From Bolinopsis microptera (taxonomy: Eukaryota > Ctenophora > Tentaculata > Lobata > Bolinopsidae): a stretch of DNA of 64,000 nucleotides. The stretch lies in assembly GCF_026151205.1 (NCBI RefSeq), contig NC_087072.1, positions 10,764,169 to 10,828,168 on the forward strand, written 5' to 3'. The stretch's first letter is position 1. Every line of letters begins with the position of its first letter. A model generated the notes under the pieces. It made no database searches, was not told the DNA's origin, and saw nothing but the letters and a program-made list of their open reading frames with translations. This document shows, piece after piece, positions 1 to 64,000 of this stretch. Position numbers and translations under genes: made by a program.

Positions 1-529
1 GTACCTGGTACTGACTTATAACTTCTCTGAAAGTCCTCAAAACTTCCTGACATGACCACGTATCTGATATTATGAGCTCTTGTGGAAGGTCGCATGTTAA
101 TGTGGGAGTTTTTGAGTCCAACTGAATGGCAACGTGGTGTTCTCTGTTACTTTCGTCAGTGTGCCTCAAGATGACCTGCTTGAAGTCTTGGTCTATTGAT
201 TTAACACAGTCTGATGGTAGATTTGCGACTTGTTTGATGAGTATCAACAAGTGTTTACTATCCGTGGGACTAACTAGGATATCCTCTAGAAAAGTGACCA
301 AGTTTGCAACAAAAGATTCCAATGTTGCCGAATTTTCTACAATCTTTGCAAGTTTTGAAGGATATTTGTCGAATTCTAACTTGAGGTCATCGTCAAAAGT
401 CACTGCAGGAGGCTGACGATTATAGTCAACGGATATAAAATACTCGGAATTATCAGAAAGTTTAATGAAACCGGTAAGAGATTTTTTGGTGAGGGGCACT
501 AGTTGAGGCTGACTGGCTATTGTTACCAT
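1..529 (-). CDS. FANCL: FANCL, Fanconi anaemia E3 ubiquitin ligase, first exon (partial)
   Basis: On the minus strand an open frame runs from an ATG at 529-527 to the window edge (about 176 residues). The last bases (CAG then GTAC at the edge) could be a splice donor. The conceptual protein aligns by eye with the N-terminal half of FANCL: a start resembling QPQLVPLTKKSLTGF, and later NREHHVAIQLDSKTP and SWSCQEVLRTFREVI, matching the GREHLITLKLKAKYP and SWTPQSSLISIYSQF stretches of the vertebrate protein. These cover the ELF domain and the start of the DRWD/URD domain. The C-terminal RING would lie left of the window. FANCL is the catalytic subunit of the Fanconi core complex and monoubiquitinates FANCD2 and FANCI in interstrand crosslink repair in the nucleus. 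A plus-strand open frame at 126-416 is only its shadow. The assignment rests on recalled similarity of a divergent protein. Confidence 0.78.
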   Translation of the reverse strand, partial: MVTIASQPQLVPLTKKSLTGFIKLSDNSEYFISVDYNRQPPAVTFDDDLKLEFDKYPSKLAKIVENSATLESFVANLVTFLEDILVSPTDSKHLLILIKQVANLPSDCVKSIDQDFKQVILRHTDESNREHHVAIQLDSKTPTLTCDLPQELIISDTWSCQEVLRTFREVISQYQV

Positions 530-760
530 TCCACTTTTATGCCAACTCTGTACAGCATGCAAGTAAGCGTTCTAAAATTTGTAAGGCATGACCTCAGACC
601 TTATGTACTTTGGATAGATTAATTTAAATTGTGGATAAATAAAGAAATAAATACGGATCTTGAAATAACATTAATTTTTAATTAGCCGATGTCAAGTTTC
701 TAATATGTGATTTCACGTATGAAATTTTATATAAATACGATTCAGCCAGTCAAGGCTTAA

Positions 761-2159
761 GGGGACATACACCAAAACCTTTTTTGCCGGGACCCGGGAT
801 TTGACTTCATATTATGTAAGTATAGACTACAACTGTAAGATATGAGGCATTGAAAAAATTTTTTGAGAGTACGCACTTTCGAAAAAAAAATTATTTTCTT
901 TTTCGAAAATTTTGAAAATTTTGAGAAGTCTGTCGCTGTAATACCGATATTTTAGTCATTTTAAAAGTTTTTTGGCTGATTTTTTTACTGAACTTTACTT
1001 ACAATCCGGGCAAGAAGCCTCTCAAAGGATTATACAAATATTTAATAAATGACGAAGTTGCAGACTGAACAAGGTCGAAAAATTGAAATTAAAATTGTTG
1101 CAAAAAATCAAAGTTCTACATTTTACCAATCACCCAGGTCATGAGATATCGCTTCAAAAATTTTTGTGAGTGTAGCTGATGATCATATCCTACTTTTTTG
1201 GAACAGGATTTCTCTCAGTTTTGAGTTTTAAGGCATGAAATGTGGCTTCAAACGACTTAGTAAAATTCATCGTAAAAAAGGGCCAAACGTGTTAGATTTA
1301 AGGCTTAAAATGCCTATAACTCAAAAAGTGTCAGTTTTTTTGAAATAATTTTTACATAATCGTAATCACCTTGATAAGACGAATCTTTTAGTACCAAATA
1401 GGTGATTTTAGAAGACAAATTGTCTTAAATAATTTTTTAGCTCGAACACAAGGGTCCCTTTCATCAATTTTGTACTAATTGTACACATTTTTTTACAAAT
1501 TTTGTGTCTTCAAATATTATAAATTTGGTACTAAAAGATTCGTCTTATCAAGATGATTACGATTATGTAAAAATTATTTCAAAAAAACTGACACTTTTTG
1601 AGTTATAGGCATTTTAAGCCTTAAATCTAACACGTTTGGCCCTTTTTTACGATGAATTTTACTAAGTCGTTTGAAGCCACATTTCATGCCTTAAAACTCA
1701 AAACTGAGAGAAATCCTGTTCCAAAAAGTAGGATATGATCATCAGCTACACTCACAAAAATTTTTGAAGCGATATCTCATGACCTGGGTGATTGGTAAAA
1801 TGTAGAACTTTGATTTTTTGCAACAATTTTAATTTCAATTTTTCGACCTTGTTCAGTCTGCAACTTCGTCATTTATTAAATATTTGTATAATCCTTTGAG
1901 AGGCTTCTTGCCCGGATTGTAAGTAAAGTTCAGTAAAAAAATCAGCCAAAAAACTTTTAAAATGACTAAAATATCGGTATTACAGCGACAGACTTCTCAA
2001 AATTTTCAAAATTTTCGAAAAAGAAAATAATTTTTTTTCGAAAGTGCGTACTCTCAAAAATTTTTTTCAATGCCTCAGATCTTACAGTTGTAATCTATAC
2101 TTACATAATATGAAGTCAAATCCCGGGTCCCGGCAAAAAAGGTTTTGGTGTATGTCCCC
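761..2159. mobile_element. Fold-back MITE, near-perfect 640-bp arms, TTAA target duplication
   Basis: Positions 761-1399 and 1523-2159 are reverse complements of each other with only scattered mismatches, separated by a spacer of about 123 bp. The element starts GGGGACATACACC and ends GGTGTATGTCCCC. It is flanked on both sides by TTAA (757-760 and 2160-2163), so it looks like a clean insertion with a TTAA duplication. TTAA duplications are typical of piggyBac and Kolobok; a purine-rich 5'-GGG end fits Kolobok better. No transposase reading frame is visible, so it is non-autonomous. High arm identity implies recent insertion or arm homogenisation. Confidence 0.9.
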
Positions 2160-2464
2160 TTAATAGTTAGTACACTATTCAAGAATAAAACAATGTTTCG
2201 TCACGATAAACAAACATTCTAATAAATAGACTCAACAGGGTAAAAACCGACACGTAAATTACAGAAGGAAGATATCATGGTAAAACTTTCAGTAAAATAT
2301 ATTACCAAGTATGAAAATGTATAAATTTAAGGAATTACGAATTACGAAACCAGGTAAATTTTTTCATATATTTTATCTGCATAACGAACCATACCATGAA
2401 ACAATCATATTATTAGAGCATTTATAAAACGAGGACTCTACTTTCAACGGGACACTAAGAAAAG

Positions 2465-2916
2465 CTAAGCCATCTTCTGGAGGTCCCCCTTCTTGAAGGC
2501 TCGCTCCACATCATCTCCTCCTCCAATGAACTTGCCGTTAATCCAGACACGGGGTACACTCCGTGCACCGGTCAGCTTCTTGCAGTAGTCCTGTATAGCG
2601 TCCATCTCCGACATGTCCTCTATCTCTAATATCTTTGCATCTTTTATTCCTGTGAGTTGGGTTTTTTTTAATTACTCTGATTATTATAAAAGTGTAAACA
2701 CATGTTGTATTCGTGACAAACAATTTTAACTGTCATAGGATATCGAGTAATCTACAAGTTAATTATAGATATTATGATGATTAAGATATTATGATGGTTA
2801 CACTCACCAGCTTGGTTGAGGTATTTCTTAGCCTTGGTACAGAAAGGGCAGTAAGTTTTACTGATCACAAACACCTTGTTCTCCTTGATACCACTATCTA
2901 CAATTTGTTGAGCCAT
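2465..2916 (-). CDS. Glutaredoxin (dithiol CPFC type), two exons
   Basis: Exon 1 is 2808-2916 (ATG at 2916-2914) and exon 2 is 2465-2649 (stop TAG at 2467-2465), joined across a GT-AG intron in phase 1, giving about 97 residues. Exon 1 carries KVFVISKTYCPFCTKAK, with the active-site CPFC (usual form CPYC). Exon 2 carries the TGARSVPRVWING stretch with the cis-proline VP motif and the GGGDD glutathione-binding loop. These are the hallmarks of class I glutaredoxins, which use glutathione to reduce protein disulfides and mixed disulfides in the cytosol. There is no targeting extension, unlike its neighbour at 3504-4245. The two share the KVFVISK, CPFC and TGARSVPRVWI stretches, so they are tandem paralogues. 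Confidence 0.92.
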
Positions 2917-3503
2917 GGTGCTGTGATTTGCAGAACTGCTGGTCGCACCTATCGTGATTCTTGAGCTAGGTTTGATTTAAATCTTATTATATATTGAAAT
3001 TGGGGTAATACCTTTTGAGATGAAATAATGATGCTTGTACTTGGTTTGCTTATTCAATGAAATCATTGCGACAGGAAAATAAAACTATGAAAATGTTATA
3101 AATAATCTATTCTGAAAATATTTCATCTCCAGGTTAAAACAAACATTCTATTTGATAATACATTTCATTAGCGCACTAAAATTTACTACTAATTTATATA
3201 GCACTTTCTATAAATTAAAAACAAATCACACAAAAACGATACAAAATGAAATAAACATAGCATGATAAATAAATTAAAAGATTGAGATTTATTCAAGAGG
3301 GTCAGTACTCAGTAATTCAATCTAGTTGTAGAACTGGCCACCATACAGCAGCTAGATACACAAAGCTAATCCAGATTTATAAGAGGCATCGTATTACAAC
3401 ATTTAATCAAGAACTTTCACCCCGTTCTCATTTAATTGTAACTAATTATAACTTATTATAACTAATTATAACAGTCACTTAAATAAAACAATGCAAGTTA
3501 TGT
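2917..3503. other. Intergenic, between two tandem glutaredoxin genes
   Basis: AT-rich sequence with no supported gene. It must contain the promoter of the 2465-2916 glutaredoxin and the 3' untranslated region of the next gene. No distinct motif stands out apart from short TAACTAATTATAAC-type repeats near 3430-3470. Confidence 0.5.
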
Positions 3504-4245
3504 TCACAAAGTTCCGTCTTTATACGCTTTCTCTACAGCATCAGCTCCTCCAACTAATTTCTGGTCAATCCAGACTCGCGGTACAGACCGGGCACCAGTC
3601 AGCTCCTTACAGTAGTCCTGAATATCAGTACAGTCCTCCCTGCTCTCTATCTCCACCACTGACGCTTCTAGACCTGGATATTTATATGTTTGATATTCGT
3701 TGATTATTCGTTATTGATCCTGTGAAATAACTAGACTACACATATTTGACGTAGAGGACATCATAATTAATAATAAATAAATACTAAACATGAACGAAAT
3801 GATTTACGACCTAAGCTAGGGGGATAAAATATCAAATCCATCAGGACATCAGGTTAAGATTATGATAATAATAAATGAATGATATTCTTCTAATTTTATA
3901 ATGTAAAAAAATATCAAATGTAAGTTATTGTGATTACATCAAAAATAGTTGAAACCTGCAAATTTGAGGATTGCTTTGGCTTTCAAACAGAAAGGGCAGT
4001 ACACTTTACTGATCACAAATACTTTGTTATCTCTTATTCCATTATCAACCAATGCCTTTGCAGCTTGCGAATAGGTCCTGAAATGTAATTATTGTACTTA
4101 AAGCTAAAAATGGATTTCAGATTTAGTTAAGAAAGAAAAGGGGGCTATTTACGAAACAAAGAACGAAAAAAAAACGAACAAACCTTGATGTAATATGTAA
4201 TTGTGTAGATAATCTAAATAAGGAGTGTGTCATTCTAAGAGCCAT
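3504..4245 (-). CDS. Glutaredoxin with mitochondrial presequence, three exons
   Basis: Exons are 4184-4245 (ATG at 4245-4243), 3956-4077 and 3504-3673 (stop TGA at 3506-3504). All introns are GT-AG and the sum is 354 nt, giving 117 residues. Exon 1 encodes an arginine- and hydroxyl-rich, acid-free start (MALRMTHSLFRLST) typical of a mitochondrial import sequence; this is absent from the neighbouring paralogue. Exon 2 has KVFVISKVYCPFCLKAK with the CPFC redox centre. Exon 3 has the TGARSVPRVWI cis-proline region and a GGAD glutathione-binding loop. It probably serves as the mitochondrial dithiol glutaredoxin (GLRX2-like). Localisation is inferred only from the presequence. The plus-strand open frame at 3491-3703 is a shadow of exon 3. 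Confidence 0.9.
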
Positions 4246-4616
4246 TCTGCTGGGATATGAAATTTTTATAGACCACTGCTAGGAACTACATATTATTGGG
4301 AACCTAGTTTCAATACAATATTGACATATTTACATATAACACTCAATAATGAAATGACGATCAAGATAAGAATATTTTGTAATGGTTCAGACTGTATCGA
4401 ATGTCTTAGAAGAACGCAAGAAAAAGCACATAATAAAATGTAAAAGATCAAAATAGTATGTCAAACTGTGTTAAAATAAATTAAGATAATAAATAACCCA
4501 GTTATTATTGCATATATGGTAGTTACTGTATTAAAACACTCAGCAGCAGGTAGTTTCCCTGGTTTAAAAATAGTTTTCCGATAACCTTATGAAAAGTGTG
4601 ATAACAGAATTTTACT
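4246..4616. other. Intergenic spacer, mitochondrial glutaredoxin to UTP6
   Basis: AT-rich spacer without a supportable gene. It holds the upstream region of the minus-strand glutaredoxin and the 3' untranslated region of UTP6. Confidence 0.45.
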
Positions 4617-6254
4617 CTACAATAAGGTTGCAACCTGTGCTTCAGACAAACTGTTTCTGCATTTCCACAACACAGATGATATCTGTTCTGGACAATTCTT
4701 TTGACAGAACTCTAAATACATTTTCCAATTCTTAGTTGTATTGAAATGCGTGGTCAGGAGATTAAATGAGCGGCAGACTTGTTCCACATTTGTCCCATCC
4801 ACCATTTCGTAATTCAACATGGCAACAACAGCATTTTCGGGTACAGTGTGCAAGTTTTGAAGATCTTTAAATACTTTTCTAGCATTCTCCAACCCAGATG
4901 ATGTGCAGACATACTGTAGATATTGGGTAATAAGAGGGGAAGCAAAGGTCTCCTTCATAACTTCATCCCATTTTGCTCTGCATTTGGCTGGGTCAGTAAA
5001 GGACAAATTGGTGAGATATTCAGATAGTATGTCAGGATCGTCTGGTAGAGCAGAGAGTGCATCTTCTAGGTCTTTGCTGGGATCATCTGAGAGATTAAGA
5101 ATCTTGTAGAGCCATAAAGATTTAATCTTTGGGTATCTCTTTAGAGCAACGTCATATATTCTGGGGAGAAAATCGGCTAAATTGTTTGCAATCATCTTAT
5201 CTCCAAGAAAGATTACTGTATCTGGGCTGCCAATTGAAAGTTCATCAAGGCTTTTGTTCATAAATTCCATCATCATTTGTCGTATATCTCCAAGCTTCTC
5301 GGTGAACGTGATCATGAACAAAACTATATCTTTTAGACATTCAAATGTTTGAATTGTGTTGTATGCTGTCTGTAAGATACTTTGGGCTTTAGCAACATCT
5401 TTAGTGACTACGAATTCAGCTAGGCAGACCCACAAAGATGAATTGTCGGGAGATTGTTTTAGGGCAGCTTCAAACAAGAATTTCATGAGCTCATCTCCAT
5501 TAAATTCTAACTTTCCGACAACATCAGTAAATCCAGACAGAGTTTGAGAAGTCAGATTAATGGAACTGAGAGCATTTTTGAACACAATCCTTGCAGTCTT
5601 GAAGTTCATAAAATCATCCGTGGCTGCAAGAGCAGAAGGTTTATCACATGCATCCATGATTTGTCTGCGTTTTTGAAGTTTTTCAACATGTAAAACTTCA
5701 AGGCGGAAATATTCTGTCCACAATTCAGCAGAGTCTGAATTAAACTTTAACGCTTGCAGAAAAATCGATCGTGCAGCTGATATATTCTTATTCACCTCCA
5801 TCTCATTTTTGGAACTCATAATCCATAACTGAACACAATTGGGGTTTTGTTTCAGGGCTTCAACAAAAGCTAGGCCAAGTGATCGGGTACTTGAAACCTG
5901 TTTGCAGTATTGAATGTATCGAATCCAAAGAGGCACATCACTCTTGTATTTTCTCAGACATTTCTGAAAAATGAAATGAATACGCTGCAAGCTTCTATAT
6001 CTGGCTCCCTCACTGACATCATTTAAACCAAGTTGGAGGATTCTTGATTGCTTAAGTTTTTCAAGCTTGAGCTCAAAATCAATGAATCGAAGAAAATCCT
6101 GTTTCTTTGAAATGCGCCGTCGCATTTTATACTCAAAGTCTGTTCTAGTTTTAATAACTGATTTTCCCTCAACTGATGACAAAACACCTAGTTGCTGAAG
6201 TTCGTAAACCTCAGGCAACATCTCTTCGATATGACTTTGAACAACTTCAGCCAT
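4617..6254 (-). CDS. UTP6: UTP6, small-subunit processome / U3 snoRNP component, intronless
   Basis: A single uninterrupted frame of 545 residues starting MAEVVQSHIEEMLPE. Its first 80 residues match the U3 small nucleolar RNA-associated N-terminal domain of UTP6 (human start MAEIIQERIEDRLPE), with ELQQLGVLS, DFEYKMRRR and DFLRFIDFELKLEKL. The rest is built of HAT (half-a-TPR) repeats, seen as LWIRYIQYCKQ, LWIMSSKNEMEVN, LWTEYFRLEVLHVEKL and later copies. UTP6 belongs to the nucleolar SSU processome needed for 18S pre-rRNA cleavage. Length is close to the family norm (about 600). The absence of introns in a gene usually split in animals is notable. The start is chosen because it aligns with the family N-terminus. 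Confidence 0.93.
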   Translation of the reverse strand: MAEVVQSHIEEMLPEVYELQQLGVLSSVEGKSVIKTRTDFEYKMRRRISKKQDFLRFIDFELKLEKLKQSRILQLGLNDVSEGARYRSLQRIHFIFQKCLRKYKSDVPLWIRYIQYCKQVSSTRSLGLAFVEALKQNPNCVQLWIMSSKNEMEVNKNISAARSIFLQALKFNSDSAELWTEYFRLEVLHVEKLQKRRQIMDACDKPSALAATDDFMNFKTARIVFKNALSSINLTSQTLSGFTDVVGKLEFNGDELMKFLFEAALKQSPDNSSLWVCLAEFVVTKDVAKAQSILQTAYNTIQTFECLKDIVLFMITFTEKLGDIRQMMMEFMNKSLDELSIGSPDTVIFLGDKMIANNLADFLPRIYDVALKRYPKIKSLWLYKILNLSDDPSKDLEDALSALPDDPDILSEYLTNLSFTDPAKCRAKWDEVMKETFASPLITQYLQYVCTSSGLENARKVFKDLQNLHTVPENAVVAMLNYEMVDGTNVEQVCRSFNLLTTHFNTTKNWKMYLEFCQKNCPEQISSVLWKCRNSLSEAQVATLL

Positions 6255-7295
6255 CTTGGTTTTTGGTCTACCCTAGAATGTATGGATGGTTTAAATTATA
6301 ACACAATATTTTAAAATATACATAGTTTCAAATAATAGGAAAACAGTCATATACAATATTAGATTAGTGTCTGGACATAACAGTTACACACAGGGCCTCA
6401 TGTATGTAATGTGTCACAGGCGACAGCAAACAAAAACGGAAACTTATAAAATTGGTGAAATAAGACACCACACGAGTACAATCTCAGCCGCGCAGCGCAG
6501 TGTAATGGCACTAGCAGTCGATAGTTAAAATTGCAGGTTGTCCTGGACAACCTAGGACAACTTGATCATATAGATTAAGAGTACGTTGATGTGCTTTGTA
6601 CTTGTTTGCAATTAACTGAGTGTTAAAACTGCGCGGCGCGGCTGAGTTGTCCGAACGAGAATTGAACACCCGACAACACGATTGATCATGCATGCGCTTA
6701 CAATCGACCGTTTGAGTAAAATAAAGATCTTTTTCGCGGGGGCGCCAACAGGCAACGTTACACCACTATACAAATGAAGGGCTGGTCTCAAGTTCCCAAG
6801 GTGTCTACCACTCTCTGGGCATTTCCCCAGTTTGTTAGCAGAAAAAATTACCAATTATGAGCTTGTTCTACAAAAACAATCTCCTTTACTCATTTCTTTT
6901 TACCTTGACAGAATGAAATGGCCATCCCCTAATGCTCTTGTGGTTATGAAGAACATACTGCAATTCATTCACTGACCAGTTTTAGCCATGTTGACGTGTT
7001 TTAGCCATGTTCATATCTTATTAGTATTGTCAACGAGTTCTTTAATCTGAAAGAGCTGGACAATTCACATTTTGTGATCCTAAACTGGTCCAGAGATCCA
7101 AAATTCATCCAAGTCTACTATGTAATGGAAGTGTAAGTAATGATGAGCTCAAGCTTAGAAGGAAGATCTGTATTTATACGAGTCCCACCCACGCCTAGCT
7201 GGGGTATCCAACCCCTATACTAAACGGCCGATGCTCTAGCCATTGGTATGTATGCAGCCTTACTCAGGCCTGTAATAAATGGGGAGACCCTCTTT
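6255..7295. other. Noncoding region with a GC-rich inverted repeat and a tRNA-like stretch
   Basis: No gene is supported. A GC-rich arm at about 6485-6502 (TCAGCCGCGCAGCGCAG) is inverted at about 6630-6647 (CTGCGCGGCGCGGCTGA), a small MITE-like pair. On the minus strand around 7185-7250 the sequence reads TGGCTAGAGCATCGG and then GGGTTGGATACCCC, loosely like the A and B boxes of a tRNA-derived SINE head. No cloverleaf can be made convincingly. Confidence 0.4.
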
Positions 7296-7400
7296 AGTCT
7301 ATGGAATAAACGCCATGAGTTGGCACGGAATTTTTTGTGCCTGAGTTTGATAAATTGGGTACCAAAAGTTACCTCTAACTGTAAATAATAACAAAAAACA
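7296..7400. repeat. Stray arm of the 8.5-9.2 kb fold-back family
   Basis: AGTCTATGGAATAAACGCC followed by ATGAGTTGGCAC and, further on, TTGATAAATTGGGTACC is the approximate reverse complement of the right end of the fold-back at 8462-9163. It shares the outer arm but lies 1.1 kb further left, so it is either a fragment of a second copy or a remnant separated by insertion of 7.4-8.46 kb. Confidence 0.65.
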
Positions 7401-8461
7401 CAGCCGATTTTCTTTTATGGATGACCCTTCAATTTCCCAATCACGATCCGTAATGGCGTATTTTGGTTGACGATGTCAACCCATCGAGATCGTTGTTCTG
7501 CGAAGCAGAGCAACGATCGACGATGCATCGACGATGCATTCGATGCGAAGCAAGAATGCTAGTTCGCGCGGAGCGTCGAAGCGGCGAAGTCCTCCAATGG
7601 CGTATTTTATTGTATTCCATATAACCTGGGCACCTCAGGTTATACTGTTTAAGCAAAAAGATATGGCGAAGTTACAGGCCGAGCTTAAAACTTATTGTTT
7701 TATTGAATGCTAACTGCAAAATAATATAAATAGTAGCAAGACCCAATATAAAAACAACCTTTCAAAAACTCAATATATTCCCCATCTCAAATATTGGGAG
7801 AAACATTTCAAACAGTATACACCATATATGCAATAAATTAAGTCAAGTGATGCAATTGGCGAAGAACAATGTTACATGGGGACCCCAGGCTATTATGTTC
7901 AAAACATAACAAATTTGGCGGTATGACAGGCTAAGCGCCTGTTTTAAAATTATTCTGCTCCTGAAATCTTGGCTCTAGTAATTAATAAATGTGATATGTA
8001 ATTGTTAGATAACAGTGAAACAAATTTATTTTTGGTGAAACAAATTTATAATTTCATCCTTTATTTTACAAATATATTATAATGATATTTATAAGCCTGA
8101 GTTTTGAGAATTTTTATTTTAAAATATTCATATTTCTATTTAAAATTCAATTTTATGTATAAATCAATAAATGGTCACCAAAGCCGCGCATTCCTAAAAA
8201 CAGGAGTAACAAGGATTGACATCTTGAATCAATGTATGTCACGTTAAAACCAACTTCAATTGTAGGTTTATAACTTTTTAGGACGCGCGCCGAGTTGGAC
8301 TCGTCGACGGTAATATTTTCGGAGTATCACCCGTTAAAACTTCAATCGATGTATTTTCGGACGCTGATTCCGAATCACCCCATGACATAGAGTTTGCTTT
8401 AAGTAGAGCCCTCTCGCTTGCAGTAACGCACGACCGCGTGAAAGAAGCGCGTCACGCAGTA
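7401..8461. repeat. Repeat-rich noncoding block
   Basis: No gene. It includes a palindromic GATGCATCGACGATGCATTCG patch near 7515-7545. Around 7738-7800 a stretch containing CTCAAATATTGGGA is the reverse complement, at about 90% identity, of 12384-12460. A stretch near 7970-8000 (CTTGGCTCTAGTAATTAA) is repeated in diverged form near 10400. These mark dispersed repeat families scattered over 7-12.5 kb. Confidence 0.55.
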
Positions 8462-9163
8462 TAGTCAGTGTAAAAAGCGCCAAGTGCGAGCACAGAACTT
8501 TTTTTCTCCGATTTCGATAAATTGGTACCAAAATGTGTGTAAAAATGTGAATAAAATAAATCCACCGTGTAGCAATTTTCGCTAAAAATGCTACACGGCG
8601 ATTGTTCGCCGCGCGTTGATACATGTTACGTATCACAAATACGCGCGCGAAAAGTGGCATGCAACGTATGTCAAGCCGCGTTTTTTTGGCCTATAACTTT
8701 CACATTTTCAGTTATTATCACATACTTAGTATGGCATCGTAATCAGCTCATCGAGACGAAACTTTTAGTACTAATATTTCAAGATTTAAAGGAAAATTAT
8801 TTTCAAAATTTTTAAATCTGAACAAAAGGGTGAAATTTTGAAAAATTTTTGAAAAATTTGGTGCTTCAGATAGTATAATTTTGGTACCAAAAGTTGCGTC
8901 TGACTAAGCGCATTACGATGCTGTAATAATTATTTCAAAATATTTAATATTTTAGGAGTAATAGGCATTTTAAGCAATAAATTACCCATTTTTCGTCCTT
9001 TGTACATTCTAGTAATGCACAGGAGGCCCACATATAGCTCGATGTTATTTTGCTACACGGTGAATTTGCATTATTCACACTTAGAGGCAACTTTTGGTAC
9101 CAGTTTTATCAAAATCAGAGACAAAAAGTTCTGTGCCAACTCATGGCGCTTATTACATAGACT
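8462..9163. mobile_element. Fold-back element of about 700 bp
   Basis: The left side (TAGTCAGTGTAAAAAGCGCC, then GCACAGAACTTT, GATAAATTGGTACC, CACCGTGTAGCA) is mirrored on the right (TGCTACACGGTGAA, GGTACCAGTTTTATC, AAAGTTCTGTGCC, GGCGCTTATTACATAGACTA). The inner arms around 8755-8775 and 8880-8910 also pair. It shares motifs with the 761-2159 element (AGTACCAAA / TTGGTACTAAA near the centre, ATAGGCATTTTAAGC), so the two are distant relatives. No transposase is visible. Confidence 0.7.
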
Positions 9164-9256
9164 AGTACGCGTAGACACATGGTTATGTGAAACATAAAGT
9201 TAAAATGCTCCCCTGACGAGATATTGGCGAAAAACTGTCTCGATCAAGTAACATTA

Positions 9257-9304
9257 CACTCTGTTTAACTTTTAACAGTCTCAGTTGAAAAGTTAAACAG
9301 AGTG
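9257..9304. repeat. Perfect hairpin, 17-bp stem
   Basis: CACTCTGTTTAACTTTT and its exact reverse complement AAAAGTTAAACAGAGTG are separated by about 14 bases. It lies in a noncoding region between two repeats. It could be a MITE tip or chance; no function is assigned. Confidence 0.7.
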
Positions 9305-9391
9305 AGCTCCACAAATCCTAAGTTTCCACCCAAAACATCAAGGCAACTAATTGAAACCCTATTCCTAAGCTTTTTCTACTACCAACAACAT

Positions 9392-9632
9392 AATGAATAA
9401 ATTTCTTCATTTATTGGACATGTAGTTAGAATGCCAGACTCTAGACTACCGAGGTTTCTGTTGAACTGGAAGCCAAATTATGGAAAGAGGTCAAGGGGCT
9501 AAGTTTACAGGTGTTGAAAACATCGACAACGACACAACAGAAGCTTTGGCCACCAACCGAGTACTGCAGTGGAGACATATGTTACGCCGCCAACGCAATG
9601 TGTGTGATGCAGGCCACTCCAACGACTAGGAG
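9392..9632 (+). pseudogene. C-terminal remnant of a non-LTR retrotransposon ORF
   Basis: In one frame the sequence reads FIGHVVRMPDSRLPRFLLNW and then PNYGKRSRG before a stop. After a frame change it reads ATNRVLQWRHMLRRQRNVC. The GHV.RM...R.P..LL.W...GKR.RG pattern is the classic C-terminal tail of endonuclease/reverse-transcriptase polyproteins of non-LTR elements. Stops and frameshifts show it is dead. An AATAAATAA stretch follows near 9670-9680. Confidence 0.7.
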
Positions 9633-9766
9633 GAGACTTTACCATGTATGTACATGTAACATTTATTGTAAATAAATAAAAAATTATATTTGAACAATAA
9701 ATTGTAATAAGATTTATATGCATGTGAAAAGGTAGCTACCATGGCTACCTCGTTTACTTCTTTTAA

Positions 9767-9786
9767 GGGGGGGGGGGGGGGGGGGG
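9767..9786 (+). repeat. Run of 20 guanines
   Basis: An uninterrupted (G)20 tract is directly visible, with G-quadruplex potential. The exact length in the assembly may be unreliable because such runs are error-prone. Confidence 0.9.
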
Positions 9787-10000
9787 CCAATGTGCAATGT
9801 TTCCTGCATCAATCAATGGTATTGTACCACAGGCATAAAATCCCATGGCAGGTGGGTCACCTTGTGTAGTCCCTCCTTCACTAAAAATATGATCATCTCC
9901 TCCTGCAATGAACAGTCTAGCAGGCATTCTGTGGGTGTTCATTATGGGCTAGATTGTAGATAAGATGTTTTCTACAATCAAAGTTAAGGGGGGGAGCCAA

Positions 10001-11142
10001 TGGGTATTTTTTGTGAAAAACAAACTAGGACCAGTGACCGAACTTTTGAGGGGGTCCCGGACCCCAACCGCCAAATGGTACCCACGGGGCAGCCACGCCC
10101 ATATTTGGTCCAAATTAGGGCCAATTTAGCCAAATACCCTGAACATGCCCAAAACCCAGGTTTATGGTGCTCTACTTGCTCTAAAAATTTGGCGGCCAAA
10201 TTCTGAATTTTGCCATGCACATTTTGGAATTTGGCCGCCAAATTTTGTTGGAGGCCTAAATTAAAAATCGGCTTCCTAAAATAAGGTCGAAATGCGATTT
10301 AGAGTCGATTCCGAAAATTTCATGCAAAAATTTTGAAAACTGATTCGCAGTGCTCACATGTCACGGCCTGTACTGCGCGAACGACAGAAATATCTTGCTT
10401 CTGAAATTTTGGCTTTAGTAATTAAGAAATGCCTCCAGCTGCACCTAAGAATTTCTCAACAACTGTGGCTGTGTGCACGGCGTACTGTATATGTGGTTGA
10501 AATTGAAATTTGAATTTATTTATGAATATAACATTATGTATTGATTGTTTTGTGGTAAATACAAATTTTTCTTTCTTAAAAATTTTTTCTTTCTTGATTG
10601 AGTTATTTCCAAATTGATGAAATCAATTCCGCGAATATCGCGAACGAAGATACAAGCAATTTTGTTCATTTTTTGGGGTATTTTCGCCTTAGTATCCACA
10701 TTTAAACAGATATAAAGCTATAACTTACAGAGAATATGTAGTTTAGGCCTACCTTTCATATAAAGTTAGTCTAATCCAAAAATATTGATATTTGACCAAT
10801 TTATGGGACGAAATCTACCAAATTTGGTGCGTATGCCCAAATATGGGCATATGTGATATGGTTTTTGGCTCGTAACTCATTCATTTTTGTCCAATCTTGA
10901 TGACATTTCATATACGAGTTCAGGAGACCACCAGCTACAAGTAGAGTACCATAAACCTGGGTTTTGGGCATGTTCAGGGTATTTGGCTAAATTGACCCTA
11001 ATTTGGACCAAATATGGGCGTGGCTGCCCCGCGGGCACCGTTTGGCGGTTGGGGTCCGGGACACCCTCAAAAGTTCGGTCACTGGTCCTAGTTTGTTGGT
11101 CAACTGCTATCTTGAATTCAACTTTCACAAAAAAATACCCAC
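10001..11142. mobile_element. Fold-back element of about 1.14 kb with 200-bp arms
   Basis: The left arm (TGGGTATTTTTTGTGA, AAACTAGGACCAGTGACCG, CAGCCACGCCCATATTTGG, ACATGCCCAAAACCCAGG) is inverted on the right (CCTGGGTTTTGGGCATGT, CCAAATATGGGCGTGGCTG, CGGTCACTGGTCCTAGTTT, TCACAAAAAAATACCCA). Reading frames in both arms are mirror products of the same repeat, not genes. The centre (about 10250-10870) is AT-rich and unpaired. No target duplication is obvious. Confidence 0.8.
10184..10246. repeat. Perfect 20-bp-stem hairpin inside the fold-back
   Basis: AAAATTTGGCGGCCAAATTC at 10184-10203 pairs exactly with GAATTTGGCCGCCAAATTTT at 10227-10246 across a 23-base loop. It sits just inside the left arm of the 10001-11142 element and has no counterpart near the right arm. 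Confidence 0.85.
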
Positions 11143-11239
11143 AAAAAGTTCAAGAATGGTGTCGTGATCTTAATCAGTTAAGTGATATAGCATCATGCAT
11201 CAAGAGAACCTCATATAGCATACAGTGCATACGTGTATG

Positions 11240-12367
11240 GGCTTAGTAAAAGATGGAACTGTGTGTGCAGAACTACCCCAGGAGTGGCAGATAGGCTTAA
11301 TCCTCTGGAACAAGTAACACGTGATGAGTTTATCCCAGCTATAATCAACAGACTTTTTAGCTGCACTGATGAACTAAGGAACATAATGGCTCTACCGCCA
11401 AGATATGAATGATTAGGTATTCCAGTTATGATGGACATGGCAGATTGAGAGTACTATATTCTCCTGTAAAGCTACAAAACATCTAAAAGAAGCCATTCTC
11501 AAGCAGGTAGACAACTACACAGAGGACTGGAAACACAGCAGAACCCAGGAGCTTGAGTCAACACCACTGGCAAAGTTCATGTTCCAACTAGCTGCTGAGA
11601 AAGGGGCAAGTGCTTGGTTAACAGCACTACCTTTAAAAGAGTATGGATATCTGATGAATAAACAACAGTTCTCAGATGCAATAGCTCTCAGATATAACCT
11701 GAACTTAGAGGATAGCCCTAAGACATGTACGTGTGGCCAGAAATACTCTGCAAACCATGCGCTCATCTGCAAACTTGGTGGGTATGTGTCACTGCGGCAC
11801 AACTCGTTTAGAGACACCTTTGCAGAACTAATGAGAACTATGAAATACAAGGATGTGCAGACTGAGCCAGTTCTTCTTCCAGTTGATGGTTTAGAGTAAC
11901 CTCAGGGAACAGTCCTAGGAGACCAAGCTAGGCTGGACATTTCTGCAAGATCGATTTGGAATGCTTCAGAGAGGGCATATTTTGATGTAAGGGTATTCCA
12001 TGCCCCAGCCCCCTCCAATGCAAGCAAATCGATACCAGCAATGTACCAGTCCCATGAAAATGAGAAAAAACAGTGTTACAATGCAAGGGTTCTGGAAGTA
12101 CAGAAAGGAAGCTTCACGCCGTTAGTTTTCTCAGCGCCTGGTGGAATTGGTGGTGAAGCTGAAAGACTAGTAAAGAAGATGGCAGTAAGATGGAATACCA
12201 CACAGGGCAAAAGTATTCAGATGCTGTGGGAATTGGGATACATAAGGAAGCGCCTTCGTTTCGAAATCCTAAGAACAACAGTGATTTATCTACGGGAAGA
12301 CAGAGGTGCGAGAAAGAACTTTGTTGATATAAATAGTTTAGGTTTGAATTTGGAGCCACAAGGCTGA
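11240..12367 (+). pseudogene. Decayed retroelement polyprotein, C-terminal part
   Basis: Broken frames recover a recognisable protein tail: TRDEFIPAIINRLFS with IMALPPRYE, then (11579-11899) AAEKGASAWLTALPLKEYGY and TCTCGQKYSANHALICKLGG with RHNSFRDTFAELM, then a segment ending VRVFHAPAPSN, and (12041-12367) KQCYNARVLEV and SFTPLVFSAPGGIGGEA. Proteins with AEKGAS.WLT, C.CG..F...HAL.C..GG and FTPLVFS..GG in this order recur as uncharacterised retroelement C-terminal regions in cnidarian and other aquatic-invertebrate genomes, from recalled sequence similarity. Several in-frame stops and frameshifts make it a pseudogene. Confidence 0.72.
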
Positions 12368-12383
12368 AGGCCAAGGTCGATTT

Positions 12384-12460
12384 TCAAATTTGTCTCCCAA
12401 TATTTGAGATGGGGGACATATTGATTTTTTGAAGGGTTGTTTTTATATAGGGTCATGGTG
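12384..12460. repeat. Dispersed repeat, inverted copy of 7738-7800
   Basis: TCCCAATATTTGAGATGGGG and the following AAGGGTTGTTTTTATATAGG match the reverse complement of 7738-7800 at about 90%. The two copies are 4.6 kb apart in opposite orientation and bracket the repeat cluster. Confidence 0.7.
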
Positions 12461-12710
12461 ACAATTATGTGTATATTGTTTGAATAATTTACTTTTAAAA
12501 AACATCTAGCCCTAGGAACCTCCTGTATTACATTATAACATACATTGGCCAAACTTAACCCCTCCAAAAGTGTAGTTGTGGCCTTTAATTTTCATTCCCT
12601 CATTGACCATATGAATTGGTAGGTTCGTGATCTCATCACTCGAACAAATGCTTTTGACTAACTTATATAATTACTGCAGGGTCAGGTTTCATGACAGATC
12701 TGTCGACAAA

Positions 12711-14414
12711 ATGGCCCTTAATCAGGTGAGTGTCCCTACTGACTTTGGAAGACGGCACATTGGAGCTCCAAGTGATGGAGACCTTACCTTCAACCTCGGA
12801 GAGGGGGTTAAGACAATAAAAGCTGACTCAAACATTCTGTCCCTGAACAGTCCTGTAATCCATCACTTGACCACAGAACTTCAGCAGACGTGCCTGGAAG
12901 CAGATGATTTCAGTAGGGAGGCAGTGGATTGTTTCATCGAGGCTTGCTATACGGGGAAAGTGGAGGCATTGAACCAGGACAACTTCAGAGACGTGAACAA
13001 GATGGGTCACGTATTTCAGGTTGACTGGCTGAGTGCCAAATGTAATGAGTACTTTGTAGCATATGTGGAGGGATTGAGTAACTGGTCCGCAAGCTACTTG
13101 GATATTTTGTTTGCGGTAAGTGAGGCACTTTATGTAGTGATTGCTATCAAGAAAAATGAGTTCTACGATGTTGCAGTTACGAAGTTGAGCTCCATTTCTA
13201 CATTTGCTAGGAACAATTTCGTTAAACAGTACCTTCCTGATATCACATCATCTTCTAAACTTCAACTAGATTTTTGTGTGGCTGTAGTTAAATCTGATGT
13301 TCAAGTTTTGGCGGAGCTACTGGCAAAGCATCTCAAGGAGAGAGGTTATGGTAGTTTTGGTGAAAACTGCAAATATCTTCTGACTCAAATTGATTTGCAG
13401 AATTCTGAGGGAAGAGTTCTTGATATTCACTCGAAATTATTTGCTGTGTTAGAGGATCTAGAAAGTAGCACTGATACTGACCTGAAACTTCTTCGATATC
13501 TGTACAAGCAGAATTCTAAGCAGAATTCTAAGCAGATCGAGCAGCTTTCTGAGAAGTCTCACAAAGACTTAACACTTCTTCACTATAAATACGAGCAACT
13601 TTCCGATCAGTACAAGCAGTCTGAAAGCAACTCTAAACTGCTCCAAAGTCGGCCTTTACTTAATTCTCTTGGCTTCACATCTCTTCCGATATATTATGAT
13701 GACCGAATCAATTTGATATTTGAGAAGCTAGCTACAAGTCTTGAAGTAGATTCCATGTATTCATTGTTTGATGCCTTGTGGACTACTATCATTCATCATT
13801 GGGATGTTATTCCAACACATGAGGAACTCTTAGCTGTAAAAAAGAAACGAGGTTGGGGTAAGATGAACCGGCGTTACCTTGAAAGGATCTATAAATGTTA
13901 TCATCGGTCAAGGGATTTGGTTGATATTTTCATGGAATCTGACGAGCTAGTTTCAAGGGAGACTGAATTAAAAACTACTGCTATCTGTGAATATCCTGCC
14001 TCTCAGTTTGTAGACCAATTCTTTCTCTGTAACAAGGATATTAGGTTTTCCATCAATGGTGAGCAATTTGTGCTATCAATAACAACTGCACATGATACAG
14101 CTGAACAACCAGATAAATTTTGTGCAAAATGGCATTCGTTTGGAAGAAAGTGTCACCTCCAGTTTGCTTTAGAAATCGGAACACTATTCCCAATTACGTG
14201 GTTTGGTCAACCGACCTGGAAAAGCACTATAGAAGATGGAGTATCTACTAATGAATGGGAATGGGGAAATGTTTATTTCAGAATCCCCTCGGTCCTTTCC
14301 AAATCTAGAGTCAACTCGTATTTTAGTATTGGTTCTTTTATTTGTGGACAGACGGATTGCTGCCGCATAGGTAAAGACAATTTATGCAGACTTGTCGTCT
14401 TTGAAATTAATTAG
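12711..14414 (+). CDS. Single-exon BTB-domain protein (intact copy 1)
   Basis: The start is set at ATG 12711 (MALNQVSVPTDFGRRHIG). The degenerate paralogue at 18350 begins with the same ATGGCCCTCAAT context, although the frame is open further upstream. The product is about 567 residues. Residues about 20-115 look like a BTB/POZ fold: GDLTFNLGEG, IKADSNILSLNSPVI, AVDCFIEACYTGKVE, VFQVDWLSAKCNEYF. A central region (about 125-260) resembles a BACK-like helical segment. Residues about 260-320 are a Lys/Gln/Ser-rich probable coiled coil containing a short duplicated unit (QNSKQNSKQ). The C-terminal 200 residues (RFSINGEQFVLSI, LFPITWFGQP, NLCRLVVFEIN) are conserved in the two broken paralogues but I do not recognise them. 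BTB proteins often act as cullin-3 adaptors or scaffolds. No introns are apparent. Confidence 0.85.
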   Translation: MALNQVSVPTDFGRRHIGAPSDGDLTFNLGEGVKTIKADSNILSLNSPVIHHLTTELQQTCLEADDFSREAVDCFIEACYTGKVEALNQDNFRDVNKMGHVFQVDWLSAKCNEYFVAYVEGLSNWSASYLDILFAVSEALYVVIAIKKNEFYDVAVTKLSSISTFARNNFVKQYLPDITSSSKLQLDFCVAVVKSDVQVLAELLAKHLKERGYGSFGENCKYLLTQIDLQNSEGRVLDIHSKLFAVLEDLESSTDTDLKLLRYLYKQNSKQNSKQIEQLSEKSHKDLTLLHYKYEQLSDQYKQSESNSKLLQSRPLLNSLGFTSLPIYYDDRINLIFEKLATSLEVDSMYSLFDALWTTIIHHWDVIPTHEELLAVKKKRGWGKMNRRYLERIYKCYHRSRDLVDIFMESDELVSRETELKTTAICEYPASQFVDQFFLCNKDIRFSINGEQFVLSITTAHDTAEQPDKFCAKWHSFGRKCHLQFALEIGTLFPITWFGQPTWKSTIEDGVSTNEWEWGNVYFRIPSVLSKSRVNSYFSIGSFICGQTDCCRIGKDNLCRLVVFEIN

Positions 14415-15319
14415 TAATAGTATCAGCGTAAGTTGATACGTTTACTAGTTGATTATACTGTTCTTATACACAAGTAGTCGGCTTAATACTTCCCTCGTAA
14501 TTTTACGTTAGTCATATTAGTTATTATATATCAGCTACACTATAAGGTCTACCCTATCCTTAGAGTGGTTGATTATCTTTTTTATCTTTGCTCCGTATAG
14601 CTGACGTTGCGAGTTGAGCTCCATTTCTACATTTAATAGGAACAATTTCGTTAAACAGTACCTTCCTGATATCACATCATCTACTAAACTTCAACTAGAT
14701 TTTTGTCTGGCTGTAGTTAAATCTGATGTTCAAGTTTTGGCGGAGCTACTGGCAAAGCATCTCAAGGTGAGAGGTTATGGTAGTTTTGATGAAAACTGCA
14801 AATATCTTCTGACTCAAATTGATTTGCAGAATTCTGAGGGAAGAGTTCTTGATATTCACTCGAACTTATTTGCTGTGTTAGAGGATCTAGAAAGTAGCAC
14901 TGATGCTGATTTTATTTGTATAAAGTACACGCGAAATGCTAAGCAAAGTCAGATCAGTATATTACCAATTCCTCTCAACCACAAAACGTATAGAAAATAT
15001 TGTGACGTAGTCAGTAGGGTTGCCATTATCAGTACCAAATTTTTTATCGCGATAATCGATAATTTTTTCAAAATTATCGCGATAATATCGGTTATCGGCG
15101 ATAAATTTGGCAATATAATTGAAGTAATATTTGTATGCACTCTGCATACTTGAATTATGCTCATGTGTTATGTTGCATCTTGTGATGATTACTTTGTTAA
15201 AGAATCAATTGCAATATTGCCCTTTTATTTAACAAGCCCATATTTCATACTCATAGACAAAATATGTTCTTAAAGACTTATTGCTTCTAGCAAAATTTAA
15301 AAAAGAAATCAGCATATCT

Positions 15320-15857
15320 CACTTTAGTGAGGAGCCTATTTGAGCATTGCTCGGTTATATGGAGACCAGTCACAAAATCCCAGATAAGCAAGCTGGAGGG
15401 CCTCCAAAAGCGTGCTATTAAGTGGATTCTTCACGAGGAGTATATGAGTTATCCACCATCCACATACATTCAAAAATGCAGACAGCTGAAGATTATGCCG
15501 ATTGAAGACCGCTTTGACTTCTTGGATCTCATCTTCTTCTTTAAAATTGTGAAGCAACATATACCTGTCACTTTACCCTCATATTTGCAACCATTTCAAG
15601 GCCACTCAAGGCTCAGAAATAGTCACATGGACTCTCTATGTTTTGTAAGCTCTATCTCACCTCGAGCAAGCTCCAACGCTTTTGCCAAGAATTTCTTCTA
15701 TAGGACCCACACTAAGTGGAATCACATTCCTCTAGATATCCGTGAGATAGAGAGTATCACTGATTTTAAAAGTAAACTTTCCACTTACATGTGGGGGAAA
15801 ATTATCCCGGTGGATTCGGACTCTGAACTTGACTATTCAATAGAAACAAATCCGTAA
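15320..15857 (+). pseudogene. 3' end of a CR1/Jockey-like LINE nested in the hAT element
   Basis: The frame contains SLFEHCSVIWRPVTKSQISK, LEGLQKRAIKWIL and RTHTKWNHIPLDIRE, and ends about residue 176 at ETNP and a stop at 15855-15857. This is the conserved tail of reverse-transcriptase ORFs, and the SxFEHCxxxWRP...LExxQKRxIKWIL stretch matches the LINE at the right edge of the window (63855-63960). A 5'-truncated copy is the usual product of LINE retrotransposition. A probable 3' untranslated region continues to an AATAAA near 16182. Confidence 0.85.
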
Positions 15858-16494
15858 AATAGTTTATTCAAGATTATCTATTCTTGCTGTCTGCATTCAC
15901 ATATTTCTCAATTTCATCTCACAGCACAATATTTTATGAATTGATTGAATGGGTGTGTGATTTTGTTTAAAGTAACTTATTACAATTTTATAAGGGCCCA
16001 TGCTTGTGCAGGAGCTGCATTTGCACTCAATATCTGTGTTTTGGTGACCCTCAGGTCCTTTGGTTACATACATTTTGTCCGAGACAATTTCAACTTTGAC
16101 AATCCATGCTTAGAGGACAATATTATATTTAACTAATTCATTGTGTAAACTTGTATGTAATTGACTGATTTGAAAGATTTCAATAAAAAATATGCACGAC
16201 GTATTTATTTGATAGTATCAGTTTCCTGCCTGTTAGCTGTGAACAGATCTATCTCCCGAGCAAGGGTATCTGTCCTTGCTACCGTAGTCGAATCGCTGCC
16301 CTAATGTAGGTCTGATAATTCTTTTGTCAGCGGGATAGGATTGGAATCTGGCATCTGAAGTTGTAGGAGTCCAACGATACGAAGTGAAGGTTCTTTCTCT
16401 TGGCATATCGTGTACGTAGCTTATCGAGAAGGGTTCGAGAAAGTGGCGAGTCTTATATTTCAGATATCTTCTAGCTTTACTTGCTGTCAATAAA

Positions 16495-16770
16495 CTAAAT
16501 AATCACTTCTGCTTGAGCGAGCTTGCTGTCTCTTTTACACAAAGACTCAGTTACAATCTTGAACGGTGCGAGAGTCTTGGTAATGTCTTTAGCTAACTCA
16601 GTCTCTTCTACATCCAGTTTTAGATTGCCTAGCTCCAAGTCATCTAAAATTCTGTGCACTGCATAAGTTATCCGGTCATATCTCTCCAACATACTGCACA
16701 GCGAGCTCCAACGGGTTTTGTAGTTTCGTTGCAGTCTGAGTTCCTTTTCGTGCAATTCAACAAACAACAA
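16495..16770 (-). pseudogene. hAT transposase fragment
   Basis: The 91-residue minus-strand frame contains KTRWSSLCSMLERYDRI and LAKDITKTLAPFKIVTESL. This pattern (TRW.S...ML.R......I ... L.PF...T..L) is characteristic of the catalytic-domain region of hAT transposases (ZBED-like). The rest of the transposase is missing or too decayed to see, so the element is not autonomous. Confidence 0.82.
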
Positions 16771-17910
16771 TAACTACGTCTGACCATACAACCTCCAAGT
16801 TACCTACTAGATGCGATAACGCAACATTTCAATGTTCACTTCCACAAATTCATACACACTACACAGTACACACTACACAGCACGTCAGCAGACCATCACA
16901 CTGAAAATTATGCTAGCACTGAGTTTTAACTTAACAAACAGAGAAATAGATTCGAAAAATATGTTGAATTTTGGCCATGTTACCCTTTAAATAAACATTT
17001 GTTGATTATCGCGATAATTCTCGAAAATTATCGCGATAATCGATAACGATTTTTGGGAAATTATCGCCGATAATTATCGGCCGATAATATCGGTTGGCAA
17101 CCCTAGTAGTCAGATGGTGAAACAATGTTTGAAAAAATGGCCTCCAGTTCTGAAGTGAATTCAATATATTCGTTTTTTGATGCTCTTTGGTGTTCAGAAA
17201 TTTGTTACCACAGTTCAAAGCCTTTACTCCGTATTATGCTAGAGGAGAGGAGAAACCAGAATTAATACAACAGACCGTAGCTGTGAAGGAGGAAAGAGGA
17301 TGGGGTAAGATAAACCACGATTACCTGAGAGGATATATACTGGATTCAGTAGGACAAGAGGATATGGTCAAAAGTTTCAGAAATACTGAGGAGCTTGTTT
17401 CAAGTGAAACAAAGTTAAGAACAACAATTATCTATGAATACTCTGTTTCTGAATTTGGGAAACGAATCTTTAAATTCGCAATGACAGTGATATTCGATTT
17501 ATCGTCAATGGAGAGCAATTCATGCTGTCTATAACAGCTGCAAAATATACTGAGGCGGACAAGTTCAGTGCGAAATGGTACTCACTAGGTAGGAAGTGCA
17601 AACTTCATTTTGCTTTAGAAGCAAAAGTTTCTTATCTATCTGAAGAATGGAGACTATTCCCCATCACCTGGTTTGGTGCTCCTAGCTGTGGTATCACTGA
17701 TAGGTATTGGAACTGACTGGGGAATATGCGGTTTCATGAGCAAGCTAGAGATATGCCTGGGACGACGGGCGATTTGGGCGGAGTGATACTATTGTCAGAT
17801 GGGAAAAGATTTGTTTTACAAAAGAAGGGTACAGATCAACAGAAGAGGAGGATAACTTTAAAATCCTTGATGATGCGTTGTGCAGGCTTGTAGCATTTGA
17901 AATCAATTAG

Positions 17911-18349
17911 TTCCCTCAACGAACACCTCTTGATAGAACTTTGAATAACAACTCTCGATGGTTTGTATTACTTAATCTTACGAGTTACGACATACTTCTA
18001 TAAACTCAATCTCTGCTTTGTGTTTCACCTCCTTCCATGCCTCATTTAAAAATTTCTTCAGATATTTCTCATCTTTTTATGACCCTGTCATTCACCCAGT
18101 CTTCAACCTTGTTCACCTTGTTTTGCTAAAACATGTTATATCAATTATTCTTACATTTGATCGAAAAAAGATTGGTTTTACTTTAGTATCAAAATTTCGC
18201 CTGTATTCTAAAATCGTTTTAATTTTATAAAATTCTGCCGCTCTTGTGTTGAAAAAAGCCTTGTGTTGAAAAAAAGCCTTGTGTTGAAAAAAACCTTTTA
18301 CCCACAGTTAATGTCAATACTTTACCAGGGTTAGAAGAGTCTTCATAAC
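17911..18349. other. Spacer between BTB copies 2 and 3
   Basis: AT-rich, with no gene supported. A short imperfect repeat (CCTTGTGTTGAAAAAAG) occurs about three times at 18242-18295, just upstream of the copy-3 start. Confidence 0.45.
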
Positions 18350-19068
18350 ATGGCCCTCAATAAAGTTCAGGCTGACTTTGGAAGACGCCACATTGGAGAT
18401 CCTAGTGATGGAGACCTTACTTTCAACCTCGGACAGAACTTCACCAGGTTGAGTGACTGAGTGCTAAATGTAAAGAGTGAAACACCTTGAAAAGAGCCGC
18501 TATATGGTAGTTTTTATGAAAATTGTAGATAATATCCTCTAAGCCAAACTGATTTGAAGAGTTCCGAAGGACGAATTTTTGATGTTCATTCCAAATTATT
18601 TGCTGTTCTGGACAACCTTGCCGGTTTCCGCCGGCTCACGGAGTTTTTTCAGACTTGTCCAAGAATCTGATAAGCTTCAAGGAACAAGGGTTAAAAACCA
18701 CCACTATCTGTAAATATCCTGCTTCTGAGTTTGTGGAGAATATCTTTAGCAGTAACAAGGATATAAAGTTTCTCGTCAACGGTGAGCAGTTTGTGATATC
18801 ATGCTATCAAAATAACAACTGCAAAGTACATATAGGTAGTGACACTGATAAATTCATTGCAAGATGGTGGATTGTGGACGAAAGCTTAAGCTACACGTTG
18901 GAAAGTATGTACAAATATGCTGGGATATGGGAAATATTTCTCATCACATGGTCCTTAGCAGAAGCAGCAGCATGTGCAGACACCACGGTAACTTGCGATT
19001 TCATTGGTAAACTGTGGAACTGGGAAACGTTTTATTTTCACAAGGGTGAATCATACAGATATAATATA
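18350..19068 (+). pseudogene. BTB paralogue copy 3, degenerate
   Basis: It begins ATGGCCCTCAATAAAG like copy 1, with DFGRRHIGDPSDGDLTFNLG readable in frame, but most of the BTB domain has been deleted by about 18450. Later pieces (LKTTTICKYPASEFVENIF, DIKFLVNGEQFVIS, a DTDKFIARW segment, an ITW... segment and a final WNWETFYFHKGES) match the C-terminal region of copy 1 with frameshifts. It is a third, more decayed member of the tandem array. Confidence 0.78.
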
Positions 19069-20317
19069 TGAAATGAAATGAGCTATTTATATCCCGCTAT
19101 ATCAAAAACACAAGGAAGGTGGTTAACCATGTCAGAGCGGCTGACTGTGAGTGATGTGAGCAAAAGTGTAAATGTGAGCAAAAGTATAATTGAGGTGATT
19201 CATATATAATATAATATAATAATATGAAAAAATTTTGGACTTTTTAATTTATTATTCAATTTTTCAATGTTTCAACGGATTTCAAAGTTTTTCAAAACGA
19301 GTCTGTACTTGAAGGTATTTGATTTTAATTGAATGTATTCAGATCAGGTATTTAAATGCATGGTACTCATAATATAATTTTGTCGTAATTTATGGTGGGT
19401 TGTGGTGGGGAGGTAATCCATATCATATCGCTTAAAATATTGCACAAGAAAGTCTGTAGAAAGTTCAACGAGGTTGAAAAATTTTAGCAACGTTTTGTAA
19501 AACAACATTATTAGCTTATTATTTAAGCTTTTTTATGCCTATTTCAAGAGTTATATCAGTTTTCGTAGAGATAATATGGATCACCTCCCGCAATTGCCCA
19601 CGTTTTATGTCGAAAGTTATATTATATGCAAGTCACAAAGATAAAGATATTGAAAGCAGTGAGCGAGTGGCTACTAGCTGGATATTTTCTGCCTGAAAAC
19701 TTCATGGTGAGGTTATAAGATAACCAGTGATCCACCAAAGATTACTGAACCAATTATGAACCTCTTCTTCCTTTCTTTACGGTAATTTCGGATCAGCCGG
19801 TTTCAAAGAATGTAAAAACAAATGGTTGCACAGTACATGACTTTTCGTCCACAGATGGCACGTAAATTCTCTTATCTGGAAACATGATACCGTCTCAGAC
19901 TAACAAATTAACGTTATACTCAGTCAGCCGAGCCTCATCTTTCAATCTCTTTTGTTTGCTACATATAGATATCTGATGATTTATCAGTATCATCTTCCCT
20001 TCATGGTTGATTGTTAACTAGAATGTGTGTTTGATTGATGAATATGATCACAAGAATTTGTCGTGATAAGAAAATGTGATGGAACGCGTGACAGTCGAAT
20101 CAAAGTTTATTGAACAAAGTTTGGCATCGTTCTTGCATTTCAATTTCATTTATTTGCGCGCGCTAGTTTATCTTTGAATCGGCTAGTATTTACGTGAGAA
20201 GTGTTGTGTGTAAATTTCTGAGCCGTTTCCGGACCAGACTTCAATACCTCAAAGTTACATGTTCTATACAAACAAATCACAATAAAGTGTTAATTAACCG
20301 CTCTAACTGTCCCAGAC
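19069..20317. other. Noncoding, upstream of the zinc-finger/ankyrin gene
   Basis: No coding sequence is supported. It contains a (TATAA)n-like patch near 19200-19220, a repeated GTGAGCAAAAGT motif at 19150-19190, and presumably the promoter and 5' untranslated region of the plus-strand gene starting at 20318. Confidence 0.45.
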
Positions 20318-23300
20318 ATGTCAGATAGTTGTGCCAAGTGCTGCGAGCTGAAGAAGGAGTGCCGGTGTGGAAGATGTGCCTCCTGTGAAGCTGACATCGG
20401 TTCCGACAACAAACAACTCATGACTATCTTCAAGAAACGCAAGATATTCTGCAGGTATGTGGTTTTCTATTCACTATAGTTATTTGGTACGTGGTATTAT
20501 ATGAAGTATGACAGCACGACCTTGCTTTGAGGTAATTTGAGCTGCTTTTTGCTTTCGTGTAATCAAATGGGCAAACTTTCAACTTATAACATTCATTTTG
20601 ACCGGAAAGCTTTCCTTCATTTCTTGATAATGTATTTCTAACGTTAGATAAAGGATTATTACAATAAATAAAACACAACCACTTAACGATACAAAAAAAT
20701 TTAATATTCAAAATAAATTATCAATTGGGGAGCGTTCAGCATAATTTACACAAAACAAAATACTTCTGATACAATTGAATTTTCAAGCGATAATGGATTG
20801 ACTGCTGATCGTTCGTGTTGAAAAAATTCTTGAGCAGTCCTTTCTGGCAAAACAAATATGATATGTATTACTTCCTTAAAAACCTTTGCCGCTCGACCTG
20901 TATATATAGCATTATACTTTGCAATATTCTTATGATTGATGTTCTACATAACGATAAAAACGTGTATATCAAAATAAAACAACAAAAAGCAGCCTAGATC
21001 TTGCTAGAATTTAACCTCTACATTCCTAATGAAATAATTTCTCTGTAAAAATGTTAGTAATTTCCATTAACAACAATAAAAATAAATACAAGTAAAGTAA
21101 CCACAATATTATCAATCCAGTTTGTCCGTCTTGTGCCCTAGAAATAATGCATCAATCCAGGAATGCTCGACTGAAATTACCAATCAGTAAAATCTGGACC
21201 ATCTTGTGCCCAAATGAACAGTCGTCGTTCTGAACGTTTTGTGCTCTGATCTTTGCATTCGATTTCTTCTGATTTCTGATTTTTTGTTAAGCTCACTTGC
21301 TCTGTCTGATATGTCTACTTTTTGACTATTTTTATTACCTGAAAATACATGTTCGGTTAATTTGAAATTTGGTTACTCCGAAATTGTTGTCTGATATTCC
21401 AAGCGATTGAAGGAAGATTAGAAAGCGTAATAAAAACTGAAATATTATATATATAACAATATATAAAGAAATTCGTAATTATTTGCATTAAAATTAGATA
21501 TCAAAACACATGAATCTTCACCTCATAACAGCTAGAAGATAAGAGATGAATATTAAACTGATACTCCAATGAGCGCAGGAGCCGGCAGCGCCGATAGCAG
21601 CCTGTGGCTCGCACTCGGTCGGCTGACTGAACTGCCACTTCCCACTGGGGGAACACACCAGTGTCACTGTCTGGCCTGACTTGCACGATACTGTAGCCGT
21701 GTCAAACACTCCTATAGAACCTGGGATATAAAGTAGTTATTTGTTGGGCAAAATTTAGAAAAGTAGTTTTTTTCGAATTTTCGATCTTTTATCGAAGGTT
21801 CTAGATAACATTAGAAATCCTACAACATGATTATTACCTGCTTTCTTAGTGTAGAAGGCAACAGGGTACTCTTTAAATTCCTCGTCCTGGTCCAGGAGAG
21901 GGCAGGACGCGTTGTAATACTTGCACACGTACGGGAACGTGCTGTCCGTATTCGTCATATCCTCCCACTTTCCTTTAATAGAGTGGGATATTAACCTACT
22001 TACGTCATTGATAAGAATCAATGAGAACAAATGACAATTTGACGTGGCATTTCGTGAATAACAGGATGTTTTAATCGATTGAATCTTGAACTGGTCACAT
22101 ATTGTACATCTACTGCTGTTAAAACTAACCAGCTTTAGCGACGTCCATCACAGCGTAGTCACTGCCAGTTTTGCCCTCATTGTCCGGTTCGTCCTGTTTC
22201 CAGTTGCTGAACCTGGTAGACTCTTCCAAGGTGAACCACTGCCACTTTCCCTCCTTGCTCTCGTCCGTTAATCCTGTGGGTGGCATGGTTAGGCTACTTG
22301 TTTCTATCTTGTGATATCATGACGAGGAGCTTCCAAAAGTAAAAAGTTTTATTCGACCACAATATTCTTTTTTGTTCAGAAATATTCTGGATATGCCATG
22401 TCTGATGCGTCACTCTGAAGTAACATGTTTTCCTTACCTATCCAAGCTTTTTCGATGGTGTTATTCTGTAAAAGTCTGAAGACCCGGTCGTTTTGTTTAT
22501 TGTCCAGTATGGATACTAGCTGAGCACCAGGCTTCCAAGCTTGACAGGCCGCATGAGCATCCTGGATCTGGGGAGAGAAGAACGGTGTGATCGTAAGGTC
22601 TTAATAATCATAGATAATCAATAATCATAGTGTTTGTTCCTTATCATAACTCAGTTTTTTTCAAATTCTTTGGTGAGCAGAGTATTTTGTCAAATTGAAT
22701 GGTTTCACCTACCCCTTTCTTTTCCTTGAACAACTTCAACTCGAAGGGAGCATCAGGTTCCCATAACTCTGTGTTAACCTCATCACTATCTTCCTCATAC
22801 CTCTTGATGACCACATCTGTACTAGCCTGGACAAACTCCTTGGAATTGTACGCCAGGCACTGGTATAGACCCGGATCCCCATCAGTAGGATACTTGAAGA
22901 CAAGCTTCCGGATCCTGGATTCAGTGGTGACCACATCCTCTGTGTAGATCCTGTTGCTACCTGACACACTTTTACCGTCCTTGTACCAGCCAATGTACAC
23001 CTGAGGGAGCCAGGGTTTTAACATTTTAAGTGGCTGTATCAGTGTACTTTACGGGTAAAGACAAGCTGGAAACGTCGAATTGGGTTCAAATTTTAGAATA
23101 TTGGGTAAATGTTAAAATTACCAAAAAGAAAGAACTTACCGCATCAGTGGAGATGATATCTACAGCACAGGTCAGGTTGAAGGTATCATATCTGTTAGGA
23201 GTGATAGTGTACGATGGTGTGATGCCCTTAAAGTTGATCTCGTAACTTTTAGGTTCCTCCTCCAAGGTTAGCACCAGAGAGTTGAGTCCAGCAGAGTTCC

Positions 23301-26300
23301 TGACCTGACAGAAATACCCCCCAAAGTCACTCTCTTCCACATTTGTTATGACCAGTCTCCGACCATAGTCCTCGACACAAGTCTTCTCTCCACAGCCGGT
23401 GATACTGGAGGCTTGTTGGATAGAAGCTGCTTTAGCCCATGTGTATTCTGCTGGTGGGTACCTGGGGAAGGGATGTTTAAAACCAATGGATATCGTTTTA
23501 TAAGTTAAAGAGATATGATCCGACATTATAATTAATGAAATATTCGGTTGTATGATTCATTTTCGGAGACATACCCGTAAGCTCCGCAATAGAGTGTGGC
23601 GTCCTCTCCTAACTTGACCTTATCACCATAACTAGCATCCTCCAAAGCTACTGGTGAAGCACTGACTTGGTTCTGTGACCCTCTTATCTTGAAAGTAATC
23701 TGGGAGAGAACAAAGGTTCCTCCAACATCAGGGTCGTTCACTATTGCAATGCATTTATATACACCTGAGGATGGTTGAATGTTTTACCTTTTTAGGTATG
23801 ATTGTATTGCTCCAGACAAGTTTAAATTCTCGTTTCTAGGTGTGTTTATGAGACTTTTCTAAGTGAATCGAAAGAAGTTTTAATAGGCTTAGTTATGATC
23901 ACAAGAGACATTACTTCAGTAATAATACCTGCATGGTTCTCCTTCACGTTCAGAATGTAGAGATCCCCGAAGTTGCCTTGTCCAACTTTACTGTTCATGA
24001 AGACGTCAGCTTCACTGATGCTGTTCCCATCTTTAGTCCACTGTATCTGTGCAGGTGGATATGAAGCACTTGCCTTGTTACACTTCAGTATAGCTCGAGC
24101 TGAGGAACATGGATTAGTTCTTCTGAAGTTATCATGACGGGATACATTTCTTTGAACTCAAAATCATCATGATGGTTCTGCTCTTAAAGTGAAATAGTGA
24201 TAAATATCCCACCTTTGTTGGTGACGACACCATCCGAGGAGGTGACAGTGGAGTCGAAGCTGGTGTGTTTGACTAGGACCTCGCTGACTCTACTCAACAA
24301 AGAGTACCCGTCCTGGGACCTAGCTTTACATTGGTAGTAGCCAGCATCTGATACTTTGATATTCGATATTGAGATACTCGTTGAACCTTGGGAAGAGAGA
24401 GAGAGGAGTTGAGTGCTACGGATATTCTAAAGATGCAAATTATGACAAGCTTTAATATTATTTTGAAGTGGGTACCAGATATTTACAATTTTTTTGTCAG
24501 TTCTGAGCGGCAATTATTCGGTATTGTTGAGTCCGTGATATCTAAACCAAGATAAACGAACCTGCGAGATATAAGTTATCATCACTAGTCATGTCCCCGG
24601 AGGGGAGAGTGGACATCTTGTACCAGTAGTACTGGACCGGCTTCTCCGCACTTACGAAACACGACAGAGTCAAGGACCGTCCAGCTGTTATTACCTGGTT
24701 CTTCGGCTCCTGTGTTAAGAGAAACTGTGAAAAAATGTCCAGGTGTAAGCTGTAAGAATAATGAACTTCACCGCTGACATATTTATGATTAAGATCTAAT
24801 CCAATCATATAAACCTCCTTCTGCCATGGAGCTCACCGTAGAGAATTTAAAGTTCCTGAGCGCAGCAGGGCCAAGTTTAAACCAGTCAGGTTCCTCGCAA
24901 CTGTTAGCTGTAACACACACAGTCTCATGTTCCCGTTTCAGGACGGGTCTGTCCCGGGGACACACACATCTACTTATCGTCCTGCTCGGACACTCCTGAA
25001 AGAGGGGGTTTCAGACATGGGGCTTTTAAAGGGTTAGCATCTAGGCTAAATCAGTTACTGCTTGTACTGCTTCAGGATTTGTATGAGGTACGTAAATGAG
25101 GCAGGGATGGCAACTTGGTCGTTTAGCTCCGGACAGTCTATGCAACGTCTATGCAACGTCCATGCAACAACAAAAGAACCGTCTTTGCAACGTCTATGCA
25201 ACGTCTATGCAACGTCCCTGCACAATGAACACTCTATGCACACTCCCTGCACGGTCAGTCTATGCAACGTCTATGCAACGTCTATGCAACGTCTATGCAA
25301 CGTCCCTGCACAGTACCATATGAACACCGGCTACTAGCCGGCTACTAGCCGGCTAGTAGCCACTTTTGTAATAACAGCTCCTCAACTTCACATTAACAAC
25401 CGGCTACTAACCGGCACTTGAAAAGTGGTCACTACTAGCCGGCTAGTGACCACAAAGTGGCTACTAACCGGCTACTAAGCGGTCACTAGCCGGCTATTAG
25501 CCGAGCTCTAAAGCAGACCTACTAGTAGCCGGTTCCAAACCGGCTACTAGCCGGCACTTAGAAAGCGGTCACTAGCCGGCTACTAACCGGCTACTAACCG
25601 GCTAGTAACCACCAAGTGGCTACTAACCGGCTACTAACCGGTCACTAGCCGGCTCTTAAGCGGACCTACTAGCCGGCACTCGAAAAGCGGTCGCTAGCCG
25701 GCTACTAACCGGCTACTAACCGGCTAGTAACCTAACCGGCTACTAACCGGCTAGTAACCACCAAGTGGCTACTAACCGGTCACTAGCCGGCTCTAAAGCG
25801 GACCTTCTAGTTCCAAACCGGAACTAGAAGGTTAGTAGCCGGTTAATAGCCGGCTAGTGACCGCTTTCTAAGTGCCGGCTAGTAGCCGGTTTGGAACCGG
25901 CTACTAGTAGGTCTGCTTTAGAGCTCGGCTAATAGCCGGCTAGTGACCGGTTAGTAGCCGGTTAGTAGCCACTTGTTGGTTACTAGCCGGTTAGTAGCCG
26001 GTTAGTAGCCGGCGAGTGACCGCTTTTCAAGTGCCGGCTAGTAGGCGGTTTAGAACCGGCTACTAATAGGTCTGCTTTAGAGCCGGCTAGTGACCGGTTA
26101 GTGACCGCTTAGTAGCCGGTTAGTAGCCACTTTGTGGTCACTAGCCGGCTAGTAGCCGGTTAGTAGCCGGCTAGTGACCACTTTTCAAGTGCCGGTTAGT
26201 AGCCGGTTGTTAATGTGAAGTTGAGGAGCTGTTATTACAAAAGTGGCTACTAGCCGGCTAGTAGCCGGCTAGTAGCCGGTGTTCATATGGTACTGTGCAG

Positions 26301-29300
26301 GGACGTTGCATAGACGTTGCATAGACGTTGCATAGACGTTGCATAGACTGACCGTGCAGGGAGTGTGCATAGAGTGTTCATTGTGCAGGGACGTTGCATA
26401 GACGTTGCATAGACGGTTCTTTTGTTGTTGCACGGACGTTGCATAGACGTTGCATAGACTGTCCGGAGCTAAACGACCAACTTCCCGCAGGGATAAAGAA
26501 ATTACATTTTCATTGGACTCGAAAAATATTTATAGTTCATAAATTTTGCAGCAAACAACCTTGATTTAAACGGAATTGTGCTACACTTTTGGGGCTCTAT
26601 TAGTCTATAAACATCAAAAACTAAAGGTGGTCACATGGCACAGCCTACTCCATCTACACTTCTGCTCTTACCTGATAGTAAAATCTCTGAGGACAGGTAG
26701 AAATACATATAGGAGCGTCCTCTTCCCACTGCATATCACCCGAACAGTAACTGTTACACTGTACTGTGGACAGGATAAGTAGGAGCACGGTACCTCGGAG
26801 TATCATCCTGCTATATCAAATAGGATATTGTTAGTCCAGGTGAGTTGGGTAAAAACGAAAGGTTATTATTAAGAGGTTTACCAAACACCGGATGTAACAT
26901 TTACTTTAAAACAAAATATGTGCGTGACAAATTCACGATAAGGTGTTGGGAGTTTCAAGCGCAAACATAAATCCTTAAATCGTTCAGCTGCAACAGAAAT
27001 CAAACTTCAAAAGAAAGCAATACGCTATGGTTTTCAGTTGACCTTAAAGCTTTATAAGGTTAAATCAGCGTACTATTTAGCTATAATAATTGAGCCTTTA
27101 TGCCACCAATATTGCATGCGCTTCTTGCCTCACGCTCACAGGAAAGTAAAGCGAGGATAATTGTAAAATATTAACGTCCCCCTTCATTTTGGTCCTAAAA
27201 TATGGTATGTAGGCTGACACTGGGCCTATTATCGGACATATCGAGACCTGTCAGATCAGTGTCCAGCATAGTCCACCATGTCTGGGTGTTTTTGTGTCTC
27301 AAATATATTTGTAACATACGTATATAGCTGGTTAAGTTATTGAAAAGCAGTTAAATGTTTTGTAAATATGGTTAATGATTTAGGGGGTGTGAGAATATGC
27401 AGCTTGACGGTTTAAGGTGTAGAAAATTACGATAGTTTTACATAATGAATAGTTTTACGAAATTCATAGCTTAAATTTCATATAACTCATTCCTCCAGCG
27501 AGACAAAGGTTATTACGGCTCCTAAAGCTATTAATCCCATTTATAGGCTGATATTGGCTGTAAAATAAAAGCTTACAATCCAACCAATCACACCCTGCAA
27601 AAAGCTACATATGATTGCTCTCAGCCAATCAGCACACAGAATCATCGTCTCATATCGATACTTGTTCTGTAAAACATATTGCATGCTAATGGGACTCCAC
27701 GAATCAGTTGACATCCGCTCAGCTCTGTCTGTTTGCATGGCTTGGGGATTGCGTCAATTGGTAATTTGATTCAAAAATTGCGGGGAAGTCATTGACGAGA
27801 ATGTTCATATCACACATAATCATATCTAACAATGACCCAAGTTCAAACAGATGGTGTTATTGACAAAACCTTAACGTTCAGAGTCTTTTAAGCAAATAGT
27901 GAGAAGCATGCTGACAGTAATGCTTATCTCTACTAATGGGAAAAAGATAGAGGTGTTGTTACAGAGCAATGAGGATATTATACCTAGATGGTAAAGTTCG
28001 AGAGTTTGGTAAACGTATCCACTCTGATAACAGTAGTGCACTTAGCCAGCCTGATTTGATTGTGCTATTTGGTCTTCTTCATATGAAAAGGTAGGTATGT
28101 TCATGTATATCTGCCTACAGGAGGAGCTTCAGAGGGCTTCTCAGTGCACCATGTTTAGATAATGGAGGGTTGATGAGTAATCAACTGACCTACTCGAGAC
28201 TAGCATGAGTTATCAGGTATTACCCTATAGAAGAGAAGAACGGAGTAGCAGACACTTAGCTGCTAAAAATCATCACTTCCAATCAAAGTAATTCTCGATA
28301 GTCAACATGAACAAAGAAATAAAATGAATAAAAACAAAGAAATATAGCGGATACTGGATACGGACAAAGTAGTGAAATAAATTGTGAAAAAGAGTTCTAC
28401 GCACGAATCATCGCATTGTACTACTAGTAGTTCTACTAGTGGTTATTGCTATCTGCCGCAACACTGCTGTATTTCCTACACCACAAATGTTCGCCGCCAA
28501 CCTCATCACCAAATCTCGAAAGTATACAAGCAAACTAGTGTGTCTGCAGTCTGCATTATGATAAAGTGAATCATTTCTATGAATACCATTTATAAAAACG
28601 GTAAGTTCTTATGATAACGAAGTTCTGGCCGCACTACAATTCGCACAGTATGTAGTTGTGGTAATTGAGTAACAGTAGTTCGGGTTCAGGAAGGTCGCTC
28701 AGATAGTGGACTCCTTCACAGATGTGCATAAAATGTGTTATGAAAAGGAGAAAAGCAAACGGGAATTGTAAAACGTATGGAAGAAATGCTCGAGTACAAG
28801 CGAGGTATGAAGTTGTGCCCCCATAGCAAGGCTAACACGTATGTACCCTTAATAGAGGGGCTACATCAAACCGGAAAAAATTGACTCGGGCACGATAAAC
28901 ATTACCATCTCCCGCCGCGCATGTGACAGCTTATCTGCTTTCAGACCAGCAACCAATCAGCTGGCAGATCAGCCCACCACGTGACACAGATTAGCCAATA
29001 AGAGGACGAGAAGACGGATCACGTGGTGATAAACAACCAATGAGAATGCCAGAAAAATAAGCACGTGGGCGTGTGTCTGTGAGAGGGATATGTCTCCTAG
29101 GCAGGGAACACAGTACCATCAGATACAAAACAGAATATAACTTGACATATTCGTAAACAAAACCTCATCAACAATGACATTAACCCTAAGCTCCAAAACC
29201 GAGACATTTCACAAGGTAGAATAGGTGCTCTGCAACACTAAACACCTCCTAACTTTCTTACGAAACTAAATTAAGAATAAGTTATCAAGTAAAAGAGAAC

Positions 29301-32300
29301 CAACAGAAAAAGTGATATGAAAATTAAAAAAGGTGGACCCATTTCGAGCAAGATCACTCTTGTAAAACTACGTCACCATCTCAGCTGATTAAGGGGTGTT
29401 GTCTTGTTACTGCCACGTGACACCGTGTTTTACGGTAACATGCAATAACGATAGGATACAATTCGATCACGTAGTGGGAGTTCGAATACTATTCAATATT
29501 AACGATAATATCCGGTCATATTATTTGATCATTCGACGGTGCGGCGAAGTTAAAATTCAAAGCAGATTGCCAAACAATGTATCTTTGTAACAAAAGCAAA
29601 GTGCTTGTTTTTACTATAAGTATAAAAAACACTAAGTAACAAATGAATAAGCAAAGCACGAAAACACGGGTTTAAAGCATAATTCATGTATACTTACACA
29701 CACTTAGTAGACATTACTTACATTTTGAGAAAGTTCAGTTGAGGACCCCTCTAAATCAACATTATACACATACCTTCTGTTACATCTTCAATAAATGTAT
29801 TTAATTGTAATTGTGAAAATAGTTTAAAACTATCTAGAGAACCCTTCACGATTTTGAACGTAAACGAAGAATTGACACTGTTTGTAAAACTTTTGAATCC
29901 ATCGTGGAAGTTTGAACTTCACATAGTGGCAACAAACAACAAACCATGACTCACCTCATCATGCAGAACAGAACTGACCGGTAACAGCCACCAAAGTGGC
30001 ACACAGCACAACAAGTACTGCAAACGGTTACAAATAGATCAGTACAACAGCTACCCGTTTGTTTCAGACTTGTACAGAGACCAACTTACTCTCCCAAACT
30101 TACAACAACAATAGGAGACTTGGAGGTTCGTACAAAAGGGCCCGGTCACACCGGAAACCTGATAGTTAGGTCATATGGTAAGGGGAACATTGTTTAGTAA
30201 ATAATATGGGTAGGGGTGTGTAAACAATGTAGATCGCTCTGTTTTACCGCCATAAAACTAAATGTAAGGAAATTCGAGGTTCAAGTATATTAGAAACTCC
30301 TGAAATGTGAAACTTATAAACAGAACAGTTGATTCATAAAATTTCGTTCTCATAGCAATGAAAATATCGCAGCAGTCTGCAAACAAATAATGAAAATAAT
30401 ATCGCGGGCACTGCAACTGAGACGTAGGTGACTTACATATTACAAACTAACAGAGCACTGCTCTATATAAGCAACTGATGAGGTACTCAGATTGTTGTCC
30501 AACCCTGTTACGTGAGTACGGAGCTTCTTGTCATGCAGCTTGTGGAATTAGGGTCCTACCCACGGTACCCTTCATATCTCACACCAGCAAAACCAAATTA
30601 TTGGATATCTACTGGGTGCATTCCCCTCCTTCCCCGGTCCTGTCACTCCAAATTTGACCACGGGTTCTCGAAATTATAGCACGTGATGGTCACATGATCT
30701 GCACATGGTTTGTCATGGCAACCTGTCACACACGTGATCGTTCCGTGCGAAGTGAGATTGGAGTTTGGAGCAGCTGCGTGTGAGAAACTCTGCTTTACAA
30801 ATCGGTTACTAGCTTCAATGTCACACGGTTCTGGGTTTGATAGGGTGTTTAACTGTGTCACCCCTGGAGGAGCAGTGCATTGTCAGGGGTGTAATGAGAG
30901 GCATGCAACTTAGTCTTAGTAGCAGGGGTTTAGTACCGCTACATTCTGACTGCAGGCGGGATGGTTTACACTTTACAGTTACACACATTTACCGGGTCAA
31001 TAGATCGTAACACTACATTCCAACTTGGAAATCCAAGGAACAAATCTTTGAGTTGAGTACTTAGAATACCTTACGCATGGCTAACTTTCTGCACATTCTG
31101 CATTCTCTCTTTGTACAAGCTAAACTGTTGTTTCTTCGGTTATACCTTATCGACCCTAGCTGTGCCAACTTTGTCTCTATCATTAGGGTCAGCGAAACAA
31201 AATTCCGGTAGCAATTTCAGCCGGCAAATATTGGGCCAAAACATTAAGCTTTTGTTCGATGTAAAGTAGGAAGACCTCTGAAGGAGAATGAACGAGTCTT
31301 ACTCCTCAAACTTAGATGACGTGTCCCTTGTCTTTAAAGGAGGAATATTCGACCTGGTCCCACTCAACATACCCCTCTCAATCATGGTCCTCATCCAAAA
31401 TATTGGTATACTCGTGAACTACTACCATGACAAAGCCAAGTTTGTGCCCTGTATATACATGGGCATTGCCCTCGCTGATATTCTCAAGGCTCTTGGACAA
31501 ATGGTGGTGTCAGTGATCAGTGTCTATGTGTTCAGGGTGTATCATGACTGGGATGATGACATGAGTGGTAGTGAGGACAGACTTGAGCTTCTCTTCAAGA
31601 GTCTGTACTGTTACATGGTAATAGCACTGCCGGGGATAAGCTGCTCCAAGCTTCTTAACATCATGCTTACTCTTACTCTCACGCTCAAGATAGTCAACCC
31701 TTTTAGAATGATCTGCACAGACAGGCTGAAGAAAGCCGCCTTGATCATTTGCCTGGTGATAGTGTGCCTTCATGTGTCTGAAACAGTTTGTATAGCTGTA
31801 TATTTTTCAAAGTGGTCAACTTATAACCACGTGAGGGAATATGAGAACATGGTATTCGGATATGAACTGCCAGGACTGTTGACCGTCTTAAGTCTATCTT
31901 GTTTCTCCCGAGAATGCTTCCCTATAAGTAAACATGTCAAGAACTTTCTACTGTACGGAGTGGCCGTCGTCCTCAACATGGCCATACCACCGATCCTTGT
32001 ATTGACTTGCATGGTGATTCAGGTGAGGTATCTAAAGAAGAACCTTCCTGAAGACGAGCCCGGTTTTCAAGGTCCACCCAACACCTCCAGACATGTGTCC
32101 ATCACCCTCTTCCTTATCTCCACTCTCTACTTCGTCTGCAACTTCTTCTTCTGTATTGGATGGGCTATTTACTCTGGAGTGGTTGGAAATTGGAATTCAC
32201 CCAACAAGCACTATGACCATGAGATGCAAGGTATTCTCTGTGGATTTGGAATGTCTACATTGCCGCTGATTTACGCGGTTTTGTTCCCTGTAATCTTAAT

Positions 32301-35300
32301 CTACAGAAAACCTGATCTGAGGGCTCGATATGTGGAATATTACCGGAGTCTGGCACCACCATGCTGCATTAGCAGCTATCGCAGTCTCCCGACTCAGGGT
32401 TAGCATTCCGATTAGGAGATCTTGTATGACAAACTAGTATAGAGACGGAACTCAAATTAATGATTTTGAAGACACGACAATTTGAATTTTTGAAGTTAAA
32501 AGTAAGCTGCTTTCAGTTCTAGTGGTATTCTACGTTGAAAATCTTTGCTTGGGCCTTGGAAACGTGTGAAGTTTGTGTGAAAATGTGTTACCTTACTCGG
32601 GATTATTACGACGGGTTTATTAACGACCGGTTAAAATATGGTTCGGGAAAAATATGGCGAAATTGCTCAAAACCCACCACATTTTCCCGGTCGCCATTTT
32701 ACCGGTGTCCAACCTTTCAATTTTAGATTCAAAAATTTTGTCTCAGATGTAAATTTCCTTATTAGAGATAAGCAAGTTTAGAAATTTTTGCATTGCTAAA
32801 ACTTGTGAAACAAGTCGAATTATCAATAATTGTTGAAAGTAGACAGAAATAATGACTCGTGGTTAATCAAACTAGACGGAAAATAATTTTCTTCGAAAGA
32901 ATGCATCGTTCACATTGTTTAGAATTATGAATAAATGACTGATGAAACTGATTCATGTTATTGACAGTTTTAATTAATTCAAGTTTTAATTTAACTGTTA
33001 CTTTTACTTTGAGTCCTATTTCATTATGTAGAGATAGTCAATACCTAAGAAATTAAAAATTGGCCTATTTAAATCAACTTTGACAATAAGGATATATGAC
33101 AAGAATTGGGCAAAAAGGTGAATTTTTTGTAATTTTAGCCAAATGAAGTCGAAAAACCTACAACAAGTGTCCCAATAGTCTTCTTTAGTGAATATAAGAC
33201 AACGATTAAAATATGAGCACCCATACCCCTTGGGAACCCTAAAAGCTGAGTCGGCGGGTTTATTAACGACCGGTGAAAATGTGGTTCGGGAAAAATATGG
33301 CGAAATTACCCTAAACCCGCCACTTTATCCCGGTCATAATAATCCCGAGTAAGGTATCTGATCTATGTTTTACAATTAATCTAAAAATATTTAAAAACTA
33401 CCAAAACGTTATCATAAAATCGACTCCCTTACACAATTTGACCTCGCAGAAACATAAAAAAGAAGAAACGAATCACTAGGTAAAACAAAGGACCGCGGGG
33501 TGTAAGCTTGTGCGTTATCCGAAACAGGAAAATAATCCTCGACTAGGAACAACAATTTAGGCTCTCTACTAATGATATCACAGGACATTACACAACATTT
33601 TGCTATCAGGGTGGTGTGATACTGTGATCACTCCCCAAATAGTGATGTAATGGGGGTTTGTTTTATGTTTGTGTTAGAAGGTGCGAGATCAAGTGCCGGC
33701 CCACTAACGGTGTTAAGTACTGCTACAAATAGTTGGTGTGGTAACTTGTGCTGACTGGATACTTTGTGCTTACCTTTTTAAGGTGGTCTTCTTTTGTGAT
33801 CACGGTTATAATGCATTTTTGGTGACAAGGCTAGATGATTAGCTTTGAGTAGAGGAATGTGGATTGTGGAAACCCGGAAAATAAAAGTATAACTTTCTTA
33901 AAAGTGAATATCAGTTAATCAAGTCGTAGAGTTGCCTCTGATATAACAATTATTGTACTCAAGCTTACAATTTACATGGATTTGTAATGTTCCTCCGATG
34001 GAGGAATGGTCCTCATTCCTCAAATTCTACGTTGTTTTATCGAGCGTTTCGAAATAATATTTTATCTCATTTCAATGAGGACTTAAGGAGCACAATTTTA
34101 AACCAAATCTCAAAAATCAAAACTGTAAACGCTGAACAGGAAATAACATAAAACCGGCGGTATTGTATGATATCGACATATTTGGCAGTGAAAAGGCCGT
34201 TGCAACGAAGAACACCGATATTAAACACAGTTAATTAGCTCACCATTTTATCACAACTAATTAGTGCACCCCCAGGTAATTATTATAACCAGGTCCTAAA
34301 CTTGATCCTATCAACTAACTAGGTGGCTGGTGACACACACCTCAAACTGTTCACTACTGGCTCATGTGTAGTTATGTGATCATGTTTCCAATTGGCGCTT
34401 GTTGGTTTGTTTAATTAGCTTTAACGAGGCGTATTTGTTGTTATGCTTGGATATTTCAAGGCTCGAGGCTAGTAAACGGGGCCTCTGTTCTACCATGTTC
34501 CGTGAAAGTAAACCTAGACTGTAGACATCAAATCGGACGGTACGTGCTTATCAAAGGCAAAACTTACACAGGCACACAGCCTGCCGGCTGCCAAGCATAA
34601 TTTACCAACCCCACTTTACTCCTTAGTCTCCCGACAACCAGGGCGTATGTATTGCTAAAAACTTGGTCTTGGGGATTATATTCCAGTGAGGGAGGAACTG
34701 GTCCAAAAGTAGCGGAGCAAAATTTGAGCTTACTAGTAGAAAACATAACTGTTGAGTGTTGACACGACCAATCTTTTTGTTGTCAGTTGAGGGCCCTGTA
34801 AATACAGGTAGTGCAACCTGATATGTATCAGTTGAAGACATGTTCAATGTATTCATTCTCTACATAAGTTCCACCAGCTGATTTGTAAGGATAGAGGGCT
34901 TAGCAACATTGGTAGCATACTACAGCATACATTGGTATGTACTCGGTAGGTAGTTTATAGGCAATTTATTTTATACGTTTACAGTAGAATGGTTATTTTC
35001 ATTTTTATCTGGGAATTTACAAGGTGCTGTATAGTTTGGGATTGCAAATCACTTTGAAACGAATAAGGGACTCTTTTCAACTTGGTTAAGAAATTGAAAA
35101 TTCGCAATGATCAAATATATTGGTAAATTATATACAAATTCAATACAAAAAATAAATATGGCCTCTGGTTTGAACTGAGTTCACCTTCCGTCGGACATCT
35201 AACAAGGTTATTGCTGTAAACTTTTCATGTAGTTGGTATGAGCAGTAAATTGGAGTATGATTTTTGAGCAGTCAATTTTACAGCAATTACCCGAAAACAG

Positions 35301-38300
35301 TATTATTATTTCAAATAACTAAACACCACCAACAATGACAACATATGTGGTGAACAAAATCTTCCTAGTTAACAATAATCTCCATGGCTTGTTTATCTTG
35401 AGATAAAATAAGTAGTTTTGTAATGATAATTATTTTTAACTTGAAGAATCTGACATAAAATAAGAAACTTAAAACTTGAATGATATATCTGATTCAGTCG
35501 GAACATTTTTATCTGAGTCCCCAAGTGCTTGGTGTCCAAGTTAAGTATCCTCGTGCAATTACAAAATTTAATCAAGATAAAAAACCAATATTAAAAACAG
35601 CACGCGCGCGCAGTATATTCACAGCACAGATATACTTCACGTCAATAGATAAGATAAGATAAGAAATAGTGTAAGAGTTTGATACGTTAACCTAACTCCA
35701 CCGCCGGTGGTAGCCTCGCCTTGTTTGTCTTTAACAGCGTTTATCTCAGGACATGTGCTGCCCTCGGCGAGGACCCACTTTCCACTGGGGGCACACTCCA
35801 ATGTAATATACTCACTTCCACACTTCACACTTGCAGTATCGTACACTGAGATCTTACTGGTCAGCCTACGCTTGGTGTACTTATCAAATTTGATCTCCAG
35901 TTCTTGTTGGGTCTCCAAGTCTACGCACGAAGCGTTGTAATGCTTGCACACAAATGGTAGCTGCAGGTTAAAATCCCCACCAATCCAGTGTCCTGATTTG
36001 GCGGCGTCCATGAAGGCGTAATCTCGTTCAGCCTCCGAGTTATCTGGCTCGTTTTTCCACCAAAAACTGAACTTGTCAGACACCTCGCCAGACAGCCACC
36101 TCCAAACTCCCTCTGTTGTCTCGTCCGTCAGGCCTATCCAGGCTCTAGTCTCGTTCGTTGTGTCCTTGTTTGCCATCAAAATGTCAAACACAAGATCATT
36201 CTCCTTGTAGTTCAGAATGGTGGCAAGATGGGCGTCAGTTCGCCACTCCTGACACGTTCTGTCCGCCTCAGCGGCGTTCTTAGCATCGCTAAAGTACTGG
36301 TAATCCTTCACTGTGTTCGGATCGTAGGAATCTGTCGCAAATGCACTGTCGTTATCGTAACCTTCGTCCTCTACCCCTTGACTGGTGTACACAAACACAT
36401 CCGTAGTGGCTTGTTTGAAAGTTCTGGAATTATAAGCCAGACACTGGTACACACCATGGTCATCGTTAGTAGGGAAATCAAACACCAGCTTCTGGACGCT
36501 GATTCCGTTCTCCGAGGAGCTGAATATCCTGATCCTTTCTCCCTTGTCTGCGATACCTTGTGTGTTCTGGTACCAGCCCATGTAGGTCTCTGGGTTCTGG
36601 GATGTGTTCACTTCGCATGTCAGGGTAAAGCTGGTGTAGCGGTTGGGTAACACTTTCACGGGGTCTGAGATACTCTCAAAGTTAACTGCGTAGGAGCTGG
36701 GCTCTTTTGACATGGCTATTATCTTGGTGACGTGGTCGAAGGAGTTGGTAGCGACACATTGGTAGTCCCCAAAGTCACTGTCCTGCAGGTTGTATATCCT
36801 CAACCTTCTGCCTCCTTGGTCGACACACTTTGACTCGGTACACCCTGATATCTCAGGCTGCTCCTCCCCTATGGCTGCCACTTTGTACCACTTAATGTCA
36901 GGAGCAGGGAACCCGTACCCTGCACAGTACATCACTCCCTCTTCTCCCTTCTTTTTCTTTTCACCGAAGTTGGCAGTTTCTTTGACTTTAGGAGCTCCGC
37001 TGACGGTGTTTTGTGATCCCGTGATGATGACAGTCCTCTCCGCCAGGGTCACTGTTTTGTCAAGTTCTGAGGAGGCTCCCTTACAGGTGTACTTGCCAGC
37101 GTGATCAGCCTGGACGTTCTGGATGTACAGAGAACCGAAGTCTGGAGATTTCTCGTTCCTGTTCATGAAATAGTCGGCGTTCTCGAATTCAACCACTTTG
37201 TCTCCAAAGTACCACTTTATCTCCGGAGTTGGATCAGCGTAGATCTCCGCACATTTAATCTCAAATAAGGGGTTACTTAGTGTAACTCTATCATCAGTAA
37301 CGATGGTATCCTTAGTTGTAAAGTGTTTCACTCTGATCTCTCCTACTCCACTGATCATAAGAAAGTCAGAGGAAGCGACCGCTTTGCACTGATAGAAGCC
37401 TGCCTCCTCCGGGGTGATCTCCTTGAAAACCAGCTCGCTAGTTCCTGTCATGTAGAGGTTCTTCTCGGCCGTGCCGTCTCCTTGAGGCAGCTCATCCAGC
37501 TTGTACCAGATGTACTGGATAGTGTACTTGTTGGAGACTAGGCAGCTGATCGTTACTGAGTCCCCGGCTATCACCGTCAGATCCTCCGGTTCCTTGGTGA
37601 ACTTGAACTGGGCGGAGGGCTCATCCATGTACTTTTTTGTGGCCTGCCGACACTCTTTCGACAGAGGATCCACACAGACATCGCTGGTGTCCTCCAGTTT
37701 GATTTTATCTGCAGGGCACACACAGCGACCAATGGTCCTGGTCGGACAGAGTTCCTTGTCAGGGTAAAAGTGAGCCGTGCAGGTAGCGATGCAGATACTG
37801 GCCTTATCCTGCCATATCAAGTCACCTGTACAGGACTCGCCACTGACGTAATGGACAGAGATTAGGAGAACTGTGATCACTTCCAACGCTTTCATTTCCT
37901 GTGTGGGATAGAGGTTAATCAAACAAAAACTTCATTTTCGGGCATATACATAGTATAGAGTTAATCTAATAAATTTTAGGCGACACATGTAATGGATGTG
38001 AGAATTTCTATTTTTAGTCCAACTCTAATCTGGATATTAGAAATCGCTAAAGCAAGGAAGAAAAAAGATGGTTCACTCCAAAAGATCAGCTCCCTGGCAT
38101 GCATCTTATAAACTTTAAAGGCTGTTGACAACATTTTAGACCGATTAGCGCGGGAAATATAAATACGGGAAAATTGGACAAGCCAACAGGATAACCGACC
38201 ACTTGAGAACACATGAACTATATCATTCTTAAGAGTAACTCCTGGTAGGACACACATTCATCGGCACATTATCAAATCAGCGTGTTAAAACCCCTGCTAA

Positions 38301-41300
38301 CTAATTACAGTATCGGCTACTTCAGGTAAAACCTAGGCAGCAGCCTGGACTTGCTACTTCATTGGTAATGCGATATGTCGGGCAGTGGATTAAATTTAGT
38401 CAACAACCTACAATCTCGTTAACCAAACGGCCTTGTTACTTCCACCTCCTTGAAGTGTTGGGGGTAGTGAGCAGCGAGCACGCATCAACGTGTTACAACT
38501 AGAAAGGCTGTAAAAGTAATCTCATGTACCCACCACAGTACTGCAGAAAGCACTGTGTGGTGGGAGCGCTGATCTAGTTATAACAATATATAAGCTATAA
38601 GATTGCCATTAGAACAGTGAATTCGAGCATTTCTGTGCGGAATTTGAGAGCTGCTCCTGGTCGCTGGCACCTTCAAGGCAGCTAACTGTAGACCTTGGAG
38701 ATTGTTGTAGACTATGTAATTAAGCAAACTGCGAGACTGTTGGCATGAAATGGGATAATACATTTAGTGCTGACTATATAAACCAGATAAACTATATAGT
38801 ATATAACATAGAGGCCCTTATTAGTAAATGAGGTAAGTACTCAATAAGAGTAAAGTACTCAATTCCAAGTTATTGTTTAGGCAAAAGGAACCAGATGTTT
38901 GACGCCAAAAAGAGGGGATTAGATCCAATATTGAACTGTGTGATGAGTTAAGCAAAGCAACTAGCTATTTCAATCTTCAAGTAGTCTTGAATTTCAGTAG
39001 TACAGCTGATCGAAGTCGCCATTGTGGCGTTTGTGCGAAAACACTAAACAATGTTCAGTAAACACTAAGCATAACAATTAATTCCCGGAATAGTTTTGCT
39101 AAATACACCTTATAAACAAACAAATGATCAGCCAATGTACCATTTATAGACCTGCCAGCAAATCCAATAAGCCATTAGACTATTTTAGGATGTTTAGTAA
39201 CAACTCGCTTAATGGCTTGCCTACCGCGAATAGTACAGTGCAAGAAAAAGCTCATTTCTGTGTTACAAGTTTTAACAAAAGATCACAAGATCTCTTTACA
39301 CACTAATGCGAATTTTGATGAGCCTTTGTCGTTCAAAACAACCGTCAGAATTACTGAAACTATTAAGAGCAGATAGTAAACAATACGAGACATCGCGTCA
39401 GCATTATAGAAGGGAGACGATCAAGAAGGGAAATATGACGTTACAAGAAGGGAAATATGACGTTACAAGAAGGGAAATATGACGTTACAAGAAGGGAAAT
39501 ATGACGTTACAAGAAATGGGCGTGCTCAGGGAGTGACCCTTGCAATCGTCCAGCACAGGAACCTGAACCCTGAGCTGACTTGATTTGCTTAGACGAGCAC
39601 AGGTCCCTTCACAGGGTACCTCTACACAGAGCCTGGTAATCCGCCCCTGATCCTGCATTCTATAGATTCCTAAGAACTCGCTACTTCAACTTCCTTCAGG
39701 ACCCACAAATATGTTCCAAATATGATCTTGAGTAACACTAAGTAAGGTACACTATGCAAAAGTTACACTGCATAATCAAACTACAGGCTACAGCTTCTGA
39801 ACTTCGTGACAGGACATGAGAACACGGCACGTTGTAAAGTGCGAGGTTACGCGCTGTAATTTGCATCTCAATGCGGCCACATTATTATACTGCCAAGTAG
39901 AGGGAGGGAGGATCTCGGCCCAATTAGACACAAGAATGAAAGAAAAGCATTGCATCAGATACAACCGGACAATGTTACAGACCACGCTTTTGGATGAGTC
40001 ATATTGTTGACGCCAGCGCCCAGCTGGATAATCAGCAACCTTCAACGTTCTTCGGAGCTTTTTTATTGAATTAATTAGTTTTCTTAGATGGTAAGGACTT
40101 CAACAAGCAAAGAAAAGACACCGCGATTTTCTCAAAAGCTCAAAGCCAACATCAAGTATAAAGACTGAGTCTAACGGCCGATAGTGCACTGCAAATAAAT
40201 AGATAGATGGTAAATAGAGGAAATAACAAACAAGCTAAACAAACGGCCTATACACACTGAATAAGAGTGATTATAAGCGGCAGTATATTTGCTGAGTACC
40301 GTTGTGGCGGGCTTAGTTAAACAGGGCTATTAGGAGAGACGTGGCCCCCCGCAACGAGCTACCGATAGAGTGTATAAAGCCGGAGTCAAAGAGCTGTGTA
40401 ACTGTGGGAATTGGACACTGTGGACTCTCAGCGATCGGAAGTTTTACTGATCCAAGGCTAGAAGCCCCCTTGGGGTTTTAGGTCTAACTTGGTGTAACAG
40501 CAAGGTCAAAGATGCATGGCTTTGCAATGGCTCATGTCTAAAAGGTTGATGGGTAATTACCTCCAGTATAACCCCTCTAACAATAGTATCATCACTCTTG
40601 ATACCCACATTATACAATAGCCCCCCGAATTAGAATCATGTGACTACCCCCGCAAAGAAGAAGAAAAAAGAGTCGATCTCTCCGAGAACATGGGTAATCT
40701 ATCATGAGGGTTAATATAACACGGGGGAGCGAGGGAAGCGTTAGCTCTCTTATATCAGCTAACACGAGACACCCGTTTAGAAGCTCTCTCTCCCTCCCTG
40801 GTTCTCGTAGTGACAGCTGAGGTGTATGGAGAGAGGGAGATCATGACTACCGAGAACCGAATCATTTAGAGTAGTGCTACCTAAAGGAGTATAATGAACC
40901 TGATTTTGACAACTCTCAGTAGTTGAGTATTGTGCTTGTTCAGTACCAGGGAATAAATTGAAATTTAAAGATCCATGTCTTAGGTTGATCTTCTACTGCT
41001 GGACTAGGAACAAGGAATCGAGCCTTCAAAAATAACTTTTCAGACTAGATAATCCTTCAGAGACATGGTTACTACCAAACTGGTAACTATTAAACTGGTA
41101 ACTACCAAACTGGTAACTATCAAATTGGCAACTACAAAATTAGGAAATCGGGGTTTTACTGTATCAAACTGGAAACTATCACACTGGTAGGCACCTATGA
41201 AACTGAGCGAATGTAACAAAAGTGAGGCAGCAGCTATAGATCTACAAGAGTCAAGACAACAACTAGATAAACTAGCGGAGGTCTCAATACAGGAGAGCTA

Positions 41301-44300
41301 TGTCATTGGTCGTGTACAGTACAGGAGCAAACCATTGTTTGGGAGCTTTATTATATTAAACTCAATGAGGGTACTATTCTCACATCTAGTGTGTGTGTGT
41401 GTGTGTTGGCTCACACTCAAGGTTCAACATTCGCGCTCTCAACGTACAACACTAACAGTGTGTCTAACACTAGTGTGTGTAGAGCGTATAATCGATTTGA
41501 TGATAATTGGTAGAAGGGTCTTTTGTCGCATCTGTCCTCCCCTTAATTTTGGACCTAAGAGAGCCTTTATATCCATGAATCAGTTCAGCAAGGTAAGATG
41601 GATTAGTCGGGTAATTACTAATTATTTGAATAATTATGAGTTTTATTCGCCATGAGGGAGACGTTATGTTCAACTGTTGCAAGCATTAAGATCATTGCCA
41701 GAACCAATTGGAAGTGTGGTAAAAACTCCATATTATGGTGTGGTTAAGGTACATTTCAGGCTGTTCATTCGGCATCAATTCAACAGCGAAATATGAGAGA
41801 AATTTGCTATAAAACGAACGACTGCAGCTCTTTGACGTGCGAATATATCATCGCTATGTAATCGAAACTATTTTGCCAGTGACATGCATACAATCAACCA
41901 TTTATACTTATTACCTTTCGTTACTGAATTCATGCGAAATTCGTGAGAGATTTTTAATCTGAGTCAAGCAAACATTTATTACAAATATGATCAGCAAAGC
42001 GTTACATTTGGCAAGGAAGTCCTAGGGCAATACTCCACAAAATTCCTCTTTGAGGACAAGAAATCAAGTAGTAACCTACGTCAAAGAATCCTATTACAAT
42101 CCTCAATTTGTCCAGAGAAATATGTATAGATTCTAGCAGCTGACAGACAGTAAATACACAAAACATCGAGTTTAAACCACACCCGGCCAACCGTTACAGG
42201 ATACGTTAACAACCGCAACCTACAAAATACATCTACAAATGATACGAATTAACAACCGCATGGTACCCCATGAGAGGAGCTATTTAGGGGGCTCTTGCCA
42301 CAAAGATATAGTACATCTCGGGGGAATGTAGAGTCCTGGGGGCTTTGTCAATGCAAATAAGGTAAAGTAACCCCACTTTTAAGATTACGAGCCATGACAA
42401 AGATTCCGGTTTTCAATATATTTTAATTGTTCGATCAAAATGATATGCAATTTTGCCTTACAACGACTAATGGGTTTTGACCGGCTTACAGACGAAGAGG
42501 TTATATCGATGAAATATCCAAATTTTATGCCATTAAAAGGTAACAGCAGCATTAAACAGCAAGAGTTACATATAAGATCACCAAATCAGTGATCTCACCG
42601 CTGGGATGTGATACACTGGCAACGGGAGTGGATGACATATTGCATTTGAAACAATGTTCAGGCAGGAAATGTGAAGCTCTCCCTTAGCCGTCTCAATGCA
42701 TTGTACTGACAGTTTTGGGCAAAATTTTAAGCCGTTCACAGTTAAACAAATAAAGTTTGAAAATTGTTAATTTTACAACGAGACGGTAAATCTAGAAACT
42801 GATTTCGTCGCTGTCATCTGGAATGAGATTCAGGTCTTTAACTGTCCCACGACATCTTCGAACACTTAACAATAACGGAAAAGTCACGTGAATCTGCCAA
42901 GTTAATGTCCGCATGATGTCACTGCGACACGGGACAAGTTCCATTTTCAAGAGATGTGTGTAGCATTAGAACATTAGCTCTCCATTAAGGAGATACAGTC
43001 CCCGCGGAGCAGGCCTCTGTACATTCCATTGTTTCATAATACCTAGTAACAATTGATGTTGCAATGCTAACTGGGGGCAGCAAGGGCGGCAACAGGCTGT
43101 ATTTGTCATAATACCACTAACAAGACAATGGGTATGTAAACTAGTGCAATTTGTACGAGCAGTGCAATTTGTATGAGATTTCAAAACATAGCCCTGACAG
43201 AGAGAAGGCGGTGTAGTGTCAGTGTCACAGTGTCTACTCCACTGCCACACAGCACCAACGAACAAACATAAAGCAGATATGCAGGTATTATAATACTGGG
43301 ACTCAATAACCAGGTACCGGGTAAGACGACCGTCCTTAGCCAGTAAGGACCCCTCGAGCAGAGTGAAATAATACACTCGTTAGCCACAAAGTACCTATAA
43401 TACTCTAAACAAACATCACCGTGAGGTTACCCTATCACTGGTGACTGGAAGATGATAAATTTACCTGGACCTTATGAAAACAGCTGTAACGGAAGAGCTC
43501 TCAAGACTGTTTAAACTTCACGGTACATGTTGGAAATGTAGTGACAAGTGCTGTCTGGAAAACACTAAAATAAACATCGTGTACTGAACTAGACATATAC
43601 GTAATAGTGCATCTGACAATCAAGATGTTGTGGAGATGATATTGGTCGGGATAAAATTAAGTTTTGTGATGACTGATGATGCAACGAAATGAAATCATTT
43701 CCATACAGCAGGAGTGAAGTGGTCGGATCTGGGAATATCACGTGAAGCCTCTGGTCGCTGAACCATGTAATTCTCTAATCAAGAAAACTAGTTACACGGT
43801 TTAAAACAAAACCGCAATGAAAGCTGAGACTCTACAATATCTACACAAAACACACACTACCGTGAAGAGAGAGTGTACACCTGGGGAGAGGGGAGAGAGC
43901 AGATCAAAAAGGGGCCGGGCTCGAACAATGAGCTTCCTGAATCAGCTCGATAAAACAATGTGAACAGTTATAAGGGGGTATATTAGACCATCTCTCTCAG
44001 GTATACCTTGCTAACTAAGTGTATCAACTAGTGACACAACACCCCCTCCGGCTGAAACCCCCTATCTAGAGCATATACGTAATGACTATTACATAATCCA
44101 GTTCGTTCGTTCTATGAGATACATCTTATTATTCATCAACCACCATTACCATGAGGCGTGAGTGGCCAATTCAATACATGGTAAATGACTAGTAGAAAAA
44201 TATTGCACTTAACTGAACTCTGCAAAATAGTTAAGAATTTAATGAAAAGTTGGCCGTTCTTAAAAGCGCAAACTGTTGGGAGTTTTAATCAGCTATTGTC

Positions 44301-47300
44301 TACAACAAGCACGACGATTCGTTAAAGACAAAAAGACTAACATATCTCTATTTCACTGTTATTGAAATGGTTAGATTGGTATTTAGTACGCAAGATTTAT
44401 CGGACGAAGCTGTTTATTCTAATCTGGAAGGTCGAGACTTAGAGACGTTTCCCTTTGATGAGCAATGAATAAGTACAGTGCAAGAAGAGATGTCATCTTA
44501 TAAACAGCCATAAGACAGACTAAAACGTCATGTTACATGTAAGTGTTACTTCTAATAAGAAAAACAACATCTCCTCCTGGATGTTGCACCACTACCCCCA
44601 CCAAGGTAGTGTTACTCGGTACATATTTAAATACAATCTACATAGCAAATACTTGACGGCTTCCTTCACATGTTATTCATGCGGGGGCTCCTGTGGATTG
44701 CGAAGAGTCTTCGCAATCCACAGTCTTCGGAAGACTAATGTGTTGACATAACACAAGATATTCGAATGATGCAGAAAACTGTAAACTTGCCAACTGGTAA
44801 AGACTTCGGTAAAAACCTGAGTATTTTTTACGATTCTGCTAAAAATTTGAAAACTTCTGAAGGCTTTGGTAAAAACTTAAAAACTTCTAAGCTAGACTCG
44901 ATCAAGCTCTAAGCTAGACTCGATCAAGCTCTAAGCTAGACTCAATCAAGCTCTCTAGACAGCAAATAGTAAAACAAACCATCGTATCAAATTGCGTAAA
45001 CTTACAGAGAAGAATGAACTGTGTGAAGCTATTACGCCATTATATTTTTACAGGTAAGTGTTTTAAGCGCCACCTCAATTGCGATAATCACTGCTATTAT
45101 GTGCTAAGTAGCTATTTAGCAGTCCACACCCTTGAAAATATAAACTCTGCTGTTCAGTAGATCGCTGCAGTAGATTGAAGCTGTCGCAAATAGACATTGT
45201 GATCCTCCGCCCTTGTGCTTGGCAGTGTATTTGAGTAGTTGGTGAACACAACTTTAAACTCTAACAGAGATTACAGTAAAATTGAAGAGCCGTACATGAT
45301 GACTAAACATCGTCTTACTAATAGCGTAATGGCTGTGTGTTTATGAAAACGATGGAAATTTGTTTGGTTCATACCTGGGGGACGCCGCTAGTCACGTAGT
45401 CGTAATTACCTCTTCTTCTCTTCTTTCTCTTTGTTTCTTTGGATTGCGTTATTAAGATTGTGATCTCGCCGCGTCAGACGTCCTCTAATAATTTCAAAAT
45501 ATAGTAGTGTTCACAGAAAGTGATTTGCTCCAAAGTGATTTGCTCCAAAATTGGTTCCAAAATTACTTTTATTTCAAACTTACCGACTCCATCGTCTTCT
45601 CCCATCTTCTTCTCCCATCTAGTGAACTTACCGACTCCATCGTCTTCTCCCATCGTCTTCTCCCATCTAGTGTTTCAGCAGTTACAAGTCTAAATATTCA
45701 TATCTTTGGCAATGATCTTACCTTTGGTAATGGTCGAGTTCATTCTCCATACGATCACCTGAATCAATGGCAAAAACTCATCCGACTTAAGTTCTTAGTT
45801 TAAAACTTAAAGTTAAAAAACGATACCGTAGAATGGTAGCAAGATGTAAACACAGTGCTCGTTCACGGCTACAATTTACGATCAACACTAGAACCTGGCA
45901 ACAAAAGCAACAATTTTAAGTATAAAACTACAGAGATTGTCCAGAAGGGGCAAACAGGTGGTAACACATGTAGATAATACATTACATTATCTATTAGGAG
46001 ACAGTCTGTTACGATCCTGATTACGGCTAATCAGGGGGTTGACATGCTGGTAGCTTGTAAAACATGCTATCTTTCAAGGAGTGGTTAGTAGATCTAACAT
46101 TGTATCGATTAAGGTGGCAAGTAAAACTAACATTGTGTCAATTAGGGTTCAGATCTGTGGTGGCATGTATCAATGCTAATCAAGATTAATACTAATAACA
46201 CGTAAATAGTAAATACTTAATACCTGTTAATGGGAAAACATATAGATACACACGAGTGTCAGCTTGGAACTGGCTGAATTCCAGACAGACAAGTTTCACA
46301 AATAAAGGGCTGAGCCTTGGAGTCGGATCCAAGACGTCCTCAACACAATATTTAAACCACAGGAATGCAGCGGATCGTTAAGTTCGGTAAATATGTAAAA
46401 TAGCTGTAGACACAAGATACAAACGCTAATGGACACCACACGAGGGCTCTACCATAATACAAAGTATACAATCCTGTGATACTGATATAACGTTTTAAGG
46501 AGATCTGGTTCCATTAGGCTAATGTGTACTAATGTGTAGCTGTATCTGTACTTCTCATTGTAGCTACAGAGCTGTCGAATACTATCTACAGCTGGTGTAA
46601 TCGGACAGGTTGCGTTACTAAAATGTAAATGTGCGTGTTTTTACTTATTATATTTTAACATATGTCGCTATGACGTGTACAAATTGGTATTTGGTAAGCT
46701 GAACTTTTTTAAATTCAGGGAAATCGAGGACTGGAAAGACTAGGAGTAGACTTTACATGAAAACAGCCCTTTTTGCGTCGTCGCACAAGCTAACATTTCT
46801 AGGTGCAAGTCACCAGTGGTTGATCAAGCAAGGAGAAACACATTTCGTCTGGATCCAACAAACTTGAAAGTTCAGACTAGAACCCAGCAATATGTTGCTT
46901 GATTCATTCACAGTGAAATGAAGGAAAACATGTTCATATGCGATGCAGCAGATGATGTGGTCGCAGTGGAAGTTAAAGTGAAATTAAACGCTCCCAACAA
47001 GGTGGCTGTTAGTAGACCTCCCGCAAAGATCATCCATCAGAAAGTGAAATATCAGAAAATGAGCAGTATTTGTGATTACTAACTCACTACTGCTCTACTG
47101 ACTTACACAGATCTACATATCAGATGGTATCATGAGCAGTGTATTCGTGATACTGATACACTAGCTCTCATACACTTACAACAGCCGAAATATCAGGGAT
47201 AGTACTACACTACCAAAACTGAGGTTAGAGACACGGGAGATATTTCTGCCATAAAGGGAATTATTTTAGGATCGACTCCTCAGTACCCGTCGGTTTAGGA

Positions 47301-50300
47301 GACCCTCTTACCTGGTGGCACTTAAGTCGCGTTTGAGGTAATACTAATATCTATAATAATACGATTAGCGTGACATTCTCTCTTGGTTGTGCTGTAATCC
47401 TTTAATGGATTCAGGGAACGAAGTGCTCGGATCAAGACAACCTTTCAAAATGTTTATACCATTTAGGGTTAATAGATATTGAACTCACTAAACTGCTGAT
47501 TTGAGTTTAACCCCATCTTTATAACACGAATTTATAGGTGAAACTGTCGCGAAAACTTACACGTAAAAGTAGGTATTAATAAATTTGTCAGTAAGATGAG
47601 TGATTTTATGCTGTAGTTCATTTCAAGCTGAGGGAAATCCAATAAAAATTAGGTAGATGTTTACCCGTCCTTTGTACAAAACAATCGCGTAAAATCAAAA
47701 ATGGCCAACATACAATCACAAAGCTACCACGATCCTTACAATATCGGCTATAACACAGAATAGTGGTGAACAATATTCAAAGCTTGTACACATTACGCAA
47801 TGCCACACGATTAAGAATCTCGTGGCTGTACCCCCGGCCCACTAAGTGGGTATCCACCACACCGTCATGTACCAGTCAAGTCTCTAGCTATCAGATTTGT
47901 GGAAGTTGTAATTACAAGTGGCGTTATGTAGATTATGTAGCCAGTATCGGCTGATCACGATATTCATTATTACCAATAACCATCCTGGTGGAGCCTAGTT
48001 TAAGGTTCTCTACTGCATGGTATCTACTTTAACATATTATAGGGGTTGGTATGTTGCGGGCGCCAGGGAGGCGACATGTTGGGTGGTGGTGACTGGTTAA
48101 TATGACATGACTTGATAGATATCTCAGGTAGTGAAGGGTTAGAGGGGTCACTATCTATCACGCTGTTTTACTGTCAATACTCAAAATCAGTGACTAAGAT
48201 CCATTCTAGACTGGCTATCTAGGTAGCACCTAGTATTACTAGAACGAAAAAGGCTTACCATTGTAATCGTTACCATGGTAATACCCTGACTTTTTATCAC
48301 GTGACATACAGTCACATGATTTTGATTTGATTTGATTTGAAACTTTTACAAAATAGCAAATATACAAATGTACAGCAAATCGAACAAACATATAAAATGG
48401 GCCGAAATGTATAAATGCTATAAAGCGTGGGTCAGTGAAACAAGTACAGAGGACAACTTTTAAAACACGAGGTTTATGGCCGCCCAAAGTCTCAATAACG
48501 TCACCTCCACCTAGTAATAAAATTATGAAATATGAAGTGTGAAACAAATTATGAAATATGAAGTGTGAAACAAATTATGAAATATGAAGTGTGAAACAAT
48601 CAAGAAATAGCTCGTATATAAATTATAAAATTGTCTCTCAAATACAGATAACGTCCGAAAACTATTAAGATACACAATACTCATTCAAATACTGATCAGT
48701 GTCCGAGAGACATGAGTTGCTTCATGGTGGTTTCTTATCACGGCTACAGACTTTCCCGTACCGGATATAGTGGTCGAGATGAGTCTAGTGGAGTGTACAA
48801 AGCGATACGTAGGAAGTCATTATTACATCGCTGGTTTCTTGCACGTGGGGTGGCAGTACTAGTAGCAGGTTAGTTATCGTATGTGTTACTAGTCTAGAAA
48901 GAAAACAATACCATGCTAAACGCCCGATCATCTCAACCGTGCCTTCTCATGATGGTCATTTAGCTATGAACGAAGTTTCGACAGAAATGTGTGTTGATAT
49001 CGGAGTTCAGATTTACGACGATCTGAATCTCAAAATTACTACGTTTTAAGGAGGGCTACCATTTACATCAGCCATGGCAGAACTGGTGACATGGGGTCGT
49101 TCACATATTACGTAATCATTTTTTGGAACATTTTAACCCCCCCCCCCCCCCCTCCGTAATCAGTTTTACACATACCGATGCCCTTCAATGGTTGGAATTC
49201 GTGGATATTGAACATTCCCCAGTACAGAAGAAAGGCTTCAGATCGTTTACCTACGACTTTAACACTCGTCATAGAGGCCTTGAGGTCCGCTATGTCATCA
49301 TGTAGAGAAGATTGGTCTGAAGACTTCTGCCAATGGCTCACACAACTGGTGGAATTAAGCCTCAGATCCTCTGTTGGGGTGGTCGATCAAAATTGGTTCA
49401 TACAGCTCATTGGTATCCCTACGGGTGGATCACCATGTGTCCAAATCGCAAACATAGCAGTCTACTCCCTAATGAACAAATGTGTTTATAGTAACCCAGA
49501 GCTCATGAAGAAGATCGTATCAACCAGGCGTTACATTGACGACGGAGCAGGTTTGTTTGAGGGAACTACAGATGAGTTCAACATTTGGATTGCAGATGTC
49601 AACAAAGCACTCCTCCCCGGCCCCATGGCCTAATCATTGATGAGTACCAAATAGAAGATCCTGGTAAATACGTATCTTTCCTTGACATAATGTTCACTTT
49701 CGAAACGGATTTGTTCATATAAAGAAAACGGACTCTCGTTCATACTTACACTTTAAAAGCTCTCGCCCAAACCATATCTATTCCGGTATCGTGTACTCTC
49801 AATGCCTTAGACTCAGAAGGATCATCAACTGCCAAGAACGCTTCAAAGAACACCTCGCCAACCTCAAAAAAGCCTTCCTTGCTGCGTGTTACCCTAGGAA
49901 AATGGTTGAGAACATTAGTAATAAGGTTCTCAATTCAACAAGATCACTGTTACGCAAAGTTCAGACTCCTGAATCCTGATGACCAGACATCTTTACACCT
50001 TCTAATCAGGGTCATATCTACTTATGGTAGTGATGATGATCTGGTGTCTGTGACTAAGAAGTATGAAGAACACCTCTCAAGAACAAGGAGTTTCAGTGAA
50101 AGTGACACTGTTGAAACATCCCAAGAGACCTCCTCAACAGCTTCCACGCCTAGGAAGAAAATATTCAGTTACACCAAGAAGACAGGGCCAAGCCTAAAAT
50201 TTCGCCTCGTCAAATTGAAAGAACTTGCTTTAGGAGCTAAACATGGTCCAACCAGCAAATGCCATATGCCAAGATGCAAATGCTGCGAACTTGTCAAAGG

Positions 50301-53300
50301 CAGCCATGAATTCAAAGTGAACGGCAAGAAGGTTAAAGCTTCCCCTGGAAACTGCCTGAGTTACAACATCATTTATCTATTCCAATGTAGTTTCTGTGGA
50401 AAGGCTTACGTCGGTCGCACTACTCGCTCTCTACGGGTTAGGACTGGAGAACATAGGGTCAAATATTATAAACTTTAAATGGTGATAAGGTAGATGAAAC
50501 AAGTGATGAATATAGTTTGGGCTTACATTTGTTGGATCATGGTTTTAGACAAAGGGAGGATTTTAACAACATTTTCAATGTGGCAATTATTGATAATTCT
50601 AGTCCTAAAACTTTAGAAGTTCGTGAACATAAATATATTCAACAACTCAAGACTTTAAAACCTTTGGGAATAAACACTATAAAAGTATAAATCCTTTTGG
50701 CCTTCCCTTACTCCTAACATCTTAATATTAATTATATAACCGTTTTAAGAGTGTTCATATTTTTAAAGGAATTTTGGGTTTACTAACTTTTTACAATTTT
50801 TAGGCTTATGTCACTGAAGATGACGCATTGCAACATGTTTGACGATAGCCTGTAAATTGATAGTTTGATCTCAGTATTTACAACAAATCATCTAGCTTGA
50901 TTGATTCAAAGGGAGAATTAAATTCCTCTGTTACACATAGCTATTGTATCAAAATTACACTAGCGTAATCATTCGGAAATCCCCCCCCCCCCTCAGCTGA
51001 TTACGTAATATGTGAACGACCCCCAAGAGGAGAGCTTTTAACTTTAAGAAGCTTAAAACTACAGCTCAGAAGGATGACAGAGACTGAAAAAGTTCATGTT
51101 ATCAAGAACAATAATATTGTTAGCTCTGAATTGGCCAGTGTGCCCGCCCTGGCTAACAATATGAACTGCTTGTTTCACATATCACATCCTGCAATTTGTT
51201 GTACTTTATTAATTGTATTTACTATTTTGGGACCATATAATTGCGGGCGCGGTTTATTGTGCATTACCGTGTTTGAGAATCCGTCAAATATATCATTTGG
51301 AGGCAATTTCTCGACAATTTCTCGCCAACCTGTTAACCCGTACTATAACCAGACTAGAATGGGTCTTAGACTTAGTATTAGTAAGAATCTTTAATCTGAT
51401 TAAAGTGAAAATTCAAAAAAAATGTTTGTGATGGAATTGCAATTTCGTGTGGTCAGCGTCGAATAACCGAAATTAAATTTGCAAAAATAATACAAACTGA
51501 GTCCTTTCAATATAAAAACCTTAATTAGTAACAGACAACGAATGCTATATTTAGAGTACAAGTTTGAAGCTGCTAAATGTGGTGATTTCTATTGTAAAAT
51601 AAAATGGTATCGGATGAACACTGTCAGATCTAAATCGATCAGCTCGCACTGCAGGGCTCGCACTACTAAAGGGACCGCGGAAATGAAAAGTGGGCATTTA
51701 TTAAAGAATCGAAAATCTGCAGCAACTAGCCCGATCTATTAAATTTCTGACATCCCGGCAACTTAATTAACCGGGCACAAAAGAATGCAGGTCTGAATTT
51801 ACGATTTCCCGGCAAGATCTAGGAAATACACTTTTCTTTGGAGTGCTCGATGGATTTATTGGCTGAATCGGTCCGGATTACTGTCTTCCACAATGGTAAC
51901 TTTAATAAATCGGTCAACTTCACGAAAGAAATTGGTTACAAATTACATATTATGTACTAGGAATTTAGATCTAAAAATATTCAATGCACAATTAGCATGA
52001 AGCAAACCAAATTCCAACTCTGACTAGGCACAGCCTTCCGCGAGAGGCACAAGTTATCGTAAACTGTCGTTCAAATAAGCTGGCTGTTGTCTACATCTAC
52101 CTGTGTAAGTGCCCATCACTCAAAACAAAAGAGCTCTAAACTTGGAGTTAAACCACAAACAATGTACCAGTAGCTGATTATAGAAGAGGACAGATTGCGT
52201 GCGGGAAGTTGGAGTTGCAGAGAGTAAGAGAGGGAGGATCCAATGTTACTCCTTACACAGCATGTGTTATAGTTGCAGACTACACTCTACAGTTACATCA
52301 TCCTGGTTAATACAACTATCTGATTATATTAATGAGAATGGCTGATGACTAATATTTGTAGAGGCACCTCGGGTATCAACTCCCTCATTGCCCCTCATTC
52401 GAATATGCGGTGATAAATTGATATATCCTACTGTTAACTAGTCTGTACTATAACAGCCTAAGTTACTAACATTGTTATAGGGGCTTGGTCGGTTGCGGGT
52501 ATATCGTCCAAGTACAAAATTAGACTGCACACATGGTTAGAATCTTAGATTGTAGCATAACAAGATCGCCATATCATTGGATAATGGATATTATCCTACA
52601 TAAATCTCTAAGTTTAGTAAACATTTAGGCTTACATAACCCCGCCCCGACAAACACAAAACATCTGATTTTGTCTAGTTAAGTAAGCACAAGTATTAAAG
52701 CAAAACTCAGCGAACAATTCGCTTATCATGGTACCCCGTTTAAAAGGTTTACATAACCAATAACTGCGCTGCCACCACAAGTTCCTGACTCGGTCTGGTT
52801 GAGAAGCTCACATTAAACCACCCTTCCAGGCACTGCAACCTTCCCCTCTGTGGAAAGTGTTTGGTGAACAGTATGTGCAGTAGTTGTAACAAGGTTCAGG
52901 ACTCGTACAACGCCCTCTGGAGGGAGATAGACGTCTCGCTGGTCCTGTCTTCTAAGGTTAGTGCTATACCGTTCTTTTAGCGTTCTTTTAGCGCTCTTAC
53001 ACGCCATTGAATCTTGGCTGCCAGCCATTCATTTTAGGAGAGATCTTTGAGGCTAATTGTTTTAGAGTTTTACGAGATGCAATTAAAAACGTAACATAGC
53101 ATGTTGAGTGCTTTGTTGGTATGTGGTGGATTCCTTGAAACTATGTGAACAATAGTTTGATTCATGGAAATGATGGTCGGACTACTCACTAGCTTCAGAC
53201 ATATCGGTTGATAAATTATCATCGAATTACATAAGTCCAACTAATACGCATTTTTGGCGGTCTTTTTCGAAATAAGTGCTCAACTTTGATGCGATACAAG

Positions 53301-56300
53301 TTTAAGGCGGATATATTAATATAAGAAAAGCTCAATAACCTAAACAAAGAGAAGACCACTGATTATATAGCGCGTGGGAGCGTGGGACTGACACAGTCAA
53401 GATACAAAAGCTAATGAGCAGTGCACTTCTTCCATGTACAGTGGAACGGCAGCTGTTATGTCTTTAAGGTGTCGTATTACTTGAACTATAATTAGACGTG
53501 AGTACTATTCTTCTCTCATCAAAAGGTGTCAATTTTTCCTTTTTTTGTCTCACCTTTTTGGAGTACAAAAAATCCTGGCAAGTAAGTATGTGTTTTCGAG
53601 ATTCACCCAAAGCAAGAACACAAGATTAAATTAAGAAGTAAAAGTTCGGAGTAGGTGCTATCGTAAATGCATTATTGCGTCATTTGTACTGCTTGGTCAA
53701 ATATATACATTTACCTTTCATGGCTGAACACTATCTTAAGTTTCTTGTCGTATCTGGTTACGACTCTTTTTTATGTTGCATTGTTTCCGCTAGTCCTACA
53801 TGTCCTCATGGGAAACATCATATCTCGATATGGGACCTTGTCCGTACAACTATCATATTCTCTGCAAGATGACGGTCAGTTCAAATTCTGTGGACTTCAA
53901 AACGGCACATATTACGAGTGACGACACTTGGAGTTTTAATTCGCCACAATGGAGCGGGAATATTATGAGAGTGTCATTTATTTGATTATATGATTATTTG
54001 ACGACTTTATTAGGTCAAATAAGATCATCTCATTACGTTTCAGGAGAAGGATTTTGACAACGCGCTTGACGACATGATAACAGCTATCAAAGAACAATCT
54101 CTGTCAACTGTAATGAACCTGTTGGAACATTGCGGCAAATCGTAAGTAATTATTGTAGAATTAACATTTAGATTGGCAACAAAGAGTACGTTTTGAACAT
54201 AATGTAACTACAAGACATATTTCTATAGAGCTTACGGTACCTATGTAAAAAGTAAAACAGGTGGATAACATGGATATTATTAACATGTATTGCCCCTCCC
54301 GCCCTCGCTTATCAACAAGTCATACGTCCGGTGGGGGCTGGGGGACGTTGCAGATGACCTAAAACATGCACTAATTGTAGGTCTGATAGAGCACGCTCTG
54401 TTACAGCTTATAGCTAAATCAAGACGTATTATAGGAGCGAAATCCTTGAATACATCTCTACCTTAAATTCCGGGTTAACTTTGAGTAGTGGAGAAAACAC
54501 AAAGAGTTATAATCCCATTTGCCAGGCTGATTATAAGACAGAAACGATTGTAAAAAACCCCGCATTACTTCCAAAACGACATGTAAACAAAACAAACCTG
54601 TACAATTACCTACAATGACAAATGAAAGAATCCAAAATATCCATGAGTATCTAGAGTTGGGTGTGGGGAGAGACACACAAAATACCGAGTATAATCCAAG
54701 GTATCAAATGTCAGATCCTAATCCCTTGAATGGGATTAAACAGTAATGGTGAGATCCAGTGGCTGAGTGGAAGTGTGGTGGTAGTGAGAGTAGGTATATT
54801 AGGAGGAGGTCCTACTAATGTTGTGAGAGGAGTCATTACATTGATCACATTGTCTGAACTTAGATTCGTTTCCGTGTTTGGTGGAGTGTGATTTGTTCCA
54901 GACTTCAGTTGTTCTCCTTCACGACAAATGAAACTTAGCAAGTTCAAGCTGGACTATGAGTGCCAGAACAATTTGTACCAAGACCCAAATAGTGTTTACC
55001 TCTTTAAGCCTCGTACAAATGGTTGTTTGTGGAGGACCAAGCCAATGAAGATCAATGTTTCCCACCATGTTTCCGCAGAAACATATGAAATCGAAAACTC
55101 TGCCCATGAAATTATCTTGAAATTGAAAATACTGCACAAAAACCAGCTGAAATTGTGGTAAAAACAATATCCAGACTGTACTCTGCACTACGTAATGCTA
55201 AACTCCTTGGTCTCTCTCCCGCAGCCTATATAATGTTTCTAGAGAGCATAGCAACTGTGGAAGCAATGAGGACCTAATGTTTCCTGCAATTTGTGGCTCA
55301 TTATTACATGCGTTCAACTGGAACGCCGTACTAAGCAGCAGTACCTTGCAGTGATAACTTATCCTCCAAATCTCGCGAGAAAATTCAAAGTGATTCGTCC
55401 CCAGCCGCATTTAACAAAAGAGAAATTAAGATACTTACTTTAGAAACGACAAATGTGTCATTTTGAGGTGGCGAAACGCCATTGTGAAGTTGACACTTTA
55501 TTGAGCAATAAGCTCCTGTCATTTCTGAGGCATTCTAACGGTTTAGGTTGATCACAGAATTGTTCCTTCTCCAACAGAGCCATAAACATGACGTAATGTA
55601 GGTGTCATGAATAAAACAATGATATAAACAAACGTCCGCGTGGCATCGGCGAAAATGTTGAATATACAACACAATGCACAATACCTGTACCATTTATATA
55701 GTCCTTGGTTTATCATTCAGGCTTAACCATCATTAATTAGAATTTTGGATTCGGGAGCGACGATTCCCAAAACTCAAAAGACGAATATAAACGGCTCATG
55801 GAATTGAGTAATTAAGAGAACAATACAGTAATATAATACGGTGCTCATTTAAATTAGGAGGAGAATAATTAAAATGAGCTGCGTGGCTCGTAGTTGTGGT
55901 AATAACTAATTATTGGTTTTAAGAAGGAAGTTGTTAGCAAGTTATTGCAGCTTATAGCACTAAACCTGCTCGTTGGTGGACTTATTGGTAAAATTATAGA
56001 TCTCTTTTGGGAGCCCCGGTCAGGTGATCCCACGCTATTATTATGCTTCAAATATTATACTCTTGATAATCGAGATCCGGACATAAGTTTGAAAAGGGTA
56101 AAATCATGATTTTCAAGTTTTTAAGATTGTTACTTGAGAGAATGAGTGGCAGTATTTTAACACCATGACCATGTAACCTCATGAAGCATTACCACTAACT
56201 CCGAGATATACAATTAGGATTCAGGATGTTTAGTTTAGCGAGGTCCAGGTTAATAATTAATATATTAAAGTTATAAAGTTATAATTAGGGTAATAATTAG

Positions 56301-58942
56301 GTTATAATAGATGTGGATACTGGCGGGGAGGTGATCATTGTTTGTTTACATTAATAGTGAGCACATGTTAAGCAGGCTGAGGAGGTGATCATTGTTTGTT
56401 TACATTTTAGGTGGAGCACATGTCAAGCAGGCTGAGAAGGTGATACATATTTTGTATTATAGAAGGTTTGTAACACTTGTAACGCCTTCTTGTTACCCTC
56501 CTTTGAGGGCCCCGAATTATTTTCTGAACGAAAGCTCAAAAATAACCGAGAAATCGACCTTCTTATTAACTCATTTTGATGACCGTTTCTAACCTAAAAT
56601 TATAGGGGCCCGTTCAGAAAAATCTCATATTGTACATGGGCAGTGGGCACGGTTACATTGTAATGATCACGGTTCACACAATTTCTAGTTCTGTATGACG
56701 TAATCATGGCGTGTGTACCGAGGTGCAGTCTGCAGATAAGAGCACCTTGAAATTGCCAACCTGTGGCAGAGATAACAATGTGAACAAAGGGTCAAATACA
56801 GATAAGAAAGGTAAACATACGATATAATGTCCCTCTGCTCACTCTTCCTGTTGTGATTGGACGGATCAGCGTCACGTGACAGAACACCTCTATTACAATT
56901 GGTCGGGATCACGGAGCACATCAGGGCTGCCCGTCGTCCGAATAAATATAATTCAGTTGTTATTATGATTGTTATATACCTTTATTGTGTTTCTTTTGAC
57001 TTTTGCTATATCGTGCTCTGCTCTGAAAATTGTGATAGAACCTGTTCGAGTTGTTAATGAGACAATCTCCTTGTTCTTTCGTTGCAGAATCAACATGTTC
57101 TTTGTTTGAGTAACACAACAATTTTGAGGAAAAAGGAAGCGTTATTGGGCTGTAAAACCAACTTAAATCGATTTCTCGTTGTACAGGTGAGGAACAGTCA
57201 CCAAAATGAGTTGCTTACCTGCTGTGTTTTGTCGTACTCTGCTCTTCGCTCAAGTTCGATCAGTTAAGGTGAGGATTGCCTCGATCTTTCGGTTTCAGCC
57301 CTAGGTCAAGAGCTGTAGAACCGAAGGATCAAAATATATGTTGCTTGTTGCTCGCATTCTAAACTATAAAACATCGATTTTGAGGGATAAGGAAGTGTTT
57401 ATAGGTTCTGAAACCTAGCTAAATCGATTTTTCGTGCAATTTTAGGTTAGAAACGGTCATCAAAATGAGTTAATAAGAAGGTTGATTTCTCGGTTATTTT
57501 TGAGCTTTCGTTCAGAAAATAATTCGGGGCCCTCAAAGGGGGGTAACAAGAAGGCGTTACAAGTGTTACAAACCTTCTATAATACAAAATATGTATCACC
57601 TTCTCAGCCTGCTTGACATGTGCTCCACCTAAAATGTAAACAAACAATGATCACCTCCTCAGCCTGCTTAACATGTGCTCACTATTAATTAACTGATGTT
57701 TATCATTCAATTCTCCGACTTACAATAATCAATGATACTGCTGATTAGAAACTCGATAATAGTAGAACAGTTAGACGCGCGATCACGTGGGCGCGTCACG
57801 TGCGTACCACGTGCCACCAATAGCATACGCCGAGTCCTATACCACGTGACACGAAAGCGCACCACGTGATATGAAACATCGTAACCGTCCACTTCTTTTA
57901 CACAGAATTCCTGGGAACGTTGCCAAAGCAGCTAATTCTTGGAATTTCTCCAACGCGTGGCGTGGAGAAGTTGGCGACTAGCCAGCTACCCTTGTCCGTG
58001 CCCTAAAAAATAGTATTGTTTTGCTTGCTCTCCTTCCAGCTCTTGTTCCTGCTAACGTTCAAGCTATTGCTCCACTATGACAGATCGGTTGACATTCAGA
58101 TTGATGAACTGCTTTCCAATCGTGTTCCGGACAGTACAGTTAGAGTCAACAACTGGGCTCTAAACAAGTAAACAAACAATGATCACCTCCCCGCCAGTAT
58201 CCACATCTATTAGGGCTATTAAAGTAAGGTTCTTGCCAGGTTTCGTGACCGGGGCTAAAACATCGTGAAATAAGAACTCGCGCAGTTATAGGCACGACAC
58301 ACAGACTACTAGGCTGAGACGGCTGAACCAAATGAAGACAGCTCTGAGCCGTTGGTTGCATGCAATAACAACCCTATGTCAATACCCAGTACCTCATTGA
58401 ATTGAACTAAGTAGCTATTTGCTGCCATGTCATGTTTCTTTGCCTACTTACTGGTGACTTTTATGGGAAAATTTTCGTAATGTACATTCGACGAGTGGTA
58501 TTAACCATCCAATCAAATTTCATTCACGTTGGATCAGCTATATTTAACTGCTAATGGTCAAGAGTAATTGGGTATTGAATGAAATTATAATGATACAGAT
58601 TTGAGATACCCAGCCCAATATCTTAAAGTTATCACCATGATCAATCGAATGTTTCCAGATGGCTCGCCAATGCCATGAGAATAGTAAGGGATATATATAT
58701 ATAGACTAATTGATATTTAATGAAAGTTAGCCAGAAAACCACTAAACTCCACAATCCCTCTGCCAGCTACCTGGATATGGCAGACTCAGACGGACAGACG
58801 CTGCTGCACCACGCGGTGAAGACGGCTGACGTGGAGATATTACAGTACCTGCTGGACCAGGGCGGTAATGTGAATCTGGTGGATAACGAGGGGTGTTCTC
58901 TTCTGCACCATCTGGCAGCTGGACCAAGGACTCCCAAACAAG
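20318..58942 (+). CDS. FYVE-like zinc-finger plus ankyrin-repeat protein; multi-exon, huge first intron, 3' end not seen
   Basis: Assembled exons: 20318-20454, 52830-52956, 54044-54141 and 58767-58942. All have GT-AG borders and the phases agree at every junction (AG|G, 0, TC|C). The first two exons together make a Cys cluster: C5xxC8, C15xC17, C20xxC23, then C45xxC48 x4 C53xxC56 and C62xxC65. The stretch FKKRKIFCRHCNLPLCGKC resembles the centre of a FYVE finger but lacks the phosphoinositide-binding His-His pair. Exon 3 is helical (NALDDMITAIKEQ). Exon 4 has ankyrin repeats: DGQTLLHHAVKTADVEILQY and GCSLLHHLAAG. No stop has been reached at 58942, so more exons must follow. The first intron would be about 32.4 kb and holds three other genes. 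I do not recognise a named orthologue. The zinc finger being completed exactly across the 32-kb gap is the main argument for linking the exons. Confidence 0.72.
20455..21517. other. Start of the giant intron, noncoding
   Basis: Begins with the donor GTATGT. AT-rich, with no additional exon or RNA gene recognised before the 3' end of Ig gene A. It includes the 3' untranslated region of that minus-strand gene. Confidence 0.5.
21518..26806 (-). CDS. Ig gene A: secreted/GPI-type protein with four Ig domains, C-type lectin and CCP, 12 exons
   Basis: Exons (minus): 26672-26806, 24837-24995, 24562-24724, 24213-24386, 23929-24099, 23575-23764, 23140-23461, 22713-23000, 22438-22567, 22130-22273, 21838-21972, 21518-21720. 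They sum to 2214 nt, exactly 737 residues plus stop. Order: signal peptide (MILRGTVLLLILSTVQC); Cys-rich segment ending CPSRTISRCVCP; Ig1 (LTLSCFVS ... AGYYQCKA); Ig2 (KCNKAS ... KENHAGVYKC); Ig3 (LYCGAYGY ... FGGYFCQV); Ig4 (FNLTCAVD ... GLYQCLAY); C-type lectin about 530-650 (AWIGLTD, KQDEPDN, FPYVCKYYNASC); CCP-like VSCKSGQT..LVCSPSGKW; hydrophobic C-terminus (SISLIFISYLLAVMR) fitting GPI attachment. Probably a surface recognition protein. It is a paralogue of the intronless gene at 35637. Intron 1 carries a fold-back element. Confidence 0.88.
25109..26486. mobile_element. Palindromic element built of 11-bp tandem repeats, 8-bp target duplication GCAGGGAT
   Basis: The ends are inverted (TTGGTCGTTTAGCTCCGGAC at left, its complement at 26463-26482, preceded and followed by imperfect GG.AA. 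tips) and are flanked directly by GCAGGGAT at 25101-25108 and 26487-26494. The outer arms are tandem copies of an 11-mer TCTATGCAACG; the inner arms are tandem copies of CCGGCTACTAA / CCGGCTACTAG, also 11 bp. The centre (about 25803-25833) is itself a palindrome (TTCTAGTTCC ... GGAACTAGAA). An 8-bp duplication suggests mobilisation by hAT machinery. It lies in intron 1 of Ig gene A. No reading frame is meaningful. Confidence 0.88.
26807..31287. other. Noncoding region between Ig gene A and the GPCR
   Basis: No coding exon recognised. It contains the upstream region of gene A (next to 26806) and of the GPCR, plus several CACGTG and CCAAT motifs (a dense group at 28953-29067, further CACGTG near 29414 and 30680). 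Open frames here are short and show no domain. Confidence 0.45.
28953..29067. promoter_or_regulatory. Cluster of three CACGTG E-boxes and three CCAAT boxes
   Basis: Within 115 bp: CCAAT at 28953, 28995 and 29037 (about 42 bp apart each), and CACGTG at 28978, 29020 and 29062 (also exactly 42 bp apart). The two motifs alternate with a constant offset of 25 bp. CACGTG is bound by bHLH-zipper factors such as USF, MAX/MYC and MITF/TFE; CCAAT by NF-Y. The regular spacing suggests a composite enhancer/promoter or a decayed 42-bp tandem repeat. No gene start is recognisable just beside it. Confidence 0.55.
31288..32403 (+). CDS. Divergent class A-like seven-transmembrane GPCR, intronless
   Basis: One frame of 371 residues with seven hydrophobic segments, roughly at residues 25-46, 54-75, 105-135, 150-171, 210-235, 268-295 and 308-330. 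N-glycosylation-type NES near the start fits an extracellular N-terminus. After the third segment the sequence reads LTLKIVNPFRM, a position equivalent to the DRY region (the following P-F/L-R is common in class A receptors) but lacking DRY itself. The last helix reads LPLIYAVLFPVILIYRK, a variant of NPxxY. The C-terminal tail has paired cysteines (PPCCIS) that could be palmitoylated. Ligand unknown; an orphan receptor probably specific to the lineage. It lies on the plus strand inside the proposed giant intron, between Ig genes A and B. Confidence 0.82.
   Translation: MNESYSSNLDDVSLVFKGGIFDLVPLNIPLSIMVLIQNIGILVNYYHDKAKFVPCIYMGIALADILKALGQMVVSVISVYVFRVYHDWDDDMSGSEDRLELLFKSLYCYMVIALPGISCSKLLNIMLTLTLTLKIVNPFRMICTDRLKKAALIICLVIVCLHVSETVCIAVYFSKWSTYNHVREYENMVFGYELPGLLTVLSLSCFSRECFPISKHVKNFLLYGVAVVLNMAIPPILVLTCMVIQVRYLKKNLPEDEPGFQGPPNTSRHVSITLFLISTLYFVCNFFFCIGWAIYSGVVGNWNSPNKHYDHEMQGILCGFGMSTLPLIYAVLFPVILIYRKPDLRARYVEYYRSLAPPCCISSYRSLPTQG
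32589..33356. mobile_element. MITE with TACCTTACTCGGGATTATTA termini
   Basis: The left end TACCTTACTCGGGATTATTA is inverted at the right end (TAATAATCCCGAGTAAGGTA). Just inside, GGGTTTATTAACGACCGGT appears in the same orientation at both ends (about 32614 and 33257), with GGTTCGGGAAAAATATGGCG following each. The element therefore has terminal inverted plus internal direct repeats of about 100 bp. No transposase. It begins about 185 bp downstream of the GPCR stop codon. Confidence 0.8.
33357..35636. other. Noncoding region between MITE and Ig gene B
   Basis: Nothing coding is supported. Open frames at 34564-34856 and 35393-35662 lack domain similarity. The stretch immediately right of 35500 includes the 3' untranslated region of Ig gene B. 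Confidence 0.45.
35637..37895 (-). CDS. Ig gene B: intronless paralogue of gene A (four Ig domains, C-type lectin, CCP, GPI tail)
   Basis: One frame of 752 residues from the ATG at 37895-37893 (MKALEVITVLLISVHYVSG, a signal peptide); the frame is open nine codons further up, but a likely acceptor CCCACACAG lies just before this ATG. Order as in gene A: Cys-rich segment (CPTRTIGRCVCP); Ig1 (VTISCLVS ... AGFYQCKA); Ig2 (SLYIQNVQADHAGKYTC); Ig3 (MYCAGYGFPAPDIKWYK ... FGDYQCVA); Ig4 (FTLTCEVN ... HGVYQCLAY); C-type lectin (AWIGLTDETTEGVWRWLSG, WKNEPDN, LPFVCKHYNASC); CCP-like (VKCGSEYITLECAPSGKW); hydrophobic tail (TLTLFLILSYLLT). None of gene A's 11 introns is present, so it probably derives from a spliced transcript or complete intron loss. 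The coding sequence looks richer in G+C than its surroundings. Probably a surface recognition protein. Confidence 0.9.
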   Translation of the reverse strand: MKALEVITVLLISVHYVSGESCTGDLIWQDKASICIATCTAHFYPDKELCPTRTIGRCVCPADKIKLEDTSDVCVDPLSKECRQATKKYMDEPSAQFKFTKEPEDLTVIAGDSVTISCLVSNKYTIQYIWYKLDELPQGDGTAEKNLYMTGTSELVFKEITPEEAGFYQCKAVASSDFLMISGVGEIRVKHFTTKDTIVTDDRVTLSNPLFEIKCAEIYADPTPEIKWYFGDKVVEFENADYFMNRNEKSPDFGSLYIQNVQADHAGKYTCKGASSELDKTVTLAERTVIITGSQNTVSGAPKVKETANFGEKKKKGEEGVMYCAGYGFPAPDIKWYKVAAIGEEQPEISGCTESKCVDQGGRRLRIYNLQDSDFGDYQCVATNSFDHVTKIIAMSKEPSSYAVNFESISDPVKVLPNRYTSFTLTCEVNTSQNPETYMGWYQNTQGIADKGERIRIFSSSENGISVQKLVFDFPTNDDHGVYQCLAYNSRTFKQATTDVFVYTSQGVEDEGYDNDSAFATDSYDPNTVKDYQYFSDAKNAAEADRTCQEWRTDAHLATILNYKENDLVFDILMANKDTTNETRAWIGLTDETTEGVWRWLSGEVSDKFSFWWKNEPDNSEAERDYAFMDAAKSGHWIGGDFNLQLPFVCKHYNASCVDLETQQELEIKFDKYTKRRLTSKISVYDTASVKCGSEYITLECAPSGKWVLAEGSTCPEINAVKDKQGEATTGGGVRLTYQTLTLFLILSYLLT
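39425..39512 (+). repeat. Four exact copies of a 22-bp unit
   Basis: GAAGGGAAATATGACGTTAC plus AA is repeated four times head to tail without a mismatch. Each unit contains TGACGT, the half-site of CREB/ATF factors. A 22-bp period is about two helical turns. Confidence 0.93.
41060..41190 (+). repeat. Degenerate 15-16-bp tandem repeat
   Basis: Variants of AAACTGGTAACTATC recur about six times with substitutions (AAACTGGTAACTACC, AAATTGGCAACTAC, AAACTGGAAACTATC). Noncoding. Confidence 0.75.
44691..44723. repeat. Perfect 33-bp palindrome
   Basis: CTGTGGATTGCGAAGA, one central base, then TCTTCGCAATCCACAG: a 16-bp perfect inverted repeat with a one-base centre. It can extrude as a tight cruciform or act as a dimeric protein site. 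No adjacent gene. Confidence 0.9.
44886..44951 (+). repeat. Three copies of a 22-bp unit
   Basis: TCTAAGCTAGACTCGATCAA plus GC is repeated three times; the third copy differs by one base. It has the same unit length as the unrelated 22-mer at 39425. Confidence 0.9.
45577..45672 (+). repeat. Two copies of a 48-bp unit
   Basis: The unit AACTTACCGACTCCATCGTC ... CCCATCTAGTG occurs twice in tandem and itself contains a duplicated TCTTCTCCCATC. The open frame over it (45507-45803) is repeat-derived. Confidence 0.85.
48520..48597 (+). repeat. Three exact copies of a 26-bp unit
   Basis: AAATTATGAAATATGAAGTG plus TGAAAC is repeated three times without mismatch. Noncoding. Confidence 0.9.
49093..51024. 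mobile_element. Element bounded by GGGGTCGTTCACATATTACG inverted termini with C-runs
   Basis: The left end GGGGTCGTTCACATATTACG (then TAATCA and a run of about 16 C) is inverted at the right end (a run of about 12 C, then TGATTACGTAATATGTGAACGACCCC). The arrangement is a roughly 26-bp terminal inverted repeat plus homopolymer on each side. Between them lies a Penelope-like element remnant. Either a DNA element was invaded by a Penelope-like element or the termini belong to a composite. No target duplication is clear. Confidence 0.72.
49178..50690 (+). pseudogene. Penelope-like retroelement, 5'-truncated, frameshifted, with GIY-YIG endonuclease
   Basis: Frames at 49178-49633 contain the reverse-transcriptase pieces IGIPTGGSPCVQIANIAVYS and RRYIDDGAGLFEGT (a YIDD catalytic motif typical of Penelope-like elements). 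49791-49979 continues with NHIYSGIVYSQCLRLRRI-type sequence in another frame. 49879-50478 holds the linker and a GIY-YIG nuclease: a Cys-rich CHMPRCKCC-like zinc knuckle, then IIYLFQCSFCGKAYVGRTTR and LRVRTGEHR. The final segment (EHKYIQQLKTLKPLGIN) continues to about 50690. Frameshifts separate the parts and the N-terminal reverse transcriptase is missing. Confidence 0.85.
51025..52829. other. Noncoding, end of the giant intron
   Basis: No recognised gene. Open frames at 51074-51431 and 51542-51742 show no domain. Ends in the acceptor CCCTTCCAG before the zinc-finger exon at 52830. Confidence 0.45.
52957..54043. other. Intron 2 of the zinc-finger/ankyrin gene
   Basis: Starts at donor GTTAGT and ends at acceptor TTTCAG. 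AT-rich. Overlapping small open frames at 53667-53985 look accidental. Confidence 0.5.
54142..56304. other. Intron 3 (left part) of the zinc-finger/ankyrin gene
   Basis: Begins GTAAGT. No exon recognised. The open frames on both strands around 54711-55188 show no domain and appear accidental. The region continues into the fold-back element at 56305. Confidence 0.45.
56305..58212. mobile_element. Nested fold-back element in intron 3
   Basis: The outer ends are a 45-bp inverted repeat (TAATAGATGTGGATACTGGC at 56305, its complement ending at 58212). An inner palindrome pairs about 56351-56605 with about 57430-57690, nearly exact: a 66-codon open frame in the left arm (56392-56592, plus) is repeated residue for residue in the right arm (57447-57647, minus). 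A short motif block (TGATCATTGTTTGTTTAC next to AGCAGGCTGAGRAGGTGAT) is itself duplicated in the left arm. The unpaired right-hand part (57690-58165) carries the CACGTG cluster. No transposase is visible. Confidence 0.8.
57784..57868. promoter_or_regulatory. Five CACGTG E-boxes in 85 bp
   Basis: CACGTG starts at 57784, 57797, 57808, 57843 and 57863, with a CCAAT at 57817. An additional GTCACGTGAC with flanking ATTGG motifs lies at 56856-56902. GTCACGTGAC-type sites are bound by MITF/TFE and USF family bHLH-zipper factors. The cluster lies inside a fold-back element, so it may have been carried in by the transposon. Function is inferred only from motif density. Confidence 0.55.
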
Positions 58943-59916
58943 GTGCGTGGATCTGCTAATTTGAGTTTGCAAGTGTTTTTAGCACTTGTGGAAGTTTGGA
59001 AATTATTTAATGACTAGTGTAACCCGGCCTACGGCCGGGATTTCACTGCCGCAGTTAAAAAGGGTAGGAGTAATTACCCGCTGAGTCAAAACCCGGATTA
59101 GGCGAGCAATTCTATTCGGAGTGCCCTCACGTATCCAATAGTATGCTTAAAAGATAGTAATTCTTAATCAATAATCAATAGAAATTAACCCTTAACACCA
59201 TGCACCACACCAGCCTATCATATTTGTGAACATGCATTACATTGTCGTATGAAAGTATGAACTCTCTCTACAGTCCAAACAGACCGTTTGAGCACTCCCT
59301 CCCCTAATAAGTTTATAGTATTATATGACCATGTAATATATACGCCATGTAATATATACGCTACATATGCAGAGAGAGAGAGAGAGCTAGCCCCGTAACT
59401 CTTGCCGTTCTTCTCAAGCCATTTTATGTAACATATTTTGTGGTACAAAACCATCAATTAAACCACTTACCACCGGCCGATTTTTATAAAATTTGCTTAT
59501 TGGCTTCGTCAGAGTTTTGTCGGCACTATACCGAAAAAACCAGTCCCGTAACTATTACCGTTTTTTTTGTATAACCGTTCGGAAATTACACACAGACACA
59601 CACACAGACACACACACAGACACACACACATTCTGGTGTTATTAAGTTGATTGATCTTGTGGGGTGGTTGTCAGTTTATTTATTGCCGATTGTGAGAATC
59701 CAGCTCAGAGGGCATGGGACAAAATTAAATCTTGCTTAGATTAACTCTGCAAAATCTTAACAACATAATCATCAACCGATAGTTTATATTACATCGAAAA
59801 CAGAAAAGGTTTAAACAATCTAAAAAGCCTCAAAAGACAAAAAAATTCAGGGAATCGTTAAGCAGTGTCCGTAAACATGCCATCATTAAAAAAAAAGTTT
59901 AATTAGTGACGCATTT
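58943..59916. other. Noncoding with a hairpin-tipped repeat and (CA)n
   Basis: Begins with donor GTGCGT of the ankyrin exon. AACCCGGCCTACGGCCGGG at about 59022-59042 is a GC-rich hairpin. A GA-rich run (about 59371-59386) and an ACACACAGACACACAC repeat (about 59588-59630) follow. Near 59395 and 59545 the CCCGTAACT motif recurs, suggesting one short interspersed repeat family. The 3' untranslated region of gene C lies near the right end. Confidence 0.5.
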
Positions 59917-62044
59917 TTAGATCATTAAAAGTCCAAGTAGAAGGGCTAAAATTGCAGATAAGGTCGAGTGTCCAGCTTTAGCTGTTTGAAAGCTTTTACC
60001 TGAACAAAGTGTCTTTGGATTAAGTGCAGGCTGAAATACACCCTTGGAACATGTCATAGTCTGGCTGATCTTCTTATTGTTTACACATATTGCTTCCAAC
60101 TCTTCTCCATCTGCAATGAAGTCCTCCTCGGGTGGTTCTAGGATGAACAGATCTGATTTGATCACAGTACACTCACCATTATTAACATCATACGGGGCAT
60201 TGCCATTTGAACCTGATGGAAAGAAGTTTAAAACTGGCAATTGAAAAAGGCATATCGTCAATCGTCATCAACGCATCTTCGTTTAAATTCTAATTGCATA
60301 ACTTCTAAAAAGTTATGCAATTTTTCCAAAAACTCTTAACTCAATCCGCTAAGAAACTAGGGAACTGATTACTGAAATGAGATTTTACTACCTCCGTTAC
60401 TACATAATGGAAGAGGCTGATCCCACTGTCCCCCAATACACTGTAACGTATCTGAACCCACTAGTGTTCCCTCTTTACATTTGACCGTTGCCTCTGTGCC
60501 TTCAGTCAAATCTGCTTTGCTAAATCTAACATTCCCGTTTTGGACTGCATTTTCTATGTTCCAACAGTTCACTGTATTTGGAAAGAAGGGTTATGGTTAT
60601 TCTGAAAAAAGCTGTGTAATAAGTTACACGATTCTACTTATTCTTCTTGACAAATTAATGAATAGATAAGGGGTCAATATACTTAAATAACTAATAAGGC
60701 GATAAAATGTTGGGTTGTTTTATACCTGCCCGGCTGCAGAGACCCCTTGCTTCAAACGTGAGAGAATTCTTGGTGACCCATTCACCAGAGTTCTCATCTA
60801 TCAACCCATAATGATTCCCTCTACCATGACTCGGTATGTTGATATAGTTAGCCGGCGTAAACCCGTCCAGCCACCTGTATGCTCCAGTTCTATCTTCATC
60901 TCTGTTGTAAATAATTGCAATTAATTTTTGAGATTTCTCATTGGTTTTGCGAACCGAGACATTACCTGAACAGGTCTTAAAAGGTAATCTTCAAATGAAC
61001 TTTTATAGTACCCCTTTTATAGAACTCATTCAACAAAAACAATCAAGCTTCAGTATATGTATGTAACTTACAATAACCCAATCCAAAAGAGCTTAAATTT
61101 GTCATCTGTCTTCTCCCCAGGATAATCATCTGCTAATTTATCCACTAACAGATTGTTATGATACTCTGTAGGGATGGTCGCCAAATCCCATCCACTTTTA
61201 TGTTTTGTATCCATCGCTTGGCAAGAATCTTTGCATTGTTGATAGGTCGTCGGGTGCCCCTCATTACAATATGCATACTTCAGATCTGGCAGAACAGAAA
61301 AGTTACGTTTCATTACCAAGATATTAAAGAGAAGTAAATAAAATGAACATCTTGAACACAAATATTATAGTCTTCATTGTTACCTCTTCTATAAGTAGCT
61401 AAAAGTGAGAAGGCGTTCTTGTAGAACCCACAGTTCAGGAGACTCTCGTCTCCACGAGCATAGTCAATATATCCATTGTCTCCAAAATCAGTTCCGTAGC
61501 TTTGGGATATTTTGTTTGATGAAGTTCAAAATATGATTGAGAACTGAAAATAAGTCTCAAAGAAAATGTTCTTTTTTTCACCAAATCAGAGGAGTAAAGG
61601 TGATGATTCCTAATAATGTTGATACACATGTGATCATGATCTTACCTTGCTTTGACACGAAGTGTTTTGTCAGTGTATCCTACTAGTAACATGGCGTGAG
61701 GCATTGGGTTAGTAGCACACTGTGTGTCTCTATACTCTCCTGCAAATGTGAAACGTAGCATGTTCTAGACTTAAACTATTCATGTTATCTTTGGGGTGTC
61801 TTCCGATGGTTCATACTTTAAAGTGTATGGATAACTGTGTATAAACCCAGGCAGTGTAACTAACCTCCAGAATAGGCGAAGAGGTCATTGCCTATCATAG
61901 TTCCAAACGCAACTGGAGATGTAGTTAATCCTTCCAACATTCCAACCTCACTTGATTGGAGTGGCACGAAATCCTGTATCCATATCTTTGTCATGGCGTT
62001 ATTTTTAAAGTTGACGATGTCTTCCAGTATTTTGCACGGCGTAT
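59917..62044 (-). CDS. Gene C: papain-like domain fused to C-type lectin, CCP and GPI-type tail (3' seven exons)
   Basis: Exons (minus): 61865-62044, 61646-61739, 61384-61499, 61072-61285, 60726-60901, 60392-60571, 59917-60212, all GT-AG except for their AAG acceptor at 61500, with phases agreeing throughout. The first three exons give the C-terminal half of a C1A cysteine protease: GNDLFAYSGGEYRDTQC (papain FxFYSGGVY), NPMPHAMLLVGY (catalytic His region), VKASYGTDFGDNGYIDYARG (papain VKNSWGTxWGExGY). The catalytic Asn position reads Ala. Next are a C-type lectin domain (WDLATIPTEYHN, FWIGLLDEDRTGAYRWLDG), a CCP module (NCWNIENAVQNGNV ... LQCIGGQW) and a second partial CCP-like segment, ending in STLSAILALLLGLLMI, a GPI-type tail. 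The propeptide and the exon with the catalytic Cys lie right of the window. The role is inferred: a surface-anchored lectin with a possibly inactive protease domain. Confidence 0.85.
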
Positions 62045-62139
62045 CTGCGGATTGTATCATTTTACTTACGCTAACACTTATATATCTTACTATATATAAA
62101 GCGAGACGATATATATATATTTATCTGTGCCATTTTACT

Positions 62140-64000
62140 GACACCACGGCATCAACTTTGACATAAGACTTAACGCTAGAAAGAAAAAGTCTACCAAACG
62201 AAAAATCTATAGCTTCAAAAGGGCCAATTGGACTAATTTAAATAATGCACTGAATTCTGAAAACTGGGAACATCTACTTAGTGGTAAACCAGTCGAAGAG
62301 GCCTGGTCAGTTTTCAATACTATTTTCACTTCTCATTGTAATTCACATATTCCTAAGATATCTGTCTCCGATGAATTTCAACCCCCATGGTTTGACTCAG
62401 ATGTCTTTGATTTATGTAGAAAAAAGGAGCGACTACATGACGAATGGAAACAGTCTTCTAATCCAAAAAAATATTTAAAATTTTCCAAAGCTAGGAGGGA
62501 TTTTAAAAATCTCGTTGATGCAAAATTGGACGCAAACTTTGAAGATGATGATAACAGAAATCTCATTAACAAAAAGTTCTGGTCTTTTGTGAAATCTAAA
62601 TCAAACTCTAATCGCATTCCTGAAACAGACAGCTACAATGGTTGCCTACGGTCCGATCCGCAAGGACAGTGTGAGTTATTCAATAAATATTTTAACGAAC
62701 AGTTTACAGAGGGTAGTGATTATGATATAGATATCGACTTTTCCAGTGACCGTGATTTTCAGGTCAATTTCGACACTTGTAAAATCAAAGGTTTACTTGA
62801 AAATATTGATCCAAGTAAAGCGCAAGGGGCCGACAATATCCATGGAAGAATTTTAAAGTACTGTTCAGTGAGCCTGTCTAAGCCTCTTGCTATCCTTTTT
62901 GAAGCTTCTTATAAAACTGGATGTATTCCAGCAGATTGGAAAATGGCAAACGTTGTTCCAGTTCATAAAAAAGGCTCTAAAATTGAAGTTAACAACTATA
63001 GGCCAATTTCTCTGACAAGCATTATTATGAAAGTTTACGAAAAAGTAATCCGGGATGAATTGCTCAATCGATGTGAACATCTTATTGATCAACGTCAACA
63101 TGGTTTTATGAGTAGGAAATCATGTACAACTCAGCTAGTAAATTTCTGTGACAGCTTAGCCCTATCTCTCAATGACAATGTTCGCACTGACATAATATAC
63201 TTTGATTTCCAAAAAGCTTTTGATTCTGTCAACCACGACATAATTCTGTTGAAGCTCAAAGAACAATATAACATTGATGCATCTCTACTGAGATTCTTCA
63301 AGTGCTACCTTGAAAACAGATACCAAAGGGTTGTCATTGGAAATAAAATGTCTGCTCCCTGTCAGGTTAGATCAGGTGTCCCCCAGGGCTCAATTTTAGG
63401 GCCTACTTTATTTATACTTTTTCTTAATGACATTACAGAGGATTTGTCACCGGAAACAAATATAACCATGTATACTGATGATACAAAAATATGGCGTAGA
63501 ATCACGTCCCAGGATGACCATTGGCTGCTCCAGCGGGATATTAACAGTCTTCAAAATTGGGCTCATCATAATAAGATGGTGTTTCACCCTTCAAAAAGTC
63601 ACGTTCTTTCTATTACCCGAGCATATTCTATGAATCGTAGTGTTAATTTTGTGTACTCAATGAATGAAACGGCTATCGAATACACAGACATTGAAAAAGA
63701 TCTTGGAGTACATATCAATAGTAAGTTAGATTGGTCACATCACTGTGATATGATATACTCTAAGGCTAGTCAGAGGTTAGGCCTTCTAAAAAGAACATGT
63801 TACTTCACCAAGAACACTAAAAAACGTCGGGCCTTCTATCTATCTCAGGTTAGAAGTCATTTCGAACACTGCACAATTGTCTGGCGGCCTCATTCAGAAA
63901 CCTCGGTGGAGAAACTTGAATCGATACAAAAAAGAGGTATCAAGTGGATCCTTAATGATATTTACTTGAGCCTTAGGGACAAAAAAAGGTATTTCATAGC
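62140..64000 (+). mobile_element. CR1/Jockey-like LINE, reverse-transcriptase ORF open to the window edge
   Basis: From about 62163 the frame is open without a stop to 64000 (over 600 codons). A linker region (FDIRLNARKKK, PPWFDSDVFDLCRKKERLH) is followed by reverse-transcriptase blocks: AQGADNIHGRILKYC, NNYRPISLTSIIMKVYE, IIYFDFQKAFDSVNHD, VRSGVPQGSILGPTLFILFL, MYTDDTKIW, DLGVHINSKLDW, then the tail SHFEHCTIVWRP and LESIQKRGIKWIL. Order and motifs are those of CR1/Jockey-group non-LTR elements. The catalytic box reads YTDD rather than the usual YADD. The endonuclease domain is absent: the copy is 5'-truncated (its remnant HHGINFDIR follows a stop). It lies in or beyond an intron of gene C, on the opposite strand. 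Confidence 0.9.

Follow-up and report, generated by a model that had tools for sequence, protein, structure and literature searches.

A C1A cysteine protease domain joined to C-type lectin-like and CCP modules in a ctenophore gene family

Does one gene of the ctenophore Bolinopsis microptera join a papain-like (C1A) cysteine protease to a C-type lectin-like domain (CTLD), a sushi/CCP module and a hydrophobic tail, or do these parts belong to separate genes? To our knowledge, the animal proteases wired to recognition domains, as in complement and clotting, are mostly serine proteases. A C1A domain with a CTLD and a CCP in an early-branching animal would, if true, represent the same wiring from another protease class. 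The window analysed here is a stretch of 64,000 nucleotides (C1:10764169-10828168) within the 264.65-Mb assembly of the organism's own genome. Its ctenophore origin is reflected in an ionotropic glutamate receptor (iGluR) ORF, which matched ML032222a of Mnemiopsis leidyi at 9.7e-121, as against 3.7e-71 for the next other receptor; another iGluR gave kainate, AMPA and delta receptors, with ML032222a absent among the 60 of 234 matches listed. Judged from sequence, C1A-CTLD-CCP is a real domain order shared by a family of ctenophore genes, and within the scope of our searches it has not been described.

A sequence-only reading of the window had claimed that splice phases join the C1A part to the CTLD, the CCP and the tail. 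Indeed, seven exons were found in that place on the minus strand, running from 62044 to 59917, with GT-AG borders and a single frame kept up to the stop codon. They give a partial product of 418 residues. Four further 5′ exons lie 5-6 kb upstream, past the window edge, and were located through spliced alignment guided by an intronless paralog, C3a. This alignment returned identical borders for window exons A-E and an identical start for exon F. The full model has 11 exons and encodes a pre-pro-protein of 627 aa in which the Cys25 site is intact; its start Met is the inner one of two in-frame Mets. Each of the 10 introns has GT-AG borders, and no stop interrupts the 627 codons. The features of the locus are the following, in window coordinates that are extended past the window end for the 5′ exons.

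68318-68188, 68068-67975, 67754-67539 and 67318-67132 (C1:10832486-10831300), minus strand: the four 5′ exons
62142-64000, plus strand: LINE-type reverse-transcriptase ORF within the 5.1-kb intron 4, continuing at least 651 bases beyond the window end (by eye)
61865-62044, minus strand: exon 5, middle part of the C1A protease, residues 210-270 of 627 (acceptor ...CCGCAG, donor GTTAGT; Peptidase_C1 match)
61646-61739, minus strand: exon 6, C1A protease including the catalytic His159 (PHAMLLVGY)
61384-61499, minus strand: exon 7, end of the C1A domain (VKASYG, Ala at Asn175), with a Ser codon split over exons 6 and 7
61072-61285, minus strand: exon 8, first half of the CTLD, phase-1 intron in front (by phase and CTLD profiles)
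60726-60901, minus strand: exon 9, second half of the CTLD
60392-60571, minus strand: exon 10, CCP/sushi module of 180 bases, both ends phase 1 (Pfam Sushi)
59917-60212, minus strand: exon 11, CCP-like four-cysteine module, GPI-type hydrophobic C-terminus and stop codon (59917-59919)
59675-59684, minus strand: candidate poly(A) signals, two overlapping AATAAA, about 235 bases past the stop (by eye)

The order in the 627-aa model is a hydrophobic signal (MLAVLLLLLYLPSTSA), propeptide, RKRRRSKR, protease, CTLD, CCP, CCP-like module and hydrophobic tail. Rfam gave no match to the 64-kb window at gathering scores.

The proposed domain architecture and order were borne out by the gene model, Pfam and family profiles. 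On the spliced product, Peptidase_C1 and Sushi scored above the Pfam cut-offs, whereas Lectin_C scored below. The 627-aa model matched PF00112 Peptidase_C1 at 5.3e-33 (115.4 bits, cut-off 20.7) over positions 1-217 of the 220 of the profile, and the 418-residue product matched its second half (positions 111-217, 2.2e-10). A profile of eight family members matched cathepsin K at 1.4e-30. Exon 10 reached 21.9 bits against Sushi in the full model and 22.7 bits in the 418-residue product (cut-off 20.7), and seven of eight members matched Sushi at E up to 1. The four-cysteine module of the last exon is CCP-like, without a Pfam match. Against Lectin_C, the window product scored 18.7 bits (full model) and 19.5 bits (418-residue product), below the cut-off of 22.6, and when full-length members were scanned, four of eight matched at E up to 1. 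Among isolated paralog CTLDs, that of C1b passed the same cut-off (29.3 bits) and those of C5 (17.5), C2 (20.7) and C3a (16.5) fell below. At E up to 0.1, a profile of seven family CTLDs matched 17 distinct solved sequences, and we take 16 of these to be CTLD proteins. It matched mannose-receptor-type CTLDs, the best match being Lymphocyte antigen 75 at 7.2e-11 summed over its repeated domains (best single stretch 1.8); single-domain proteins matched at 0.0026 or weaker (Reg4 0.0026, CEL-I 0.019). Four CTLD cysteines (346, 357, 361 and 466) are invariant in the eight aligned members. On these profiles, the family qualifies as CTLD-bearing, while the window domain by itself would not.

The own-genome search with the window product returned 170 candidates, of which 100 were scored; ordinary cathepsins were matched too. 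Eight further loci, among the matches scored, matched both the protease and the CTLD parts. At seven of these eight, the search also matched the CCP, and in C3b the CCP is present in the gene model. The nine loci lie on six chromosomes: the window gene, its tandem neighbour C1b and C1c on C1, C3a and C3b on C3, and one locus each (C2, C5, C10 and C11) on the chromosomes of those names. Introns are at shared places in all but C3a. One additional intron lies within the CTLD in C1c, C11, C2 and C3b, as compared with the window gene, C1b, C5 and C10, and a midpoint-rooted tree of protease, CTLD and CCP splits the family in the same way. In the protease tree, the nine loci stand apart from five other C1 genes of the genome with 100/100 support, one of the five being on a long branch. 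Two other C1 proteases (on C6 and C1) have short cysteine-containing C-terminal extensions after Pro-rich linkers, as seen by eye.

Three alignments were used: A1 with eight of the nine loci (without C11, which is near-identical to C1c; C1c, C2 and C3b trimmed behind the CCP), A2 with seven (without C10 and C11) and A3 with eight (without C11). The models of C5, C10, C1c, C11, C2 and C3b are partial at their ends. In the C10 model there is a very small spurious exon, and the frame is broken in the second CTLD exon (C10:16514921-16515110); the C11 model runs into RT-like sequence at its 3′ end. The second CTLD exon of C10 sits behind a 10-kb intron containing short repeats. Over protease, CTLD and CCP, dN/dS was 0.14 (window gene and C1b), 0.12 (C3a and C3b) and 0.17 (C5 and C10), values that are approximate since dS was 1.3-2.8, and 0.30 for the recent pair C1c and C11 (dS 0.06). 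Eight pairs were tried, four of them without finite dS. Mean pairwise identity was 0.59 for the protease, 0.47 for the CTLD, 0.48 for the first CCP and 0.38 for signal plus propeptide (35 pairs, without C1c/C11). Protease, CTLD and CCP all appear to be held by selection.

The sequence-only reading had allowed for two separate genes, one ending after the protease exons and the other starting at the lectin exons. The paralog C3a speaks against this. It is intronless and reads from a Met through protease, CTLD and CCP in one open frame of 552 codons, and it groups with the intron-bearing C3b at 100/99 support in the tree of the three domains. In the comparison with the window product, C3a covers residues 4-317 of the latter, CCP included, with 49% identity (8.1e-98). 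At E up to 0.01, Pfam named the protease alone in C3a; its CTLD and CCP were identified by likeness to paralogs. Being intronless next to a sister with introns, in a family with common introns, C3a is a retrocopy and so descends from a spliced mRNA, although no clear poly(A) tract follows it. Protease, CTLD and CCP were thus together in a single mRNA, in the C3 line at least. As this retrogene shows, the question of exon chaining can be settled by an intronless paralog without RNA data. Many papain-family and glutamate-receptor matches across the genome lie in long frames that are stop-free over most of the profile (e.g. C7:5192681, C5:3947919, C9:7533364 and C12:11794502), as if retrogenes were common in B. 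microptera.

That a protease gene and an adjacent CTLD-CCP gene were misread as one has, in our judgement, next to no chance of being right. The genome search was carried out exon by exon and the model is known here from genomic sequence alone, which would leave room for such a misreading. However, the 552-codon ORF of C3a spans all three parts, the same exon order recurs at seven more loci (in C10 with a frame break), and a splice donor closes the last protease exon in frame with the CTLD exon. Chance chaining of exons was rejected as well: the CTLD and CCP of C3a scored 445 against window positions 59400-61400 on the minus strand and at most 71 against controls. Over the 58 control pieces (29 windows on two strands) the median was 34, and the reversed protein scored 42; the best control score, 71, came from the piece starting at 36001, which overlaps another CTLD gene of the window. 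It is also very improbable that the window copy, within a real family, is itself a pseudogene in decay. Such decay would fit the LINE inside the 5.1-kb intron and the damage at other loci (the frame break of C10), but ten of ten introns are GT-AG, 627 codons are open, and dN/dS against C1b is 0.14, though at a high dS of 1.6.

For the N-terminal side of the gene, the sequence-only reading had placed the propeptide and catalytic-Cys exons to the right of the window. The four 5′ exons and the Cys25 site were found there. The 627-aa model gave no match to the Pfam I29 inhibitor propeptide. A propeptide profile, whose query includes the start of the mature domain, gave weak matches to pro-forms (best Blo t 1 at 4e-4; 5ef4 at 0.005). 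A Lys-Arg pair is present at the border between propeptide and mature protease in all eight rows of A3 and in the ninth locus, C11 (RSKRDYG). These pairs form one column in A3, and not one column in the longer alignment A1. We infer cleavage by a convertase at this site.

In the protease domain (papain numbering assigned from motifs), Gln19, Cys25, Trp26 and His159 are kept in nine of nine loci, with the motifs QASCGSCW and PHAMLLVGY in the window gene. Asn175 is replaced in eight of the nine, by Ala in six (including the window gene) and by Gly in two, and Trp177 is Tyr in all nine, so that the NSW motif reads ASY in the window gene. C2 alone has Asn175 and thus keeps a complete Cys-His-Asn triad, which makes the replacement comparable, within the family, with a paralog that keeps Asn. 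With three states at this position on the tree, a single or a repeated loss of Asn175 depends on the tree root, which is not fixed. Asn175 has been called important but non-essential, and its replacement not uncommon (PMC8244254, in the part available). The replacement would be expected to cut activity; as Asn175 is described as non-essential, it weakens a claim of full activity, not membership in the C1A family. In the eight aligned members, no more than 62 of about 215 protease positions are invariant, and in a dead domain Cys25 should have been free to drift. The four invariant catalytic positions therefore speak for a kept cleft, without proving turnover. For this domain the label "protease" is uncertain, given the replaced Asn175 and in spite of the retained Cys25 and His159.

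The window gene and C1b have hydrophobic C-terminal stretches without a cytoplasmic tail; in the window product, both ends are hydrophobic and the last 15 residues have a mean hydropathy of 2.6. The GPI-type tail read earlier fits the usual pattern in the window gene, whereas it was seen in just two of the nine loci. Four of the other seven end otherwise (the models of C1c, C11 and C3b are without defined ends): C5 has a basic tail, C10 ends just behind the CCP and C3a has a Lys-rich tail, all by eye, and C2 continues into at least six further CCPs (Sushi 1e-35, six stretches in one long frame). The predicted anchoring is a feature of the tandem pair of window gene and C1b, not extended to the family, and the window gene product is probably on the cell surface.

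The altered active site leads to an alternative that we consider somewhat unlikely, namely that the protein is a pseudoprotease receptor, a catalytically dead C1A scaffold as in TINAG or SERA5 in which the CTLD and CCPs do the work. The replacement of Asn175 in eight of nine loci and of Trp177 by Tyr in all nine would suit this, as would the parallels themselves: TINAG proteins are classed as inactive papain-like proteins (PMC10318531) and SERA5 is reported to act non-enzymatically (PMC4671257, PMC5500368), each according to the passages available. Yet SERA5 has Ser at the Cys position (PMC4671257, same passages), whereas Cys25, His159, Gln19 and Trp26 are retained at all nine loci here; the whole triad is present in the paralog C2, and the Lys-Arg site for propeptide removal is conserved. 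Quite unlikely, though compatible with the other readings, is a true calcium-dependent lectin by which the protease would be directed to glycans of microbes or prey. The domain is a CTLD by profile, and CTLD genes form a large immune-type set in Mnemiopsis (PMC11797021, passages available). However, EPN, QPD, WND and the second (long-loop) cysteine pair are absent from the window CTLD by eye (for the roles of the motifs, see the portion available of PMC12355970). Sugar binding by the classic route is therefore unlikely, and the earlier description of a sugar-binding domain is not supported. The likelihoods that we give to these alternatives overlap.

The reading that we prefer, and hold to be somewhat more likely than not, is that of a secreted, surface-tethered, convertase-matured C1A enzyme aimed by its CTLD and CCP, in a nine-locus ctenophore family. 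It starts from what is observed: gene structure, domain order, family, conserved residues and the signs of purifying selection. The family order is signal peptide, degenerate propeptide, Lys-Arg site, C1A, CTLD and CCP, followed by a tail that varies (GPI-type in the window gene; at other loci a basic tail, further CCPs or a plain C-terminus). Convertase cleavage, GPI anchoring, residual activity and targeting are the inferred parts. A proprotein convertase would open the zymogen at the Lys-Arg site in the secretory pathway. The mature C1A domain, with Gln19, Cys25, Trp26 and His159 kept, may then cleave slowly or selectively, or at least bind peptide, while the CTLD and CCPs, as protein- or glycan-binding modules, would hold it against a cell-surface target.

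With the C1A cathepsins (K, S and L; papain), the window protein shares the fold by profile, Cys25-His159, Gln19, GCxGG and an N-terminal propeptide; it differs in the replaced Asn175, ASY for NSW, the dibasic border between propeptide and mature domain, and the CTLD and CCP behind the protease. Factor C of horseshoe crabs has its catalytic domain at the C-terminal end. It is a serine protease with EGF and LCCL domains, whereas the window protein has an N-terminal cysteine-protease domain and a GPI-type tail, and no trypsin family was among the Pfam matches of the window product that would indicate a Factor C-type C-terminal S1 protease. What the two share is a protease, a CTLD and CCPs in one chain (PMC10090249, in part). 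It is possible, though on balance unlikely, that the family is the cysteine-class counterpart of such recognition-coupled proteases: a convertase-matured surface C1A enzyme directed by CTLD and CCP, at nine loci with changing anchors, with Asn replaced in eight and Cys-His held.

TINAG and TINAGL1 differ from the window protein in being without CTLD, CCP and GPI tail. These proteins have other added domains and have lost the nucleophile, and the lectin of the fungal Marasmius oreades agglutinin (MOA) is a beta-trefoil. Shared with TINAG and TINAGL1 is an animal C1-like domain with an altered active site and extra domains, which is inactive in their case (PMC10318531, passages available). MOA shares a papain-like protease and a lectin in one chain, and Glu replaces its triad Asn, yet it is active; it differs in being fungal and without CTLD or CCP, and its papain-like domain is called convergent (all from the part available of PMC8244254). 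In a classification of papain-like proteases, "lectin" occurs twice, one passage describing two families with a beta-trefoil lectin-like domain (PMC10318531). "Papain" is absent from the main text of a chimerolectin review (PMC12355970), and a term search of PMC11184263 gave no match. No C1A-CTLD-CCP protein was among the matches listed in the open-licence literature, as far as titles and abstract starts go; the earlier statement that no animal protein of this order had been described is not contradicted among those matches.

How could such an architecture arise? Exon shuffling usually leaves its mark in symmetrical 1-1 modules. In the window gene, three introns are in phase 1, namely those in front of the CTLD, the first CCP and the last exon, and the CTLD (exons 8 and 9, 390 bases) and the first CCP (180 bases) are therefore symmetrical 1-1 modules. 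The architecture probably arose by exon shuffling of such modules onto the end of a C1A gene. Searches with protease-peptide queries revealed no viral or prokaryotic chimera among the relatives listed (21 from viral contigs; 80 of 424 from genome contigs); the matched query ranges lay in the propeptide and protease part or slightly past it, ending at residue 376 at the furthest, where the CTLD spans about 340-470.

The window contains a second CTLD gene, an intronless ORF of 764 aa at 35637-37931 on the minus strand, in which Pfam recognises four Ig stretches and a CTLD (7.2e-13). By eye it also has a signal peptide, a GPI-type tail and a CCP-like cysteine module, the last without a Sushi match at E up to 0.01. 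In a profile comparison, the CTLD of the protease gene matched that of the Ig gene with an E-value of 3.5e-6 and a probability of 87.6. The Ig gene shares the CTLD-tail plan, and therefore this end is used with more than one N-terminal part. Ctenophore CTLD immune-type receptors are likewise close to the protease gene: in Mnemiopsis leidyi, CTLDs are reported with CCP, EGF or Ig partners, and the Ig gene with its CCP-like module and GPI-type tail lies in the same window; a C1 peptidase is not among the partners in the figure-legend passages on Mnemiopsis (PMC11797021, in part). Elsewhere in the window, an ORF resembling an ankyrin-repeat exon lies just downstream of the protease gene on the opposite strand (58714-58959, plus strand; by eye), and a tandem array is present at 25833-26208 (period 158, 2.4 copies, 90% matches).
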